DNA of 64,000 bases from contig NZ_JAILYN010000002.1 of assembly GCF_019795155.1 (NCBI RefSeq), positions 124,001-188,000 of the forward strand, in the 5' to 3' direction. The translations under genes were made by a program, and so were the position numbers. The notes under the pieces were generated by a model. The model saw only the letters and a program-made list of their open reading frames with translations. It searched no databases and was not told the origin of the DNA. Below, piece after piece: positions 1 to 64,000 of this stretch (position 1 is its first letter; each line of letters opens with the position of its first letter). The stretch is from Marinobacterium arenosum (GTDB taxonomy: Bacteria > Pseudomonadota > Gammaproteobacteria > Pseudomonadales > Balneatricaceae).

Positions 1-1616
1 TGAACCCCTTCACGGGACACCAGCTCAAGCTCTCCGGCCTGCTCCGCCATGGTGGCACCGGCACGCAGCGCAGCCAGCTTCTCCTGCGCCATTGCCTTGA
101 GCTGCTCACGCGCCCGGCTTTCGACCAGCTCGGCCCGCAGCTGCTCGGCCACCTCATCCAGCGTCCTGGTACGCGGCTGGCGATGCTCTTTCAGGTGCAG
201 TACCACCGCCCGGCTGTTATCCAAGTCGATCAATACGCTGTTAACGCGATCTTTCAACACCTCATCACCGAAGGCCGCTTTAATCACCTTGGGATTGGCG
301 GTAATTGAATCGGCACCACCGTTACGGCCGAACGGCGCTGACTGCTGGATGGTCAGCCCCAGCACTTCAGCCGGCTCTGCCAGGTCGGCGGAGGAGAAAC
401 TGATATCGGCCAGTCGTTCGCGCTGTTCGACATAGATCGCCTCGGATTTCTCCCGAACCAGTTCCGCACGCAAACGCTCCTCAGTTTCGGCAAAGCTCGG
501 CGCCTGCAGCTGCTTCACATCGATCAGCTTGATGATGTGATAACCGAAATCGGTGCGCACCGGCTCAGACAGGCTGCCGGTGTCGGTCAGCGCATACAGC
601 GCCTCCTCGAACTCCGGCACGAATACACCCTTGCCGTTCACCCCCAGGTCACCACCGGCTTCGGCGGAACCGATATCGTCGGACTCGGCCTGGGCCAGCG
701 TGGCAAAATCTTCGCCGGCCTGCAGCCGCGCCAACAACTCTTCGGCGCGCGCCTTGGCGGCGGCGTCATCACGCTGGTCACCAACCTCCACCAGGATATG
801 GGCGGCGTGACGCTGCTCCTCGGCACTGAAGTTCTCCAGCAGAGTCTGGTACTGCGTCTGTAACTCATCGTCGGTTACCGAGACTTCGGATTCCAGCGAT
901 TCGCGCTCCAACAGCAGATAGTCGACGACAACCTGCTCGTCGGTCATCAGGCTGCCACGACGCTTATCGTATTCTGCAGCAAGCTCTTCGTCGGAAATCT
1001 CGATCGTCGCCTTGACCGGCTCCGCCGGCAGTACGAAGTAGCTCAGGTCGCGGGTCTGCCGATCCAGCTCCACCACCTGCTGCGCCTCACCCGGCAGGGT
1101 AAATGCGGACATCATGTAGCCAAGACGCTCCTGCTCGATCAGCTTCTCCTTGCGCAGCAGGGCCCGATAGGTCAGCGGCGTCAGGCCGGCATTACGCAAC
1201 AGCGCCTCGAACTGTTGACGATCGAATTTACCGTCCAGCTGAAAGTCCGGCGTACCGACGATCAGCTGGTCGATCAGTTGATCGGAGATGCGCATATCCT
1301 GATTCTGGGCAGACTGCACCAGCACTGCCTGCTCGATCAGTCCGTCCAGCACCCCTTCACGAATCGCGTCGTCTTCCAGCAGCGACGGATCGGCATTCTC
1401 GCCCATCTGGGCCAGCAACTGGCGACGCTGCAGTTCAACCCCCTGCAACAGCTCGCGCTCACCGATCTCCTCGCCATTGACCGTTGCCGGCGCATTACTG
1501 CCGCCAGTCAGGCTGACCAGGGACTCCACACCGAACAGCGCAAAGGTAACCACGATCAGGCCGACAATGACCTTGGCGACGATACTCTGTGAATTATCTC
1601 GGATTGATTGAAGCAT
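1..1616 (-). CDS. ppiD: Periplasmic folding chaperone PpiD (3' part lies outside the window)
   Basis: Inner-membrane-anchored periplasmic chaperone with a parvulin-type prolyl isomerase domain that assists proteins leaving the Sec translocon. About 538 N-terminal residues are visible; the frame is still open at base 1, and the family is about 600-640 residues. The start reads MLQSIRDNSQSIVAK, followed by one hydrophobic anchor (about residues 14-34), a SurA-N-like region, and a parvulin domain at about 265-365 (HAAHILVEV to GYHIIKL). An ATG at 1616 follows an AGGAAA-like ribosome site. It lies after hupB and tRNA-Asp, matching the usual lon-hupB-ppiD order. Identity is firm; the C-terminus is unseen. 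Confidence 0.93.
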   Translation of the reverse strand, partial: MLQSIRDNSQSIVAKVIVGLIVVTFALFGVESLVSLTGGSNAPATVNGEEIGERELLQGVELQRRQLLAQMGENADPSLLEDDAIREGVLDGLIEQAVLVQSAQNQDMRISDQLIDQLIVGTPDFQLDGKFDRQQFEALLRNAGLTPLTYRALLRKEKLIEQERLGYMMSAFTLPGEAQQVVELDRQTRDLSYFVLPAEPVKATIEISDEELAAEYDKRRGSLMTDEQVVVDYLLLERESLESEVSVTDDELQTQYQTLLENFSAEEQRHAAHILVEVGDQRDDAAAKARAEELLARLQAGEDFATLAQAESDDIGSAEAGGDLGVNGKGVFVPEFEEALYALTDTGSLSEPVRTDFGYHIIKLIDVKQLQAPSFAETEERLRAELVREKSEAIYVEQRERLADISFSSADLAEPAEVLGLTIQQSAPFGRNGGADSITANPKVIKAAFGDEVLKDRVNSVLIDLDNSRAVVLHLKEHRQPRTRTLDEVAEQLRAELVESRAREQLKAMAQEKLAALRAGATMAEQAGELELVSREGV

Positions 1617-1640
1617 CTTTTCCTCAGATTACTTTCAGCT

Positions 1641-1680
1641 AAAAAAAAAGCGTATTCGCTAGTGGAATACGCCTTTTTTA
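1641..1680 (-). terminator. Rho-independent terminator after tRNA-Asp
   Basis: An 8-bp perfect stem GCGTATTC / GAATACGC (1650-1657 and 1665-1672) with a 7-nt loop is flanked by A-runs and T-runs on both sides, so it can work in either direction. It lies between tRNA-Asp and ppiD and most likely ends the tRNA (and possibly hupB) transcript on the minus strand. Confidence 0.8.
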
Positions 1681-1684
1681 TATC

Positions 1685-1761
1685 TGGCGGAACGGACGGG
1701 ACTCGAACCCGCGACCCCCTGCGTGACAGGCAGGTATTCTAACCAGCTGAACTACCGCTCC
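1685..1761 (-). tRNA. tRNA-Asp (anticodon GTC)
   Basis: A 77-nt cloverleaf read on the minus strand. It begins GGAGCGGTAGTTCAG, has the anticodon loop CTGTCAC (GTC), the T-arm GGGTTCGAGTCCC, and an encoded CCA end at 1685-1687. The acceptor stem GGAGCGG pairs with CCGTTCC. It sits between hupB and ppiD and is followed by a strong terminator. Confidence 0.97.
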
Positions 1762-1793
1762 TGCTCAAATAAGTCTCCTAATACCCAGGAGTC

Positions 1794-2069
1794 TTATTTA
1801 TTTACTGCGTCCTTCAGGGCTTTACCCGGCTTGAACGTCGGCAGCGTCGCAGCTGCGATTTCGATCGGCTGACCGGTCTGCGGGTTACGGCCAGTGCGTG
1901 CTGCACGTTCCTTAACCGCAAAAGTACCGAAGCCAACCAGAGCGACGGACTCGCTCTTCTGCAGCGCTTCTGTGATGGCATCCAGAGTAGCGTCCAGTGC
2001 ACGGCCAGCCGCTGCCTTCGGAATGTCCGCTGAAGCTGCGATAGCGTCGATCAGTTCAGACTTATTCAC
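1794..2069 (-). CDS. hupB: DNA-binding protein HU-beta
   Basis: A small basic nucleoid protein that bends and compacts DNA as a dimer. The 91-residue length is that of the family, and the sequence covers the whole HU fold: [11 protein letters not shown] at the start, the GFGTF turn, and the DNA-binding arm with RTGRNPQTG before the IAAA and [12 protein letters not shown] end. It lies 133 bp downstream of lon in the same direction, the arrangement found in many gammaproteobacteria, where the gene is called hupB. Confidence 0.95.
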
Positions 2070-2202
2070 GTTGTTCCCCTTTGTCGAATCGTTATTCTAT
2101 GTGTTCTGTTGTCTATGCCCAGCACGTTTGTCTGGCACTTTATACCAACTGCCCGAAACCGCTGTCAAGCAGGCAATACGGGCATTTCACGCGATTCAGC
2201 CC

Positions 2203-4629
2203 TTAATGCGGCTTAATTTGTTCCCGCTCATTTTTAGCGCTTTTTTTCTTTTGAGCAGCCTCTTCCTTGGCCTTTTTCTCGAGCGGTTTAGGCGGATATT
2301 TGAGCGCGATATCGAGCACCTCATCTATCCATTTAACCGGCTTAATGTCGAGATCGGCTTTGATATTGTCAGGAATTTCCTTCAGATCGCGCTCATTTTC
2401 CTGAGGAATGATCACCGTCTTGATACCGCCACGGTGTGCCGCCAGCAGCTTCTCTTTGAGTCCGCCGATCGCCAACACCTGACCGCGCAAAGTGATCTCA
2501 CCGGTCATCGCCACATCGGCCCGCGCCGGAATAGCGGTCAGCGCGGAAACAATCGCCGTGCACATGCCGATACCCGCACTGGGACCATCTTTCGGCGTCG
2601 CCCCTTCGGGCACGTGAATATGGATGTCGTGCGACTCGTGGAAGTCCGGCTCGATCCCCAGGCTCTCGGCACGGTTACGTACCACCGTGAGAGCCGCCTG
2701 GATCGACTCCTTCATTACGTCACCGAGCGAGCCGGTATGCACCTGGCGCCCCTTGCCAGGCACGATGGCACTTTCGATGCTGAGGATATCACCACCCACC
2801 TGGGTCCAGGCCAGACCGGTGACGTGACCGACCTGATCCTGCTCTTCGGCGATACCAAAGGTGTACTTACGCACCCCGGAGTACCCCTCCAGCGATTCGC
2901 TGTCGACTTTCTGCACCTCTTTGCTGTCGGTCAGCGCCAGCTCCTTGACCACCTTACGGCAGATCTTGGCGATCTCCCGCTCAAGACCACGCACACCGGC
3001 TTCCCGGGTGTAGTAGCGGACCAGGTCGCGCACCGCCTCATCGGCGATATCAACCTCTGCCTCACGCAGGCCGTTATTTTTAACCTGCTTAGGAATCAAG
3101 TACTTGCGAGCAATATTTAACTTCTCGTCCTCGGTATATCCGGGGATTCGAATAATCTCCATACGGTCCAGCAGCGGGCCCGGAATATTCATCGAGTTCG
3201 AGGTGCAGACGAACATCACATCGGACAGGTCGAAGTCGACCTCCAGGTAATGATCGTTGAAGGTGCTGTTCTGCTCCGGATCCAGCACTTCCAGCAGTGC
3301 CGACGCCGGATCGCCGCGGTGGTCCATGCCCATCTTGTCGATCTCGTCGAGCAGGAACAGCGGGTTCTTGACCCCGACCTTGGCCATCTTCTGCACCAGC
3401 TTGCCGGGCATGGAACCGATGTAGGTGCGGCGGTGACCACGGATCTCAGCCTCGTCTCGCACCCCACCCAGCGCCATGCGCACGTACTGGCGGTTGGTTG
3501 CCCGGGCAATCGAGCGGCCGAGCGAGGTCTTACCCACCCCCGGCGGCCCAACCAGACAGAGGATCGGCCCCTTGATCTTCTTGACCCGCTTCTGCACCGC
3601 CAGGTATTCGATAATGCGGTCCTTGACCTCTTCCAGACCGTAGTGGTCCTCGTTGAGGATCCGCTCGGCACGCTTCATATCATGACGGACCTTGGAGCGT
3701 TTCGACCAGGGGATCTGCAGCATCCAGTCGATATAGCCACGCACCACGGAGGCTTCCGCGGACATCGGCGACATCATCTTCAGCTTGTTGTACTCCGCCA
3801 TGGTCTTTTCCAGCGCTTCCTTCGGCATCTTCGCCTCATCGATGCGCTTTTTCAGCTCATCCATGTCGTTGCTGCCGGCCTCGTCGAGATCGCCCAGCTC
3901 CTTCTGGATCGCCTTCATCTGCTCGTTGAGGTAGTACTCGCGCTGACTCTTCTCCATCTGCTTCTTGACCCGGCCGCGGATCCGCTTCTCAACCTCGACC
4001 AGGTCGATCTCGCCCTCCATCAGCGCCATCAGGTGCTCCAGGCGCTCACGGTTGCCGAGGGTCTCGAGAATCTTCTGCTTCTCGTCCAGCTTCAACGACA
4101 TATGGGCAGCGATGGTATCGGCCAGGCGACCGACATCATCAATATTCTGCAACGAAGCGATCACCTCGGACGGGATCTTCTTGTTGACCTGCACGAAGCG
4201 CTCGAACTGCTCCAACACGGAGCGCTTGTAAAGCTCCGCCTCGCTTTCACTCAGCTCTTCAACCGGCAATACCGAGATAGTGGCCGCAAAGTGGTCGCCC
4301 TCTTCGCTCAGCGAGTGGATGCGCGCCCGATAGTCGCCTTCAACCAGCACCTTGACGGTGCCATCCGGCAGCTTGAGCATCTGCAATACGCTGGCCACCG
4401 TCCCCACGTCGAACAGATCCGTCGAGCTGGGCTCGTCATCGGAGGCGTTCTTCTGGGCAACCAGCAGAATCTCTTTATCCTGGCTCATGGCCGCTTCGAG
4501 TGCCTGGATCGATTTCTCTCGACCGACAAACAGCGGGATCACCATATGCGGATAGACCACGACATCCCGCAGTGGCAGGACCGGAAGCTCAATGGTCATG
4601 TTTTCTTCCTGATCTTCAATGTGCGCCAT
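2203..4629 (-). CDS. lon: ATP-dependent protease Lon
   Basis: Cytosolic homo-hexameric AAA+ serine protease that degrades misfolded and selected regulatory proteins. It has an N-terminal LON substrate domain ([23 protein letters not shown]), Walker A GPPGVGKT near residue 360, Walker [10 protein letters not shown] near 424, and a protease domain with catalytic Ser in DGPSAGIGM (about 684) and Lys in [14 protein letters not shown] (about 727). I chose the ATG at 4629 (808 aa), which has an AGAGGAT ribosome site 7 nt upstream; an ATG nine codons earlier is possible. clpPX, the usual upstream neighbours, are not here. A heat-shock-type promoter lies just upstream. Confidence 0.97.
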
Positions 4630-5097
4630 GAGTATCCTCTTTACCCTGACTGCCATCGAACAACGGCAGCCTAACGTTCATTACTACACGATTACTAGCG
4701 TACATGGGGCCCTGTATTACCGATTACAAGGGCTGTGACAAAGTTTATTTCGCGGGAAGTTCGGCGACTGACGTCTATCAGTATATAGCAGTATCCCTAC
4801 CGTGAAACAACGCGACGGCGCGCGTTTGAGGAGGCTGGTAGCCGGTCGGACTTAGCACTGATCTACTCGGCTCTGGCTTCCTGCTTCGCCCTAACGACTG
4901 CATCCATGCAGTCGTGCGGAAAAACCGATATTGGTCATTTTTTCCGAACAAATTCGCTAAATAGCTCGCTATTCGCCTCAATCGTTCGAAAAACCTGCCT
5001 CAACCCCGCTTTCCCTCGCCACGATCGGCCAAGCCCGACAGACTGCAAGGCCCCGGGGACACCGAAGCGGTGCCACCGGGGCCCGTAACGATCCGTC
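4630..5097. other. lon-nfuA intergenic region with nested inverted repeats
   Basis: This 468-bp stretch has no convincing gene. Besides the lon promoter it holds a perfect 10-bp inverted repeat with a 2-bp spacer (ACGACTGCAT 4894-4903 / ATGCAGTCGT 4906-4915). Directly next is a second one (CGGAAAAA 4917-4924 / TTTTTTCCG 4938-4946), and near 5050-5090 a GC-rich stem (GGCCCCGG..CCGGGGCC type). The first two look like an extragenic palindromic element. The last may help end nfuA, although it has no T-run. Confidence 0.5.
4701..4731 (-). promoter_or_regulatory. Sigma-32-like heat-shock promoter of lon
   Basis: On the minus strand a -35-like CTTGTAA (4724-4730) is followed after 14 nt by CCCCATGTA (4701-4709), very close to the RpoH pattern CTTGAAA-N(11-16)-CCCCATnT. 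It ends about 70 bp before the lon start, and lon is a classic RpoH target. The match is seen in the sequence; its activity is inferred. Confidence 0.72.
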
Positions 5098-5691
5098 TTA
5101 CTTGTAGTATGCGTTTTCACGCACGCTGTGATCGGTGGTGTCACGCACCCCGGCCAGCGCCGGAATCCGCTCCACCAGGGTACGTTCAACCCCATCTTTC
5201 AGGGTCATGTCGACGGCACTGCAGCCCTGGCAACCGCCACCGAACTCCAGAATAGCGATGTAGCCCTGATCCTCTTCCACCAGCTCGATCAGCTTGACCT
5301 CACCACCGTGGGACGCCAGCCCCGGGTTGATTTCGGAATACAGGATATAGTTGACCTGGTCGGCCAACGGGCTGTCCTCGGACACCTTCGGCACCTTGGC
5401 GTTCGGCGCCTTGATGGTCAACTGGCCGCCCATCCGGTCTTCGGCAAAATCGACCAGTGCCTCATCAAGGAAAGGCACACTGTTGCGTTCGACGTAGACC
5501 CGAATCTTATCGAGCTCCATCAGTTCGTCATCCGCCACCACCTCTTCCGGGCGGCAGTAGGCCAGGCAGGTTTCGGCGTACGGGGTACCCGGCTGGGTAA
5601 CAAACATGCGTACGGCGATCCCTTCGGCCTCCTGCTTTGCCAGCAGGTCGGCCAGGTAGGATTCGGCACTGGCAGTAACGGTAATGTTCAT
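5098..5691 (-). CDS. nfuA: Fe-S biogenesis protein NfuA
   Basis: Carrier that receives [4Fe-4S] clusters and delivers them to target apo-enzymes, important under oxidative stress and iron limitation. The 197-residue protein has a degenerate A-type domain at the N-terminus (about 1-95) and a C-terminal Nfu domain with the cluster-binding CxxC in [11 protein letters not shown] (about residues 150-155). [10 protein letters not shown] and the end [13 protein letters not shown] are family signatures. I chose the ATG at 5691, which fits homolog N-termini; an in-frame GTG eight codons upstream is less likely. It is divergent from the MATE gene. Confidence 0.95.
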
Positions 5692-5818
5692 ATAACTCGC
5701 GTCTCCCGGTAACACACTCGGAGGGTTGGTTTGCGCCCAGCATACAACGATTCAAAACCCGAGTAAATTGATCAGTTATTGACCAACCCAGCGCCACACT
5801 CACCCCTGCGCGCAAATC

Positions 5819-5827
5819 TGTTAGACT
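5819..5827 (+). promoter_or_regulatory. Extended -10 promoter element of the MATE gene
   Basis: TGTTAGACT matches the extended -10 form TGnTAnnnT and ends 28 nt before the ATG at 5856. No good -35 is seen, as expected for extended -10 promoters. The identical ATCTGTTAGACT string recurs before the CPA2 antiporter gene. Confidence 0.45.
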
Positions 5828-5855
5828 AGCGGCCTTTGTCCAGCCAGAGTTTCCG

Positions 5856-7193
5856 ATGACCCGACAGACGCCCAGCACCGCGCCCTATCGCACCATTCTC
5901 GCGCTGGGCCTGCCGATCATCGGCGGCATGCTGTCACAAAGTCTGTTGAACCTGGTTGACGCAGCGCTGGTCGGCCGGCTCGGCGAAGCGGCCCTGGCCG
6001 GTGTCGGCGCCGGCAGCTATGCCAACTTCGTCGCCATCAGCCTGATCCTGGGGCTGTCCTCCGGCGTGCAGGCGATGGTGGCCCGCCGCAAGGGACAGAA
6101 TCGTCACCAACTGGCGGCCGAGCCGGTTAACTGGGCGATCTTGCTGGCATTGCTGGTCGCCCTGCCGCTCAGCCTGCTGTTCATCAGCCTGTCGCCCTGG
6201 CTGACCGGCTGGCTGGCCGAACCGACCTCCGCCGCAATCGCCCGTCAGTATTTCGACTACCGCACCGCCGCCATGTCCGCCGTGGCACTCAATCTGGCCC
6301 TGCGCGGCTGGTGGAATGGCAGCCACCGTCCCGCTAGCTATGTTCGCACCCTGCTGGCGATGCACCTGCTGAATGTGGTGTTGAGCTACGGCCTGATCTT
6401 CGGCCGGTTCGGCCTGCCGGAGATGGGCGCTCCAGGCGCTGGCCTCGGCACGGCGATCGCACTCTATGTCGGCTGCGCACTGAATGGCGTGCTGGTCTGG
6501 CGCGATGCCCGCCACGCAGGGTTCCTGCGCAGGCTCGGCAACGGTTATCGACCGCTGCGCACGCTGCTGGCGCTGTCAATCCCCCACTCCCTGCAACAGC
6601 TGTTTATGGCGCTCGGCATTCTGATCCTGTTCTGGATCGTCGGCCTGCTCGGCACCGCCGAACAGGCGATCGCCCATGTATTGATCAACCTGGCACTGTT
6701 CCTGATCCTGCCGGCGGTCGGCTTCGGCGTCGCCAGCACCTCGCTGGTCAGCCACGCGCTCGGCGCCGGCCAGTCCGAGCGCGCCTATCGCTGGGGTTGG
6801 CAGGTGATCATCACCGCGCTGGGGCTGATCGGCCTGCTCAGCCTGCCGTTGCTACTGATTCCTGAACTGCTGCTGGCGCTGTTCCTGAACAACGAAACCC
6901 TGGTCGACCAGGCCAGCGCTCCGCTGCGGCTGACCGCCCTGGCGATCTGCGCCGACACCGCCGCCATCGTGCTGGCGCAGTCGCTACTTGGCGCCGGCGC
7001 CAACCGGCTGGTACTGATGATCTCCACCAGCGTGCAGTGGTTGCTGTTTCTGCCGCTGGCCTGGCTGGTCGGACCGGTACTGGGGTTCGGCCTGCTCGGC
7101 ATCTGGCAGCTGCAGGTCCTCTACCGGGCGCTGTCGTCATTGATCTATATCCGGGTCTGGCAGCAACGCCGCTGGGCCGAGATCTGTGTTTAA
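5856..7193 (+). CDS. MATE-family multidrug/Na+ efflux transporter
   Basis: Integral inner-membrane exporter that couples extrusion of cationic compounds to Na+ or H+ entry. The 445-residue length and about 12 hydrophobic segments in two pseudo-symmetric halves fit the DinF/NorM-like MATE group. The start [27 protein letters not shown] is the typical first helix of a MATE lobe, and the second lobe begins near residue 230 ([13 protein letters not shown]). The substrate cannot be told. It is transcribed away from nfuA and followed by a CPA2 antiporter gene with its own promoter-like element. Confidence 0.9.
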
Positions 7194-7207
7194 GGAAACA
7201 GTCGATC

Positions 7208-7216
7208 TGTTAGACT
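7208..7216 (+). promoter_or_regulatory. Extended -10 promoter element of the CPA2 antiporter gene
   Basis: TGTTAGACT, the same extended -10 string as before the MATE gene, sits 42 nt upstream of the chosen start at 7259. It suggests independent transcription although the two genes lie only 65 bp apart. Confidence 0.45.
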
Positions 7217-7258
7217 GGCAGCTCTGAGCAGTCGAGCCAAGCCGTAAGAAGGATGTCA

Positions 7259-8428
7259 ATGGAAGAGCAGAGTCTGGTCTTTTCGTTTTTTCTGATCTTT
7301 ACCGGCGCCGCGGCGCTGGCATCGGTCGCACTCTATACCCGTCAACCGTTGCTGGTGGCCTATATCGTACTCGGCGCGCTGATGGGCCCTTACGGACTGG
7401 AACTGGTAACCGATACCCGGCTGCTGGCCGAGATCTCCCATATCGGCATTATCTTCCTGCTGTTCCTGCTGGGGCTGGATATGCAGCCCAGCCACCTGGC
7501 CCATATGCTGAAAAAAGCGACCCTGGTGGCGATCGGCAGCTCGGTGATCTTCATGGCGGCCGGCTATCTGGTGGGCATCATTTTCGGCTTTACCCAGAGC
7601 GAGGCGGTGATCATCGGCGTGGCGATGATGTTCTCCAGCACCATCATCGGCATCAAACTGCTGCCAACCACGGTACTGCACCATAAGCACACCGGCGAAC
7701 TGGTAGTCGGCCTGCTGCTGCTGCAGGACGTCATCGCCATCATGGTGTTGCTGTTCCTTTATAGTGGCGAATCACCGGACAATGGCGTGGGAAGCTTTGT
7801 CAAAACCATCCTGGCGTTGCCGCTGCTGACTGTCGGGGCCTTCGTGTTCGTGCGCTACGTGCTGATCAAGCTGATTACCCGCTTCGATCGCTTTCACGAG
7901 TACATCTTCCTGGTCGCCCTGGGCTGGTGCCTGGGGGTGGCCGAGCTGGCCCATATGGCCGGCCTGTCGGCCGAGATCGGCGCCTTTATTGCCGGCATCG
8001 CGCTGGCCACTAGCCCGATCGCCCAATATATCGCCACCAGCCTGAAACCGCTGCGCGACTTCTTCCTGATCCTGTTCTTCTTCTCGATCGGCGCCAGCTT
8101 CAATCTGAGCTTGTGGGAGGAGATTCTGGTGCCGTCGGTGATCGCCGCACTGCTGACCATGGTGCTGAAACCCACCACCTTCCGCTTCCTGCTGAGCCGG
8201 ATCAGCGAAAGCCCGAAGATGGGCTGGGAGATCGGCTTCCGACTCGGCCAGACCAGCGAGTTTTCGCTGCTGATCGCCTATATGGCGACCAGCGCGCAGC
8301 TGATCGGCCAGCAGGCCTCGCACGTCATTCAGGCCACCGCGATTCTGACCTTCCTGCTGTCGACCTACGTGGTGATCTTCTACTTCCCGTCGCCGATCGC
8401 CATCTCCGACCGGCTCAGACGCGATTGA
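7259..8428 (+). CDS. CPA2-family cation:proton antiporter (KefB-like, membrane domain only)
   Basis: Inner-membrane monovalent cation/H+ antiporter. About 12 hydrophobic segments cover nearly the whole 389 residues, with typical CPA2 motifs such as YIVLGALMGPYGL, ISHIGIIFLLFLLGLDMQ and GLSAEIGAFIAGIALA. KefB/KefC proteins (about 600 aa) carry a C-terminal TrkA-N nucleotide-binding domain. This protein ends right after the last membrane helix and has none, so regulation by NAD(H) or glutathione adducts is unlikely. The ATG at 7259 is preferred because AAGGA lies 5 nt upstream; an ATG two codons earlier lacks spacing. The transported ion is not determined. Confidence 0.88.
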   Translation: MEEQSLVFSFFLIFTGAAALASVALYTRQPLLVAYIVLGALMGPYGLELVTDTRLLAEISHIGIIFLLFLLGLDMQPSHLAHMLKKATLVAIGSSVIFMAAGYLVGIIFGFTQSEAVIIGVAMMFSSTIIGIKLLPTTVLHHKHTGELVVGLLLLQDVIAIMVLLFLYSGESPDNGVGSFVKTILALPLLTVGAFVFVRYVLIKLITRFDRFHEYIFLVALGWCLGVAELAHMAGLSAEIGAFIAGIALATSPIAQYIATSLKPLRDFFLILFFFSIGASFNLSLWEEILVPSVIAALLTMVLKPTTFRFLLSRISESPKMGWEIGFRLGQTSEFSLLIAYMATSAQLIGQQASHVIQATAILTFLLSTYVVIFYFPSPIAISDRLRRD

Positions 8429-8450
8429 GCCGCGCCTGATCGCTACGGAC

Positions 8451-9014
8451 TCAGCTGCCCCAGCGACGCACCGGGCCGACATCGACATGGACGAAGTCCG
8501 AACCGGTATAAAGACCCACCCCGCCGTGCTTGAGCGACAGTGCGGCGCGGTGCAGATCACGCAGTTCAATGCCCGGAATCCGGATATCGATCGCCTGCCC
8601 CTTGGTGTGGAAGCTGCGCTTGGCCACTTTGTGGCCTTTGTTGCGTAGCATCTCGTTGGTTTGCGGCGAACGGTAAGCCGAGATCACATGGAAAAGCTCG
8701 TGGGTTCCCAGCCGACGGCGTAGTTCGGCCAGCATCTCCAGCAACCGGATATCCATCTGGGTACTGAGATCAGCGCGGTGGTCGCGCAGCACATGATTGA
8801 TCGACTGCAGCGCATCCGGCTGATAACCGTCCGGCGTCCAGAAGCTGGTCAGCAGCTTTTCGCCGGTATGCAGGTTCAGGAAGCCGATATCCTGGTCGCG
8901 AACGAAATTGGACCGGACATTGGCCTTGGCCAGGCCGGGCGCACCAATCGCGCCCAGCGTAGCGCCACTGAGCGCCTTGAGAAAACAACGGCGACGGAGC
9001 GGTTTCTGAATCAT
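8451..9014 (-). CDS. Tat-exported M15-family murein endopeptidase, MepK/YcbK-like
   Basis: Predicted periplasmic zinc peptidase acting on peptidoglycan cross-links. Residues 1-32 form a twin-arginine signal (RRRCFLKAL, then a hydrophobic stretch and AKA). The M15A/DUF882 fold follows: SAYRSPQTN, the zinc-ligand region FHTKGQAIDIRI (His-x6-Asp pattern) and the C-terminal HVDVG with the second histidine. The 187-residue length matches E. coli YcbK. It runs convergently with the CPA2 gene, separated by 22 bp. The family is firm; the exact bond cleaved is inferred. Confidence 0.9.
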   Translation of the reverse strand: MIQKPLRRRCFLKALSGATLGAIGAPGLAKANVRSNFVRDQDIGFLNLHTGEKLLTSFWTPDGYQPDALQSINHVLRDHRADLSTQMDIRLLEMLAELRRRLGTHELFHVISAYRSPQTNEMLRNKGHKVAKRSFHTKGQAIDIRIPGIELRDLHRAALSLKHGGVGLYTGSDFVHVDVGPVRRWGS

Positions 9015-9083
9015 GGACTCTTTAGTATCTGTTCAATAATTGGAACAGCAATTATCCATATCAAACGCTCGTTTGTACATTTT

Positions 9084-10070
9084 TCAAACAAAATGACCTA
9101 TATCACGCTGAGCCCATAGCTCGGCCGCCTGCGCGAACAGGGCCTCGGGCTGCTCCCCTCGCCCCAGCAATTTCAGGGTGATCGCCAGCGTCGAGATCAC
9201 CGCCGCCTCGCCATACTCATGCGCCCGCTCGCCACGCCAGAGCGCCACCACCGTATCCAGGTCGATCTGATCGTCACGCACCAGCCGCTTATCCAGCAGC
9301 CGTGGCCACTGCTGCTCACTCAGCTCGCCGTCCAGCAGCCAGAGTGCCCAGCTCTCACTGTCCGGCCGCGCCTCGGCCTCGCCACCGTCCCCTTTCAGGG
9401 TCAGGTTGCGCTCGCTGCCCAACAGCTGGGCGGTCTGCTGATGACGCGGGCCGTAGGGCGGATGGAACACCCCGTCGATACTGGCCGGCGCATGCAGCGG
9501 ATTGAGCATTCGGCACAGGGTGTGCACCGGCGAACGCAGCCCAAGAACTGCACGCAACTCGATCAGCTCGCCCAGCGCCGGTGCCATCCGCTCAAGCGGC
9601 AGGTAGGCAAACTGGCTGCGGTTCAGCTCTGCGGACACTTGCTGCCAGTCCCTACAAATCGGCACCTGGAGCGCCTCCAGTACCTGCTGGGCATACAGCC
9701 GACCGACGGTATGGCCCTGGGCGCCATGCATGAACACCCGCACGCCGTGACTGGCCAGGCAGAGCGCCGCCAGCACGAACCAGGGGTGACGGCGCTTCTT
9801 ACCGGCATAGGTCGCCCAGTCCAGGTCCACCGCCAGCGACGGCGCCTGCATCTGGGCCCGTACCGCATCGGCGAAACCGGCCAGCTCCTCCGGCGTCTCC
9901 TCCTGCACCCGCAGCAGCATCAGGAAGGCGCCGATCTGCTCCGGGCGCGCCTCGCCCCGCATGATCATCGTCAACGCCTCGCGGGCCTCGTCCCGGCTCA
10001 ACGGGCGCGAGCCCTGCTTACCCTTACCCAGGATGCGGATAAAACCGGCAAAAGGATGTTCATGTGACAT
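9084..10070 (-). CDS. ybiB: YbiB-like protein of the anthranilate phosphoribosyltransferase family (TrpD2)
   Basis: This protein has the TrpD fold but belongs to the TrpD2/YbiB branch, whose E. coli member binds nucleic acid rather than working in tryptophan synthesis. The 328 residues include the N-terminal helical domain (LSRDEAREALTMIMRGEARPEQIGAFLMLLRVQEETPEELAGF). The glycine-rich GTGGD loop of true TrpD is replaced by YAGKKRRHPWFVLAA, supporting the YbiB assignment. The ATG at 10070 is chosen because GGAGA lies 6 nt upstream. No trp genes are nearby. Confidence 0.88.
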   Translation of the reverse strand: MSHEHPFAGFIRILGKGKQGSRPLSRDEAREALTMIMRGEARPEQIGAFLMLLRVQEETPEELAGFADAVRAQMQAPSLAVDLDWATYAGKKRRHPWFVLAALCLASHGVRVFMHGAQGHTVGRLYAQQVLEALQVPICRDWQQVSAELNRSQFAYLPLERMAPALGELIELRAVLGLRSPVHTLCRMLNPLHAPASIDGVFHPPYGPRHQQTAQLLGSERNLTLKGDGGEAEARPDSESWALWLLDGELSEQQWPRLLDKRLVRDDQIDLDTVVALWRGERAHEYGEAAVISTLAITLKLLGRGEQPEALFAQAAELWAQRDIGHFV

Positions 10071-10139
10071 ATCTATCTCCATCTACGGCAATGCCAGCCG
10101 ACCACTATACCGGCCGGCGGCGGTTGCCACCAACTGCGC

Positions 10140-10168
10140 TTACCATCATTAGAGACCACTGGTAGAAT
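10140..10168 (+). promoter_or_regulatory. Sigma-70 promoter of rlmD-rluA
   Basis: TTACCA (10140-10145), a 17-nt spacer and TAGAAT (10163-10168) with an upstream TG forming an extended -10 (TGGTAGAAT). The predicted RNA start near 10175 lies downstream of the ATG at 10167, so it supports 10197 as the rlmD start. Confidence 0.68.
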
Positions 10169-10196
10169 GCGCGCTTTGATTTTTCAGGTACAGAGC

Positions 10197-11540
10197 ATGC
10201 GTCAACGGATCCAGTTCGGCCGCCCGCAACCGCGCCGCAGTAAAACGCCGCAGCAACCGCTGTCGCTCAGCATCGACAAGCTCAGTCACGAAGGCCGCGG
10301 TATCGCCCGCCACGAAGGCAAGACGGTGTTTGTCGAAGGCGCCCTGCCCGGCGAACAGGTAACGGCCAAGATCAGCCAGCAGCACCGCCGCTACGACGAA
10401 GCCGAATGCCTGTCGATAGAGCAACCGTCCGATCAGCGTGCGACGCCGGGATGCCCTCATTTTGGCAGCTGCGGCGGCTGCCAACTGCAGCACCTATCCC
10501 ATGACGAGCAGATCCACCAGAAACAGCAGTGGGTGCTGGAACAACTGGAACGACTCGGCGGGCTGCAACCGGAACAGGTCGAGCCGCCGCTCACATCGGA
10601 CAGCTGGCACTACCGCCGCGCCGCGCGCATCGGTATCAACCAGCGCCAGGACGGCAGCTCGATCGTTGGTTTCCGACGCCGTAACAGCAATCGGATTACC
10701 GCCTTGGAACAGTGCCCGGTGCTGGATCAACGGGGCGAGCCGCTGTTTCGGCTGCTCAGCGAACTGCTGGACCAGCATGGCGGCAGCAAACAGATCACCC
10801 ACGCCGAACTGAGCTACGGCGACCAGGTCGGCGCACTGACTCTGCGGGTCAAAAAATGTCCTGGCGACGCGCTACTGGGCGCGCTGAAACAGCTCGCCAG
10901 CGAGCAGCAGCTAAATCTTTACCTGGACCACGGCGAGCGGATCGAAATCGTCCAACAGGCCGGTGAACTGACCTTTTCACTGCCGGAGTTCAACCAGACG
11001 CTCGAGTTTGCGCCGGGCGACTTTATCCAGGTCAACGACGCACTGAACCGACAGATGATCGTCCGCGCCCTCGACTGGTTGGCACCAACCCCGGAAGAGC
11101 GGGTACTGGACCTGTTCTGCGGCCTCGGTAACTTCACCCTGCCGCTGGCCAGCCGGGCTGCCAGCGTGATCGGCATCGAAGGCAGCGAGCGGATGGTCGA
11201 ACGGGCCCGCGCCAACGCCGCCCGCAATGGGCTGGACAACTGCCGGTTCGAAGCGGCCGACCTGAGCCAGCCGATCCGTAAGAGCGACTGGTTCAAAGCG
11301 GGTTTCGACAAAGTGCTGCTCGACCCGCCCCGCACCGGTGCGCTGGAACTGGTACGCCAGCTGATCCACGGCCCCGCCGACCAGTTGCTCTACGTCTCCT
11401 GCAACCCGGCGGCACTGGCCCGTGATGGCGGCGAACTGCACAAGGCAGGCTTCCGACTTACCCGGTTCTGCGTGATGGATATGTTCCCGCAGACCACCCA
11501 TGTGGAGTCGCTGGCGCTGTTCGTACGGCAGCCGCGATGA
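10197..11540 (+). CDS. rlmD: 23S rRNA (uracil(1939)-C5)-methyltransferase RlmD
   Basis: SAM-dependent enzyme that methylates U1939 of 23S rRNA. The 447 residues hold an N-terminal TRAM domain (about 20-75), [4Fe-4S] ligands C86, C92 and C95 in CPHFGSCGGC with a fourth Cys in EQCPVL, and a Rossmann methyltransferase domain (LDLFCGLGNFTLPLA, LDPPRTGA). The catalytic Cys lies in LLYVSCNPAALARD. Start 10197 is chosen over 10167 because the promoter -10 overlaps the earlier codon. The gene overlaps rluA by 4 nt (ATGA), implying coupled translation of two RNA-modifying enzymes. Confidence 0.95.
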   Translation: MRQRIQFGRPQPRRSKTPQQPLSLSIDKLSHEGRGIARHEGKTVFVEGALPGEQVTAKISQQHRRYDEAECLSIEQPSDQRATPGCPHFGSCGGCQLQHLSHDEQIHQKQQWVLEQLERLGGLQPEQVEPPLTSDSWHYRRAARIGINQRQDGSSIVGFRRRNSNRITALEQCPVLDQRGEPLFRLLSELLDQHGGSKQITHAELSYGDQVGALTLRVKKCPGDALLGALKQLASEQQLNLYLDHGERIEIVQQAGELTFSLPEFNQTLEFAPGDFIQVNDALNRQMIVRALDWLAPTPEERVLDLFCGLGNFTLPLASRAASVIGIEGSERMVERARANAARNGLDNCRFEAADLSQPIRKSDWFKAGFDKVLLDPPRTGALELVRQLIHGPADQLLYVSCNPAALARDGGELHKAGFRLTRFCVMDMFPQTTHVESLALFVRQPR

Positions 11541-12166
11541 AACCGATGCCGGAGATTCTCTACAGCGACGACCAGTTGGTGGCGGTCGTCAAACCGGCCA
11601 AGCAGCTATCGGTGCCGGGCAAGGGTCCGGACAAGCAGGACTGCCTCTGGCACCGGGTACAGCAACAGTTTCCGACCGCCCGCATCGTGCATCGGCTCGA
11701 CTACGCCACCTCCGGGGTGATGGTGCTGGCCCTGACTGCCGACAGCCATCGGGCATTGAGCCTGCAATTCCAGCACCGCCAGACCGGCAAGCGCTACCAG
11801 GCGATCGTCGCCGGCCAATTGGCACAGAGCGAAGGCACCGTCGAACTACCGTTGCGCTGCGACTGGGAAAGACGACCTCTGCAGATGGTCTGCTACGAAC
11901 AGGGCAAGCCGGCGCAGACCCACTGGCGTCGACTGGAAGCGGTCGACGGCAACAGCCGGGTCGAGCTACTGCCGATAACCGGCCGCAGCCACCAGCTGCG
12001 GGTTCATATGCTGTCGCTGGGCCATCCGATGCTCGGCGACGAGTTTTACGCCCCCGAGCCGATACGCAAACAGAGTGAGCGACTGCTACTGCACGCCGAG
12101 ATGCTCAGCGTACAGCACCCGATCAGCGGTGAACCGCTGCGCTTCGAAAAGCCCTGTCCTTTTTAA
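11537..12166 (+). CDS. rluA: RluA-family pseudouridine synthase
   Basis: Isomerises uridine to pseudouridine in RNA; RluA proper targets 23S rRNA U746 and tRNA U32. The catalytic aspartate lies in RIVHRLDYATSG (Asp55), the RluA/RluC/RluD signature. There is no N-terminal S4 domain, and the 209-residue length fits RluA rather than RluC or RluD. The C-terminal ITGRSHQLRVHM is the second family signature. It overlaps rlmD by 4 nt. The exact target uridine is inferred from size and family. Confidence 0.88.
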   Translation: MKPMPEILYSDDQLVAVVKPAKQLSVPGKGPDKQDCLWHRVQQQFPTARIVHRLDYATSGVMVLALTADSHRALSLQFQHRQTGKRYQAIVAGQLAQSEGTVELPLRCDWERRPLQMVCYEQGKPAQTHWRRLEAVDGNSRVELLPITGRSHQLRVHMLSLGHPMLGDEFYAPEPIRKQSERLLLHAEMLSVQHPISGEPLRFEKPCPF

Positions 12167-12218
12167 GTCTCTTCGCGGATTAACAGGAAACACCCAGCTC
12201 AGGTGAACAGCGCCGCGC

Positions 12219-12420
12219 GGGCACAAAAAACGTGCCCACCCTACGAGGTTACAAGGCAGGAGCCCCTAGGCGGGGCTCTCTATGCCGCGGACAACAGAGT
12301 CCGCGAATGTCGCCCGCGGAGCGGGCTGCTACAAAGTACAGCCCGAGCGGTCGACGAGCACTTTTTGCTTTATGAACGGGTTAGAGGATCTTCCCACTAA
12401 AGCGCGAAGAATCCTCTTTA
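12219..12420. repeat. Run of consecutive hairpins after rluA
   Basis: Five short inverted repeats follow one another between rluA and the dehydrogenase gene: GGGCAC/GTGCCC (12219-12237), GAGCCCC/GGGGCTC (12260-12278), GCGGAC/GTCCGC (12287-12304), GCCCGC/GCGGGC (12312-12326) and AGAGGATCTTC/GAAGAATCCTCT (12383-12415). The fourth lies inside a 24-bp repeat (12309-12332) that recurs three times near 52.4-53.0 kb. No coding sequence is visible. This looks like an array of extragenic palindromic elements; one or more may stop the converging transcripts. Confidence 0.6.
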
Positions 12421-12435
12421 TGCCTGGCCCCGTGA

Positions 12436-13383
12436 TTAAAGCACCGAGCGCAGCGCCTCACCGCGCTTGAACGCCTGAATATTCTCGACAGTCTGCTGCA
12501 GGATCCGCTCACGCGCTTCGCGACTGCCCCAGGCACTGTGCGGCGTGACGATCAGATTATCCAGCTGAGCATCGATCAGCGGATTGCCGTTACACGGCGG
12601 CTCCTCGCTCAGCACATCGGTCGCCGCACCCGCCAAGTGACCGGACTGGAGCGCCTCGATCAACGCCTGCTCGTTGACGATACCGCCGCGTGCGGCATTG
12701 ACCAGAAAGCTGCCCGGCTTCATTTTGACCAGCGTGCCGGCATTGAACAGATCCCGGGTTTCATCGGTCAGCGGGCAGTGCAGGCTGATCAGATCCGATT
12801 CGGCCAGCAGCTGCTCGAACGCCACCCGCCCGTCGCGCACCGGCTGCCCCGGCCGTTCACCGACCAGCACCCGCATGCCGAAAGCTTCGCCGATCCGGGC
12901 AACGCCGCGCCCCAGGTTGCCATAACCGAAGACCCCCAACGTGCGACCGGCCAGCTCGCGGATCGGAAACGACAGCATGCAGAACTGGCTGGCCCGCCCC
13001 CAGTCGCCGGCCTTGACCGCCTTGTCGTAGTTCAACAGATTGGTGTGCAGCGCAAGGATCAACGCCCAAACATGCTGCACCACCGAATCGACACCATAGG
13101 CCACGCAGTTGCAGACCTGAATACCGGCACTGCGCGCCGCCGCCAGGTCAATGTTGTTGGTGCCGGTCGCCACCACGCAGATCAGCTTCAATTCCGGCGC
13201 CCGGGCGATGCTGGCCGCATCGATCACCACCTTATTGGTGATCACCACCTCGACCCCGGCGAGCCGCTCCGCCAGCTGCTCCGGCGTGGTCGCCATATGG
13301 GCCTGCAGTTCACTGAACTCGGCACGCAATGCCGACAGCTCAAGGTCTTCCAGACTTTCCAGATCCAGAATCACCGCTTTCAT
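12436..13383 (-). CDS. NAD-dependent D-2-hydroxyacid dehydrogenase
   Basis: Cytosolic oxidoreductase interconverting a 2-oxoacid and a D-2-hydroxyacid, most like glycerate/hydroxypyruvate reductase (HprA). The 315 residues contain the Rossmann loop FGYGNLGRGVARIGEAFG, the catalytic Arg in NAARGGIVNE, Glu in LSEEPP and His in VTPHSAWG, the family triad. The ATG at 13383 follows AAGGAG by 7 nt. It is separated from bamC by a bidirectional terminator, so it forms its own unit. The substrate (hydroxypyruvate, glyoxylate or other) cannot be fixed from sequence. Confidence 0.88.
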   Translation of the reverse strand: MKAVILDLESLEDLELSALRAEFSELQAHMATTPEQLAERLAGVEVVITNKVVIDAASIARAPELKLICVVATGTNNIDLAAARSAGIQVCNCVAYGVDSVVQHVWALILALHTNLLNYDKAVKAGDWGRASQFCMLSFPIRELAGRTLGVFGYGNLGRGVARIGEAFGMRVLVGERPGQPVRDGRVAFEQLLAESDLISLHCPLTDETRDLFNAGTLVKMKPGSFLVNAARGGIVNEQALIEALQSGHLAGAATDVLSEEPPCNGNPLIDAQLDNLIVTPHSAWGSREARERILQQTVENIQAFKRGEALRSVL

Positions 13384-13434
13384 AATTTTCTCCTTAGTCT
13401 TTTCAGGCCTGTCCGACACAGAGATACGGCCACT

Positions 13435-13459
13435 AAAAAGGGGCCGCGAGCCCCTTTTT
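13435..13459 (-). terminator. Rho-independent terminator of the dapA-bamC unit
   Basis: The stem GGGGC / GCCCC (13440-13444 and 13450-13454) has a 5-nt loop and five A and five T residues on either side. It lies just past the bamC stop codon. Confidence 0.8.
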
Positions 13460-13500
13460 CAATTTCCTAATCAGACATCAGCTCTTTTGCTGAACACTGC

Positions 13501-14931
13501 TCAACCGGCCTGGTTGAGCTGATCCTTCAGCTTCCAGAGGATCTCTTCGGCAACGATTGCCGGCGCAGTCAGCCCCTCGTCGGTGAAGACCTGCAGCAAC
13601 ACCCCCCCGCTGGAACGATCCAGGGTCAGTTGGTAACGGCCGACATGCTCGACCTCGCCGGTCTCCTCGTTATAGACACCGCTCTCTTCGTCGGTGCTGA
13701 ACACGTAGATAACCTTGCCACCCAGCCAGATCTTGAAGCCGTCTTTCTGAGCCAGTTCGTCGTCGGCGGCCGGTATTTCAATCTCGCCCTCTTTGACGAT
13801 ATGCGTTGGGCTGTCGTTACCATCCGCGGAGGCCACTTTCGCAGGCGCCGCCTTGGCGCTGTACCGGATAGCGTCCTCGCCAGCCTCGCCGCCCTCTTCG
13901 CCCACGCCGATCGCACGCTCCAGGAAGCTGGTATCCAGCTTGATCTCGCCACGATCGCCGTGCAGCCACTCGAAGAAGCCCATCTTCTGAGTCTCATCAT
14001 ACGGGGTGGACGTGGTGTAGGTCAGATAGAACACCCCTTTGCGCTGGTCGCGGGTACCCACGTCGAGCGCCGCCGCATCCAGCGCGTGATCGACCATCCC
14101 CCAGGCAGTATCGAGCGATGCGTCGATCTTCAGCACCGGATTACCACGCGAATCCCGCCCCAGCTGGTGACCGCCGCTAACCTGATCGCGCAATGCCACC
14201 AGGCTGGCAGAGCTACGCTCGCCGGTCGCCTTGCTCAGGTAACGCAGCATCTGGAACATCATATCCGACTTGTAACCGATATCCCGCGATTGTTGATTCC
14301 AGTCGATGGCGGCCACCTCCTGTTCCGCCGGGAACTGGACATGACGCATCTGAATGCTGGTCCGGCCCGGATCATCGACGGTCGGTTTCAGGCGTACCTG
14401 CATCTTGTTCTTGGTTGGGCCATCGATCCTCTGGAAGGTTAGCCGCTTGACCCAGCGACCGATCGCATCTATATCCTCACCCTCACGCTCCAGCCACTGG
14501 GTTTCCATCACCCCGAGCACCGGATCGGACTTGGCGATCTCGACGCCGTTGTAGCGCCAGAACTCCTGCATCTTGACCCACACATCGCCGATCGGCTCAT
14601 CGACGACAATCAGCTTCCGGTCACCTTCACGGGCCAGGTTGACCGCTTCGTTGGTGGTATCGGCATAGAAGAACTCCGGTCGCGGCACCTGAAACTCGGT
14701 ACTACGCTCGGAAGCCGTCAGATCCAGATCGGGGATCTCCAGCGGGTTGTTCAGCTGCTTGGCCTGCAGATGCGGCGGGATCACCAGCGCCTGCTCTTTT
14801 CTGGAGGCTTCATAGTCCTGCGAGCGGTCGCGGATCAGCCCGCTTTCGCCATAAAGCGCGTTGTCTTTCAAGCTGCTGCAGCCGGCCAATACGGCGGTGG
14901 CCAGCAACGTCATCGGCATCAGTTTATTCAT
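13501..14931 (-). CDS. bamC: Outer-membrane assembly lipoprotein BamC
   Basis: Lipoprotein subunit of the BAM complex that inserts beta-barrel proteins into the outer membrane. It starts with a signal peptide ending in the lipobox LAGC (about residues 14-17), followed by a BamC/NlpB unstructured region and helix-grip domains. At 476 residues it is clearly longer than E. coli BamC (344), the extra being an acidic linker near residues 280-390 and a third C-terminal region. The ATG at 14931 is preferred to the TTG four codons earlier. It lies 17 bp after dapA, the usual dapA-bamC pairing. Confidence 0.87.
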   Translation of the reverse strand: MNKLMPMTLLATAVLAGCSSLKDNALYGESGLIRDRSQDYEASRKEQALVIPPHLQAKQLNNPLEIPDLDLTASERSTEFQVPRPEFFYADTTNEAVNLAREGDRKLIVVDEPIGDVWVKMQEFWRYNGVEIAKSDPVLGVMETQWLEREGEDIDAIGRWVKRLTFQRIDGPTKNKMQVRLKPTVDDPGRTSIQMRHVQFPAEQEVAAIDWNQQSRDIGYKSDMMFQMLRYLSKATGERSSASLVALRDQVSGGHQLGRDSRGNPVLKIDASLDTAWGMVDHALDAAALDVGTRDQRKGVFYLTYTTSTPYDETQKMGFFEWLHGDRGEIKLDTSFLERAIGVGEEGGEAGEDAIRYSAKAAPAKVASADGNDSPTHIVKEGEIEIPAADDELAQKDGFKIWLGGKVIYVFSTDEESGVYNEETGEVEHVGRYQLTLDRSSGGVLLQVFTDEGLTAPAIVAEEILWKLKDQLNQAG

Positions 14932-14947
14932 GCTACGGCGCAATCCC

Positions 14948-15823
14948 TTAGATAATGGCGGCGCTACGCAAAGCGTCGCGAACCTGCTCGTGATACTGGG
15001 CGGACAACGGCGTCAGCGGCAAGCGGATGCCGCGGTCGATCAGCCCCATCTCGGCCAGCGCCCACTTCACCGGAATCGGGTTGGCCCCAACGAACAGCTT
15101 CTGGTGCAGCGGCTGTAGCTGCAGGTCCAGCTTGCGCGCCTCATCGGCGCTGCCGGCAATGGCCAACCGGCAAAGTTCGGCCATCTGCGCCGGCGCCACA
15201 TTGGCGGTCACGGAGACATTGCCCTGCCCACCCATCAGCATCAGCTCGGTGGCGGTGGCGTCATCGCCGGAGTAGATCGCAAAGCCCTGCGGCGCCTTTT
15301 CGATCAGCTCACGGGCACGTTGCAGGTCACCGGTGGCTTCCTTGATGCCGACGATATTGTCGATTTCGGCCAGCCGCAGCACCGTCTCCGGCAACATATC
15401 GCAGACAGTCCGGCCCGGCACGTTGTAAAGGATCTGGTCGATATCCACCGCTTCGGCAATTGCCTTGAAATGCTGGTAGAGCCCTTCCTGAGTAGGCTTG
15501 TTGTAGTACGGCACCACCAACAGGCAAGCGTCGGCGCCGACCTTTTTGGCTTCACGGGTCAATTCGATCGCTTCACGGGTACTGTTGGCGCCGGTGCCGG
15601 CGATCACCTTGATCCGGCCTGCAACCAGATCCACGACACGCTTGATCACCTGGCAATGCTCATTGCAATCCAGGGTCGCGGATTCGCCGGTGGTGCCGAC
15701 AGCGACGATCGCATCGGTTCCCTGCTGAACATGCATTTCGGTCAGCTTGTCCAGTGCCGGCCAATCGATTGCACCATCGGCGGTCATCGGGGTTACAAGC
15801 GCAACAAGGCTGCCAGTAATCAT
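14948..15823 (-). CDS. dapA: 4-hydroxy-tetrahydrodipicolinate synthase
   Basis: Condenses pyruvate with aspartate semialdehyde at the start of the lysine and diaminopimelate pathway. The 291-residue TIM barrel shows GTTGESATL, the catalytic Tyr in [11 protein letters not shown] and the Schiff-base Lys in [11 protein letters not shown]. The ATG at 15823 has GGAGA 7 nt upstream. It is cotranscribed with bamC and divergent from bcp across 169 bp. Confidence 0.96.
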
Positions 15824-15992
15824 CTCTGTCTCCATAAACTTACACACAGCAGGCCGACACAGTGCCGCCGGCCGGGCTCAACCCTGCAGCCACGACCGAC
15901 CTCCGTCGCACCGATATCTGTTATCGTATAAAGGGCTGATATTCTAAACGAATTCAGCACCATCCAACCACCTGATTAAATAGGGAAATTCG

Positions 15993-16466
15993 ATGACAAC
16001 AGTGGCCATCAACGAACCTGTTGCAAACTTCAGCGCCCCGGCGACAAGCGATCAGACGATCAACCTTTCCGACCTGGCCGGCAAGAACGTCGTTATCTAT
16101 TTCTACCCGAAAGACAGCACCCCGGGCTGCACCACCGAAGGTCAGAACTTCCGCGACCTGTACGACCAGTTCGAAGCAGCTAACACCGTCATCTTCGGCG
16201 TCTCCCGCGACGGCCTGCGCGCCCACGAGAACTTCAAGGCCAAGCAGAGCTTCCCGTTCGAACTGATCAGCGACAAGGAAGAGGAGCTGTGCAAACAGTT
16301 TGACGTTATCAAACTGAAAAAGAACTACGGCCGGGAGTACCTGGGTATCGACCGCTCCACCTTCCTGATCGATGCCAACGGCGTACTCCGCCAGGAATGG
16401 CGCGGCGTCAAGGTGAAAGGCCATGCCGACGAGGTATTGGCCGCCGCCCAGGCACTGAACAGCTGA
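15993..16466 (+). CDS. bcp: Thioredoxin-dependent peroxiredoxin, Bcp/PrxQ family
   Basis: Cytosolic thiol peroxidase that reduces hydrogen peroxide and organic hydroperoxides. The 157 residues form a thioredoxin fold with the peroxidatic Cys in KDSTPGCTTEG and the catalytic Arg in the VSRDGLRAHENF region. In E. coli Bcp a second Cys follows five residues after the first; here that position is Gln. The only other Cys is in EELCKQF, so it may work as a one-Cys enzyme or use an atypical partner. It is divergent from dapA and convergent with nadA across a terminator. Confidence 0.92.
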   Translation: MTTVAINEPVANFSAPATSDQTINLSDLAGKNVVIYFYPKDSTPGCTTEGQNFRDLYDQFEAANTVIFGVSRDGLRAHENFKAKQSFPFELISDKEEELCKQFDVIKLKKNYGREYLGIDRSTFLIDANGVLRQEWRGVKVKGHADEVLAAAQALNS

Positions 16467-16486
16467 CAACCCGCCAGCCAGAAACC

Positions 16487-16512
16487 AAAAACGGGGCAAA
16501 AGCCCCGTTTTT
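16487..16512. terminator. Bidirectional terminator between bcp and nadA
   Basis: A perfect 7-bp stem ACGGGGC / GCCCCGT (16491-16497 and 16502-16508) has an AAAA loop, an A-run before and a T-run after. It serves the two convergent genes. Confidence 0.87.
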
Positions 16513-16542
16513 CATGTCCGCCGATACTAATCGACTATTAAC

Positions 16543-17595
16543 TTAACCGTTAAGTTTCGCCGAGAAATCCAGCATCCGTTGCAACGGGCGACGGGCATCC
16601 TCGATCAGCGCCGGATCCACATGGACCTCCTGGTCACCGGTTTCCAGCACATGCAGCAGACTTTCCAGCCCATTCATCGCCATCCACGGACAGTGGGCAC
16701 AGCTGCGACAGGTCGCGCCGCTACCACCGGTCGGTGCTTCGATGAACTGCTTACCCGGCGCAGCCTGACGCATCTTGTAGAAGATGCCCCGGTCGGTGGC
16801 GACAATAAACTGCTCGTTCGGCAGAGTCTGGGCGGCCTTGATCAGCTGGCTGGTCGAACCCACCGCGTCGGCGATCTCGACCACCGAGGCCGGCGATTCC
16901 GGATGCACCAGCACGCCGGCATCCGGGTAGACCTGCTTAAGATCCAGAATCCCTTTCGCCTTGAACTCCTCGTGCACGATGCAGGCACCATCCCACATCA
17001 GCATCTCGACACCCGTCTCACGCTGCACATAGGAGCCCAGATGCTTGTCCGGCGCCCAGATGATTTTCTTGTCCTGTTCAGCCAGGTGCTCGGCCACTTT
17101 CAGCGCAATACTGGAAGTTACCACCCAACCGGCGCGCGCCTTGACTGCCGCCGACGTGTTGGCATAAACCACCACCTCATGATCCGGGTGCTGATCGCAG
17201 AAGGCCGAGAATTCGTCGATCGGACAGCCGATATCCAGCGAACAGGTCGCCTCCAAGGTCGGCATCAGAATCCGCTTCTCCGGGCTGAGAATCTTGGCGG
17301 TCTCGCCCATGAAACGCACACCCGCCACTACCAGCGTTGAAGCTTCGTGAGTCGCCCCGAAACGTGCCATCTCCAGGGAGTCGGACACGCAGCCGCCGGT
17401 CTCCTCGGCCAGCTCCTGCATGATGTCGTCCGTGTAGTAGTGGGCGACCAGGCAGGCATCCTTCTCTTTCAGCAACCGCTTGATGCGGGCCTTGTAGTCC
17501 GCCACGGCTTCTGGGCTCATACCCGACGGCAGATGCTCTTTGGCAAAATGTTCCTGTACCAGGATGCGATCCGAAATTTGTTTAGTATCGAGCAT
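16543..17595 (-). CDS. nadA: Quinolinate synthase A
   Basis: [4Fe-4S] enzyme that condenses iminoaspartate with dihydroxyacetone phosphate to quinolinate in de novo NAD synthesis. The 350-residue protein shows [19 protein letters not shown], the conserved cysteines in [12 protein letters not shown], and [13 protein letters not shown] near the C-terminus, typical of the E. coli-type NadA. The ATG at 17595 is the best fit to homologs; four upstream codons are possible. nadB and nadC are not in the window. Confidence 0.96.
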
Positions 17596-17735
17596 AGATC
17601 CGCACAACTATCCGTTAATCACCGCGGCACCGGCGCCGCAAAAAACGACCAAAACGGCCAGGGCCGCATTATAACACAGTCCGACCACTCTCTAGTGACA
17701 ACAAAGCCCAGGGGCGCGACTTTCGGGCAGATACG

Positions 17736-17763
17736 AAAAAGGAGCACCGAGGTGCTCCTTTTT
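17736..17763 (-). terminator. Terminator after the tRNA-Lys pair
   Basis: The stem GGAGCAC / GTGCTCC (17741-17747 and 17752-17758) with a 4-nt loop is flanked by five A and five T. On the minus strand it directly follows the second tRNA-Lys. Confidence 0.87.
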
Positions 17764-17770
17764 GAAAATT

Positions 17771-17846
17771 TGGTGGGTCGTATAGGACTCGAACCTATGA
17801 CCAATTGGTTAAAAGCCAACTGCTCTACCAACTGAGCTAACGACCC
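17771..17846 (-). tRNA. tRNA-Lys (anticodon TTT), copy 1
   Basis: A 76-nt cloverleaf on the minus strand. It starts GGGTCGTTAGCTCAG, has anticodon loop CTTTTAA (TTT) and T-arm with GGTTCGAGTCC, and ends in an encoded CCA. It is identical to the copy 34 bp away and lies closer to the terminator. Confidence 0.97.
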
Positions 17847-17880
17847 GGAATTTAGCCTTCAAGAAGGCTGCCGTTGGGAG

Positions 17881-17956
17881 TGGTGGGTCGTATAGGACTC
17901 GAACCTATGACCAATTGGTTAAAAGCCAACTGCTCTACCAACTGAGCTAACGACCC
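17881..17956 (-). tRNA. tRNA-Lys (anticodon TTT), copy 2
   Basis: Same 76-nt sequence as the neighbouring copy (acceptor GGGTCGT, loop CTTTTAA, encoded CCA). It is the upstream member of a tandem pair that follows queC, a position where tRNA-Lys genes are common behind the tol-pal cluster. Confidence 0.97.
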
Positions 17957-18015
17957 CTCCAACGGAGGCCGTATAATACGGCCTCAGAACGAAAAAGCAA
18001 GTAAAAATATCGCTT

Positions 18016-18705
18016 TTAGTTAGAATCCGCGTAACGGGTCGGATCCGGCAGACCGGCATCGGCAAAACCCTGCGCGCGCAGACGACAGCTGTCGCAATGC
18101 CCACAGGCCCGCCCCTGGTCGTCCGCCTGATAGCAGGAGACCGTCAACGCATAGTCGACCCCAAGCTCGGTGCCACGCTGGATAATCTGCGCCTTGGTCA
18201 GATCGATCAGCGGGGTTTCAATCCGGATTCGCTGACCTTCAATACCCATCTTGGTGGCCAGGTTGGCCATGGATTCGAAGGCCTGGATAAACGCCGGCCG
18301 GCAATCCGGGTAACCGGAGTAGTCGACCGCATTAACACCGATAAAGATCGCCTCGGCCTCCAGCACCTCGGCCCACCCCAGCGCCAACGACAGGAACACC
18401 GTATTGCGGGCCGGCACATAGGTGATCGGAACGCCTTCCTCTTCCCCCTCCGGCACATCGATACTGTGATCGGTCAACGCCGAGCCGCCAAAGTCTTCCA
18501 GATGCAGCCGGATCACCCGGTGCTCGACAACCTGCTGCTGCGTGGCAATCGCACGCGCGGCATTGAGCTCGGTCAGCGAGCGCTGCCCGTAGTCGAAGCT
18601 CAACACATAACATTGATAACCCCGGTCTTTGGCATCGGCCAGGGCGGTGGCGGAATCAAGCCCGCCCGAAAGCAGCACCACTGCCTTAGGTGCGGTTTCG
18701 CTCAT
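18016..18705 (-). CDS. queC: 7-cyano-7-deazaguanine synthase QueC
   Basis: ATP-dependent enzyme that turns carboxy-deazaguanine into preQ0 on the way to queuosine in tRNA. The 229 residues carry the ATP-pyrophosphatase loop [12 protein letters not shown], the purine-site segment [11 protein letters not shown], and the C-terminal zinc-binding cysteines in [13 protein letters not shown]. It follows cpoB by 20 bp and is probably cotranscribed with it. queE, which commonly stands between cpoB and queC in related bacteria, is missing here. Confidence 0.96.
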
Positions 18706-18725
18706 CGATAGCTCCAGAGAGTCGC

Positions 18726-19571
18726 TTACTGATTTTTAAGTTCGCGCGCCAGACGGGCGGCAGATGAATCGGCGTAGCGGCTCAGCACCAGATCAAGGTA
18801 TTGATCGGACTTCGCCTTGTCGCCCAACTCAGCATAGACCTTGCCGAGTTTGTAGGCCGCATCGGCAGCCTTGCTGTGATCGGCATGCTGGGCAACAACC
18901 ACCGAGAAGGAATCCCGGGCCAGCTCCAGCTTCTGCTGTGCCAGATAGATCTCACCCAGCCAATAGTGCGCATTGGCGAGTCGCTCGCTCTGCGGATAGT
19001 TCCGCACGAACGCCTTGAAGGCCCCGATGGCCGGATCATAAGCCCGCTGGCGCACCAGCGTGAAGGCGTCCTGATAGGCCTGCAGGTCGTTGCCATCGAT
19101 ATTGGCCACAGAACCATTTACAGCAGCCGGTTGTCTCGGCCCGGCATCGGCTGGAGCCTTCGCTGCAGGCGCAACCGTCGGAGCCGCACCGCCCACCGAA
19201 GAGGACGGGGCGGCAGAGCGCATTAGAAAACTGATTCGCCGATCCAGATCACGGTAGCGATCCAGCTGCTCGGTTTCCATCCGTTTCAACTTATGCGACT
19301 GGGCTTCCAACTGGCCGCGCAACAGACGAACCTCGTCTTGCAACTGCTGCACCAACAGTAACAGCTCGGTACTCTGACTAAGACCGCCGGCAGCCTGGCC
19401 CTGACCACCATTAGAGGCGGATTGAATGGTCAGCTCCGGTACCGAACCCCGGTTGGCCACGCCGTTCGACTGGCCACCATTGAGCTCGATTACCTGAACC
19501 TCATCGGCAAAAACGCCGGCGCTTACCAGAAGCGCCAGCGTTGCCAGTGTATGACGGGATACTGGAAACAT
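18726..19571 (-). CDS. cpoB: Cell-division coordinator CpoB (TolA-binding, YbgF)
   Basis: Periplasmic protein that links PBP1B with the Tol machinery to coordinate wall synthesis and outer-membrane constriction. The 281-residue precursor has a signal peptide (cleavage after VFADE-like sequence near residue 23), a trimerising coiled coil (about 65-110, [18 protein letters not shown]), a flexible Ala/Pro linker, and three TPR repeats from about 165 on ([23 protein letters not shown]..). It starts 3 bp after the pal stop codon, the standard tol-pal order. Confidence 0.95.
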
Positions 19572-19574
19572 CGA

Positions 19575-20105
19575 TTAACGGCTTACGTATTTCAGCTCCA
19601 CGCGACGGTTCTGAGACCAGGAACCGCGGTCGTGACCGAGCACCGCCGGCTTCTCTTCACCGTAGCTGATCACTTCCAGCTGGTCAGCATTCACGTTGTT
19701 GACCTGCAGGAAGCGGGAGATCGCCTTGGCACGACGCTCACCCAGCGCCATGTTGTATTCACGAGTACCACGCTCATCGGCGTGACCTTCCAGACGGATG
19801 CTGGCACCCGGGTTAAGCGCCAGGTATTTGGCATGCGCTTCCAGATCGGCAAAACCTTCCGCCTTGACTACGGACTTATCGAAGTCGAAGTAGAAGACAG
19901 TACGCAGGTTAGCCACATCCTGCATGGAGCCGCCGGAAACACCTGCACCAGTGCCTACGCCCTGAGCAGACGCAGCGCCTGTACCGGCACCTGCCGCCGC
20001 CGCATCTGCACCGGAATCGGAAGTCGTGCCGGTTGTACTACAACCTGCCGCCCATACTACAGTCAATGCCAGTGCCGCAGCCTTGGTCAGATTGGTAGCT
20101 CGCAT
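19575..20105 (-). CDS. pal: Peptidoglycan-associated lipoprotein Pal
   Basis: Outer-membrane lipoprotein that binds diaminopimelate in peptidoglycan and TolB/TolA. The 176-residue precursor has the lipobox WAAGC near residue 19-23, an Ala/Gly-rich linker and an OmpA-like domain (VFYFDFDKSVVKAEG, LEGHADERGTREYNMALGERRAKA). The ATG at 20105 has AGGAG about 12 nt upstream and matches homolog starts; an ATG 17 codons earlier would destroy the signal peptide. Confidence 0.95.
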   Translation of the reverse strand: MRATNLTKAAALALTVVWAAGCSTTGTTSDSGADAAAAGAGTGAASAQGVGTGAGVSGGSMQDVANLRTVFYFDFDKSVVKAEGFADLEAHAKYLALNPGASIRLEGHADERGTREYNMALGERRAKAISRFLQVNNVNADQLEVISYGEEKPAVLGHDRGSWSQNRRVELKYVSR

Positions 20106-20211
20106 CGATTTGATCACTCCTGTCAGTATTCTTTGTAAGCAACGCAGCCGCTCCATGCGGCTGCATTCGCACTCTCAATCGAATTGGTCATAAATTAAAG
20201 GCTGTTGCCGC

Positions 20212-21516
20212 TTATTGCAAGTAAGGCGACCAGGCCGGCTCGCGGACATCCCCTTTCGCCGCCGGCAGGCGGAACTTCACACTACCGTCAAGGCTGACAC
20301 CGCCGAGCAGACCGCGCACCCCCTCCTGGGTCGCATAGAGGATCATACTGCCGTTCGGCGCAATGGTCGGCGACTCATCCAGCCCGGTCTCGGTCAACAC
20401 ATCCAGCCGACCGGTCTTCAGATCCTGCACGGCTATATGGAAAGAACCACCGGTCTGATGCACCATGGCCAGGAAGCGGCCATCCTGGGTCATCCGCGCC
20501 CGGGCGTTGTACGCCCCTTCAAACGTCAGCCGGCTGATCTCGCGGCTCGCCAGGTGAACCCGGTAGATCTGCGGCAATCCACCCCGATCCGACGTAAAGA
20601 TCAGCGACTGGCCATCCGGCGTCCATGACGGCTCGGTATCGATACCGTAATGATGGGTCACCCGGGTCAGCTGACGACGTACCAGATCCAGAATATAGAT
20701 CTCCGGATTACCATCCTTGGATAGCACCAACGCCAGCTTCTGACCATCCGGCGACCAGGCCGGCGCCCCATTCAAGCCACGGAACGATTGCACCTTCTGC
20801 CGTTTACCGCTCGCCAGATCCTGCACATAGATCGCCGGACGGCTGGTTTCGAATGACACATAGGCCAGCTTCTTACCGTCCAGCGACCAGGCCGGCGACA
20901 TGATCGGCTCGCGCGATTCCAGAATAGTACGCGGGCGCGCACCATCGGAATCAGCCAGCTGCAGACGATAGCGATACTGCTGATCGGCCATCTTCTCCGC
21001 TGTCACGTAAACAATGCGCGTCGAAAAAGCACCGCGCAGGCCGGTCAGCTTCTGGTAAATCATATCGGCAACATAGTGGCCAATATCGCGCAGATTAGCT
21101 GAACCTGCGCTGACCTGTTCTGCCAGTAAACGCTGCTCTTTAAGCACATCGTACAGTTCGAACTCGACGCGCAGCTGACCATTACCCTGAGGCGCAATCC
21201 GACCGATCACCAGGAAGTCGGTGTTGCTGACCCGCCAATCACGAAAATAGACCTGATCAGCCCGACTCGGGAAACCGAGCATATTGTCACGCGACAACAG
21301 CTTGAACAGGCCGGTACGCGCCAGATCGTTGTGAACGATCTGCGCCACATCCTCCGGCAACGCCTGGCTACCACTCCAGGCAAAGGGTACAACCGCCACC
21401 GGCGTCGGCTCATCCACCCCCTGGGTGATCTCAATGGTCAACTCGGCCTGAGCGGGGGCAGCCGCAATAAACCACAATGCCAGCACTGCCCACCATATTC
21501 TGATTTTCCCTACCAC
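20212..21516 (-). CDS. tolB: Tol-Pal system protein TolB
   Basis: Periplasmic beta-propeller protein that links inner-membrane TolA to outer-membrane Pal. The 434-residue precursor has a signal peptide (about 1-24, ending APAQA), an N-terminal alpha/beta domain, and a six-bladed propeller with repeated [25 protein letters not shown] and [13 protein letters not shown] motifs. It starts with GTG at 21516, overlapping the tolA stop; GGAGG lies 7 nt upstream. Confidence 0.96.
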
Positions 21517-22478
21517 CTCAGATCCTCCGGTCGGAATTTCAACGTAAATGAACGGTAGTACCGATCAAAAGCGATCGGATCCAACTTCTGCAATTCTGGG
21601 AAACGCTCCGCCCTGAGCACCGCCTGCACCGCACTGCGGTCGAAATGACTGTCGCCACTGGAACGCTCGACAAAGGCGTCAACCACCTCACCGGTCGGTA
21701 ACAACTGCACCCGCACCGCGACCTCCATGCCGTTCTTGGCACCGCTCTTGATCCGCCAGTTACGAGTGATCAGGTCACGAATATAGCCCTCATAGCTGGC
21801 CGCCGCCCGGGCCCGCGCTTCGGCAGCCGCCTCCTGGGCCGCCGCCTCGGCCAACGCCTGCTCGCGGCGCTGCTGCGCCGCTTTCAACCTTTCGGCCTCG
21901 GCCTGCCGGCGCGCCTCTTGCTGACGCTTTTTCTCTTCAGCCGCTTTTTTACGGGCCAGTTCCTGCTGCCGCTTAGTTTCTGCCGCCGCCTTCTCTTCCG
22001 CCGCTTTCTTGCGCGCCAATTCTTGCTGGCGCTTCTTCTCGGCAGCCTTTTCAGCCGCCTGCTTGCGCTTCTGCTCCTCCGCCTTCTTGCGGGCGATCTC
22101 CTGCTGGCGCTTCTGCTCAGCCTTCTGCTTCGCCTCAGCCTGGCGCTTGGCTTCATCCGCCTTACGCTGCTTCTCCGCCAACGCCTGCTTGCGCTGCTGT
22201 TCCTTTCGCTTACGCTCGGCTTCCGCCTGGCGTTTCGCCTCGGCCTTTTTGCGGGCGTCCGCTTGCTGGCGCGCCTCGTCCGCCTTACGCTCCGTCTCCT
22301 TGGCGGCATTGATCGCCGTCAGATCGACGATCTGTGCCTGCACATGACGCGGCGTACGGGTATGCTCCGGCGTACTTTGAAACCAGGTCTGCATCATCAG
22401 CGCGAATACCGCCGCATGCAGCCCCACCGCCAGCAGCGTCGGGACGATATAACTTGATGAATGGCTCGAAAAACGCAC
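21510..22478 (-). CDS. tolA: Tol-Pal system protein TolA
   Basis: Inner-membrane protein spanning the periplasm and transmitting proton-motive force from TolQR to TolB-Pal. The 322 residues show a single N-terminal membrane helix (about 10-30), a long Lys/Ala/Glu/Gln-rich helical domain (about 55-225) built of imperfect [16 protein letters not shown]-type repeats, and a C-terminal globular domain (about 230-322, [22 protein letters not shown]). It overlaps tolB by 7 nt and starts 8 bp after tolR. Confidence 0.94.
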
Positions 22479-22486
22479 CCGACCGC

Positions 22487-22903
22487 CTACTCTGTTACCA
22501 GCCCGACACTGGGTGCGCCGGCGGACTGCAAGGTCACCATCAGCTGCACCACGGTGTTGTAATCCACGCTTTTATCACCCTTCACCAGCAACATCTTGCC
22601 GGGATTGGCCGCCAGGATCTTCTGCACCCGGGCACCGATCGCGTCCTGCGCCACCGGCTGTTGCGGGTCGCCGCCCACGTCGATGTAATAATGCCCGTCC
22701 CGGTCGACGGTAATGATTACCGGCTCGTTGTCCTTGCTGTCGACCGGATCGGCCGCCGCCTTCGGCAGCTCGACATTGACCCCCTGGGTCAGCATCGGCG
22801 CCGTCACCATAAAGATCACCAGCAGCACCATCATCACATCGATGTAGGGCACCACGTTGATCTCGGAATTGAATTTACGCGTTTTGCGTTTACGCCTGAT
22901 CAT
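22487..22903 (-). CDS. tolR: Tol-Pal system protein TolR
   Basis: Inner-membrane component of the TolQR proton channel that energises TolA. The 138 residues comprise a short cytoplasmic start, one membrane helix (about 18-38) with the essential Asp in VPYIDVMMVLLVIFMV, and a periplasmic ExbD/TolR domain. It lies 14 bp after tolQ. Confidence 0.96.
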   Translation of the reverse strand: MIRRKRKTRKFNSEINVVPYIDVMMVLLVIFMVTAPMLTQGVNVELPKAAADPVDSKDNEPVIITVDRDGHYYIDVGGDPQQPVAQDAIGARVQKILAANPGKMLLVKGDKSVDYNTVVQLMVTLQSAGAPSVGLVTE

Positions 22904-22917
22904 CGCGACACCCGCTC

Positions 22918-23601
22918 TCAGCCGCCGCCGTGCACGCGGCGGTGCAGGATGGAGGAGAACTCATCGGCGAAGGTCTCGTAACTGGACAGCAACCCCTCAA
23001 CCTTGGCGGAGTAACGGTTGTAGGCAATGACCGCCGGAATAGCAGCGAACAGGCCGATGGCGGTGGCCACCAACGCCTCAGAGATACCGGGCGCCACAGA
23101 GGCCAGTGTCGCCTGGTGCACATTGGCCAGACCACGGAAGGAGTTCATGATCCCCCAGACGGTACCGAACAGACCGATGTAGGGGCTGGTCGAACCGACT
23201 GTCGCCAGGAACGCCAGGTGCTGCTCCAGTTTCTCCTCTTCGCGCGCCAACGCGACCCGCATGCTGCGCTGCACGCCATCCATTACCGCGTCCGGATCGA
23301 CACCGGACTGCTGGTTCAGACGGGTAAACTCCTTGATACCGGCACGGAAGATATTTTCCGCACCGCTGGCCGGATTCGGATTCTGGTTAACATCGCGGAA
23401 CAACTGCCCCAGATCGACACCGGACCAGAATCGCTCTTCAAACCCCACCAACGCCTGTCGGGCCTTGCGCAACATCGTATGGCGCTGGAAGATCATCACC
23501 CAGGACATCAGCGACGCCAGCAACAGGATCAGCATTACCAGTTGCACTACCACGCTGGCGTTGACCACCAGACTCCAGATCGACATCTTTTCGACCACCA
23601 C
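22918..23601 (-). CDS. tolQ: Tol-Pal system protein TolQ
   Basis: Polytopic subunit of the TolQR motor (MotA/TolQ/ExbB family). The 227 residues have three membrane helices (about 13-35, 135-158, 168-190) with VGSTSPYIGLFGTVWGIMNSF and SEALVATAIGLFAAIPAVIAYN as signatures. The start is uncertain: GTG at 23601 or the next GTG give workable spacing from AGGAG, while the ATG at 23586 is 18 nt away. Homologs carry a similar N-terminal extension, so I keep 23601. No ybgC precedes it, unlike the common cluster. Confidence 0.95.
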   Translation of the reverse strand: MVVEKMSIWSLVVNASVVVQLVMLILLLASLMSWVMIFQRHTMLRKARQALVGFEERFWSGVDLGQLFRDVNQNPNPASGAENIFRAGIKEFTRLNQQSGVDPDAVMDGVQRSMRVALAREEEKLEQHLAFLATVGSTSPYIGLFGTVWGIMNSFRGLANVHQATLASVAPGISEALVATAIGLFAAIPAVIAYNRYSAKVEGLLSSYETFADEFSSILHRRVHGGG

Positions 23602-24121
23602 AGTCTCCTATCGCACCGCGGGACTAGCGCCCGCAGTCGCTCTCATACAGTGTTCAATAACGCTATCGCCGCAACCGACGGGTGCAGGACGCAGGGTATT
23701 CGCCGGCATTATCCGCACAAGCACCCCGGACCCAAGCTGAACAGCACCGGATTGCGCCGGCAATTCGATGGCTAAGTTGATAAAAAGTTCAGCGCTTGCA
23801 GCCTCCCGCCAATCGCGGGAGCCGCCAATGGATCACCTGGTAAGCAGGCGCAAAGCCGCATTCCGCCGCGGTTTCAGCTCCGGCAAACGGAAGAGCCAAC
23901 AATAGCAGTCACACTGATTTATACAACCCGAACACCGGGAAATTTACGCGGCTGCGCAACAGTGGCGGCACAGAGAAGACAACCGCTTTACCGGCAGCTG
24001 AAGAGGAACGACACACCGGGCAACCGCCCGGCGCGAACGAGACGGGCGCCACTCATCAAAGCAGGAGCAGCGACCAGGATAAGTAAACAGCAGCCCCACC
24101 TTAAAGCAGGGCAAACAGCGT
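23602..24121. other. 520-bp gap upstream of tolQ without a gene
   Basis: ybgC is expected in this position in many relatives, but no frame of useful length or similarity is seen. The stretch presumably holds the promoter and leader of the tol operon on the minus strand. Candidate hairpins include CTCCCGCCAATCGCGGGAG near 23805-23825. No promoter is strong enough to name. Confidence 0.5.
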
Positions 24122-24493
24122 TTATGAGCGCTCTTTACGTGCTTGGCAGCTAACACAAAGGGTGGCCACCGGATTGGCACGCAGGCGATTCAGCTCGATA
24201 TCCTCACCGCAGTTTTCGCAGAACCCAAAGTCGCCGGTCTCTATAAGATAGAGCGCATGACGGCAACTGCGAATCTCTTCGACATGGCGGGCAAGATGGG
24301 CGATATTGAGCTGGGCAACAGTTTCGGCAACTGCCTCATCGGCCTGATCCCCAGGGCCGTCAATCAACTCCAGGCTGCGCTCATGACCCGCATCGGCCAG
24401 TTCCTGCAATACTTCCTGTCGCAACTGTTCGAGCAGAGCCCGGATCTCTCCCTTGAACTCGAGTACCTGCGAGGCGGTTAGGCTCCCAGACAT
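24122..24493 (-). CDS. TraR/DksA-family zinc-finger protein
   Basis: A 123-residue protein with a long helical N-terminal part (about 1-85) and a C-terminal four-cysteine zinc finger, CENC..CVSC (FGFCENCGEDIELNRLRANPVATLCVSCQ), as in DksA, which reaches into the RNA polymerase secondary channel. The coiled-coil tip carries DQADEAVAE, resembling the DxxDxA tip of DksA-type proteins. It sits between ruvB and tolQ, an unusual place for such a gene. It is a paralogue-type DksA-like regulator; the target promoters are unknown. Confidence 0.85.
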   Translation of the reverse strand: MSGSLTASQVLEFKGEIRALLEQLRQEVLQELADAGHERSLELIDGPGDQADEAVAETVAQLNIAHLARHVEEIRSCRHALYLIETGDFGFCENCGEDIELNRLRANPVATLCVSCQARKERS

Positions 24494-24605
24494 ATTGCAC
24501 CTTCTTATTTTATTGGCTGACGATGGGATCTTAAGCCAGCCGAACCAGTCTCTTGTTGATCGAAATCACTGGCGCAACAGAAGATGCGGAATCCGAACGG
24601 AGGGA

Positions 24606-25616
24606 CTAACCCTCAGACGGCGGACTAATACCAAAATGACGGTAGGCATGATCGGTGACCACCCGGCCTCGCGGTGTACGCATCAGGTAGCCCTGCTGGA
24701 TCAGATAGGGCTCCAGCACGTCCTCGATGGTATCACGCTCCTCGCTGATCGCCGCCGCCAGGCTGTCGACCCCGACCGGCCCGCCGCCGAACTTCTCGAT
24801 CATCGCCAACAGCATGCGACGGTCCATGTGATCGAAGCCGCGCTGGTCGACATTGAGCATATTCAGCGCCCGGTCGGCCAGCTCGGCGGTAATCTCGCCA
24901 TCGCCCTTCACCTCGGCATAATCCCGGGCCCGGCGCAGCAGCCGGTTGGCAATACGCGGCGTGCCGCGCGAACGGCGCGCCACTTCCAGCGCGCCGTCAT
25001 CAGCGATGCGGGTACCGGACAGCGTCGCCGAACGGGACACGATGCTGGCCAGGTCCTCGACACTGTAGAACTCCAGCCGCTGCACGATCCCGAACCGGTC
25101 ACGCAACGGCGACGTCAGCAGCCCCGCCCGGGTGGTCGCCCCCACCAGCGTAAACGGCGGCAGGTCCAGCTTGATCGAGCGCGCCGCCGGCCCCTCGCCG
25201 ATCATGATATCGAGCTGATAATCCTCCATCGCCGGATAGAGCACCTCCTCGACATTCGGGCTCAAACGGTGAATCTCGTCGATAAAGAGCACATCGCCGG
25301 CCTCCAGGTTGGTCAGCAGCGCCGCCAGGTCGCCGGCCTTCTCCAGCACCGGCCCGGAGGTGGTCTTGATATCCGAGCCCATCTCGTTGGCGATGATATG
25401 CGCCAGGGTGGTCTTACCCAGCCCCGGCGGACCGAAGATCAGGGTATGGTCCAGCGCCTCGCCACGCCCCTTGGCGGCATGAATGAAGATCTCCATCTGC
25501 TCGCTCACCGTGGGCTGACCGACATAGTCTGTCAGCATTTTCGGCCGGATCGCCCGATCCTGCGCTTCTTCGACCGGATTACCGACCGGCGAGATAAAAC
25601 GATCCGCTTCGATCAT
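24606..25616 (-). CDS. ruvB: Holliday junction branch migration helicase RuvB
   Basis: Hexameric AAA+ motor that drives branch migration on RuvA-bound Holliday junctions. The 336 residues contain Walker [12 protein letters not shown], Walker B LFIDEIHR, sensor [20 protein letters not shown] and a C-terminal winged-helix DNA-binding domain ([17 protein letters not shown]). It follows ruvA by 59 bp. Confidence 0.97.
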
Positions 25617-25675
25617 CTACTGAACCTTCAACCTATTTTCCAATATCCAACAACAACGGCCGCGCAACGAATGCC

Positions 25676-26305
25676 TTAGCCGACCATCGACTTCAGCGCG
25701 TGACGGATCAGCGCCTCACTGCTGGCACTGTCACCCAGCGCCTTTTCGGCGCCGCTGATCGCCTTGCTGGCCTGTACCGGCTTATAACCCAGAGCCACCA
25801 ACGCACTTTCCGCTTCGGCAACCGCCTGGTCGTTAGCCGCCTGCTCCAGCGCCATCGGCATCTCACCCGCCAGGCTGAAGTCTGCCGGGCCGGCCAGCAC
25901 CATATCCTTGACCTTGTCTTTCATCTCGACAATCAGCCGCTCGGCGGTCTTCTTACCAACCCCCGGCACCTTGACCAGCGCGCCGCTGTCGCCATCATGC
26001 ACGCAGCGGATAAAGGACGGCGTATCGATACCGGACAAGATCGCCAGCGCCATCTTCGGCCCAACCCCGTTCACCTTGATCAGCGCCCGGAACAGCGAGC
26101 GCTCCTCGACATCGACAAAGCCATACAGCAACTGGGCATCCTCGCGCACCACGAAATGGGTATGCAAAGTAACCTGCGTGCCCACGGCCGGCAATTTGTA
26201 GAAGGTGTTCATCGAGGCCTCCACCTCGTAGCCCACACCATTCACATCCAGCAACAGTTGCGGCGGACGCTTGTCAGCCAACTCCCCTCTCAATCGCCCT
26301 ATCAC
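25676..26305 (-). CDS. ruvA: Holliday junction-binding protein RuvA
   Basis: Tetramer that binds four-way junctions and recruits RuvB. The 209 residues have the OB-fold start [12 protein letters not shown], paired helix-hairpin-helix motifs ([34 protein letters not shown]) and the C-terminal RuvB-contact domain ([16 protein letters not shown]). It starts with GTG overlapping the stop of the upstream TRIC-family gene (GTGA), implying translational coupling. Confidence 0.97.
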
Positions 26306-26973
26306 GGCTTATCTGTCTCCTGTTTCTTAACTTCACGCGGTTCCAGCCGGTGACCAGCCATAACGAATTCCGGCAGGCAAAGATCACCGAACATCGCCGC
26401 CAACCGCACCAGGAAGATGATCGCCATCGCCACCAGGGCCAGCAACTGATCATCGATGGTGCCGTCGAACACCACGTAGAACAGCGCTCCCAGCAGCGCA
26501 CAGGTGGCATAAAGCTCGCCATCGCGCTGCAGGATCAGCGGTATCTGGCCGGTGATGATATCGCGGATCATACCGCCGGCGCAGCCGGTTACCATCGCCA
26601 TGATCACTACGATCACCGGCGGCAACTCCATCGCCAGCGCTTTCTGCGCCCCCAGAATGGCGAACAGCGCCAACCCCATCGCATCCAGCACCAGCAATGC
26701 CCGGCGCGGATAGTTCCAGTAGCGACACAGGATAAAAACCGACACCGCCGCAACGATCGCCATCCACAGGTAGGAGGTATTGGCGATCCAGCTGACCGGA
26801 TGGGAATCCAGCACGATATCGCGCAACGTGCCGCCACCCAATGCGGTAACGATCGCCAGCACCACCACCCCGAGAATATCGAGCCGCTTACCCTGCGCCG
26901 CCAGCGCCCCGGAACTGGCGAACACCACTACCCCGACCAGCTCGGCCAGATAGATGAACTCCTGATATTGCAT
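26302..26973 (-). CDS. TRIC/UPF0126-family membrane protein
   Basis: Inner-membrane protein of about seven helices and 223 residues. It shows the two internal repeats typical of the family, each with a glycine-rich bend followed by Arg-Asp: [12 protein letters not shown] and [12 protein letters not shown]. Members have been linked to trimeric cation-channel structure or small-molecule (glycine) transport; the substrate here is unknown. The ATG at 26973 follows GGGAGG closely. The gene is lodged between ruvC and ruvA and overlaps ruvA by 4 nt, so the ruv genes and this transporter are probably one transcript. Confidence 0.85.
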
Positions 26974-27072
26974 ATCGCCTCCCGACCGATGACCTGGACA
27001 CCTGAACAAACAACCGATGGAACGGCTTTTTAAAAATTCAAACCAATCAGTTGAAGCCAGCCCACCCGCAGC

Positions 27073-27588
27073 TTAGCGCCAGCGGCGGTTACGGGTCGAA
27101 CTGGCGCCAGCCACCTTGACCAGCCCCAGCCGGGTATGAGCATGACAGAGCGCAATGGCCAGCGCATCGGCGGCATCCGCCTGCGGCAGCCCCGGCAATT
27201 TGAGGATGCTGGACACCATATGCTGTACCTGCACCTTGTCGGCGGACCCCTTGCCCACCACCGACAGCTTGACCTTGCGGGCGGCGTATTCGTAAACCGG
27301 CAGGTCGTGGTTGGCACCACAGACGATCGCCACCCCGCGCGCCTGACCCAGCTTCAACGCCGAATCGGCGTTACGCGCCATGAACACCTGCTCGATCGCC
27401 ATCTCTTGCGGACAGTAGCGCTCGATCAGCTCGTTGACGCCGGCATACACCTGCTTGAGCCGCTCCGGCAGCGCCTCGCCCCGGATGCGGATACAACCGC
27501 TGGCGACATATTCGCTTTTGGCACCGACGCTGTTTATCACGCCGAACCCGGTGATCCGCGACCCCGGATCGATCCCCAGTATCAACAT
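27073..27588 (-). CDS. ruvC: Holliday junction endonuclease RuvC
   Basis: Dimeric resolvase that cuts Holliday junctions symmetrically. The 171 residues show the RNase H-like catalytic acids in [26 protein letters not shown] and [15 protein letters not shown]. It lies 95 bp after yebC and ahead of the TRIC-family gene, keeping the frequent yebC-ruvC-ruvA-ruvB order apart from the insertion. Confidence 0.97.
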
Positions 27589-27635
27589 ATATATTTGCTC
27601 ATCCCGCGCACATCCACGACCCGCTTACAGAAACG

Positions 27636-27663
27636 AAAAAGCCGAGACATCGTCCCGGCTTTA
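27636..27663 (-). terminator. Terminator or attenuator between yebC and ruvC
   Basis: On the minus strand GCCGGGAC / GTCTCGGC (27652-27659 and 27641-27648) forms an 8-bp stem with one mismatch-type pair and a 3-nt loop, followed by TTTTTCG. It lies just downstream of yebC and would reduce read-through into ruvC. Confidence 0.75.
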
Positions 27664-27683
27664 TAAGCGCAGCGTACGGAAGA

Positions 27684-28424
27684 TCACTCCTCCATCGCTT
27701 CCTCAGGAATCTCGGCGTTGTGGTAGACCTCCTGAGAATCATCCAGGTCTTCCAGCACGTCGATCAGCTTCAGCACCTTGCGGCCGGCATCGACATCCAG
27801 CTCCACCGAGGTGGATGGAATCATCGCCACTTCGGCGAGCACCGGCTCCAGACCAGCAGCAACCAAGCCCTGTTTGACGTCCATGAACTCCGCCGGCGTG
27901 GTGAACACGTCGATCGAGCCGTCGTCATTGGTGACCACATCCTCGGCGCCCACCTCCAGCGCCACCTCCATGATGGCGTCTTCATCGGCGCCCTCTTCGA
28001 AAGTGATCTGGCCTTTCTTGTCGAACAGGTAGGCAACCGAACCGCTGGTTCCCAGGTTACCGTTGTGCTTGTTGAACGCGGCGCGAACCTGAGAGACGGT
28101 ACGGTTGACGTTGTCGGTCATGCACTCGACCAGGATCGCCACGCCGTTCGGACCATAGCCCTCGTAGGTCAGCTCATCGTAGTTCTCACCCTCGCCGCCA
28201 CCGGCACCACGGGCGATCGCCTTCTCGATGGTGTCCTTCTTCATATTGGCGCCCAGCGCCTTGTCCACCGCCGCACGCAGACGCGGGTTATCGTCCGGAT
28301 TGCCGCCGCCCTCTTTGGCCGCTACAACCAGCTCCCGGATCAACTTGGTGAAGATCTTGCCGCGCTTGGCGTCCTGGGCCGCCTTACGGTGTTTAATGTT
28401 GGCCCATTTGGAATGACCTGCCAT
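27684..28424 (-). CDS. yebC: YebC/PmpR/TACO1-family protein
   Basis: Cytosolic protein of a family reported both as transcriptional regulators and, more recently, as factors easing ribosome stalling on proline-rich stretches. The 246 residues match the family from the start [28 protein letters not shown]. Other family segments are [21 protein letters not shown] and [19 protein letters not shown]. It lies between aspS and ruvC, a standard position. Confidence 0.95.
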
Positions 28425-28539
28425 ATTACCACCTCGGTCTTGCTGCGACCGCCATCAGCGGCCGCACGGTCTTACGTTTACTCGCCTGTTTGCAACTGAT
28501 CCGCCTACGGGCTGGGCCCGCAGACGGCAGACAACCCGA

Positions 28540-30303
28540 TCAGGGTGTCTTGCGCAGACGGATGTTCAGCTCGCGCAGCTGAGCCGCGCTGACTTCGCCC
28601 GGTGCGTCGGTCAGCGGGCAGGATGCGCTCTGAGTTTTCGGGAACGCGATCACATCACGGATCGACTCGGAGCCGGTCATCAGCATCACCAGACGGTCCA
28701 GGCCGAACGCCAGGCCACCGTGCGGCGGGGCACCGTATTTCAGACCGTTCAGCAGGAAGCCGAACTTCTCTTCCGCCTCTTCAGCGCCGATACCCAGCAC
28801 TTCGAATACGGTGCGCTGCATCGCCTGATCGTGGATACGGACGGAACCGCCACCCAGTTCACAGCCGTTCAGCACCATATCGTAGGCGCGGGACAGCGCA
28901 TCGACCGGCGATGCCTTGAGTTCTTCCGGGCTGCAGCTCGGCGCAGTGAACGGATGGTGCAGCGCAGTCAGGTTGCCACCGTCCAGCTCTTCGAACATCG
29001 GGAAGTCGACCACCCACATCGGCGCCCATTCGCGCTCCAGCAGGTTCATATCCATGCCGACCTTGATCCGCAGGGCACCCATCGCCTCGTTGACGATCTT
29101 CTCTTTGTCGGCACCGAAGAATACGATATCGCCGTTCTTCGCTTCCAGGCGCGCCATGATCTTCATGGCCACCTCTTCGCCGAGGAACTTGACGATCGGC
29201 GACTGCAGGCCTTCGGCGCCCTTCTCCAGCTCGTTGACCTTGATCCAGGCCAGACCCTTGGCACCGTAGATGCCGACGTACTTGGTGTACTCGTCGATAA
29301 TCTTACGGGTCAGCTCGGCGCCACCCGGCACCTTCAGCGCGGCGACACGGCCTTTCGGGTCCTTGGCCGGACCGGCGAACACCTTGAACTCGATGTCGGC
29401 CATCAGGTCGGCCACGTCGACCAGCTCCAGCGGGATACGCAGGTCCGGCTTATCGGAACCGTACCGGTTCATCGCCTCGGCGTACGGCATGCGCGGGAAC
29501 TCGCCCAGCTCAACGCCCATCAGCTCGTTGAACAGCTTGCGGATCATGCTTTCCGCCATACCCATGATCGCTTCCTCGTCCATGAACGAGGTTTCGATGT
29601 CCACCTGGGTAAATTCCGGCTGACGGTCGGCACGCAGGTCTTCGTCACGGAAGCACTTGGCGATCTGATAGTAGCGGTCGAAACCGGACACCATCAGCAG
29701 CTGCTTGAACAGCTGCGGCGACTGCGGCAGCGCGAAGAAGCTGCCTTCGTGGGTACGGCTCGGCACCAGGTAGTCGCGGGCACCTTCCGGGGTCGCACGG
29801 GTCAAAATCGGCGTTTCGATATCCAGGAAGCCATTGTCGTCCAGATAGTTGCGGATCGCGTTGGTCACCTTGGAACGGAAGCGCATTTTCTGCTGCATCT
29901 CCGGGCGACGCAGATCGACAAAACGGTTGCGCAGACGCACGTCCTCGCCCACCTGCTGGTGCTCGTCCAGCTGGAACGGCGGCGTCTCGGATTTGTTCAG
30001 GATCACCAGTTCCTTACCCAGCACCTCGATCTCGCCTGTCGGCATATCGGCATTGACAGTGCCTTCCGGACGGTTGCGCACGGTGCCATGAATCTCGATC
30101 ACGTACTCATTGCGCACGCTGTCAGCCAGCGCGAAGCTCTCTTCACGATCCGGATCGAATACCACCTGTGCCAGACCTTCACGGTCACGCACGTCCAGGA
30201 AGATTACCCCACCGTGGTCACGGCGGCGGTGTACCCACCCCGACAGTACCACGTCTTCGCCGATATGCTCTTTTCTCAGGTCGCCGCAATAATGGCTGCG
30301 CAT
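28540..30303 (-). CDS. aspS: Aspartyl-tRNA synthetase
   Basis: Class II aminoacyl-tRNA synthetase charging tRNA-Asp. The 587 residues show the N-terminal OB-fold anticodon domain (about 1-110, [24 protein letters not shown]), class II motif 2 ([19 protein letters not shown]), the bacterial GAD insertion (about 290-420) and motif 3 ([15 protein letters not shown]). Its cognate tRNA gene also lies in this window. Whether it is Asp-specific or also charges tRNA-Asn cannot be told. Confidence 0.97.
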
Positions 30304-30370
30304 AGTTCTCTGTTCCTGTTACTTACCCGTGTTTGGCCAGTGCCAAACCTGAAAATATCAAATGAATGTA

Positions 30371-30595
30371 TTAGCTGCCCGAACCGCTGTCGCCGGCCAG
30401 GTTTTTCTTGCCGCCGGTTTTAAAGTCGGTTTCATACCAACCACCGCCGGACAGCCGAAAGCCCGGCGCGGACACTTTCTTACTGACATTGTCCGCTTCG
30501 CAGGCGACACACGCCGGCATCGGAGCATCGCTACGCAGCTGGAGTTTTTCGAACTCGTGCCCGCAGCTGCCGCACTGAAAATCAAAAATAGGCAT
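30371..30595 (-). CDS. FmdB-family zinc-ribbon protein
   Basis: A 74-residue protein with the FmdB-type zinc ribbon. It starts MPIFDFQCGSCGHEFEKL and has the second cysteine pair in CVACEADNV, then a glycine-rich tail. Members are common upstream of aspS in gammaproteobacteria, as here (67 bp gap). The function is not established; a regulatory or nucleic-acid role is only a family suggestion. Confidence 0.88.
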   Translation of the reverse strand: MPIFDFQCGSCGHEFEKLQLRSDAPMPACVACEADNVSKKVSAPGFRLSGGGWYETDFKTGGKKNLAGDSGSGS

Positions 30596-30795
30596 CGTTC
30601 ACCGATTCCTGATCGGTATAGGATCTCATCCTATACAGGGCCTTGGAAAACAGCGGATTATAACTGATTTGCGCAGCGGTAACAGGCCCGTCCAGCGGGT
30701 TCGAAAGGATTTCGCAAGGGTTTTAAGGTGCCATCAGGATCGAGGCGCCGGCGGCCGCCGCATTGCGGCCGCTCTACCCTAAAGCGCCCTGACAG

Positions 30796-31245
30796 TCAGG
30801 GATCGTGCGGCTCAAACTGGATTTCGGCATCCATCAGGAATTCAAGCTTGTGACGCAGTTCGTACAGCTCCTCCACCGTATATGGCTTGGCCGGCACCTT
30901 GCCCCACACCGGCGCCGGCCAGGCGGGATCATCCCGGAATCGCACGATATGATGCAGATGCAGCTGAGGCACCATGTTGCCCAGTGCGGCGATATTCATC
31001 TTATGGGCGGCATAGAGGTCGGCCAGGTTCTCGGCCAGGAAGGTCGACTCGTGCATCAACTGACGCTGCTCATGCTCTGGCAAATGATAGATCTCGCTGA
31101 CTTCGACGCGGCGCGGCACCAGCACGAACCACGGATAGTTGCTATCGTTGAGCAGTAACAATGTGCAGAGCGGGAAGTTACCCAGCAGCACGCAATCCTC
31201 GACCAGCTGCGGGTGCAGCTCGAATTCAAGTTCCAGTTCATCCAT
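30796..31245 (-). CDS. HIT-domain hydrolase-like protein
   Basis: A 149-residue protein of the histidine-triad superfamily. The nucleotide-binding triad region reads QLHLHHIVRFRDDPAWP, and the fold starts with LVEDCVLLGNFPLCTLLLLND. Members hydrolyse or transfer nucleotide phosphoesters; the substrate is unknown. It diverges from the acyltransferase gene at 31379. Confidence 0.85.
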   Translation of the reverse strand: MDELELEFELHPQLVEDCVLLGNFPLCTLLLLNDSNYPWFVLVPRRVEVSEIYHLPEHEQRQLMHESTFLAENLADLYAAHKMNIAALGNMVPQLHLHHIVRFRDDPAWPAPVWGKVPAKPYTVEELYELRHKLEFLMDAEIQFEPHDP

Positions 31246-31378
31246 TGGCGTACACTCCTGTTCAGTGATGCCCGGTAATGCTTACAATTCTGCCGCTTAG
31301 CCGATGCGTCCAAGACACACTGCTCAGCCAACGTCAGCCCGACAACGGAAATTCGAACACTGTCAGTATACGTTAACA

Positions 31379-32509
31379 ATGCTTAACATCCATGTTCACC
31401 ACAGCCTCGACGAGATCGACGCACACTGCTGGAACGCGCTGTGCGGCACCGATTACCCGTTCCTGCGCCACGAGTTTCTGCAAGCGCTGGAACAATCCGG
31501 CAGCGTCTGTGCCGAGACCGGCTGGCAGCCGCTACACCTGCGCTTGGAGCAGGATGGCAGCACGGTTGCGGTGATGCCGTTGTACCTGAAATCCCACTCC
31601 TACGGCGAATATGTGTTCGACTGGGCCTGGGCCGACGCCTACCAGCAGCATGGCCTGGACTACTACCCGAAGCTGGTCACGGCGATCCCATTTACCCCGG
31701 CCTGGGGGCCACGACTCGGCAGCCGCCTGCCGGATGCCGAGCTGATGCCGTTGCTGGCACAAGGCCTGAAAACCCTGGCCGAACGCACCGGCGCGTCCTC
31801 CTGGCACGGCCTGTTCCCCAGCCCGGCGCAGCAACAGGCATGGGTCGCCGAAGGCCTACTGCCCCGGCTGGGCTGCCAGTACCACTGGTTCAACGAGGAT
31901 TACCGTTCGTTCGATGATTTCCTGGCCCATTGCAGCTCCCGCAAACGCAAGAACCTGCGTAAGGAGCGCCAGAAGATCGTCCGGCACGGGGTGAAACTGA
32001 GACGCCTGAGCGGGGAACAGATCAGCGATGCCCAGCTGGCCCAGTTCTACCGCTTCTACCAGCTCACCTACCTGAAGCGCGGCCGACGCGGCTACCTGAC
32101 AGCGGAGTTCTTCCAGCTGCTGCGTGAACGGATGCCGCAACAACTGCTGCTGGTGCTTGCGGAGTACCAGGACCAGCCGGTCGCCGGCGCCTTGTCGCTG
32201 CGTAGTTCCGACACCCTGTACGGCCGTTACTGGGGCTGCCTGGACGAGTTCGACAGCCTGCACTTCGAAACCTGCTACTACCAGGGGATCGAATACTGCA
32301 TTGAACAGGGGCTAAAGCGCTTCGACCCCGGCGCCCAGGGCGAGCACAAGATCCAGCGCGGCTTCCGTCCGATCGAGACCTGGTCCTGCCACTGGATCCG
32401 CGAGCCCGGCTTCCGTGCCGCCATCGAGCAGTACCTGGCAGAGGAAGCCGCCCTGGTGCGTGAGCAGATCGAGGAATTGAGCGAACTGCTACCGTTTCGT
32501 AAAGAATGA
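31379..32509 (+). CDS. FemAB/GNAT-like N-acyltransferase (COG3146 type)
   Basis: A 376-residue protein resembling the predicted peptidoglycan-type N-acyltransferases with a duplicated GNAT fold. Features include an N-terminal domain (WNALCGTDYPFLRHEFLQALE), a basic stretch CSSRKRKNLRKERQKI, and the C-terminal acyltransferase core (GALSLRSSDTLYGRYWGC, HFETCYYQGIEYCIEQGLKRFDPGAQGEHKI). I prefer the ATG at 31379, because the upstream part of the frame overlaps the divergent promoter region. The real substrate is not known; no wall-synthesis genes flank it. Confidence 0.8.
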   Translation: MLNIHVHHSLDEIDAHCWNALCGTDYPFLRHEFLQALEQSGSVCAETGWQPLHLRLEQDGSTVAVMPLYLKSHSYGEYVFDWAWADAYQQHGLDYYPKLVTAIPFTPAWGPRLGSRLPDAELMPLLAQGLKTLAERTGASSWHGLFPSPAQQQAWVAEGLLPRLGCQYHWFNEDYRSFDDFLAHCSSRKRKNLRKERQKIVRHGVKLRRLSGEQISDAQLAQFYRFYQLTYLKRGRRGYLTAEFFQLLRERMPQQLLLVLAEYQDQPVAGALSLRSSDTLYGRYWGCLDEFDSLHFETCYYQGIEYCIEQGLKRFDPGAQGEHKIQRGFRPIETWSCHWIREPGFRAAIEQYLAEEAALVREQIEELSELLPFRKE

Positions 32510-32516
32510 GTTCAGC

Positions 32517-32583
32517 TAACAGTGTTAAGTTATCGGTGGACAGCGGCCACAGCGTGGTGCGCTCTGATAACTCCTCACTGTTA
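32517..32583. repeat. Long imperfect inverted repeat between convergent genes
   Basis: TAACAGTGTTAAGTTATC (32517-32534) and GATAACTCCTCACTGTTA (32566-32583) pair at 15 of 18 positions around a 31-bp GC-rich centre. It lies between the acyltransferase and antiporter stop codons. It could act as a terminator-like structure or be a small extragenic repeat. Confidence 0.55.
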
Positions 32584-32592
32584 ACTCACTGC

Positions 32593-33915
32593 TTACAGAG
32601 TGATCGCCGCGAACCAGCCGGCGATCAGCAGCGGCAGGTTGAAATGCAGGAAGGTCGGCACCACGGTATCCCAGATATGGTTGTGCTGGCCATCGACGTT
32701 CAGCCCGGCGGTCGGCCCCAGGGTGGAATCGGAGGCCGGCGAGCCGGCATCGCCCAGTGCGGCGGCGGTCCCTACCAGCGCGACGATCGCCAGCGGACTG
32801 AAGCCCAGCTGCGCGGCCAGCGGCACGTAGATCGCGGCGATAATCGGAATGGTCGAGAATGACGAACCGATCCCCATGGTCACCAGCAGACCGACCACCA
32901 GCATCAGCAGCGCCGCCAACGGCTTGCTCTGGCCGATCCACTCTGCCGAGCTACTGACCAGGGTGGCAATCTCACCGGTCTCGCGCAGCACCTGGGCGAA
33001 GCCGGACGCGGAGATCATGATAAAGCCGATGGTCGCCATCATCTTCATGCCGTCGACCAGCAAGCCATCCGACTCCTGCCAGCGCACCACACCGGTGACC
33101 GAGAACAGGATGAAACCGAGCAGCGCGCCCATTACCATCGAGTCGGTATACAGCTGGGAGATAAACGCCAGCGCGATCGCCAGCAAGGCTACGCTGACCC
33201 CCTTGCGGTTGTAGGCCACCTCCAGGTGCTCGGCCACCTCGATCCGCTCGAGATCATACACTCGCTTGTTTCGGTAGCTGAACAGCAGCGCCACCAGCAG
33301 ACCTGCGACCATGCCCAGCGCCGGAATCCCCATCGCCTCGATCACATTGATGCCTTCGACCGCCAACCCCGCATTGGCGATATTCTTCAACAGGATCTCG
33401 TTCAGAAAGATGCTGCCGAAGCCAACCGGCAGGAACATGTAGGGGGTTACCAGGCCAAAGGTCAGCGCACAGGCGATCAGCCGCCGATCAAGCTGCATCC
33501 GGCTCATCACCATCAGTAGCGGTGGAATCAGCAGCGGTATAAAGGCAATATGGATCGGCATCACATTCTGCGACGAGATCGCCACCAGCACGATAACGGC
33601 GATCAGTCCGTTGCGCACCCAACGCACCCGCTGCGGATCATGGTCTCGGCCCAACAACAGCACGACCCGATCGGCCAGCAGGTGCGGCAAACCGGATTGC
33701 GAAATTGCCACCGCAAAACCGCCGAGCAGCGCGTAACTGAGCGCCACCCCGGCACCACCGCCGATCCCCTCGTTGAATGCCTGAATGGTGTTATCCAACC
33801 CCAGACCACCGGCCAACCCGCCGACCAGCGCACCGATGATCAACGCCACCACCACATTGGTACGCAACAGGCTCAGCACCAACATCGTCAGCACCGCCAG
33901 AACTACAGCGTTCAT
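32593..33915 (-). CDS. NhaC-like Na+/H+ antiporter family protein
   Basis: Inner-membrane transporter with about 11-12 helices and 440 residues. The start ([30 protein letters not shown]) and [21 protein letters not shown] match the Na+/H+ antiporter group that also holds B. subtilis YuiF. That relative has been connected with amino-acid uptake, so cation specificity is not certain. [22 protein letters not shown] is the conserved C-terminal part. It is convergent with the acyltransferase gene. Confidence 0.82.
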
Positions 33916-34113
33916 TTCTTACCACTTCCCCGACAGATCGAAAGCAATCACAGACAGCGGGCGACGCCGCCCGCCGGCGCCCCGTGCTGTATCAAAAGGG
34001 GCGGCACTTTGCAGAAACCGGCGATCATTGTCAAAAGCAATTATCGCCGGCCGATGAGTCGAGGTAGTCGCCGGTCTGAAGGACGACCGCTACTGCCAGG
34101 CAGGACCAATGGA

Positions 34114-34566
34114 TCAGAGTTCCGGTACGTTCTTCGGATCGAACTCGCCGACATTGGTGGCGAAGGTCCAGGCGTAACCGAACGGGTCGCGCAGACTGGC
34201 GATCCGGTCGCCCCAGAACATATCCTGCACCGGCTCGACCAGAGCCACCCCGGCCCCCATAGCGCGGATCGCCAGACCATCCACGTCCGGACAGTAAACG
34301 TAGAGCCCGACCGGGCAGGCATTCCCGCTGGTCTGCGGAGAGCGCAGCGGCGATCCCATCGCCCCCTCGGCACCCAGCATGAGCACCAATCGCCCCTGGT
34401 AGCTCATCTCGCCATGCGTAGTCCGGCTGTCGCCGCCGGGTAGCGTCATACCCGGCTCAAACCCGAACGCCTCGGCGTATAGCTTCAGCGCCTCATCCAC
34501 ATCCGGCACCCACAGATAGGGTGTCAACCAGTTGGCCTGCTCCGGCTTACCGTTTTTTGCCGCCAT
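34114..34566 (-). CDS. VOC-family (glyoxalase/PhnB-like) protein
   Basis: A 150-residue protein with one vicinal-oxygen-chelate fold: TPYLWVPDVDEALKLYAEAFGF and RIASLRDPFGYAWTFATNV. The substrate is unknown. The ATG at 34566 has AGGAG 8 nt upstream and is better than an ATG seven codons earlier. A MITE-like repeat begins about 90 bp upstream of its start codon and may influence its promoter. Confidence 0.82.
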   Translation of the reverse strand: MAAKNGKPEQANWLTPYLWVPDVDEALKLYAEAFGFEPGMTLPGGDSRTTHGEMSYQGRLVLMLGAEGAMGSPLRSPQTSGNACPVGLYVYCPDVDGLAIRAMGAGVALVEPVQDMFWGDRIASLRDPFGYAWTFATNVGEFDPKNVPEL

Positions 34567-34653
34567 CGCGTCACTCCTGAATCGCAAACTAGGTCTGTAG
34601 CTGCCGGTACCGGCTCAACCCGGCGGGCCCGAGCCGACAATAGCAGACATAAG

Positions 34654-34872
34654 GAACCTGTGAACAAGTCCCTTGGGCCTCTGGCTGTCGGAGCGATCAG
34701 AGATCAATACCCACACGCAAGGGCATAAAGGCAACGATTACAGGCGTACTGGGCGTACTGGTTGTCCCCGGAACACCGGCCGGACGTAAATCGTTAACGC
34801 CGAGCTCTGATTGCCCGGGTGCCGGACCACCGACAGCCCCGCAGAGAACATAAGGGACTTATTCACAGGTTC
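34654..34872. mobile_element. MITE-like element, copy 1 (219 bp)
   Basis: The ends are inverted repeats: GAACCTGTGAACAAGTCCC on the left and GGGACTTATTCACAGGTTC on the right, differing at one position. The interior contains no gene. A second copy lies in the opposite orientation at 46748-47059 and shares most of the interior. This copy has a small internal duplication (GGCGTACTGGGCGTACTGG, 34743-34761). Flanking 5-mers (ATAAG and CCTAA) do not match, so no target duplication is preserved here. Confidence 0.75.
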
Positions 34873-34949
34873 CCTAACCTAGCGTAGACCCATATCGGCC
34901 GATGGGTTTGCGGCGCCGTTCAAAAAATCAACCGATCTCCCCCCGCCGC

Positions 34950-35564
34950 TCAGGCATCGCGAGGAATATCGACAATTTCGCCGAAGGTTACGTATTCGTT
35001 GCCCCCCAGCCGGCCGATCGGATCGATGCGATCGGCATGAACCTTGGTGCGCCCCTTGGCATCCTGTCCCACCACCGCGTCATCCAGCCAGATCCGCTCA
35101 ACCAGGCCGAACACCAGGTACTGAGGGCCATTACCGACCTCCTTGACCTCATGCAGGCGGCAGCTTAGCGCCACTCGGGCAGCGGCCAGGCGCGGCAACG
35201 GGCTTCCCTCGAAAGGCACCGTTTCCATGCCAATAAGCGCCAGCTCCGACTCCCCCTCCGGCAGCACACGGGCCGATCGGGTGACCGCTTCGGCCAGTTC
35301 ACGGTGCGCCAGGTGGATTACGAAATGCTGGCGCTCGAGGATATTGCGGTAGGTGTCCTTGAGACTGCCATCAGGCTTGTGTCCCAGCGAGATCATCACC
35401 ATCGGTGGATCGCTGCAGACCGGCGCGAAATAGGAAAAAGGTGCCAGATTGTATTCACCATTGCCGTGCTCGCTGAGCACCCAGGCCACCGGCCGGGGCA
35501 CAATGGTCTGGATCATGGTGAAATACACCTGATTTCGTGTCATTTCTGTGACATCTAAGTTCAT
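34950..35564 (-). CDS. Flavin reductase-like FMN-binding protein
   Basis: A 204-residue protein with the split-barrel FMN-binding fold of the flavin reductase family: TIVPRPVAWVLSEHGNGEYNLAPFSYFAPVCSDPPMVMISLG at about 15-60 is the isoalloxazine-site region. These enzymes reduce flavins with NAD(P)H for partner monooxygenases, but no partner is nearby. The ATG at 35564 follows GGAG by 5 nt. Confidence 0.84.
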   Translation of the reverse strand: MNLDVTEMTRNQVYFTMIQTIVPRPVAWVLSEHGNGEYNLAPFSYFAPVCSDPPMVMISLGHKPDGSLKDTYRNILERQHFVIHLAHRELAEAVTRSARVLPEGESELALIGMETVPFEGSPLPRLAAARVALSCRLHEVKEVGNGPQYLVFGLVERIWLDDAVVGQDAKGRTKVHADRIDPIGRLGGNEYVTFGEIVDIPRDA

Positions 35565-35811
35565 TTCCGCTCCGCACAATCATGTTTGATACAGCCTTTT
35601 CACAGGCTTTACGGCTCTATGATACGAATTTCTCATGTGCGTTTGCAGCATGAACAGAAACGCACAAGCCGTTGATCAGGGTGAATATTTAGCAACCAGA
35701 TCGGTTGGCGCATTGTCCCGCCGGTTGTCTACACTCTTTGAGGGCGTCGGAAATGGCGCCCTTAATTTTGACCACTATAAAAGAATCGACTCAGGTTACG
35801 AGGGGCTGGAA

Positions 35812-36093
35812 ATGCTAACGTATGAAGAATGTCTGGCGATGAGCGATCTAACGGAAGGCGAGATCAATGCGATTGCAGAGCATGAGCATATGGAACCGAT
35901 GATAGCCATGGCGCTCGGCCACTACCTGATCACCCATGATGATGAGCAGAAGATAAAGAACATCATCATGGACGATATCAAGCATGCGCATCGTACCGGT
36001 CATTACGCCCATGAACGTGTTTTACGTGGCGTGCTGCAGCACTTTATCAGCAGCCACCCGCAGCACGGTGACCACTCTCAGACAGCCGCCTGA
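35812..36093 (+). CDS. Small conserved protein of unknown function
   Basis: A 93-residue acidic protein beginning MLTYEECLAMSDLTEGEINAIAEHEHMEP and rich in His and Glu. I recall similar short proteins with the same MLTYEEC and AEHEH start in other gammaproteobacteria, but I cannot name a function. No membrane segment or signal peptide is seen. The frame is open 59 codons upstream, but the ATG at 35812 has a GAGGGG-type site and begins the conserved part. A clear terminator follows. Confidence 0.75.
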   Translation: MLTYEECLAMSDLTEGEINAIAEHEHMEPMIAMALGHYLITHDDEQKIKNIIMDDIKHAHRTGHYAHERVLRGVLQHFISSHPQHGDHSQTAA

Positions 36094-36150
36094 GAGCCCA
36101 CTTTAGCTGCCTTACCGAGCAAGTAAGTCAAGTCGACATCTCCCCTATGG

Positions 36151-36189
36151 GCCGGTGGAGTCCCCGCTCCATCGGCATTTTTTTATTTT
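36151..36189 (+). terminator. Terminator of the small conserved gene
   Basis: GCCGGTGGAG / CTCCATCGGC (36151-36160 and 36167-36176) is a 10-bp stem with one G-T pair and a 6-nt loop, followed by ATTTTTTTATTTT. Confidence 0.9.
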
Positions 36190-36245
36190 CGGCACGCGCA
36201 GGTGATGCGCATCGCTTTTAGCTCGCAACTCGGCACGATGAAAAC

Positions 36246-36277
36246 AAAAAAGGCCCGGCTTTAATAAAGCCGGGCCA
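36246..36277 (-). terminator. Terminator of the etfBA operon
   Basis: GGCCCGGCTT / AAGCCGGGCC (36252-36261 and 36267-36276) forms a perfect 10-bp stem with a 5-nt loop; on the minus strand it is followed by TTTTTTG. It lies about 110 bp past the etfA stop. Confidence 0.88.
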
Positions 36278-36385
36278 AGCAAGAAGGAAGGTGCACGTCA
36301 GCATCGCCTGAACGACACGGGAGGGCATCAGCACCTGCCTGAACGGGACAGCCCCACCCCGAAGCGGAGCCGTATCCGAGTGAAG

Positions 36386-37315
36386 TCAGAGCTGCTGTTC
36401 AAGCTGCGGCAGCACGTCGAACAGATCGGCCACCAGACCGTAATCAGCCACCTGGAAGATCGGCGCTTCCTCGTCCTTGTTGATCGCCACGATCACCTTG
36501 GAGTCTTTCATGCCGGCCAGGTGCTGGATCGCACCGGAGATACCCACCGCGATGTAGAGATCCGGCGCGACGATCTTGCCGGTCTGGCCGACCTGCATGT
36601 CGTTCGGCACGAAACCGGCGTCCACCGCCGCACGGGAGGCACCGACCGCGGCGCCCAGCTTGTCAGCCACTTTTTCCAGCAGCGCGAAGTTTTCACCGCT
36701 GCCCATGCCGCGTCCACCGGAGATGATCACCTGGGCCGAGGTCAGCTCAGGACGGTCGGACTTGGCCATCTCTTCGCCGACAAAGGCGGAGATGCCGGCA
36801 TCGTGAACGCCGCCGACGGCTTCAATTGCCGCCGCACCGCCTTCCGCCGCCGCCGCGTCAAAACCGGTACCGCGCACGGTGATCACCTTGATCGCATCCA
36901 GCGACTGCACGGTGGCAATGGCGTTGCCGGCGTAGATCGGGCGCACGAAAGTATCGGCGCTTTCCACCCGGATGATGTCGGAGATCTGCGCCACGTCCAG
37001 CAGCGCGGCAACACGCGGCATGAAGTTCTTGCCGGTGGTGGTGGCCGGCGCCACCACGTGGCTGTAGTCCTTGCCCAGTTCGGCGACCAGCAGAGACAGG
37101 TTTTCCGCCAGCTGGTGTTCGTACGCCGCGTTGTCTGCCAGCAGCACCTTGTTGACGCCGGCAACCTTGGCCGCTTCGTCCGCTACCGCCTGGCAGCCGG
37201 CACCGGCCACCAGCAGATGAATATCGTCGCCCATCCGGCTCGCTGCGGTCACCGCATTCAGGGTGGCGCCTTTCAGGGCGGAGTTGTCGTGTTCTGCAAT
37301 TACCAGAATAGCCAT
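36386..37315 (-). CDS. etfA: Electron transfer flavoprotein, alpha subunit
   Basis: FAD-binding subunit of the soluble electron shuttle that collects electrons from acyl-CoA and other dehydrogenases. The 309 residues have an N-terminal alpha/beta domain and the C-terminal FAD domain with the signature [36 protein letters not shown]. It follows etfB by 12 bp. Confidence 0.96.
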
Positions 37316-37327
37316 CAGATCGCCCCC

Positions 37328-38077
37328 TTAGATTACCTTGGCTTCGTTTTTCAGTTTGTCGACCAGCTGTTCTACGCTGTCGACCTTGATACCGGCCTGA
37401 CGTTCGGCAGGCGGCTCAACCTTCAGCAGCTGGGTGTGCGCTTTCACTTCGACGCCCAGGTCCGCCGGGGTCTTGGTATCCAGCGGCTTGCGCTTGGCCT
37501 TCATGATGTTCGGCAGTGACGCGTAACGCGGCTCGTTCAGACGCAGGTCGGTAGTAACGATTGCCGGCAGGTTCAGCGACAGGGTCTGCAGACCGCCGTC
37601 GACCTCACGGGTCACCAGCGCCTTACCCCCTTCCAGCTTCAGCTCGGAGGCGAAGGTCGCCTGCGGCAGGCCGGTCAACGCAGCCAGCATCTGGCCGGTC
37701 TGGTTGTTGTCGCTGTCGATCGCCTGCTTACCCATGATGATCAGTTCCGGCTGCTCTTCCTCGACCACCTTGGCCAGCAGCTTGGCAACCGTCAGCGATT
37801 CCAGCGCCTCATCGGTTTCCACCATGATGGCGCGATCGGCACCCAGCGCCAGCGCGGTACGCAGCTGTTCCTGAGCCGCTTTCGGCCCTAGCGATACCAC
37901 TACGATCTCGCTGGCCACGCCGGCCTCTTTCAGACGCACCGCTTCTTCGACGGCGATTTCACAGAACGGGTTGATTGCCATCTTCACGTTGGCCAGATCA
38001 ACGTCGCTGTTGTCGGACTTCACGCGTACTTTGACGTTGTAGTCAATAACCCTTTTAACAGTTACAAGAACCTTCAT
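37328..38077 (-). CDS. etfB: Electron transfer flavoprotein, beta subunit
   Basis: AMP-binding partner of EtfA. The 249 residues show the family start [20 protein letters not shown], the signature region [31 protein letters not shown], and the recognition loop [26 protein letters not shown]. It is the first gene of etfBA and divergent from the ETF:quinone oxidoreductase gene across 295 bp. Confidence 0.96.
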
Positions 38078-38109
38078 CTGACTAGACCCTTTTCGTTATT
38101 CTCGTAAGG

Positions 38110-38123
38110 CAACGCTAGCGTTG
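38110..38123. promoter_or_regulatory. Perfect 14-bp palindrome in the etfBA leader
   Basis: CAACGCTAGCGTTG is a perfect palindrome 33-46 bp upstream of the etfB start and just downstream of its candidate promoter. It has the size and position of a repressor operator. No regulator is known. Confidence 0.4.
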
Positions 38124-38133
38124 TGATAGGGAC

Positions 38134-38161
38134 AGAATACATATCTGCAAAAAATAAGCAA
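38134..38161 (-). promoter_or_regulatory. Candidate sigma-70 promoter of etfBA
   Basis: On the minus strand TTGCTT (38156-38161), a 16-nt spacer and TATTCT (38134-38139) lie about 57 bp before the etfB ATG. It is moderately close to consensus. Confidence 0.45.
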
Positions 38162-38233
38162 TAACCCTAATAGCGGTTTGATGCATTTTTACGCTTACGT
38201 TAACTACGTTAGTCGCATATCGCAGCATAGCTA

Positions 38234-38261
38234 TTCAAATATTAGGGTATTCACTTATAAT
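38234..38261 (+). promoter_or_regulatory. Candidate sigma-70 promoter of the ETF:QO gene
   Basis: TTCAAA (38234-38239), 16-nt spacer, perfect TATAAT (38256-38261). It leaves a leader of roughly 105 nt before the start at 38373. Confidence 0.5.
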
Positions 38262-38372
38262 ACCTGAAAGATAATTGATTCCGTCCCGACACCTCGCCGG
38301 ATGGCTGTAACCCGGCGGATACAGTAGGCTGGGACGATTGGAATAATAAGAATACGTAGAGGGGAATGAGCC

Positions 38373-40022
38373 GTGACTCGTGAATCGATGGAATTTGATG
38401 TAGTGATCGTCGGCGCCGGCCCGGCCGGCCTGTCCACCGCCTGCCGGCTGATGCAGCTGGCCCAGCAGAAGGAGCAGGAGCTGACGGTCTGCGTAGTGGA
38501 GAAAGGCTCTGAGGTCGGTGCCCATATCCTGTCCGGCGCGGTGATCGAGCCGCGCGCATTGAACGAGCTGTTCCCGGACTGGCAGGAGCGCGGCGCACCG
38601 CTGAAAACGCCGGTCAGCGAAGACCAGATCCTGCTGCTGAAAGATGACAAGAACGCCCAGCGGGTGCCCAATGCGCTGGTGCCGAAAACCATGCACAACG
38701 AAGGCAACTATGTCGCCAGCCTGGGCAACCTGTGCCGCTGGTTGGCCGAGCGGGCCGAAGAGCTGGGTGTCGAGATCTTCCCGGGCTTCGCTGCCGCCGA
38801 AGTACTCTATAACGAGGACGGCAGCGTCAAAGGGATCGCCACCGGCGACATGGGTGTCGGCGCCAACGGCGAGCAAAAAGACAGCTACATGCCGGGCATG
38901 GAGTTGCACGCCAAATACACCATCTTCTCCGAGGGTTGCCGCGGCCACCTGGGCAAGGAGCTGATCGCCAAGTTCGAACTGGACAAGGACGCCGACGCCC
39001 AGCACTACGGCATCGGTATCAAGGAGCTGTGGGATATCGACCCGGCCAAGCACCAGCCGGGGCTGGTGCTACACGGGGCCGGCTGGCCGCTGAGCGGCGG
39101 CACCAGCGGCGGCTTCTTCCTCTACCACGCCGAAGACAACCAGGTGGTGGTCGGCCTGATCATCGACCTGAACTATAGCAATCCGCACCTCAGTCCGTTC
39201 GACGAATTCCAGCGGATGAAGCACCACCCGGCCCTGGCCCAGTACCTGGAAGGCGGCAAGCGGGTGGCATACGGCGCCCGGGCGATCACCAAGGGCGGCT
39301 TCAACGCCCTGCCGAAGATGACCATGCCCGGCGCACTGCTGATCGGCTGCGATGCCGGCACCCTGAACTTCGCCAAGATCAAGGGCACCCACACGGCAAT
39401 GAAATCCGGCATGCTGGCGGCTGAAAGCATCGTCGAGGCGCTGGCGGCAGGCGATCAGGGCGGCAACGACCTGAGCGGCTACACTGAAATCTTCAAGGAT
39501 TCCTGGCTGTATGACGAGCTGTACCGCTCGCGAAATTTCGGCCCGGCGATGCACAAGTTCGGCTCCATGCTGGGCGGCGCGTTCAACTTCATCGACCAGA
39601 ACATTTTCAACGGCAAGCTGCCGTTTACGCTACACGATGACAACCCGGATTACGCCCAGCTGAAACCGGCCGCAGACTGCCCGCGCATCGACTATCCGAA
39701 GCCGGACGGCAAGCTGAGCTTCGATAAATTGAGTTCGGTGTTCCTGTCCAACACCAACCACGAAGAGGACCAGCCCTGCCATCTGCAGCTGCGCGACCCG
39801 GAACTGCCGCTACGCGACAACCTGCCGAAATACGACGAGCCGGCCCAGCGCTACTGCCCGGCCGGGGTTTACGAGGTGGTCGAGGACGAGGACGGCAAGC
39901 GGTTCCAGATCAACGCCCAGAACTGCGTGCACTGCAAGACCTGCGATATCAAGGACCCGGCCCAGAATATCCGCTGGGTGGTACCGGAAGGCGCCGGCGG
40001 CCCGAACTATCCGAATATGTAA
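38373..40022 (+). CDS. Electron transfer flavoprotein-ubiquinone oxidoreductase
   Basis: Membrane-associated iron-sulfur flavoprotein passing electrons from ETF to ubiquinone. The 549 residues show the FAD loop VIVGAGPAGLSTACRL near the start, the membrane/quinone-binding region (HGAGWPLSGGTSGGFFLYH), GTHTAMKSGMLAAESI, and a C-terminal ferredoxin-like domain with CPAGVYEVVED and CVHCKTCDIKDP ligating one [4Fe-4S]. It is divergent from etfBA, its physiological partner. Confidence 0.96.
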   Translation: MTRESMEFDVVIVGAGPAGLSTACRLMQLAQQKEQELTVCVVEKGSEVGAHILSGAVIEPRALNELFPDWQERGAPLKTPVSEDQILLLKDDKNAQRVPNALVPKTMHNEGNYVASLGNLCRWLAERAEELGVEIFPGFAAAEVLYNEDGSVKGIATGDMGVGANGEQKDSYMPGMELHAKYTIFSEGCRGHLGKELIAKFELDKDADAQHYGIGIKELWDIDPAKHQPGLVLHGAGWPLSGGTSGGFFLYHAEDNQVVVGLIIDLNYSNPHLSPFDEFQRMKHHPALAQYLEGGKRVAYGARAITKGGFNALPKMTMPGALLIGCDAGTLNFAKIKGTHTAMKSGMLAAESIVEALAAGDQGGNDLSGYTEIFKDSWLYDELYRSRNFGPAMHKFGSMLGGAFNFIDQNIFNGKLPFTLHDDNPDYAQLKPAADCPRIDYPKPDGKLSFDKLSSVFLSNTNHEEDQPCHLQLRDPELPLRDNLPKYDEPAQRYCPAGVYEVVEDEDGKRFQINAQNCVHCKTCDIKDPAQNIRWVVPEGAGGPNYPNM

Positions 40023-40040
40023 ACGTATTTCTCAGAAACG

Positions 40041-40069
40041 AAAACGGAGCCCTAACGGCTCCGTTTTTA
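40041..40069 (+). terminator. Terminator of the ETF:QO gene
   Basis: ACGGAGCC / GGCTCCGT (40044-40051 and 40057-40064), a perfect 8-bp stem with a 5-nt loop, followed by TTTTATTT. Confidence 0.9.
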
Positions 40070-40093
40070 TTTCAACCACCGGCCACACTCTCG

Positions 40094-40642
40094 CTACTTG
40101 TAGCGGTCATGATTGAACACGAAGTCACCGCCAGGCGCCGCCTTATGACAGGCGATGCAACCGGTCGGCATCCCCTTGGCCACACGGCCGGCCAGTTTGG
40201 CGCCTTTCGGATTGGTCAGGATGCTGCCATCCGGCCCGTACTTGACGTAGAACCAGTCCTGGTTTTCCGCATCGTAGCCGGACTCGCGTTTCAGCATGAT
40301 GGTAACCGCTTGCAGATACTTGTTCGGATCGTTGATTACGTCGTCGATGCTCAACCCGTCACCGCCATAATTGCGCTTGACGACCAGATCGCCCGTCACG
40401 CCATCCAGGGTGACCGGCAGCTCCAGCAACTCCAGAATCATGCCGTGCGGCGGCATGCCCTTGTAGGGCCGGGTGATAATGGCGTTATCGCCGGCCAGGT
40501 TCTTATCCACCATCAACGCCCAGAGATCGTTGGCCAGTTTCACGGAGGCTTCGTCACCGAACGGGGCCGCCGACGCCAGCCCACCGAATGCCGTCAGCCC
40601 AACCCCAGCCACCAGGCCCAACCAGTGCTTTCTGACTTTCAT
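40094..40642 (-). CDS. Periplasmic c-type cytochrome, cytochrome P460-like
   Basis: A 182-residue exported protein with a signal peptide (about 1-25, ending ASA). A single haem-attachment motif CIACH lies near the C-terminus (GMPTGCIACHKAAPGGDFVF). The rest, with YGPDGSILTNPKGAKLAGRVAKG, resembles cytochrome P460/cytochrome c' beta proteins, a group that includes hydroxylamine and NO-related enzymes. The ATG at 40642 follows AAGGAG by 8 nt. The role is inferred from the fold only. Confidence 0.75.
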   Translation of the reverse strand: MKVRKHWLGLVAGVGLTAFGGLASAAPFGDEASVKLANDLWALMVDKNLAGDNAIITRPYKGMPPHGMILELLELPVTLDGVTGDLVVKRNYGGDGLSIDDVINDPNKYLQAVTIMLKRESGYDAENQDWFYVKYGPDGSILTNPKGAKLAGRVAKGMPTGCIACHKAAPGGDFVFNHDRYK

Positions 40643-40684
40643 CCCGAATCTCCTTGTCACTCTCACTTGAATAGCTGCGACCGT

Positions 40685-40969
40685 TCATATGCAATCGCGT
40701 CCTAACAAGCGTAGCCGTTCCCGCGCTACTTCCCAGTAAGTCCGCATCCGAACGTCATACAAAGGCGTACCAGTGGTGCTATGTACCGGGGGCAAGTCAG
40801 ACCCACCCCAAAGCACCTTGGGATGTCGAGCTGCCACGAGAGATGAGATAACAGGTCTGTAATTGGTCGAGAGAGATCGATTGCAGACCCGCAGGTAGCT
40901 GTAGGCAGCTAGCGAGACCAAACGCAAGGCGTCAGTCTCGTAGCCATTGCCGTACAATCTGCCATACAA
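40685..40969 (-). CDS. Orphan 94-codon frame between two cytochrome genes
   Basis: An ATG-initiated frame encoding 94 residues (MYGRLYGNGYETDALRLVSL..RLRLLGRDCI) fills most of the 358-bp gap. Its codon choice (frequent TTG, AGA, TCT, GTT) differs from neighbouring genes, there is no good ribosome site, and I recognise no family. It may be a remnant of a mobile element or not a gene at all. Confidence 0.25.
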   Translation of the reverse strand: MYGRLYGNGYETDALRLVSLAAYSYLRVCNRSLSTNYRPVISSLVAARHPKVLWGGSDLPPVHSTTGTPLYDVRMRTYWEVARERLRLLGRDCI

Positions 40970-41000
40970 CCAACCGGGCGGCTGACTGGTAGTGAGAAGG

Positions 41001-42185
41001 TTAATTCGCAGCCTGTTGTTGTTCCAGCAGCGGCTCGTAGCGACGGTCGGTCAGTGTTTTCAGGAACGCCACCAATGCGTCGACCCGTCGGTCATCCAGT
41101 GCCGGACCGTCCTCCAGCTCCTTCAACGACAGGGTGTACGGCACTTCCGGCTGCCCCCAGGACTGGCCGGTCTCCGGGTTGATCTGCCGTTCGGCGCTGC
41201 GGCTGTTGTACTTGTCGTAGAACAGCACCACGGTGCGCAGGTCCTTGAACACCCCGTTGTGCATGTAAGGCCCGGTCACCGCGACGTTGCGCAGGGTCGG
41301 CACCTTGAACTTGCCGTCCTGCGTCGGATCATCCACCTGCGGATTATTTAACAGACCATGGTCCACTTGGTCCAGCGGCACGCCGTTCCTGGCCCGCACC
41401 GCCGCGTTCACCGGTACGCCGATATTGTGGTACTGGTAGTTGCTGAAGGTCTCGCCCGGTGCCCGCGGGGTCGCTTTCAGCTGGTGGCACTGGTTGCAGT
41501 TGGTGAACTGCTGCGAGAAGAACAGCGTGCGGCCCAGCTCCTCCTGCTCGGTCATCTTGTACTCGCCGCGCAGGTAGCGGTCGTATTTTGAATCGAACGG
41601 GGCGAACAGCTCGGTCTTTTCAAACGCGGCGATGCTCTGCGCCATCGCCCTATAGGCTTGCTCCACGTTGGCGAAGATCTGCTCGCCGTAAAGCTCTTTG
41701 AACTGCTTCACGTAGGACGGATTTTCCTGCAACCGGGCCACCGCCATCGCTTTGTCGGTCAGCCCCATCTCGACCGGATTGGTCGGCGGACCGCCGGCCT
41801 GCCCTGCCAGACCCGGCTCGCGGCCATCCCAGAACTGACCGCCAACCCAGGCACCGTCAGCATTGCGATGGAACGGCGGGCTGAAGCTTGCATAGGCGGC
41901 AGTCGGCGCCGTGCGATCACCCAGCGAGTGGCCGTCATCACCCAGCGAGACCGCCCCGCCAACGCCGTTATCGCGATCGTCGACGAAGCCCTGCTGAGGA
42001 TTGTGGCAGGTGGCGCAGGATTGGCTGCGGTTACGCGACAGATTTACGTCAAAGTAAAGCTGCTGGCCGAGCGCCTGGCGCGCCTGCCGCTGCGCATCAC
42101 CGCTGTGACGGTTTTCAGTCACCGGGCTGTTGCACCCTGCCAGCGCCGCCATCAGTAACGCCACCGTAGAGATTCTCACCGACAT
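41001..42185 (-). CDS. Di-haem cytochrome c peroxidase/MauG-family lipoprotein
   Basis: A 394-residue exported di-haem protein. It starts with a signal peptide ending in the lipobox LAGC (about residues 15-18), so it is probably membrane-anchored rather than free. Haem motifs are CATCH (SQSCATCHNPQQGF) and CNQCH (FTNCNQCHQLKATP), and the MauG/CcpA-type region PTLRNVAVTGPYMHNGVFKDL is clear. It may reduce peroxide or oxidise a partner. The ATG at 42185 has GAGG 7 nt upstream. Confidence 0.85.
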   Translation of the reverse strand: MSVRISTVALLMAALAGCNSPVTENRHSGDAQRQARQALGQQLYFDVNLSRNRSQSCATCHNPQQGFVDDRDNGVGGAVSLGDDGHSLGDRTAPTAAYASFSPPFHRNADGAWVGGQFWDGREPGLAGQAGGPPTNPVEMGLTDKAMAVARLQENPSYVKQFKELYGEQIFANVEQAYRAMAQSIAAFEKTELFAPFDSKYDRYLRGEYKMTEQEELGRTLFFSQQFTNCNQCHQLKATPRAPGETFSNYQYHNIGVPVNAAVRARNGVPLDQVDHGLLNNPQVDDPTQDGKFKVPTLRNVAVTGPYMHNGVFKDLRTVVLFYDKYNSRSAERQINPETGQSWGQPEVPYTLSLKELEDGPALDDRRVDALVAFLKTLTDRRYEPLLEQQQAAN

Positions 42186-42404
42186 CGCCAATCCTCACTA
42201 AGCATTAGAATCATTCGCACTTGCGTTTTAATTTGCCGAATTCTAACACCGCCATGCAGGCCGGGGGCGCAAAACAATAATGAAAATTGATCAGCGTCAG
42301 TGTTCACCATGGCCAATACGTTCAGGCAAGCCCTATCAGAGACAGTTATTCAGCAGCGTCGCACTATGTTTCCCCCACCGCTTAACGGCTAAACTGGTGA
42401 CCAT

Positions 42405-43028
42405 ATGGATCAACCTGTCAGCGACCAACTCACCGCCTGCCACAGCTGCGACTACCTGCTGCGACTGCCCGAGCTTCAACCGGGCCAGAAGGCACAATGC
42501 CCCCGTTGCGGCCACCCGATCAGCCGACGGGTACGGCACGCACTCGACCGCTCGCTGGCGTTTGCGGTCAGCGCGCTGCTGTTCCTGACCCTGGCGCTGA
42601 TGTTTCCGTTTCTCGCCTTCAAGGTTCAGGGGCGGATGCAGGAGATGAGCCTGCTGCATAGCGCAGTGGAGCTGATCCAACAGGATTACCTGCTGCTGGC
42701 GGCGCTGTTGCTGCTGTTTATCCTGCTGGCCCCAACCGCCCTGCTGGCGCTATTGCTGCCGGTCCTGCTGGCGGTCAGGCGCGGGCGTAGCGGCGACTGG
42801 ACCTTCCGTTTCGCCCACCTGCTGTTCGCGGTACAACCCTGGAGCATGGTCGAGGTGTTCATGATCGGCGTACTGGTGAGCCTGGTGAAGCTGAGCAGCC
42901 AGGCCGACGTGGTGCTTGGCCTGTCTTTCTGGGCCTATATCCTGTTCAGCCTGTCACTGACCGCCGCATTTGCCGGTATCGACCGTTACCAGCTCTGGCA
43001 CGCACTGGACGAGGCGCACCATGGCTGA
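42405..43028 (+). CDS. pqiA: PqiA-family membrane protein (first half of a split PqiA)
   Basis: A 207-residue inner-membrane protein with an N-terminal zinc-ribbon-like pair of CxxC motifs (CHSCDYLL..CPRCGHPI) and four membrane helices. It corresponds to one of the two domains of E. coli PqiA (about 417 aa). The Pqi system moves lipid between membranes. It overlaps the next pqiA-like gene by 8 nt, so both halves are made together. Confidence 0.88.
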   Translation: MDQPVSDQLTACHSCDYLLRLPELQPGQKAQCPRCGHPISRRVRHALDRSLAFAVSALLFLTLALMFPFLAFKVQGRMQEMSLLHSAVELIQQDYLLLAALLLLFILLAPTALLALLLPVLLAVRRGRSGDWTFRFAHLLFAVQPWSMVEVFMIGVLVSLVKLSSQADVVLGLSFWAYILFSLSLTAAFAGIDRYQLWHALDEAHHG

Positions 43029-43695
43029 AGCTCAATATTCCCAGGGCTCGGCCGCCGAACAGGGACTGCAGGCCTGCCATACCTGCGGCAAGGTTTCGCC
43101 GTTGACACTGAACCACTGCCCGCGCTGTCACAGTCGGCTGCACCTGCGCATCCCCAACAGCCTGCAACGCACCTGGGCGCTGCTGCTGACCGCCATACTG
43201 CTGTATATTCCAGCCAACAGCGAACCGATCATGCGCACCACGCTGCTCGGCCAGGAGACGGTCAGCACCATTATCGGTGGGGTGGTACTGTTGTGGCAGA
43301 TGGGCTCCTACCCGATCGCCGCGGTAATCTTTATTGCCAGCGTGGTGGTACCGGTCGGCAAGATCCTGGCGCTGGCCTGGCTGTCGTTCAGCGTCTGGCG
43401 CGGCCACCGGTTGTGGCCTCGCCAGCGCACGGTGCTGTACCGGCTGACCGAACTGATCGGCCGCTGGTCGATGGTCGATGTGTTCGTAGTCGCCATCCTG
43501 GTCGGCCTGATCCAGCTGGGCGAGCTGATGAGCATCTACCCAGGCAGTGCGGCGCTGGCCTTCGCCGGGGTGGTGATCCTGACCATGCTGGCGGCCAACA
43601 GCTTCGACCCGCGACTAATCTGGGACCGACTGCCGCCCGACCCTATCCCGCATACCAGCACAGCATCCGACAGGAGTACCGATGACAACCCCTGA
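43021..43695 (+). CDS. pqiA: PqiA-family membrane protein (second half of a split PqiA)
   Basis: A 224-residue protein with the same build as its neighbour: two CxxC motifs (CHTCGKVS..CPRCHSRL), then four membrane helices (LLLTAILLYIPANSEPIM, VAILVGLIQLGELMSI). It represents the other PqiA domain. The ATG at 43021 lies within the upstream stop region; it overlaps pqiB by 14 nt. Confidence 0.88.
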   Translation: MAEAQYSQGSAAEQGLQACHTCGKVSPLTLNHCPRCHSRLHLRIPNSLQRTWALLLTAILLYIPANSEPIMRTTLLGQETVSTIIGGVVLLWQMGSYPIAAVIFIASVVVPVGKILALAWLSFSVWRGHRLWPRQRTVLYRLTELIGRWSMVDVFVVAILVGLIQLGELMSIYPGSAALAFAGVVILTMLAANSFDPRLIWDRLPPDPIPHTSTASDRSTDDNP

Positions 43696-45301
43696 TGCAG
43701 AGATCCGCCCCACCCGCTCACTGTCGGTCATCTGGATCATTCCGCTGGTCGCGGCGCTGATCGGCGTCTGGATGGTTTACCAGAACTGGGCCAACCAGGG
43801 ACCGATGATCACCCTGCACTTCGAGAGCGCCGAAGGCATCGAAGCGGGTAAAACCCAGATCCGTACCTTGAACGTGGTCGTCGGCCGGGTGGAAACGCTA
43901 GAGCTGGCAGAAAACGACCGCGGCGTTATCGTCAAGGCCCGGATGGCGCCCAACGCACGGCGGCTGCTACGCGGCGGCAGCCAGTTCTGGGTGGTTCGCC
44001 CGCGGATCGGCAGCGGCGGCATCTCCGGCCTGGGCACCCTGGTATCGGGCGCCTATATCGAGATGCGGCCCGGCAGCGGCAAAGAGGATCGCCGCCGCTT
44101 CACCGGCCTGGAAACACCGCCGATCACCCCGCCGGACGCGCCGGGCATCCGACTGAAGCTGGTCAGCGACAGTGCCAAATCCCTCAACATCGGTGACAGC
44201 GTGACCTATCGCGGCTACGAGGTCGGCCGGATCGAGACCCTGGAGTTCGACGCCGAAGCGCGCCAGTTGAATTACGAGCTGTTCATCCGCGCGCCGTTTG
44301 ACCGCCTGGTCAGCCAGGGCAGCCGGTTCTGGAACACCAGCGGGGTCAGTATCAGCGCCTCGGCCGAGGGGATCAAACTGGCCGCCGACTCGCTCAATAC
44401 CCTGTTGGCCGGCGGCATCGCCTTCGAAGTACCGGAGGGCTGGCCGCGCGGCGAACCGGCCAGCGATGGCGACCAGTTCCGGCTTTATCCGAACCAGGCA
44501 GCCGCGCTGGAGGGCAGCTACAGCCACTACATCGAGTACCTGCTGCAGTTCGACCAGTCGATCCGCGGCCTGAAGCCGGGCGCGCCGGTCGAGTTTCGCG
44601 GCATCCGGGTTGGCACGGTATCCGGGGTGGCGGAAGCGCTACTGCCCTCCAACGTCACCGGCCTGCAGGCCAAGATCCCGGTGCTGATCCGCATCGAACC
44701 GGGCCGTATGGGGCTGTTCGATACCGAGCAGTCGGACCAGTATGTGGCCAGCTGGATCGAACGCGGCCTGCGCGCCAGCCTGAAATCCGGCAACCTGCTG
44801 ACCGGCGCACTCTATGTCGATCTCGACCTCTACCCGGACAGCGAACCGGCCAGCATCGAGGTGCACCAGGGCTATGCGGTGATCCCCACCATCAGCGGCG
44901 GCCTGCAACGGCTGGAGAGCAAGGTGTTCGCCCTGCTGGAGAAACTTGAAAAACTGCCGCTGGAACCGGTGCTGAACCAAGCCGACGCCAGCCTGGCCGA
45001 AGCCCGGCGCGCTTTGCAGCAGCTCAACCAGACCCTCCAGGGGGTCGACACCCTGCTACAGAGCCAGCCGACCCGCCAGCTGCCAGCGGAGCTGAGCGCC
45101 ACCCTGCAACAGATCCGTCAGAGTGCCCGCTCGCTATCGCCGGACAGTCCGCTGTACGATGAACTGGGCGGCGCCGCCCGCGAGCTGCGCGCCACCCTGA
45201 ACAAGCTGCAGCCGGTGCTGGATACCCTGAACGACCGGCCCAGCGCGTTGATCTTCGATCGCGCCCCGCAGCAGGACCCGATGCCAGGAGGCGAATCATG
45301 A
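43682..45301 (+). CDS. pqiB: PqiB-type MCE protein (intermembrane lipid transport)
   Basis: A 539-residue protein with one N-terminal membrane helix (about 15-35) and three tandem MCE domains (about 45-135, 160-255, 285-390; each with a phrase such as GIEAGKTQIRTLNVVVGRVETLEL or GLKPGAPVEFRGIRVGTVSGV). A long C-terminal helical region rich in Leu and Gln follows and would form the tube bridging the periplasm. It overlaps pqiA upstream and pqiC downstream, so the four genes form one operon. Confidence 0.93.
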   Translation: MTTPDAEIRPTRSLSVIWIIPLVAALIGVWMVYQNWANQGPMITLHFESAEGIEAGKTQIRTLNVVVGRVETLELAENDRGVIVKARMAPNARRLLRGGSQFWVVRPRIGSGGISGLGTLVSGAYIEMRPGSGKEDRRRFTGLETPPITPPDAPGIRLKLVSDSAKSLNIGDSVTYRGYEVGRIETLEFDAEARQLNYELFIRAPFDRLVSQGSRFWNTSGVSISASAEGIKLAADSLNTLLAGGIAFEVPEGWPRGEPASDGDQFRLYPNQAAALEGSYSHYIEYLLQFDQSIRGLKPGAPVEFRGIRVGTVSGVAEALLPSNVTGLQAKIPVLIRIEPGRMGLFDTEQSDQYVASWIERGLRASLKSGNLLTGALYVDLDLYPDSEPASIEVHQGYAVIPTISGGLQRLESKVFALLEKLEKLPLEPVLNQADASLAEARRALQQLNQTLQGVDTLLQSQPTRQLPAELSATLQQIRQSARSLSPDSPLYDELGGAARELRATLNKLQPVLDTLNDRPSALIFDRAPQQDPMPGGES

Positions 45302-45888
45302 AAACCCTAGCAAGCCTCTGCCTGCTGCTACTGCTGGGCGGTTGCGCCGCCACCGCAACACCGCCGACCCACTACTACACACTCAACGACGCTGACCACG
45401 CCGGCCCGCGACTGCTCGCCGAGCAAACCCTGGCGGTGATCGGCATCGCGCCGGTCGGCGTAGCCGACTATATCGACAATGAAGGGTTGGCGCTGCTGAC
45501 CGCTTCGCATCAGCTACACCTGGCCCGGCAACACCGCTGGGCTGAGCCACCCAGCCAGGCGATCGGCCGGGCGCTGCAGATCGATCTCGGCGAGCAACTA
45601 CCGGTGTTCCGGATCGACAACAGCCGCGACGGCACCCTGGACGGCTGGGATTATCGGCTGCGATTGCGGGTGGACCAGTTTCACGGTACCGCCAACGGCG
45701 AGGCGGTACTGGCCGGTAACTGGCGGCTGGAAGACCCAACCGACAACCGGGTGCTCAGCAGCCAGCGCTTCCGACTGAGCCAGCCGCTGACAGAGCGCGG
45801 CTATCCGGCGCTGGTCATCCAGCTGCGGGCCCTGTTGCGGCAACTGGCCGGCCAACTGGCCGCCGAGATCAGTCAGCAGGCGCGCTAA
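45298..45888 (+). CDS. pqiC: PqiC-family outer-membrane lipoprotein
   Basis: A 196-residue lipoprotein with a signal peptide and lipobox LGGC (about 13-16), then an ABC-transporter-auxiliary-type fold (YYTLNDADHAGPRLLAEQTLAVIGIAPVGVADYIDNEGLAL). In the Pqi system PqiC anchors the PqiB tube at the outer membrane. It overlaps pqiB by 4 nt (ATGA). Confidence 0.88.
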   Translation: MKTLASLCLLLLLGGCAATATPPTHYYTLNDADHAGPRLLAEQTLAVIGIAPVGVADYIDNEGLALLTASHQLHLARQHRWAEPPSQAIGRALQIDLGEQLPVFRIDNSRDGTLDGWDYRLRLRVDQFHGTANGEAVLAGNWRLEDPTDNRVLSSQRFRLSQPLTERGYPALVIQLRALLRQLAGQLAAEISQQAR

Positions 45889-46008
45889 GCCGTTCAGACA
45901 AGCCGGCGTCCCGGTGGCCGAATGAAACCCCGTTGACGGTGGTCAAACCTCCGTACAACGGGGCCTGCTAGAGTCGGCGCTTTGGTAATCAGTCCGCAAG
46001 GCGCCTCG

Positions 46009-46671
46009 ATGTCCGCTCCCACTCCGATCCAAGCCAGTCGCCCCAACCCGAGCCGTCGCATCGCCAACGGCCAGCCGGATTCGCTGGTCTACCAGATCGA
46101 CAACCGGCTGTACGTAAACCTGACCGACCGCTGCACCCTGGCCTGCCAGTTCTGCCCCAAGCACAACGGTTGCACCGAGGTGAAGGGGCATGAGCTGTAC
46201 CTTAACCAACGACCGGAGGTGGCGCAGATTCTCGCACTGATCGGCGATCCGACCCGTTTCGACGAGATCGTTTTCTGCGGCTACGGCGAACCGACCCTGC
46301 GCCTGCAGGCGCTGCTGCAGATCGCCCAGGCGATCAAAGCGGCTGGCGGTCGCACCCGCATCAATACCGACGGGCTGGGCAGCCTGGTGCACAAGCGGGA
46401 TATCGTGCCGGAGCTGGCCGGCTGTATCGATGCGCTGTCGATCTCGCTGAATGCCCAGGATGAAGCCACCTATGTCCGCCACTGCCAGCCAAGCCTGCCG
46501 GGCAGCCATACCGCCGTGCTGGCCTTCATCGCCCGGGCGGCAGAGCTGATTCCGGAAGTCCACGTCAGCGCCATCGACGGATTGGATGGGGTCGATATCG
46601 ACGCCTGCCGACGTCTGACGGAACAGCGTGGCGCCAGCTTCCGCCGCCGGGTTTTGGATGCGGTCGGCTAG
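46009..46671 (+). CDS. TatD-associated radical SAM protein
   Basis: A 220-residue radical SAM enzyme with the [4Fe-4S] motif CTLACQFC (Cys-x3-Cys-x2-Cys) after YVNLTDR, and the GYGEPTLRLQ motif of the SAM site. This matches the group usually found next to TatD-like nucleases, but no tatD is present here. The reaction is not known. The last codons lie in the first unit of a 14-bp tandem repeat that extends past the stop. Confidence 0.82.
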   Translation: MSAPTPIQASRPNPSRRIANGQPDSLVYQIDNRLYVNLTDRCTLACQFCPKHNGCTEVKGHELYLNQRPEVAQILALIGDPTRFDEIVFCGYGEPTLRLQALLQIAQAIKAAGGRTRINTDGLGSLVHKRDIVPELAGCIDALSISLNAQDEATYVRHCQPSLPGSHTAVLAFIARAAELIPEVHVSAIDGLDGVDIDACRRLTEQRGASFRRRVLDAVG

Positions 46672-46713
46672 ATGCGGTCGGCTAGACGTGGTCGGCTGAG
46701 ACGCGGTCGGCTA
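46657..46713. repeat. Four copies of a 14-bp tandem repeat across a stop codon
   Basis: GATGCGGTCGGCTA occurs twice exactly (46657-46670 and 46671-46684), then as GACGTGGTCGGCTGA and GACGCGGTCGGCTA. The radical SAM stop codon spans the first junction, so the repeat grew from the 3' end of that gene, apparently by slippage. Confidence 0.75.
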
Positions 46714-47246
46714 GGCCAAACCGGCCTCGCCCGCTCTATAAGCTAAGGAACCTGCGAATGAGTCCCTTATGTTCTCTGCGGGCTCTAGAACGGCCAGATG
46801 CGCGAAAGGTAGCGAAGCGGAATGACGCGTCCTTTCCAAGCTGCCTGACAAAGCAGATGGCCGTTATAGAGCCCGCCCTCCGGGGCTTTCGGTGGTTCGG
46901 CACCCGGGCGATCAGAGCTCTGCGTTAACGATTTACGTCCGGCCGGTGCGCCGGGGACAACCAGTACGCCTGTAATCGTTGCCTTTATGCCCTTGCGTGT
47001 GGGTATTGATCTCTGACCGCTCCGAAAGCCAGAGGCCCAAGGGACTTGTTCGCAGGTTCCTAAGCCTGTTCCGCCCTCCCACCCAGCACCTACACTGAGA
47101 AAAGCGGCCTACTGCCATAATGCCGTTTGGTTCAGGTTATACCCATTTACGCCTGGTAGAGCGTGGCGGTTATGGAGCCCTGCCCTTCACGTAACCATGG
47201 AAGACAAGCGGCACAGTAGCGCTACGCAGACAGCACAGGGGGTTTT
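46672..47246. other. 575-bp gap between the radical SAM gene and purU
   Basis: No gene is visible. The stretch holds the tail of a 14-bp tandem repeat, the second MITE-like element, and a segment (about 47165-47185) with GGTTATGGAGCCCTGCCCTTC that resembles part of the element's interior. The purU promoter should lie in its last 180 bp but is not clear. Confidence 0.6.
46748..47059. mobile_element. MITE-like element, copy 2 (312 bp), inverted relative to copy 1
   Basis: The terminal inverted repeats are GAACCTGCGAA and TTCGCAGGTTC with further matching inside. The element is flanked on both sides by CTAAG (46743-46747 and 47060-47064), consistent with a 5-bp target duplication. It shares the interior of the 219-bp copy at 34654, including TCAATACCCACACGCAAGGG read on the minus strand. 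It also carries about 95 extra bases that form their own hairpin (GGGCTCTAGAACGGCCA / TGGCCGTTATAGAGCCC). It has no coding capacity, so any mobility needs a transposase from elsewhere. Confidence 0.78.
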
Positions 47247-48107
47247 ATGAATAACGACTGCTGGATCCTGACCGCCCAATGCCCCAGCCGGCTGGGCACC
47301 GTCGATGCGGTAACCGACATGCTGTTTCACGGTGGCCATTACATTACCGATCTACACTCATTCGACGACCGGCTCAGCAACCGGTTCTTTATCCGCGCCG
47401 AGTTTCGCCCCTCCGAGCCACTGGACGAAGCCGACTTCCGGGCCCGGTTTGCGGAGCGGGCCGGCAAATTCGAGATGGAATGGGAGCTGACCACCGCCAG
47501 CCACCGGCCGAAAGTGCTGATCATGGTGTCGAAGTTCGACCACTGCCTGAACGATCTGCTGTACCGCTACCGTACCGGCCAGTTGCAGATCGAGATTCCG
47601 GCGATCATCTCCAACCACCCGGACCTGAGGCCGCTGGCCGAGTGGCACAAGATCCCCTACCACCACCTGCCGATCACGCCGGAAAGCAAGGCCGAACAGG
47701 AAGCGAAGGTATGGCAGCTGATCCAGGATTGCGGTGCCGAACTGGTGGTGCTGGCGCGCTACATGCAGGTGCTGTCGCCACAGATGTGCGACCGTCTGAC
47801 CGGCTGGGCGATCAACATCCACCACTCGCTGCTGCCCGGCTTCAAGGGCGCCCGCCCCTACCACCAGGCCTATCAGAAAGGGGTCAAACTGGTCGGCGCC
47901 ACCGCCCACTACGTCAACAACGATCTGGACGAAGGGCCGATCATCGCCCAGGGGGTCGAAGTGGTCGATCACGCCCACTATCCGGAGGACCTGGCCTCCA
48001 AGGGCCAGGATATCGAGTGCGGCACCCTGGCCCGGGCGGTACGCTACCACGTCGAGCGGCGGGTATTCCTGAACGGCACCCGCACGGTGGTTTTCGACGC
48101 CGGTTGA
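47247..48107 (+). CDS. purU: Formyltetrahydrofolate deformylase
   Basis: Hydrolyses 10-formyl-THF to formate and THF, balancing one-carbon pools. The 286 residues comprise an N-terminal ACT domain (about 1-85, WILTAQCPSRLGTVDAVTDMLF) and a C-terminal formyltransferase domain with the catalytic Asn/His/Asp set (INIHHSLLPGFKGARPYHQAY, GATAHYVNNDLDEGPIIAQ). AGGGGG lies 7 nt before the start. Confidence 0.95.
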   Translation: MNNDCWILTAQCPSRLGTVDAVTDMLFHGGHYITDLHSFDDRLSNRFFIRAEFRPSEPLDEADFRARFAERAGKFEMEWELTTASHRPKVLIMVSKFDHCLNDLLYRYRTGQLQIEIPAIISNHPDLRPLAEWHKIPYHHLPITPESKAEQEAKVWQLIQDCGAELVVLARYMQVLSPQMCDRLTGWAINIHHSLLPGFKGARPYHQAYQKGVKLVGATAHYVNNDLDEGPIIAQGVEVVDHAHYPEDLASKGQDIECGTLARAVRYHVERRVFLNGTRTVVFDAG

Positions 48108-48153
48108 GGCCGAAGCCGCTCAGCCTGGCTGAGCGGCATTTCGGGCAATCAGA

Positions 48154-49398
48154 TCAAACCAACGTGTTACCGATCAACCAGACACCGGCGTAGCCGACGC
48201 TGTAGGCCAGCAGCAGCAGGTGCAGGAAGCGCATATAGCTGATGAAGCTGAGCTGGGCGATTTTGCTCATCGCGATCACCCCGGCCGCCGAACCGACGAT
48301 CAACAACGAGCCGCCGACGCCGGTAGCGTAGGTCAGGCAGAGCCAGTCCGCCTTGCTCATCTCAACGCCGGATTTCAGGATCGCCGCGGTCAGCGGCACG
48401 TTGTCGACCATCGCCGACAGCAGGCCGACCAGGTAGTTGGCCGCCCAAACCGGCAGCTCATGATAGAGCAGCGGCAGCGAATCCAGCACCCGCAGCTCCT
48501 TCAGCATCCCCACCAGCAGCAACACGCCGAGGAAGAACAGCAGGGTGTCGAACTCGATCTCGCGGATGAATTCCAGGATGTTCTTACGCTCCGCCTTCTT
48601 GCGGTGCAGAAACTGGTAGCTGAGGAACATCACCGACAGGCCAAACAGGAAGGTCAGGACCGGCGGTACCCGGAAATAAACACTGAGCAGCAGCGTATTG
48701 CCGATGGTCAATACGAACAGCAGCGCCAGCAGCTTATCGCTGCCGGAGATCGGTCGGCGGAACTTGGGCAGTTCCAGCTCGCCACTGCTACCGCGAACCA
48801 GGCAGGCCAACAGCACGAACACCCCCGCCAATGCCGCAGGGATCAACAGGAACAGATCGGTGATGCCTACCTTACCGGCCAGGAAGATCATCAGCGTGGT
48901 GACGTCACCGGTGATCAGCGCAACACCGCCGGAGTTGACTGCGAACACCAGCAGCGCGGCAAACTTCAATAGCTGTTTATCGGACAGCTGCAGCGATGAC
49001 AGCAACGACAGCATGATCAGCGAGGCGGTGATGTTGTCCGCCAGCGAACTGAACAACAGCGCCAGCAACGCCATCAGCACCATCAAACGACGCTGACTCA
49101 GCTGGCCCGGCAACAGCCGGTAAACCACCTGGGTGATCAGGCCCTGCTGGTTCAGATAGGCGACGAAAGTCATTGCCGCCATCAGGAACAACCAGAGTGT
49201 GGCGATGTCGAGCAGGTTCTCATTCAGGCTGTGCTGAATAGCCGCCGCATCGACGCCCTGCTCGGGAAAGATGAACGCCAGAATCCAGACCAACGTACCG
49301 AGGAACAGGCTGGTCTTGGCCTTGTTTACGTGCACGATATCCTCGATCACGATCAGCAGAAACGCCAACGCGATCAGGCACAGCAGCAGTGTGTGCAT
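48154..49398 (-). CDS. nhaD: Na+/H+ antiporter NhaD
   Basis: Inner-membrane Na+(Li+)/H+ antiporter of the NhaD/arsenite-permease-related group, frequent in marine bacteria. The 414 residues form about 12 helices, with ALADNITASLIMLSLLSSL-like and DNVPLTAAILKSGVEMS as the two conserved half-site motifs and NSGGVALITGDVTTLMIFLAGKVG. I chose the ATG at 49398; it lacks a good ribosome site. A GTG 16 codons upstream is possible but lies in a structured leader. Confidence 0.92.
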   Translation of the reverse strand: MHTLLLCLIALAFLLIVIEDIVHVNKAKTSLFLGTLVWILAFIFPEQGVDAAAIQHSLNENLLDIATLWLFLMAAMTFVAYLNQQGLITQVVYRLLPGQLSQRRLMVLMALLALLFSSLADNITASLIMLSLLSSLQLSDKQLLKFAALLVFAVNSGGVALITGDVTTLMIFLAGKVGITDLFLLIPAALAGVFVLLACLVRGSSGELELPKFRRPISGSDKLLALLFVLTIGNTLLLSVYFRVPPVLTFLFGLSVMFLSYQFLHRKKAERKNILEFIREIEFDTLLFFLGVLLLVGMLKELRVLDSLPLLYHELPVWAANYLVGLLSAMVDNVPLTAAILKSGVEMSKADWLCLTYATGVGGSLLIVGSAAGVIAMSKIAQLSFISYMRFLHLLLLAYSVGYAGVWLIGNTLV

Positions 49399-49543
49399 AA
49401 TGTTCGCTAACCATTTTTTTGTTATTGGGGGGTGTGCAGCCGGCACCGGTCCATCCGCAGGGATGCCTCGCCATGATCATGGCAAGCACCCGGCCCACTT
49501 GGATGGTCTGGTGGTCACGAGCCGCTGCAGCGGGACGATTATA
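49399..49543 (-). promoter_or_regulatory. nhaD promoter and potentially structured leader
   Basis: On the minus strand TATAAT (49538-49543) is a perfect -10 with a poor -35, predicting an RNA start near 49531 and a leader of about 133 nt. Inside it GGGTGCT (49485-49491) can pair with GGCATCC (49461-49467) around the palindrome GCCATGATCATGGC (49470-49483). A G/C-rich segment (ACCGGTGCCGGC) follows, and then an A-rich single-stranded run up to the start codon, which has no clear ribosome site. Confidence 0.5.
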
Positions 49544-49661
49544 CGCCTGTTTTCCGCACTGCAGCAGCCGCTATTGGCAGGAGTATTATTACACTCTCGA
49601 ACTAGCCGATACTTTCACCCAATGGCCCAATTTTTCTGAAAAAGGGTTGCTTTACAGCAGG

Positions 49662-51608
49662 CTAAGCCAGCTCGGTTTCCTTTGTTTCAGCACGCTGGCG
49701 ACTGACGAACTCGGTCTGCCGACCATCCGCCTGCAGTACCGACACCTCGACCGGCCGCCCCTGCCGATCCAGCTGCAACAGACCTATGCCGTTGCCGTTG
49801 AGCAATCGCGCCTCGCCATTGCCAACCGGCCGGCGCGCCTTGATGCGCATCTGGCGCCGCTTGGTAAACCAGTTCAATGGCGAGCGACTGCTATAAAGTG
49901 CGCTATTGATGCGGTCGAACCAACGCAACAACCGACGGGGAAACTCGTTCTTCAGGCCACTGCAGGTGATCTGCCAGATTGCCGGGCTGTTCTTGCGCCG
50001 GCGCAGGCGGATGTCGTAGGCAAAGGAGTAATGCACGTCGCCGGACAGGATTACGAAATGCTGTGGCGTTTTCGGGTGGCTGAAGATATTCAGGATCACG
50101 TTGGCGGAGCCGGGATGTGCCATCCAGTTTTCGGCGTCCACCAGCAGCGCATGGCCGAAGTAGGTAAACATCCGCTGCACCGTCTCGATCAGCTTGACGC
50201 CGAAGATCGGCGCCGGCGACACCAGCAGCACCGCCGGCTCGCCGATCAGTTCCTGTTGCAGTTCCGACAGCGCCTCCCAGTCCATCAGGCCGGACGGCTT
50301 GGCGGCGCTGCTCTCCGACCACCAACGGCGGGTACGGGTATCCAGCACCACCATCTTCGGTTGGCTCGGCACGCTGTAGCCCCAGCCATCGAATTCCAGC
50401 AGAACATCGATCAGCTGGTCCTGCGGCGCTTTCTCCGGCCGCTGGAAATAGCGCTGCAGCTGGCTGATAAAGGTGGCGTCGAACCGCTCCGGATCGTTGC
50501 CCCAGCCCTGGCACAGCCAATAGCCTATCAGCGCATTGCCGATGATTCGGCGCGAGAATGGATGGTTGTAGGCGGTCTCCTCCCAGCCGCGGGTCAGGTT
50601 CCAGTCGTCGGTGATATCGTGGTCGTCAAAGATCATGTAGACCGGCAGCTGCGCCATTAACCGCTGCACCTGCGGCAGCCCCTCGGCGAAGCGCTTGATC
50701 TCCCGCTGCTCGTTCAGGAAGCGCTGGCGGTTGTCGTCCGGCACCCGCTCCAGCGCCGTATCGATCCGTTGCCAGAGCACCGGCGACCAGACCAGCAGGT
50801 ACATGGCGATCACCTCGGCCAGGGTGATCAGATGGTTATGGGCGGAGTCGCTGGTGAAGATCGGCTTGCGCACCCCTGCGAAGAAGCGGTCCTCCAGCGT
50901 GGCGCTGGCCTTGTCGTGGGGCAGCAGCTCTTCGCGCCGGTAGTAGCAGTGCTCGCTGGCCTGCAATGCTGCGCTATCCGCTACCAGCGCACCGTCCAGC
51001 TGCTCCGGCCAAAGCCCCAGCAGCTCGATGGTCCGGTGGATTGCCACCAACATCGGCCCGGCGACATCGTCGGCGTAGATCTGGTCGCCCGACATCATCA
51101 GCAGTGCCGGCCGCGTCTCCTCGCCGGCCTGCGCCAGGGCCAGTTGGCGGTCCGCCTGCAGCAGTGCGTCCTCGCCCGGATAGTGGGGTTTGCGGCAGGA
51201 GCCGTGCAACAGCCGATCGAGCCGGCTTTTCAGCATCAGGCTGGGCCGCTGCTGGCCATCGTAGAGCAGCCAGGGCTGCAGATCGGCCAGCCCCCGCTCC
51301 CCCTCGGCGGTGTCGAGCCGCAGGTCGTACTCGAACAGACAACCTGCATCCAATGGCTGGTCGAACGGCAGCCGGATCAGGTGGATATAAGCCCGCTCGC
51401 CGACCGCGATCAGCTCGGTATTGGCCGGCTCCAGCGGCGTACTCTGGAACGGTTCCGCGTCGCCGGGCCGGTACAGCTCGGCACGGATCGTCAACGGCCG
51501 CGAACCGACCAGCCAGAGCGCCAGTTGCTGCTGGCTCAGGCGGCGGACGATGGGGCCGGCGAGGATATCGGGTAGTGTGGCGGTGGAACTATCGGCGGAC
51601 TGGGGCAC
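49662..51608 (-). CDS. PhoD-like metallophosphatase
   Basis: A 648-residue protein of the PhoD-like alkaline phosphatase group, without a signal peptide, so probably cytosolic. Metal-site motifs are MMSGDQIYADDVAGP (about 170), YMIFDDHDITDDWNLTRGW (about 325) and ILSGDVHYSFAYD (about 530). Such intracellular members are poorly characterised; the substrate is not known. It is followed by nhaD on the same strand, but a 264-bp gap with its own promoter separates them. Confidence 0.87.
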   Translation of the reverse strand: MPQSADSSTATLPDILAGPIVRRLSQQQLALWLVGSRPLTIRAELYRPGDAEPFQSTPLEPANTELIAVGERAYIHLIRLPFDQPLDAGCLFEYDLRLDTAEGERGLADLQPWLLYDGQQRPSLMLKSRLDRLLHGSCRKPHYPGEDALLQADRQLALAQAGEETRPALLMMSGDQIYADDVAGPMLVAIHRTIELLGLWPEQLDGALVADSAALQASEHCYYRREELLPHDKASATLEDRFFAGVRKPIFTSDSAHNHLITLAEVIAMYLLVWSPVLWQRIDTALERVPDDNRQRFLNEQREIKRFAEGLPQVQRLMAQLPVYMIFDDHDITDDWNLTRGWEETAYNHPFSRRIIGNALIGYWLCQGWGNDPERFDATFISQLQRYFQRPEKAPQDQLIDVLLEFDGWGYSVPSQPKMVVLDTRTRRWWSESSAAKPSGLMDWEALSELQQELIGEPAVLLVSPAPIFGVKLIETVQRMFTYFGHALLVDAENWMAHPGSANVILNIFSHPKTPQHFVILSGDVHYSFAYDIRLRRRKNSPAIWQITCSGLKNEFPRRLLRWFDRINSALYSSRSPLNWFTKRRQMRIKARRPVGNGEARLLNGNGIGLLQLDRQGRPVEVSVLQADGRQTEFVSRQRAETKETELA

Positions 51609-51677
51609 GGCAGGGTCCTGTATCGATCAACATGCCCTGCCACCATACCGAAAGCCGCCGCCATTCGGCAATCGGCA

Positions 51678-52259
51678 TCAACTGGCACGGATCAGCCGGG
51701 CCCGGTCGACATGCTCGTAGATCTGGTCACGGTAATCGAGCACGCTGAGCTCCTCGTAGCGCAGCACGTTACCGCTGAGGTCCAAGAGCGAGGAAAATCG
51801 AACCATCGGCACTTCGTCTTCGAGAAACGGCGAGTGCAGGATACCGAAGGTGGTGGAGCCCTTCTCGGCGGTCACCTCGATCCGCTTGGCATCGGCTGCC
51901 ACTTCGCCGCCGGCCATCACCGCCACACCGTTCGGTACCACGAACTGGCGCACCACCAGCTGCTGCAAGGGCATCCACAACCAGTAGCCGGTTTCCTGAT
52001 AGAGCGGGCTCAGGTCGTCTTCCCGACTGAGCCGGCTCCAGTACTGCAGACCGTAAACCTTCTGCGGCCCGTTCTGCACCGAGGGAATCGCACTGAACGT
52101 CAGCTCCTCCCGGTAAGGTGTTTCCAGGGTACCGTCGGGCGTCGGCGCCAAGTCCAGGCCACTGCCGATCCAGGTGCCCACCAATGCCGACAACGGCCCC
52201 AGGTCCACATCCACTTCCGGATGGTGCTCCACTGCCAGCAACTTAATGGTTTTGGCCAT
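51678..52259 (-). CDS. Haem-binding beta-barrel (nitrobindin/THAP4-like) protein
   Basis: A 193-residue protein matching the haem-binding beta-barrel family: LGPLSALVGTWIGSGLDLAPTPDG at the start of the barrel, and YRDQIYEHVDRARLIR at the end. Related nitrobindins bind ferric haem and react with NO or peroxynitrite; a haem ligand is not certain here. The ATG at 52259 has AGGAG 8 nt upstream. Confidence 0.78.
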   Translation of the reverse strand: MAKTIKLLAVEHHPEVDVDLGPLSALVGTWIGSGLDLAPTPDGTLETPYREELTFSAIPSVQNGPQKVYGLQYWSRLSREDDLSPLYQETGYWLWMPLQQLVVRQFVVPNGVAVMAGGEVAADAKRIEVTAEKGSTTFGILHSPFLEDEVPMVRFSSLLDLSGNVLRYEELSVLDYRDQIYEHVDRARLIRAS

Positions 52260-52391
52260 AATGCATACTCCTTTCACAATCGACCGCTTGAACAGACCGC
52301 GCCGCATCCCGGTGATCACCGTGCGACACATAGACTACAAGATAGACGTGTCAGTCCCGGTTCAGCCAATCGGGTTGTTTCGGCGGCAAGA

Positions 52392-52415
52392 GTCGCTCGC
52401 GGAGCGAACTGCTAC
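52392..52415 (+). repeat. 24-bp extragenic repeat, one of four copies
   Basis: The core GTCGCyCkCGGAGCG followed by rrCTGCTAC occurs at 12309-12332 (+), 52392-52415 (+), 52519-52542 (-) and 52933-52956 (-). Each has an internal GCYCGC/GCGRGC stem. At the last two sites a plus-strand variant (52565-52588 and 52979-53002) keeps the GTCGC and GCTGCT ends, giving head-to-head pairs like BIME elements. Confidence 0.75.
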
Positions 52416-52440
52416 AGAATGTAGGTCCGGCCGGGTAGGT

Positions 52441-52588
52441 CCGGCCGGCCAAACGCCGCCAGGCGTTTTCAACCGCCGGTGGCGGTGGCGCCCCGGGGAC
52501 GCCCTACTGGCTCCTGCCGTAGCAGCCCGCTCCGAGGGCGACATCCACGGACTACGGCAAACTTGTCGCGGTCTGAGCCCGCTGCTAC
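52441..52588. repeat. 148-bp direct repeat, copy A (copy B at 52855-53002)
   Basis: Copies A and B are about 90% identical over their whole length, start with (c/t)GGCCGGCC next to 14-bp tandem units, and end with the paired 24-bp repeat variant. The spacing is 414 bp. The block around one copy seems to have been duplicated as a unit. Confidence 0.75.
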
Positions 52589-52790
52589 ATGAGGAAGCCG
52601 CAAGCGGCACGCAGCCGGTCGAACCGGATAGCCCGGCACGGTGCCGGTTGATTCGGAGTGTCCCGCTACTATTGGGGAGGGCAGGTTTCCTGATGATCCG
52701 TAGATACCAGGCCACAACAGCCTTTTATAGCCCTTGTGGCTGGCGCTCCTGCTGGTTCTTCACCATGCCAATGTAGGGCCGGACCTAGCC

Positions 52791-52860
52791 GGGTAGGCCC
52801 GGCCGGGTAGGTCTGGCCGGGTAGGTCTGGCCGGGTAGGTCTGGCCGGGTAGGTCTGGCC
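52791..52860. repeat. 14-bp minisatellite, five units
   Basis: GGGTAGGTCTGGCC is repeated exactly four times (52805-52860), preceded by one variant unit (GGGTAGGCCCGGCC). Two units of a close relative (GTAGGTCCGGCCGG) sit at 52421-52448, before copy A of the 148-bp duplication. Confidence 0.85.
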
Positions 52861-53002
52861 GGCCGAACGCCGACAGGCGTTTTCAACCGCCGGTGACGGT
52901 GGCACCCCGGGTGGCGCCCTACAGGCCCTGCCGTAGCAGCCCGCTCCGAGGGCGACATCCACGGACTACGGCCACCTTGTCGCGGTCAGAGCCCGCTGCT
53001 GC
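52855..53002. repeat. 148-bp direct repeat, copy B
   Basis: Second copy of the segment at 52441-52588. It begins inside the last unit of the 14-bp array and ends 28 bp before the terminator of the 62-residue gene. Confidence 0.75.
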
Positions 53003-53026
53003 GAAGAAATTACCGGGGGTAAAAAT

Positions 53027-53055
53027 GAAAAACGCCGCAAATGCGGCGTTTTCGG
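53027..53055 (-). terminator. Terminator of the 62-residue gene
   Basis: AACGCCGC / GCGGCGTT (53031-53038 and 53043-53050) is a perfect 8-bp stem with an AAAT-type loop; on the minus strand it is followed by TTTCATTTTT. Confidence 0.87.
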
Positions 53056-53076
53056 GATGTCGGTGAGTGGAATTAC

Positions 53077-53265
53077 TCAGTGCAGGTTATCGTACTTCTT
53101 ACAGATGGCAGCCAACTTCGGTTGGATCTCCAGCGGCGCATAGGCCATTGCCTGTTCGAATAACTCCCGGTTTGCTTCGGACAGACGTTCCTCTTCGCTC
53201 ATGGCGGAGAGTTTCTGCATCGCTTCGATGAACTTCGGGTGGGTCGTGGTGCTGTTCTGAGTCAT
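53077..53265 (-). CDS. Small helical protein of unknown function
   Basis: A 62-residue protein (MTQNSTTTHPKFIEAMQKLSAMSEEERLSEANREL..) predicted to be largely helical with no signal or membrane segment. It has a clean terminator and GGAGGGCCC-type ribosome site before the ATG, so it is likely real. I do not recognise a characterised family. Confidence 0.65.
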   Translation of the reverse strand: MTQNSTTTHPKFIEAMQKLSAMSEEERLSEANRELFEQAMAYAPLEIQPKLAAICKKYDNLH

Positions 53266-53397
53266 GGCTGGGCCCTCCGAACTGTTGGCGCGAGGGCAGA
53301 CCGACAGGCCTGCCCGTTAAGATAACGCCATTCTAGCAGCGCCCCCGGCAGAACAACAGTCCGCAAGGATGCTGCGGCACAACCTTTGCTAAGCCTT

Positions 53398-53955
53398 CTA
53401 GATAGAGCGGCGGAACTGGTGCCAGCGGTGTAGCCAGGCCACCAGCCAATGTGGTGCCGCCTCACCGGTACCAACCGCTTTCAGCAGCGGATGACGTTCT
53501 ACCACCCGTTCGACCACCTCTTCCTGTTCCGGCTCCACGTCGACGAAGAAGATATGCTTGCCGGATTTCAATAACCGCTTGAAGCGGCGGAAGTGGGCAT
53601 TGCGGCGCTGGACGCCCAGAAAACCACCCTCCCAGGTACTGAAGCCCAGAATAATCACCGCCAGGAAGATAAAGGGTATCCAGCCGGCGGCAGTCTCAGT
53701 CCAGCCCAGCAGGTAAGCGCCGCCCAATACCAGCATCGACAGCGCCACGCCGATAACGGCGCCGATCTCACCGGAATGCACCGCATCGTTCTTCATAAAG
53801 GATGTAACTTCGTGCAGGTGTTTATGATGGTCGACCTCGGCATCCCGCTCGCTGAGCAGGTGGATCTGTTCGGAATTGATGCCACTGGACTCCAGTTCCT
53901 GTTCCACGATTTCGACATCGTCGAGGTTATCGGTGACGTAGTAGTGCCGGTTCAT
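53398..53955 (-). CDS. Conserved membrane protein of unknown function
   Basis: A 185-residue protein. Its soluble N-terminal part begins MNRHYYVTDNLDDVEIVEQELESSGINSEQIHLLSERDAEVDHH, followed by two membrane helices (about 65-85 and 90-112) and a basic C-terminal tail. Proteins with the RHYYvTDNLDDle start occur in Pseudomonas and relatives and are sometimes labelled as NAD/FAD-utilising, without evidence. The ATG at 53955 has GGAGG 7 nt upstream. Confidence 0.75.
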   Translation of the reverse strand: MNRHYYVTDNLDDVEIVEQELESSGINSEQIHLLSERDAEVDHHKHLHEVTSFMKNDAVHSGEIGAVIGVALSMLVLGGAYLLGWTETAAGWIPFIFLAVIILGFSTWEGGFLGVQRRNAHFRRFKRLLKSGKHIFFVDVEPEQEEVVERVVERHPLLKAVGTGEAAPHWLVAWLHRWHQFRRSI

Positions 53956-54099
53956 GACACACCTCCAATCGCTTGCGGTCTGTCCCTCCTGTCCTGCACC
54001 GTAACCGCGCAGCTGCTCACAACGGCGGACTACGGCATGTTCCACTTTTGACCTCTGTTTAGCATAGCACCGCCTGGGCAAATACAGCGGCCACGCCGA

Positions 54100-54672
54100 T
54101 TACAGATAGGACTGCAGCAGTTGTCGTGCCAGCTGCTTGCCGCGCTGTGCCGCGCCCAGATCATTCTGCACATGGGCCTGCACCGTGGCTCCCTCCTTCA
54201 GCAGACATATCGATTCACTCAGCGCCAGACGTTGCCGGTCGTCGATGGCCAGCGGTTGCAACCGGTCTGCGATCAGTTGGACGACGCGAAGCTTGTGACT
54301 CTGGCACTGACGATGAACCGGGTGCTCGGGGTCGCCGTACTCGCCGCAGACATTGATAAAGAAACAGCCACGGAAGTCGGTCAGCGCATCGACCCGATCG
54401 TTGAACCAGTCATCCAGCGCATCGAACAGTGCCTCGACCACCTCGATGCCGTTCCGGGCTGCAGCCAACCGGGAAGCCAGCCAGTCGTAGTAGCGCTCGT
54501 CCCGGTAGGCGACCACCGCGGCCAGCAACTCCTCCTTGCTGGAGAAGTGGTGATAGAGGGTTTTCTTGGCGATACCCGATGCCTGGAGTATCTGGTTGAT
54601 CCCCACTGCCGCGACGCCATGCGCGTAAAACAGCGCAAAAGCGGTCTCGACCAATTGCTGTCGTTTGTCCAT
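54100..54672 (-). CDS. TetR-family transcriptional regulator
   Basis: A 190-residue repressor-type protein. The N-terminal helix-turn-helix lies at about 8-50 (LVETAFALFYAHGVAAVGINQILQASGIAKKTLYHHFSSKEELLAAV), and the C-terminal ligand domain is of the YcdC/NemR-like size. It diverges from the HPP-family gene across a 123-bp region holding two 18-bp palindromic operators, so it most likely represses both. The ligand is unknown. Confidence 0.9.
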   Translation of the reverse strand: MDKRQQLVETAFALFYAHGVAAVGINQILQASGIAKKTLYHHFSSKEELLAAVVAYRDERYYDWLASRLAAARNGIEVVEALFDALDDWFNDRVDALTDFRGCFFINVCGEYGDPEHPVHRQCQSHKLRVVQLIADRLQPLAIDDRQRLALSESICLLKEGATVQAHVQNDLGAAQRGKQLARQLLQSYL

Positions 54673-54704
54673 CGAGACTCCTCAAAGTGCCTTTCCACGC
54701 CATG

Positions 54705-54762
54705 TTGACAGCAGTAGACCGACCTGTCTACCATACAGACCAAGGTAGACAGATCGGTCTAC
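54705..54762. promoter_or_regulatory. Divergent control region with two TetR-type operators
   Basis: Two 18-bp sites, GTAGACCGACCTGTCTAC (54714-54731) and GTAGACAGATCGGTCTAC (54745-54762), are each palindromic with GTAGAC/GTCTAC arms and are near-perfect inverted copies of each other, 13 bp apart. A plus-strand promoter, TTGACA (54705-54710) with TACCAT (54729-54734) after 18 nt, drives the HPP gene. The first operator lies in its spacer and -10, where bound repressor would block polymerase. Confidence 0.8.
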
Positions 54763-54795
54763 CTCTATTCAACATTTTTCACTGGGAGCCGTTTT

Positions 54796-55278
54796 ATGAT
54801 CAATAGCCTTCTGCAACAGGCCCGCAGCCCGGCATTTATCGCCGGTCTTGGCGCCATGCTCTGCATCACCGTCCTGGCCAGCCTGGAGCAACTCAACAGC
54901 GCCAGCCTGTGGCTGATGGCCCCGTTCGGCGCCACCATGGTGATCCTGTTCGGCCTGCCGGACAGTCCGCTGGCCCAACCGAAAAACATCATCGCCGGTC
55001 ATATCCTGACCACGCTGATCGGCTTGAGCGTATTGCAGCTGTTCGGCGTGCAGCCCTGGTCGCTGGGTTTGGCGGTCGGCCTGGCGGTGGCCTTGATGCT
55101 GGCGACCGGCACCACCCATCCGCCGGCCGGCGCCAACCCGCTATTGGTAATGCTGACCGGCCAGGGCTGGAGTTTCCTGATCACGCCGGTGGCGATCGGA
55201 GCGGTGCTGATCGTGCTGTTCGGACTGATCTATCACCGGGTAATCTGCCGTCGTCGCTACCCCACCCGCTGGCTGTGA
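54796..55278 (+). CDS. HPP-family integral membrane protein
   Basis: A 160-residue membrane protein of four helices with the family signature GTTHPPAGANPLLVML (about 105-120) and LWLMAPFGATMVILFGLPDSPLAQPKNIIAGH. HPP proteins are linked in some organisms with nitrite transport, but most are uncharacterised. Control by the adjacent TetR regulator is likely. Confidence 0.85.
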   Translation: MINSLLQQARSPAFIAGLGAMLCITVLASLEQLNSASLWLMAPFGATMVILFGLPDSPLAQPKNIIAGHILTTLIGLSVLQLFGVQPWSLGLAVGLAVALMLATGTTHPPAGANPLLVMLTGQGWSFLITPVAIGAVLIVLFGLIYHRVICRRRYPTRWL

Positions 55279-55365
55279 GATGCTTTCTAAAGTTGACAGT
55301 TCACAGCACGGAGTAAACAGTCAGGCCGACGTGAAAGAAAATTTGCAGAGATAAGGAGCAACAGC

Positions 55366-55755
55366 ATGGAGATCGCCAGAAGCGGCATTATTCTGAATAC
55401 CGAACACTATGACCAATGCGTGGAGTTCTACCAGACGGTATTCGGCCTGGAGGTCCTGTTCCAAAAGACAGAGGGCGACTTCCGGCTGACCTGCTGCGCC
55501 TTCGGCGGCAGCTACCTGATGATCGAGACCGGCGGCCAGGCCAAGCGCGGCGGCAAGTCGATCGCCGAAGGCGCCTGCAAGCTACGTTTCAATGTGGCCG
55601 ATATCGAGCTGGCACTGGCGCGGCTGAAGGCGCTGGGCATCGACGCCGAGATCGTCCGCAACGACTGGGGCTCGACCATCAACCTGCACGACCCGGACGG
55701 CAACCGGATCGGCATTCGCGACGAAGCCGGCTTTATCGAGCAGATGGCCGGCTGA
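55366..55755 (+). CDS. VOC-family protein (glyoxalase/bleomycin-resistance fold)
   Basis: A 129-residue single-domain VOC protein: ILNTEHYDQCVEFYQTVFGLEVLF near the start and INLHDPDGNRIGIRDE at the end, with the metal-ligand pattern His/Glu partly kept. The substrate cannot be told. AAGGAG lies 9 nt upstream of the ATG. It is convergent with the SDR gene. Confidence 0.85.
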   Translation: MEIARSGIILNTEHYDQCVEFYQTVFGLEVLFQKTEGDFRLTCCAFGGSYLMIETGGQAKRGGKSIAEGACKLRFNVADIELALARLKALGIDAEIVRNDWGSTINLHDPDGNRIGIRDEAGFIEQMAG

Positions 55756-55771
55756 ATCGCCCTGCTGCAAT

Positions 55772-56509
55772 TTACCCGTTGACCAGCCGCATCCCCCGCT
55801 GCGGTGCCAGCAGCGCCAGCCAGCGGGCCAGCCTGGACTTTCCCGGTCTGATCTGATGGCAGCCGGCACGGATCCCTTGCAACGTCAGCCGGGCCGCTTG
55901 TTCGGCGCTGATCGCCGGTACGCTGTCCGGCAACTGTCCCAGGTGAAACTGGGTGTCCACCAGAGGCATCAACACCTCGTAAACCTCGACCGATGTCTCT
56001 TGCAATCGCCAGCGCAGGCTTTCGCTGTAGGAATGCAATGCCGCCTTGGCGGCGCAGTAGAACGCCTGCTCGGCCTTCGGCAGGTAGACCAGGCCGGTGG
56101 TGATATTGACGATGGCAGCCCGTGGCCGGGCCCGCAGCTGCGGCAGCAACGCGTTACATAAGGCCGCCGGCGCGATGAAGTTCAGCGCCAGGTCCCGTGC
56201 CATGGCGCTGTCGTTGTCGTCCCCCTCCAGCAGATCGACCGGCTGTTTACCTCCGGCGTTATTGATCAACAGATCCAACTGCGGATAGCTCGCCAGCAGC
56301 CGGGCGACCAGCGCGTTGCGCTGGCGCTCGTCGGTCAGGTCGCACTGCTCGATCAGCAGACCGGGCAATGCCGCCTTGGCACGCTGGAGCTTATCGTCAT
56401 TGCGACCGCAGATGATCACCCGGTTGTCGGGCAGCAACGCCCGGGCCAGCTCAAGGCCGATCCCTTCACTGCCGCCGGTAATCAAGATGGTGTTGCCAAT
56501 CAGTTTCAT
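55772..56509 (-). CDS. Short-chain dehydrogenase/reductase
   Basis: A 245-residue Rossmann enzyme with the cofactor loop ITGGSEGIG, the NNAGG motif and the catalytic YCAAK (Tyr-x3-Lys) after NITTGLVY. It is most like the DltE/YciK group of NAD(P)-dependent oxidoreductases. The substrate is unknown. A gene for a Crp-like regulator follows upstream on the same strand with a 38-bp gap. Confidence 0.88.
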   Translation of the reverse strand: MKLIGNTILITGGSEGIGLELARALLPDNRVIICGRNDDKLQRAKAALPGLLIEQCDLTDERQRNALVARLLASYPQLDLLINNAGGKQPVDLLEGDDNDSAMARDLALNFIAPAALCNALLPQLRARPRAAIVNITTGLVYLPKAEQAFYCAAKAALHSYSESLRWRLQETSVEVYEVLMPLVDTQFHLGQLPDSVPAISAEQAARLTLQGIRAGCHQIRPGKSRLARWLALLAPQRGMRLVNG

Positions 56510-56547
56510 CGTCGGGCCTCCCGGTTGGTGAAGGCCCGAGTATCCGC

Positions 56548-57183
56548 TCAGCGTGCGCCGGCTTCATTAACCCGGGTTAATCCCATTCGGCGACGGATCC
56601 GGGACAGGGCCACTTCGGTGATGCCCAGGTAGGAGGCGATATGATAGTTGGGAATCTGCCCGGCCAGTTGACCGAACTCCGCCAGGAACTTCTGGTAGCG
56701 CTGCTCCGCCGACAGCAACAGGAAGTCGGCTTCGCGGCGCTCCTTCTTGATCACCAGCAGCTCCAGCATACGCCGATAGAGCCGGTTCCAATCGGCCTGG
56801 CTGTCCGCCAGCATCAGAAAATCCGTATAACGCAGCGACAGGCATTCGGCCGGCGCCAGGGCCTGGATATGGAACGGTGCCGGCTCACCGGTAACCAGCG
56901 ACAATACACTGCTGGCGACCTGACCGGGACCGCAGAACGACTTATTGAACTCCCGCCCGTCGCGGTTGAGGTAGTAATAGCGGGCCAGCCCCGAGGTCAG
57001 GAACAGCAGTTGATCGACCGGTCGACCGGCGCTCAGCAGGTGTTCGTCAGCTTCAAATCGGCAACGGGAAAACAGGGGTTCCGCCGCCTGCCAGGCTGAA
57101 CCCGACAACGGCACCACCGCAGCCAGTGCCTGGTGCAGGAATTCAAGTTGCGCCTGCAAGCTAACGTCAGATCTTCCGTTCAT
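56548..57183 (-). CDS. Crp/Fnr-family transcriptional regulator
   Basis: A 211-residue protein with an N-terminal cyclic-nucleotide-binding-type beta barrel (about 20-140, ADEHLLSAGRPVDQLLFLTSGLARYYYL) and a C-terminal helix-turn-helix (IPNYHIASYLGITEVALSRIRRRMG). No Fnr-type cysteine cluster is present. It probably forms an operon with the SDR gene and the LysE-type gene (16-bp spacing). Confidence 0.87.
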   Translation of the reverse strand: MNGRSDVSLQAQLEFLHQALAAVVPLSGSAWQAAEPLFSRCRFEADEHLLSAGRPVDQLLFLTSGLARYYYLNRDGREFNKSFCGPGQVASSVLSLVTGEPAPFHIQALAPAECLSLRYTDFLMLADSQADWNRLYRRMLELLVIKKERREADFLLLSAEQRYQKFLAEFGQLAGQIPNYHIASYLGITEVALSRIRRRMGLTRVNEAGAR

Positions 57184-57199
57184 GAACCGCCCTCCTCGC

Positions 57200-57826
57200 T
57201 CAGCGCTGTTTCATCAAGGCCACCGCCAGCCCTGATGATACAAAGGTGGCGCCGGCACCGATATTCAAGCCGGCAACCAACTTCGGTTTAGCCTGCAACC
57301 AGGCCGACAGCCGGGCCGAGAAAACACCCATCAGGGCGAAGCCGGCCGCCGTCAGCAGCGCAAACCAGCCACCGTAAACCAGCATCTGCGTGGTCACCGA
57401 GCCCAGTTCCGGATTGACGAACTGGGGTACGAACGCCAGCACGAACAGGCCCGGTTTCGGATTCAATGCCGCCGACAGGAAACCGGTGGCAAAGATCCGG
57501 CCCAACGGCTGCCGCTTGACCGGATCGAGGCTGATCAGGCTGCGCGAGCGCAACACCCGGATACCCAGCCAGATCAGGTAGCCGGCGCCCAGCAGCTGCA
57601 CCGCATAGAAGGCCAGCGCCGAGGTCTGCAGCAGCAGGGTCAGGCCGAAAGTGGCAGCAAATACATGGAACAGGATTCCGCTACCGGAAGCCAGACCGGA
57701 GACCAGCGCCGCCAATCGCCCCTGGCTGATACCACGGCCGATCGCCAGCAGGTTGTCCGGCCCGGGCGAGATCACCAGCAGCAAACAGGCGACGCTATAG
57801 GCCAGCCAGATTTCAAGTGGAAACAT
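57200..57826 (-). CDS. LysE/RhtB-family amino-acid exporter
   Basis: A 208-residue inner-membrane protein of six helices with the family start LLLVISPGPDNLLAIGRGISQGRLAALVSGLASGSGILFHVFAATFGL and the central GAGYLIWLGIRVLRS. It likely exports an amino acid or small metabolite. It lies 28 bp after the methyltransferase gene in the same direction. Confidence 0.88.
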   Translation of the reverse strand: MFPLEIWLAYSVACLLLVISPGPDNLLAIGRGISQGRLAALVSGLASGSGILFHVFAATFGLTLLLQTSALAFYAVQLLGAGYLIWLGIRVLRSRSLISLDPVKRQPLGRIFATGFLSAALNPKPGLFVLAFVPQFVNPELGSVTTQMLVYGGWFALLTAAGFALMGVFSARLSAWLQAKPKLVAGLNIGAGATFVSSGLAVALMKQR

Positions 57827-57854
57827 CGATACGCCTCCTGCGTGTTATCGGTCT

Positions 57855-58550
57855 TCAGCTTGCACCGCCGGCAACCGGTTCGGCGATAAAGATCACCGAG
57901 GCCGGCTTGCCGCTGGCGGGATGGACAGGTTCCTGCAATGTGCGCAGCCGGTAGCCGCAGTCGGCCAGCAACTGCAGCCAGCTGGCCAGGGTACGGAAAT
58001 ACCAGGGCGCGGGGTCGGTAAAGTTGCCGTCGATGCCGGCCCAGCTTCCCGAACGCCAGCCGTCCCGGTAGGGCTCGTCGCCGCAGCTCGTCAGTGGGTG
58101 CAGGGTCTGGATGATCAGCATACCGCCGGGCGCCAGTAACCTGGCAACGGCACGCAACAGTTCGGCCACCGCGGCATTGCCGAACAGCGAGAAATTGCAG
58201 ACCACCGTATCCACAGTCTCCGCCAGCTCCCCGGCGATAATCTGTTCATACGACAGCAGCCGATAATCGCCATCGCCGGCCAGGCGCGCCTGGTCGATCA
58301 ACGCCGGCACGGCATCGATGCCGATTACCGAGATCCCCTGCCCGGCCAGCCGGCGGCAGAGCCAGCCCTCGCCGCAGCCCAGATCGATCAATCGGTTGGG
58401 CGCCACACTCAGTACCGCCTCGACAATCGCCCGGTCGGTACAGAGGCGGCGACTTTCGATCCGCTGGGCCCGAACCGCCTCGACCCAGGGATCAGCATTG
58501 CGTTGCCAGCTCTGGCGAATCTGTTGCTCTGCGCTCTTATCGTCAAACAT
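57855..58550 (-). CDS. Class I SAM-dependent methyltransferase
   Basis: A 231-residue methyltransferase with the SAM loop RLIDLGCGEGWLCRRLAGQG (about 54-73), the acidic residue in VIGIDAVPALI, and GGMLIIQTLHPL after the core. The target is not known. It is the first gene of a putative minus-strand set with the LysE exporter, Crp-like regulator and SDR genes. Confidence 0.85.
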   Translation of the reverse strand: MFDDKSAEQQIRQSWQRNADPWVEAVRAQRIESRRLCTDRAIVEAVLSVAPNRLIDLGCGEGWLCRRLAGQGISVIGIDAVPALIDQARLAGDGDYRLLSYEQIIAGELAETVDTVVCNFSLFGNAAVAELLRAVARLLAPGGMLIIQTLHPLTSCGDEPYRDGWRSGSWAGIDGNFTDPAPWYFRTLASWLQLLADCGYRLRTLQEPVHPASGKPASVIFIAEPVAGGAS

Positions 58551-58640
58551 TGATCTGCTAATTCCATTCCATTGGGATTGAGGCCGACGACAGTGGCGTG
58601 CCCTACTCTGCTAGAGACACTATCGCCAGCCCATCGAAAA

Positions 58641-59717
58641 CTAAAAATAGATCGCCTGAAAGCGCATCAGCAGCGCCCCCTCAGCATCGTACAATTCCAG
58701 GTGCTGGCCGACCACCCGCCAATTACGTACCTTCGCCAGCACATCCATATATATCTGCTCGGTATCCATCCCCTGCGGGCAGACCATCCGGGTGCTGGCG
58801 GCCAGGGCGAAGCTGATCTCTTTACCTTCAACCCGATAGCTGCCGATCAGCCGGTTGCAGCCACCAGAACCGGCCAAGCGCCGGTCTTCAGGCCGCAGGA
58901 TCAGGCTGGGCTCGCGTTGCTGACCATATACGGCTACCGGTTTTGCCATTAGCCGGGTTAGCTTCCAGTAGGTGTTCTCCAGCTGCTCGGTCGCGAAGCG
59001 GCTGCCGCAACTCTCGCCCGGCCAGACGCCCCGGTGCTGCTCGACCACCAGCGTCGGCAGCAGCCGGTCGCCCTCCATTGCCGGGCGCATCTCCAGCCGG
59101 CCATCCAGCTCGACCAGCAATGGCTCGCCCGGTTGGCGACGCTGTGCCAGGTAGTCGCGCTCCAGTGTCGCATTGTCCGCCAACAGGGCCACCGGCCAGC
59201 GCTGGCGACTCAGGCATTCGGTGAAAATCGCGGCGTCGGCCAGGTACTGGTACATGCCGCGCATCTTCAGGCGCGGCTCGATCCGTTCGAAATGGGCCGT
59301 ACGCTCAAGGCTGTAGTTCAGCTCGGAACCGATCGGTTGTCCATCGCGATCCAGCAGCCGCAGGCTGTCCGCGTCAACGACTGCAAAGCGGACCGGTTCA
59401 GCTGCTTCACTGCGCAGTACCAGCTGGCGCCCATCGGCACCCAGCGCCCAGCCACCGAGTTCGTAGAAGGTGCTGTCTGGCTCTCGGTCCAGATAGTGGC
59501 GGCTCAGGAAATAGGAGTGATCGGCAAACAGGTTGAGCCGGTAGCGGATGCCCGGACAATCGGCACAGGGCAGCTCGCCGGTGAAGCTTGCCGGCAGTTG
59601 TGCGAACTCCGCCGGCGCTTTGACCTCACCAGACTCATAAACTGTTCCGGCACAGCCGGGCAACAGCAACATCAACAGCGCACCGACCAGCGCGCCCGGT
59701 ATTTTTGTCAGGTTCAT
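58641..59717 (-). CDS. NlpE-META two-domain outer-membrane lipoprotein
   Basis: A 358-residue lipoprotein with lipobox LLPGC (about 19-23). The N-terminal part (about 35-150) has the NlpE-type barrel with the CADC motif (FTGELPCADCPGIRYRLNLFADHSYFLSRHYL). The C-terminal part (about 245-350) is an HslJ/META domain (LENTYWKLTRLMAKPV, GSGGCNRLIGSYRVEGKEISFA). NlpE in E. coli signals surface contact and lipoprotein sorting stress to Cpx. The ATG at 59717 is the best start. Confidence 0.83.
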   Translation of the reverse strand: MNLTKIPGALVGALLMLLLPGCAGTVYESGEVKAPAEFAQLPASFTGELPCADCPGIRYRLNLFADHSYFLSRHYLDREPDSTFYELGGWALGADGRQLVLRSEAAEPVRFAVVDADSLRLLDRDGQPIGSELNYSLERTAHFERIEPRLKMRGMYQYLADAAIFTECLSRQRWPVALLADNATLERDYLAQRRQPGEPLLVELDGRLEMRPAMEGDRLLPTLVVEQHRGVWPGESCGSRFATEQLENTYWKLTRLMAKPVAVYGQQREPSLILRPEDRRLAGSGGCNRLIGSYRVEGKEISFALAASTRMVCPQGMDTEQIYMDVLAKVRNWRVVGQHLELYDAEGALLMRFQAIYF

Positions 59718-59811
59718 CAAAAGGATCCCATCGGAGGCAGGCAACTACATGGCTAGAGGAAGACCGCCGTGCCTTGTATTCGTTCCCACGCCAGGGCACA
59801 AGACCGATCAC

Positions 59812-61125
59812 TTACTCGGAGCCGGACAGTATCAGCAGCGTACCGACCCGATGCCGACCGAGCATGATCGGTTGCTGCTGCAGGGCATTCAGCCAGTTCG
59901 GCGTATCAGCTGCGGTCGCCGGGGCCGCCAGATCCAGTTCGGGCAATCTCGTCTGCGGGGTCAGCTCTAGATCGGCGCCGATCATCTGCAACGCCCGATG
60001 GGCCAACGCATTGGCTTTGACCAGCCGTCCGCGCCGGTCGAACGCCAGAAGTCCCGGGCCCCGCCAGTTGCGAAACCGGTCGCGGGTGGCCTCGATCACC
60101 TGTTCCCGGCAGCGGAAATAGAGTTCCTGCAGGTTGGCTTCGATCATCCGGGCGGCGGTCATCGCGAAGTCCAGTGCATGGCGCTGATAGCTGTCGGTCA
60201 GGCCGGACAGGTCCAGTACCCCGAGAACCCGGCCATCGTGCGGATCCCGGATCAGGTCGGCTGAACAGGTCCAGTGCTTGATACCGGCACAAAAATGTTC
60301 GGCGCCATACAGCTGTACCGGCTCCGCTGCAGTCAGTGCGGTGCCGATCGCATTGGTACCGATCGAAGCTTCACCCCAATGCGCCCCTTCGATCAGGTTG
60401 ACCTTATGGCCGGTGCCACAGGCCGGCGGGTCGCCGGCAATATCGAGGATCAAACCCTCGGTGTCGGCCAGCAAAACCAGGCTGTCGGATTCGAACAACA
60501 AACTGCCGGCACGCTCCAATACCGGTTTAGCGGCGGTGCGCAAATCCGACTGAGAAGCACGCCTCAGCTCCAACTGTTCCTGGGCGAGTACAGGTGCCTG
60601 TTGCAGCTCCGGATCGACCTTCGATGACTGGCAGCGATACCAGGAATCCTCGACCACCGGGCGAATCAACTCACGGGGATAGGTTTGTTCCAGCAGGAAC
60701 TGCTCCCAGGTCGACAGCAGCCGATCATGCATCTCGGGATTACTGAGCAGGTGAGAACGGTCACGCATCCGCTCGGTCGCCTGAGCCGCCTGCTGGCGGG
60801 TAAAGAACTGGCCATGCCGCAGGAACCCCGCCACCACACCGGGCTTGACCGCCGTTACCCGGCCATCTTCCTGGCGGGCCACCACCAGATCTTCCGGCAG
60901 GCCGTCCAGCAGATGCATCGGTGCCTGCAGGCCATTGGCAAAGCGGGAGGGATACACGCCACCGGTATCCATATCGTAGAACGCCGGCAGAAAGCCCAGT
61001 GAACGGTTGCCCTCACTGGCACCGCCACTGCCGATGAACAGTGCATTCTGCTGCAACAGGGCAGCCGGTGTCAGTTCACCTGCAGTGGCTTGGGCCGAAA
61101 TGATTGGGGCGGGCCTGGTTGCCAT
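59812..61125 (-). CDS. AcoR-like sensor protein lacking AAA+ and DNA-binding domains
   Basis: A 437-residue protein. Residues 22-110 (ALFIGSGGASEGNRSLGFLPAFYD to GVVAGFLRHGQFFTRQQAAQ) form an unusual N-terminal domain. From about 140 to 330 it has the AcoR-type GAF region (PVVEDSWYRCQSSKVDPEL, EASIGTNAIGTALTAAEPVQLYGAEHFC), then a PAS-like segment to about 420 (GPGLLAFDRRGRLVKANALAHRALQ). In AcoR family activators an AAA+ sigma-54 domain and Fis-type HTH follow; here the frame stops cleanly before them and no continuation is seen in other frames. Confidence 0.75.
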   Translation of the reverse strand: MATRPAPIISAQATAGELTPAALLQQNALFIGSGGASEGNRSLGFLPAFYDMDTGGVYPSRFANGLQAPMHLLDGLPEDLVVARQEDGRVTAVKPGVVAGFLRHGQFFTRQQAAQATERMRDRSHLLSNPEMHDRLLSTWEQFLLEQTYPRELIRPVVEDSWYRCQSSKVDPELQQAPVLAQEQLELRRASQSDLRTAAKPVLERAGSLLFESDSLVLLADTEGLILDIAGDPPACGTGHKVNLIEGAHWGEASIGTNAIGTALTAAEPVQLYGAEHFCAGIKHWTCSADLIRDPHDGRVLGVLDLSGLTDSYQRHALDFAMTAARMIEANLQELYFRCREQVIEATRDRFRNWRGPGLLAFDRRGRLVKANALAHRALQMIGADLELTPQTRLPELDLAAPATAADTPNWLNALQQQPIMLGRHRVGTLLILSGSE

Positions 61126-61417
61126 CGGTCGCTCCCGGCCACAGGGCCTGTCAGCGCCGGCCGGCGCTTAAAGCGGTCAAGACTAGCCGCCACAGCCAGC
61201 GGTAGAAATCGATCCGATTCCGTTAATCCAAGGGGGGAAATGAACCCTCGTCCACCTTGGCCACGGGCTTGGCGACCGTGCCTATAAAGTATAGCGGCGC
61301 TCAGGCTGCGACAGCCCCGGCCAGAATGAGAGAGGTGGGATAACCGGGGCCAAGCTGGTCGGCCAGGGCCCCGACTCGCAGAGCACCGGTCGACCGATGC
61401 GCCGGCGCTTTAGCGGG

Positions 61418-61708
61418 TTAGCCGTCTTTCAGCTGCGCCAGCTCCGGGGCACTCATCGATGGCAGCCACTCGACGATCTGGTACTCGGCGATCCCTTCGC
61501 GGCTGAACGGGTCTTGCCGGACGATCTGCTCAATCGCCTGCCGGTTGTCGGCGCGAGCCAGAATCACCCCACCGCTGCGAGGCTCCTTGCGACCGGACAG
61601 CAGGAAATGCCCGGAAGCATAATAACGCTCGAGAAACTCGCGGTGCTCGCCGACGAAGCGATCCACCTCGGACAGCGGTTTAACGTAGTTCAGCAGCAGT
61701 AGAAACAT
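61418..61708 (-). CDS. YciI-family protein
   Basis: A 96-residue ferredoxin-like protein of the YciI family (MFLLLLNYVKPLSEVDRFVGEHREFLERYYASGHFLLSGR), with the conserved His and Asp in the putative active site region (VGEHREFL, QDPFSREG). The function is unknown; some relatives take part in ring-cleavage pathways. Confidence 0.85.
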   Translation of the reverse strand: MFLLLLNYVKPLSEVDRFVGEHREFLERYYASGHFLLSGRKEPRSGGVILARADNRQAIEQIVRQDPFSREGIAEYQIVEWLPSMSAPELAQLKDG

Positions 61709-61723
61709 TCGATAAATCCTTAG

Positions 61724-62008
61724 CTAAAGTTCTTTATTCCATCTGTCGGTCTGAGCCCTCACGCGCCCGACCCACTTCATTGGTGTTACAAATGACAGCT
61801 GCCCTGCATGGCCGGTTAGAAGCCTACGACCAATTATCCTGCTCGGGATGGTTATGAAATCCCGCTCAATAGGGGCGCAGACGACATATTCCTGCCCATC
61901 CATCTGAACTTCAAGTTCTTGGGCGAGGAACCGCTGGAAACCTTCTTCTGGTTCGACGTGATGAAGATCCCACAGATCGAACTGGACTGCATACGGTTTG
62001 AAGCCCAT
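61724..62008 (-). CDS. Hypothetical 94-residue protein
   Basis: Starts MGFKPYAVQFDLWDLHHVEPEEGFQRFLAQELEVQMDGQEYVVCAPIERDFITIP. It is well-formed and globular in composition, but I recognise no family. It lies 15 bp upstream of the YciI gene on the same strand and may share its transcript. The base composition is lower in GC than in neighbours. The ATG at 62008 is preferred; a TTG two codons earlier is possible. Confidence 0.5.
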   Translation of the reverse strand: MGFKPYAVQFDLWDLHHVEPEEGFQRFLAQELEVQMDGQEYVVCAPIERDFITIPSRIIGRRLLTGHAGQLSFVTPMKWVGRVRAQTDRWNKEL

Positions 62009-62218
62009 ATCCAACGCAACTTAGCCCCGGCTGAGATTAGATAACGCCGGAAGATTCATGCAGGGATCAACGCCGCTCCGCCGGAGCAACGGTTACAAAT
62101 GTAGTGTGGCTGTAATTCAGCTCCAACCCTTTTGCCCGACTGAAGGGCGGTTAGTTGGCATGCATAGTGCTTAAATCTGATCCAAAAGTCTGGTGCATTA
62201 AAAGAACGGAGGCATGCC

Positions 62219-62863
62219 ATGATAATTCAGTCCACTTCTGCCCGTTACTTCACCGCCGAATCTTTGCGTGCATCATCATCCCGGCAAAATCCTGCCGCAA
62301 CGACGACAAATTTTGCCGAAAACATCCACATGTCCCGGCCAGCGCAAGAGATCGCCACCTTGGCCTCTTCCATCGCTGTAAGCGACGACAAGTCGGTCGA
62401 AGAAAAGCTTGCCGCGATCAAGGCTAAAGATGCAGTTAGTAGAACGCAGGAAGATCAGGATTATCTGTTCGCCAACGACAAGAAACTTGCAGAAATAACT
62501 TCCAAGAGTAAATCCTCCGATCAGCTCACTGCGGAGGAGCTCGATTACATGCAAAAGGCTGGCGGCTTCGTAAATACCATGGCAAATCTGAGCCCGAAGG
62601 AAAAAGCACTTTATAACAAGGCGGTCGCCAGTGGCGACACCGAGGCCGCCGCCGGCATCAGCCAGATCGCGCTCATTCGCATGATGGGACACATGGCGGG
62701 TGGCGCCAATGGTGAGACATACGACCCGCTCCGCAAAGAGATCACAGCGGCCAACATCGAGAAATACTTCTGCCACAGCATCGTCGATCCAACTGGCAAG
62801 GCCCAGTCCCAATTCCAATTCCAAGCCTTGATTCAATACTTAGAAAACACTCCGGATGTTTGA
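62219..62863 (+). CDS. Hypothetical 214-residue protein, AT-richer than its surroundings
   Basis: A hydrophilic, helix-rich protein without signal peptide or membrane segment (MIIQSTSARYFTAESLRASSSRQ.., LTAEELDYMQKAGGFVNTMANLSPKEKALYNKAVASGDTEAA, ending QSQFQFQALIQYLENTPDV). GGAGG lies 7 nt before the ATG, so translation is likely. I recognise no family. GC content and flanking gene-poor sequence differ from the surrounding core genes, suggesting an acquired gene. Confidence 0.6.
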   Translation: MIIQSTSARYFTAESLRASSSRQNPAATTTNFAENIHMSRPAQEIATLASSIAVSDDKSVEEKLAAIKAKDAVSRTQEDQDYLFANDKKLAEITSKSKSSDQLTAEELDYMQKAGGFVNTMANLSPKEKALYNKAVASGDTEAAAGISQIALIRMMGHMAGGANGETYDPLRKEITAANIEKYFCHSIVDPTGKAQSQFQFQALIQYLENTPDV

Positions 62864-63095
62864 CGCACTGCCGCTGTGACAGGCTTCCTACCCCCTCGTG
62901 CCACCGGAGCCAAGCGCAAAGCCGTGTGAGCCGGTAAATTCAGCCGTTGGGGCTGTTGGCCAAATCTGGCAGCCGTTGGTGCAAGACCCCTCTATTAGAC
63001 ATCGTACAGACACCTTTCCCCTGAGCGCCAGGTGGCGGGGGCACCGTACGAACGCACGAAACCGGCCGAGCAAGGCATTGGCATTGGCATTGGCT

Positions 63096-63965
63096 TTACT
63101 GTTCCATCACTTTGCCCTTGCCGCCGACCCATAGCCGATTGATCTGGCTGCCCTGAGTTTCCAGACGGATTTCGATCAAGCTGGGGGAGGCAGGTGTCAT
63201 CAAGCGTCCCTGTTCAATCAGATAGCAATCATCTGTCCGTTTCATCACCTGATGCAGATAGATAGCAGCGCAGCCGGCGCCCATGCCGGTGGCGGGCTCT
63301 TCATCGATGCCGTAGAAAGGGGCGAACATGCGGGCACTGGCAGTACGCCCGGTTACCTCGGTATCCGGTGCAATCAAGTAGAAACCGATCAATCCCAACT
63401 GCTCACTGATACGGCTGATCCGTTCGAAATCCGGCTGCACGTCTCTCAGGGTGTTGGCGTCGGGCAGCGCGATCACGATGAAAGCGACCCCATTATCGAT
63501 GCGTGCCGGTGGCGCGATGCAGGTAATTTTTTCAATCGGAAGCTGAACGGCGTCCGCCACCTGCCGGGTTTGCTCTGCGGTCAACGGTTCAACCTGTTGC
63601 GGGATCTGCTCCAGATACGCTTTGCCATCCTGGACTTGAAGGCGGCGCAGGCCGTCCACCGTCTCTTTTGTATGCTCACCCTCGCCGAGTTGTCCCTGAT
63701 TGGCCAATACGGAAACGGCGGCTACGGTGGCGTGACCGCAATGGGCAATGCGCTTGGTCGGTGTAAAGAAGTCCAGTTTGATGTCGGCAACCTCAGACGC
63801 GGATACAAACGCCGTCTCCGGAAAACCGGCCTCCGCCGCGATGGCCTGCATCTCGGTTTCGCTCATTTGATCGGCATTCAACACCACACCGGCGGGATTG
63901 CCACCGCAATCCTGATCGACGAAAGCACTGAAGACGGCAACCTGATGTTTCATAGCGTGTTTCAT
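63096..63965 (-). CDS. PhzF-family isomerase-like protein
   Basis: A 289-residue protein of the PhzF/diaminopimelate epimerase-like fold. It shows QVAVFSAFVDQDCGGNPAGVVL at the start, the catalytic Glu in GFPETAFVS (Glu50), FFTPTKRIAHCGHATVAAV, and GIDEEPATGMGAGCAAIYL in the second domain. Phenazine genes are absent, so a phenazine role is not implied. The start may be 63965 or the next ATG at 63953; the ribosome site is weak for both. Confidence 0.88.
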   Translation of the reverse strand: MKHAMKHQVAVFSAFVDQDCGGNPAGVVLNADQMSETEMQAIAAEAGFPETAFVSASEVADIKLDFFTPTKRIAHCGHATVAAVSVLANQGQLGEGEHTKETVDGLRRLQVQDGKAYLEQIPQQVEPLTAEQTRQVADAVQLPIEKITCIAPPARIDNGVAFIVIALPDANTLRDVQPDFERISRISEQLGLIGFYLIAPDTEVTGRTASARMFAPFYGIDEEPATGMGAGCAAIYLHQVMKRTDDCYLIEQGRLMTPASPSLIEIRLETQGSQINRLWVGGKGKVMEQ

Positions 63966-64000
63966 AAAGAGCCCATAATCATTAATTTCATTTGCAAAAT

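Follow-up and report, generated by a model that had tools for sequence, protein, structure and literature searches.

A stem in the leader of the Na+/H+ antiporter gene nhaD probably forms an RNA hairpin which, judging from sequence comparison, is kept in shape and not in letters in two of three relatives from the same genus. The reading we tentatively prefer, given slightly less than an even chance, is that of a lineage-specific, passive 5' untranslated stem-loop which would shield or insulate the nhaD mRNA; the stem itself was demonstrated by the comparisons below, and from it we infer the stabilising role. There was no sign that the leader in the window (the whole stretch of 64,000 nucleotides that was analysed) senses sodium, lithium or temperature.

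The nhaD gene and its promoter region

The minus-strand gene behind the leader had been annotated as nhaD, and this was confirmed by comparison with the curated model NF038006, against which the product scored 167.2 bits (cut-off 80); Pfam CitMHS also matched the product, and TIGR00775 gave 206 bits, under its cut-off of 577.1. NhaD matches at E ≤1e-60 were found in 28 out of 57 genomes, the organism's own included, with 50-81% identity in the others. A longer NhaD starting at an in-frame GTG (position 49446) was considered and ruled out, as the relative L003 carries in-frame stops (TGA TAA, 30 and 27 nt 5' of the nhaD ATG) and a longer N-terminus is therefore not conserved there. An open reading frame of 92 amino acids which begins at 49498 overlaps nhaD, running into it in another frame. 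The PhoD-like phosphatase gene upstream was also observed upstream of nhaD in L006/L033 and L035/L125, and was not detected at the remaining nhaD loci at E 1e-8 in the flanks of 1.5-2.5 kb that were available. Coordinates of the features are given in Table 1.

Table 1. Features of the nhaD region in the window, and nhaD leaders of the neighbouring genus (positions in the respective locus)
Feature	Position	Strand	Details
nhaD, Na+/H+ antiporter	48154-49398	minus	414 aa; ATG 49398-49396; NF038006, Pfam CitMHS
A-rich tract AATAACAAAAAAA	49414-49426	minus	in the place of a Shine-Dalgarno sequence; similar tract in 4/4 genus members
Outer helix, CCATCC/GGATGG plus flanks	49444-49513	minus	predicted only
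Conserved leader hairpin	49457-49494	minus	38 nt; -19.0 kcal/mol; -96 to -59 from ATG
Core stem of 12 bp	49462-49490	minus	4-nt loop GAUC, one bulge; compensatory changes
Perfect 14-bp palindrome GCCATGATCATGGC	49470-49483		hairpin tip
Candidate -10 hexamer TATAAT	49538-49543	minus	perfect; predicted transcription start ~49531
PhoD-like phosphatase gene	49662-51608	minus	upstream of nhaD, gap ~260 bp
nhaD leader, neighbouring genus	L007:1341-1503		
nhaD leader, neighbouring genus	L046:2341-2503		
nhaD leader, neighbouring genus	L035:2341-2503		
nhaD leader, neighbouring genus	L008:2737-2899	minus	
nhaD leader, neighbouring genus	L006:2737-2899	minus	
nhaD leader, neighbouring genus	L124:2737-2899	minus	
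nhaD leader, neighbouring genus	L126:2737-2899	minus	

The perfect -10 hexamer reported in the initial annotation was present and predicts an nhaD leader of ~133 nt; the window contains 5 copies of TATAAT where 5.79 are expected, i.e. no more than by chance, and no consensus-type -35/-10 pair passed in a scan of positions 48800-49800. TATAAT was also found at -105 from the nhaD ATG in L003 and L004, and was absent from the nhaD leader of L005. In the window the hairpin begins ~37 nt past the predicted transcription start, while in L003 and L004 a start 6-7 nt past TATAAT would land within the 5' arm of the hairpin and leave the first one or two stem pairs untranscribed; with TATAAT this near the stem, part of the role of the repeat in these two relatives could be played at the DNA level. 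Two further repeats were observed around the promoter, namely a perfect palindrome (CCGCTGCAGCGG, 49522-49533) spanning the predicted start a few bases past TATAAT, and an inverted repeat GAGT-N8-ACTC (49581-49596) which lies ~40 bp upstream of TATAAT and is a possible operator; L004 and L031 contain neither GAGT nor ACTC in the 250 bases that precede nhaD.

The nhaD start codon had been described as lacking a usable ribosome site, and indeed there was no good Shine-Dalgarno sequence, the longest ribosome-site match before it being a 3-base GGT, 11 nt upstream. The A-rich tract was mostly unpaired in the fold model and, among the unpaired parts of the leader, was the clearest stretch shared by the four genus members.

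Folding and conservation of the leader hairpin

The description of the leader as structured stood for one hairpin at the level of the genus and failed for the leader as a whole, which folded like its shuffled versions (z -0.20, -0.67 and -0.49 in separate runs) and ranked 37 of 72 (z -0.49) in a comparison of distinct nhaD leaders which included the additions from the neighbouring genus. Among sub-spans of the leader, two that were cherry-picked reached z -1.5 and -1.7, and a third -0.5. The long stem that had been noted around GCCATGATCATGGC was present; when the hairpin was folded alone, z was -2.89 for a 31-nt span (4/200 shuffles) and -2.64 for the 38-nt span (1/200 shuffles), both spans having been picked post hoc. 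The palindrome has a single perfect copy in the 4.8-Mb genome, and an origin as a repeat or mobile element was rejected for this reason.

Conservation was assessed across a genus sample of four genomes, i.e. the window, L003, L004 and L005. The leader of L031 (filed as a Neptuniibacter sp. MAG) is the same as that of L003, and that of L032 (filed as a Marinobacterium sp. MAG) goes with L005. A counterpart of the hairpin was found in L003 and L004, at -101 from the ATG, 40 nt long and with an energy of -19.4 kcal/mol in L004/L031, compared to -96 and -19.0 kcal/mol in the window. In a sequence-only alignment of the window, L003 and L004, all 36 cells of the core stem were paired over its 12 pairs, with the bulge placed according to the window centroid fold, which was picked after viewing the alignment and equals the best fold in stability. 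Double-sided changes were observed at 6 of the 12 pairs, and 8 of the 36 cells were G-U pairs. Sliding the partner by 1-3 columns left 24-62% of cells paired, and in the shuffle test 1/500 shuffles reached four of the five measures while 34/500 reached the fifth. As the leaders of L003 and L004 are identical at 94 of 99 positions, all six double changes lie between two lineages. The best fold of the window, applied to all four genus members, gave 82.9% of cells paired; for the outer helix, 12 of the 16 pairs were gapped in 2-3 of the four rows, and pairing was seen in 74.3% of the cells left.

The consensus folding index was 0.46-0.56 for the window with L004 at all seven partner lengths, and 0.47-0.58 for the window with L031 at five of seven, the other two (0.18-0.19) being misaligned. 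An index of at least 0.45 was attained by 1 of 852 unrelated leader pairs, and that pair reached 0.68 (48 of 900 background pairs, with identity ≥0.52, had been set aside). The count of window pairs kept is a weaker test than the folding index; L004/L031 ranked 4-5 of 71 by global and 1-2 of 71 by local alignment, L028 kept 21 pairs compared to 17 for L004, and some unrelated leaders scored equally high. By sequence, the 3' half of the leader resembled L004 (1/200 shuffles as good; 6 relatives compared). The leader of L005/L032 failed to align with that of the window (folding index ≤0.13 at 7/7 lengths); L005 has a smaller hairpin of 25 nt at -92 (-7.9 kcal/mol, z -1.82). The loop letters were not shared, being GAUC in the window and AACU in the relatives. 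Thus a stem at a fixed place, conserved in shape, was found in three of four genus members, as expected of a stabilising stem-loop. An earlier reading, that no pairing was conserved, had come from plain alignment and a covariance model built from the window leader alone, and was overturned by the folding index and core-stem tests.

That single-sequence model, which leans on letters, was run on 75 sources and 29 genomes and gave a strong match only in the window itself. A second model, based on the window, L003 and L004, was strong in three of the four genus genomes, and of the nhaD leaders in 72 sources it found only the three that it was made from; across 40 genomes of the family, 11 matched at E 0.5, of which the same three were strong and the rest had E ≥0.015. 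A comparison of nhaD orthologs had been suggested as a check, with an absence of conserved pairing as the refuting outcome; that outcome applied to L005 and to the leaders searched from other genera, where none of the sources searched gave a strong match, and did not apply to L003 and L004. The leader set drew on 51 of 80 nhaD loci (with the window, a total of 73 leaders), those left out being mostly further Pseudoalteromonas loci or incomplete ones; the source counts for the models, 75 and 72 here and 76 for the model of the neighbouring genus described below, cover part of the available nhaD loci and include the window.

Known RNA classes and competing explanations

The whole window was searched with Rfam at the gathering threshold, and only three tRNAs were found. 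At E 10, three matches were obtained on positions 49300-49700, none of them a cation riboswitch; pemK (E 2.3), the snoRNA snoZ248 (E 6) and a hepatitis C element (E 2.5) were rejected as chance. The leader had no covariance match to the Na+-I riboswitch (DUF1646), even at E 10, or to Li+-I (nhaA-I, RF03057) or Li+-II (nhaA-II); the library of 4227 families searched presumably contained both DUF1646 and nhaA-II. The nhaA-I model had no match in the organism's own genome, and of 60 family genomes none was above its cut-off and two were below it (E 0.016 and 0.034). At 40 nhaD loci, no Na+ or Li+ riboswitch passed the gathering threshold, the matches being tRNAs and one lysine riboswitch (RF00168, 100 bits, L063:3861-4034), which in a Pseudoalteromonas is situated downstream of nhaD.

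The initial annotation had offered a cation-sensing riboswitch or a thermosensor as candidates. That the leader is a riboswitch of a new class, sensing Na+, Li+ or a related ion and acting on nhaD, appears improbable. The function of NhaD would fit, the nhaD leader is both conserved and structured in a neighbouring genus, and according to PMC9646797 nhaD of other bacteria is one of the genes linked to Na+-I and, at times, to nhaA-I RNAs; Na+-I occurs upstream of Na+/H+ antiporter genes according to PMC9337991, which also treats the Li+-I/Na+-II (nhaA-I) class. The window leader differs from Na+-I in having neither a match to its covariance model nor a terminator nor a hidden start, and from Li+-I/Na+-II in the nhaA-I results given above. 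The Li+ and Na+ covariance models that had been suggested as a check thus spoke against the proposal, as did the lack of conserved, aptamer-like unpaired letters across the orthologs, the lack of any terminator-like site in the leader to act as an expression platform, a region before the start that was mostly unpaired in the model, and the failure to find a match in L005 or in any nhaD leader that was searched from other genera. An RNA thermosensor, melting to free the ribosome site, is the least probable of the explanations and very unlikely. The stem does precede a start codon that has no strong ribosome site, and the region from -15 to +15 was only about half unpaired in the model; however, its modelled unpaired fraction went from 0.47 at 10 C to 0.54 at 45 C, and that of -25 to -1 from 0.68 to 0.73, and a site paired in the cold and freed in the warm was not predicted in either. 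As pairing around the start hardly changes over this range, there would be little to melt and the leader would make a poor thermosensor. The unconserved loop letters and the near-constant start-region pairing together argue against aptamer and thermosensor alike.

It is unlikely, while carrying more weight than any other alternative, that nothing was selected, i.e. that a GC-rich leader folds by virtue of its composition and that the match with L003 and L004 is a lucky alignment of unrelated hairpins. The z near 0 of the whole leader, the unrelated pair at 0.68, the higher kept-pair count of L028 and the want of an aligned counterpart in L005 all fit this; against it stand the 12 of 12 pairs in register on an alignment made from sequence only, the nearly equal ATG distance, length and energy in L004, and the resemblance of the 3' half to L004. 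Rather less likely again is recognition of the hairpin by a regulator, either a protein or a small RNA, that would control translation or decay of nhaD: a conserved stem in the leader of a stress-related gene, with G-U pairs suggestive of RNA, is what a binding site of this kind would look like, but its loop letters are not conserved and no partner was identified. A DNA operator, with inverted repeats at or below the promoter binding a repressor or activator, is about as doubtful as the riboswitch, if not slightly more so. It would account for the 14-bp palindrome, for the two repeats around the promoter and for the inverted repeat right at TATAAT in L003 and L004; on the other hand, the repeat letters differ in those relatives, neither of the two promoter repeats recurs within the 250 bases that lead up to nhaD in L004 or L031, and RNA is favoured over a DNA operator by the G-U cells of the stem, since G-U is a mismatch in a DNA palindrome.

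The passive stem-loop is preferred to these alternatives. Stem-loops in 5' untranslated regions which stabilise bacterial mRNAs, such as that of the ompA leader, are a known kind of element. The window hairpin resembles them in being a 5'-leader hairpin conserved in shape over letters and followed by a region that is mostly unpaired, and differs in its distance from the predicted start and, in L003 and L004, in lying at the promoter itself; the likeness is one of structure. In the GC-rich 5' untranslated leader with which the nhaD mRNA would start, selection would act on a single element, the stem-loop 60-100 nt before the ATG, kept by compensatory substitution relative to two relatives while most letters changed and position and energy stayed near constant. 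The hairpin may shield the 5' part of the mRNA from nucleases and may prevent the GC-rich RNA that lies upstream from folding over the A-rich tract ahead of the ATG, where ribosomes would load without a real Shine-Dalgarno sequence. If nhaD is regulated at all, control would then act mainly at the promoter, which is the likelier place for a response to salt because in Halomonas elongata, according to PMC1552076, nhaD has two putative promoters and more mRNA at raised salinity. Further points against the passive stem, beside those in the comparisons above, are the modelled unpaired fraction of only 0.47-0.54 from -15 to +15, and the closeness of TATAAT to the stem in L003 and L004.

If real, the hairpin is a small example of leader RNA evolving by compensation while the majority of its letters is replaced, a mode of evolution that escapes sequence searches. 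It also cautions against taking a long stem ahead of a cation transporter gene as evidence that a riboswitch is present.

The nhaD leader of a neighbouring genus

In a neighbouring genus, the Marinobacterium nitratireducens/sedimentorum group, nhaD was present in all seven genomes searched and its leader was conserved. The consensus fold of the seven distinct sequences has 43 pairs in five helices, and double-sided changes were observed at 11 pairs compared to a shuffle mean of 4.9 (0/500 reached 11) and 2-8 in slid versions, the fold having been derived from the same alignment that was tested, which favours it; one of five measures was attained by 22/500 shuffles. The first two helices are uncertain because L006 and L035 carry a large insertion, and the main hairpin alone covaries weakly (1 pair, compared to 11 for the whole leader). 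The hairpin adjoining the ATG contains the ribosome site GGAG, with GGAGTGAACCACTCC exact in 5/7, and a terminator-like hairpin with TTTTTT lies ~50 nt before the ATG in three of the seven (L007, L008 and L046).

No Rfam match was found at the gathering threshold in the leaders of L006, L007, L008 and L035, and at E 10 those of L007 and L035 gave chance-level matches only, the best being a fragment of the ALIL pseudoknot (E 0.042, 15 bits, cut-off 50). A covariance model of the hairpin from this genus was strong in 9 of 76 sources, all from the genus, with 12 weak matches at E ≥0.46. Across the genomes of 57 relatives 11 matched at E 0.5, of which three, again all from the genus, were below 0.001; there was no match in 390 genomes of the order under strict filters, in a sample which may lack genomes of this genus. 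No description of this leader was found in the accessible portions of the literature on Marinobacterium or on nhaD with a riboswitch.

This leader belongs to the same gene as that of the window and is likewise structured with compensatory changes; they differ in that nothing in the window leader corresponds to its main hairpin and in that its ribosome site lies inside a hairpin, whereas that of the window does not. It is a candidate riboswitch or attenuator, and a better sensor candidate than the window leader; a new cation-sensing RNA could be sought in this genus. A joint reading, in which Marinobacterium-like nhaD mRNAs would bear fast-evolving, lineage-specific, salt-responsive leaders and that of the neighbouring genus would represent a new class of cation-responsive RNA, is given little credence at present; its forms would be a bare hairpin in the genus of the window and, in the neighbouring genus, four hairpins with the ribosome site in one and a T run in 3/7. 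At a separate locus, L029, a terminator-like hairpin was observed ~24-60 nt before the nhaD start, and its T run begins ~24-27 nt before the start codon, so near that there is little room for a separate promoter.
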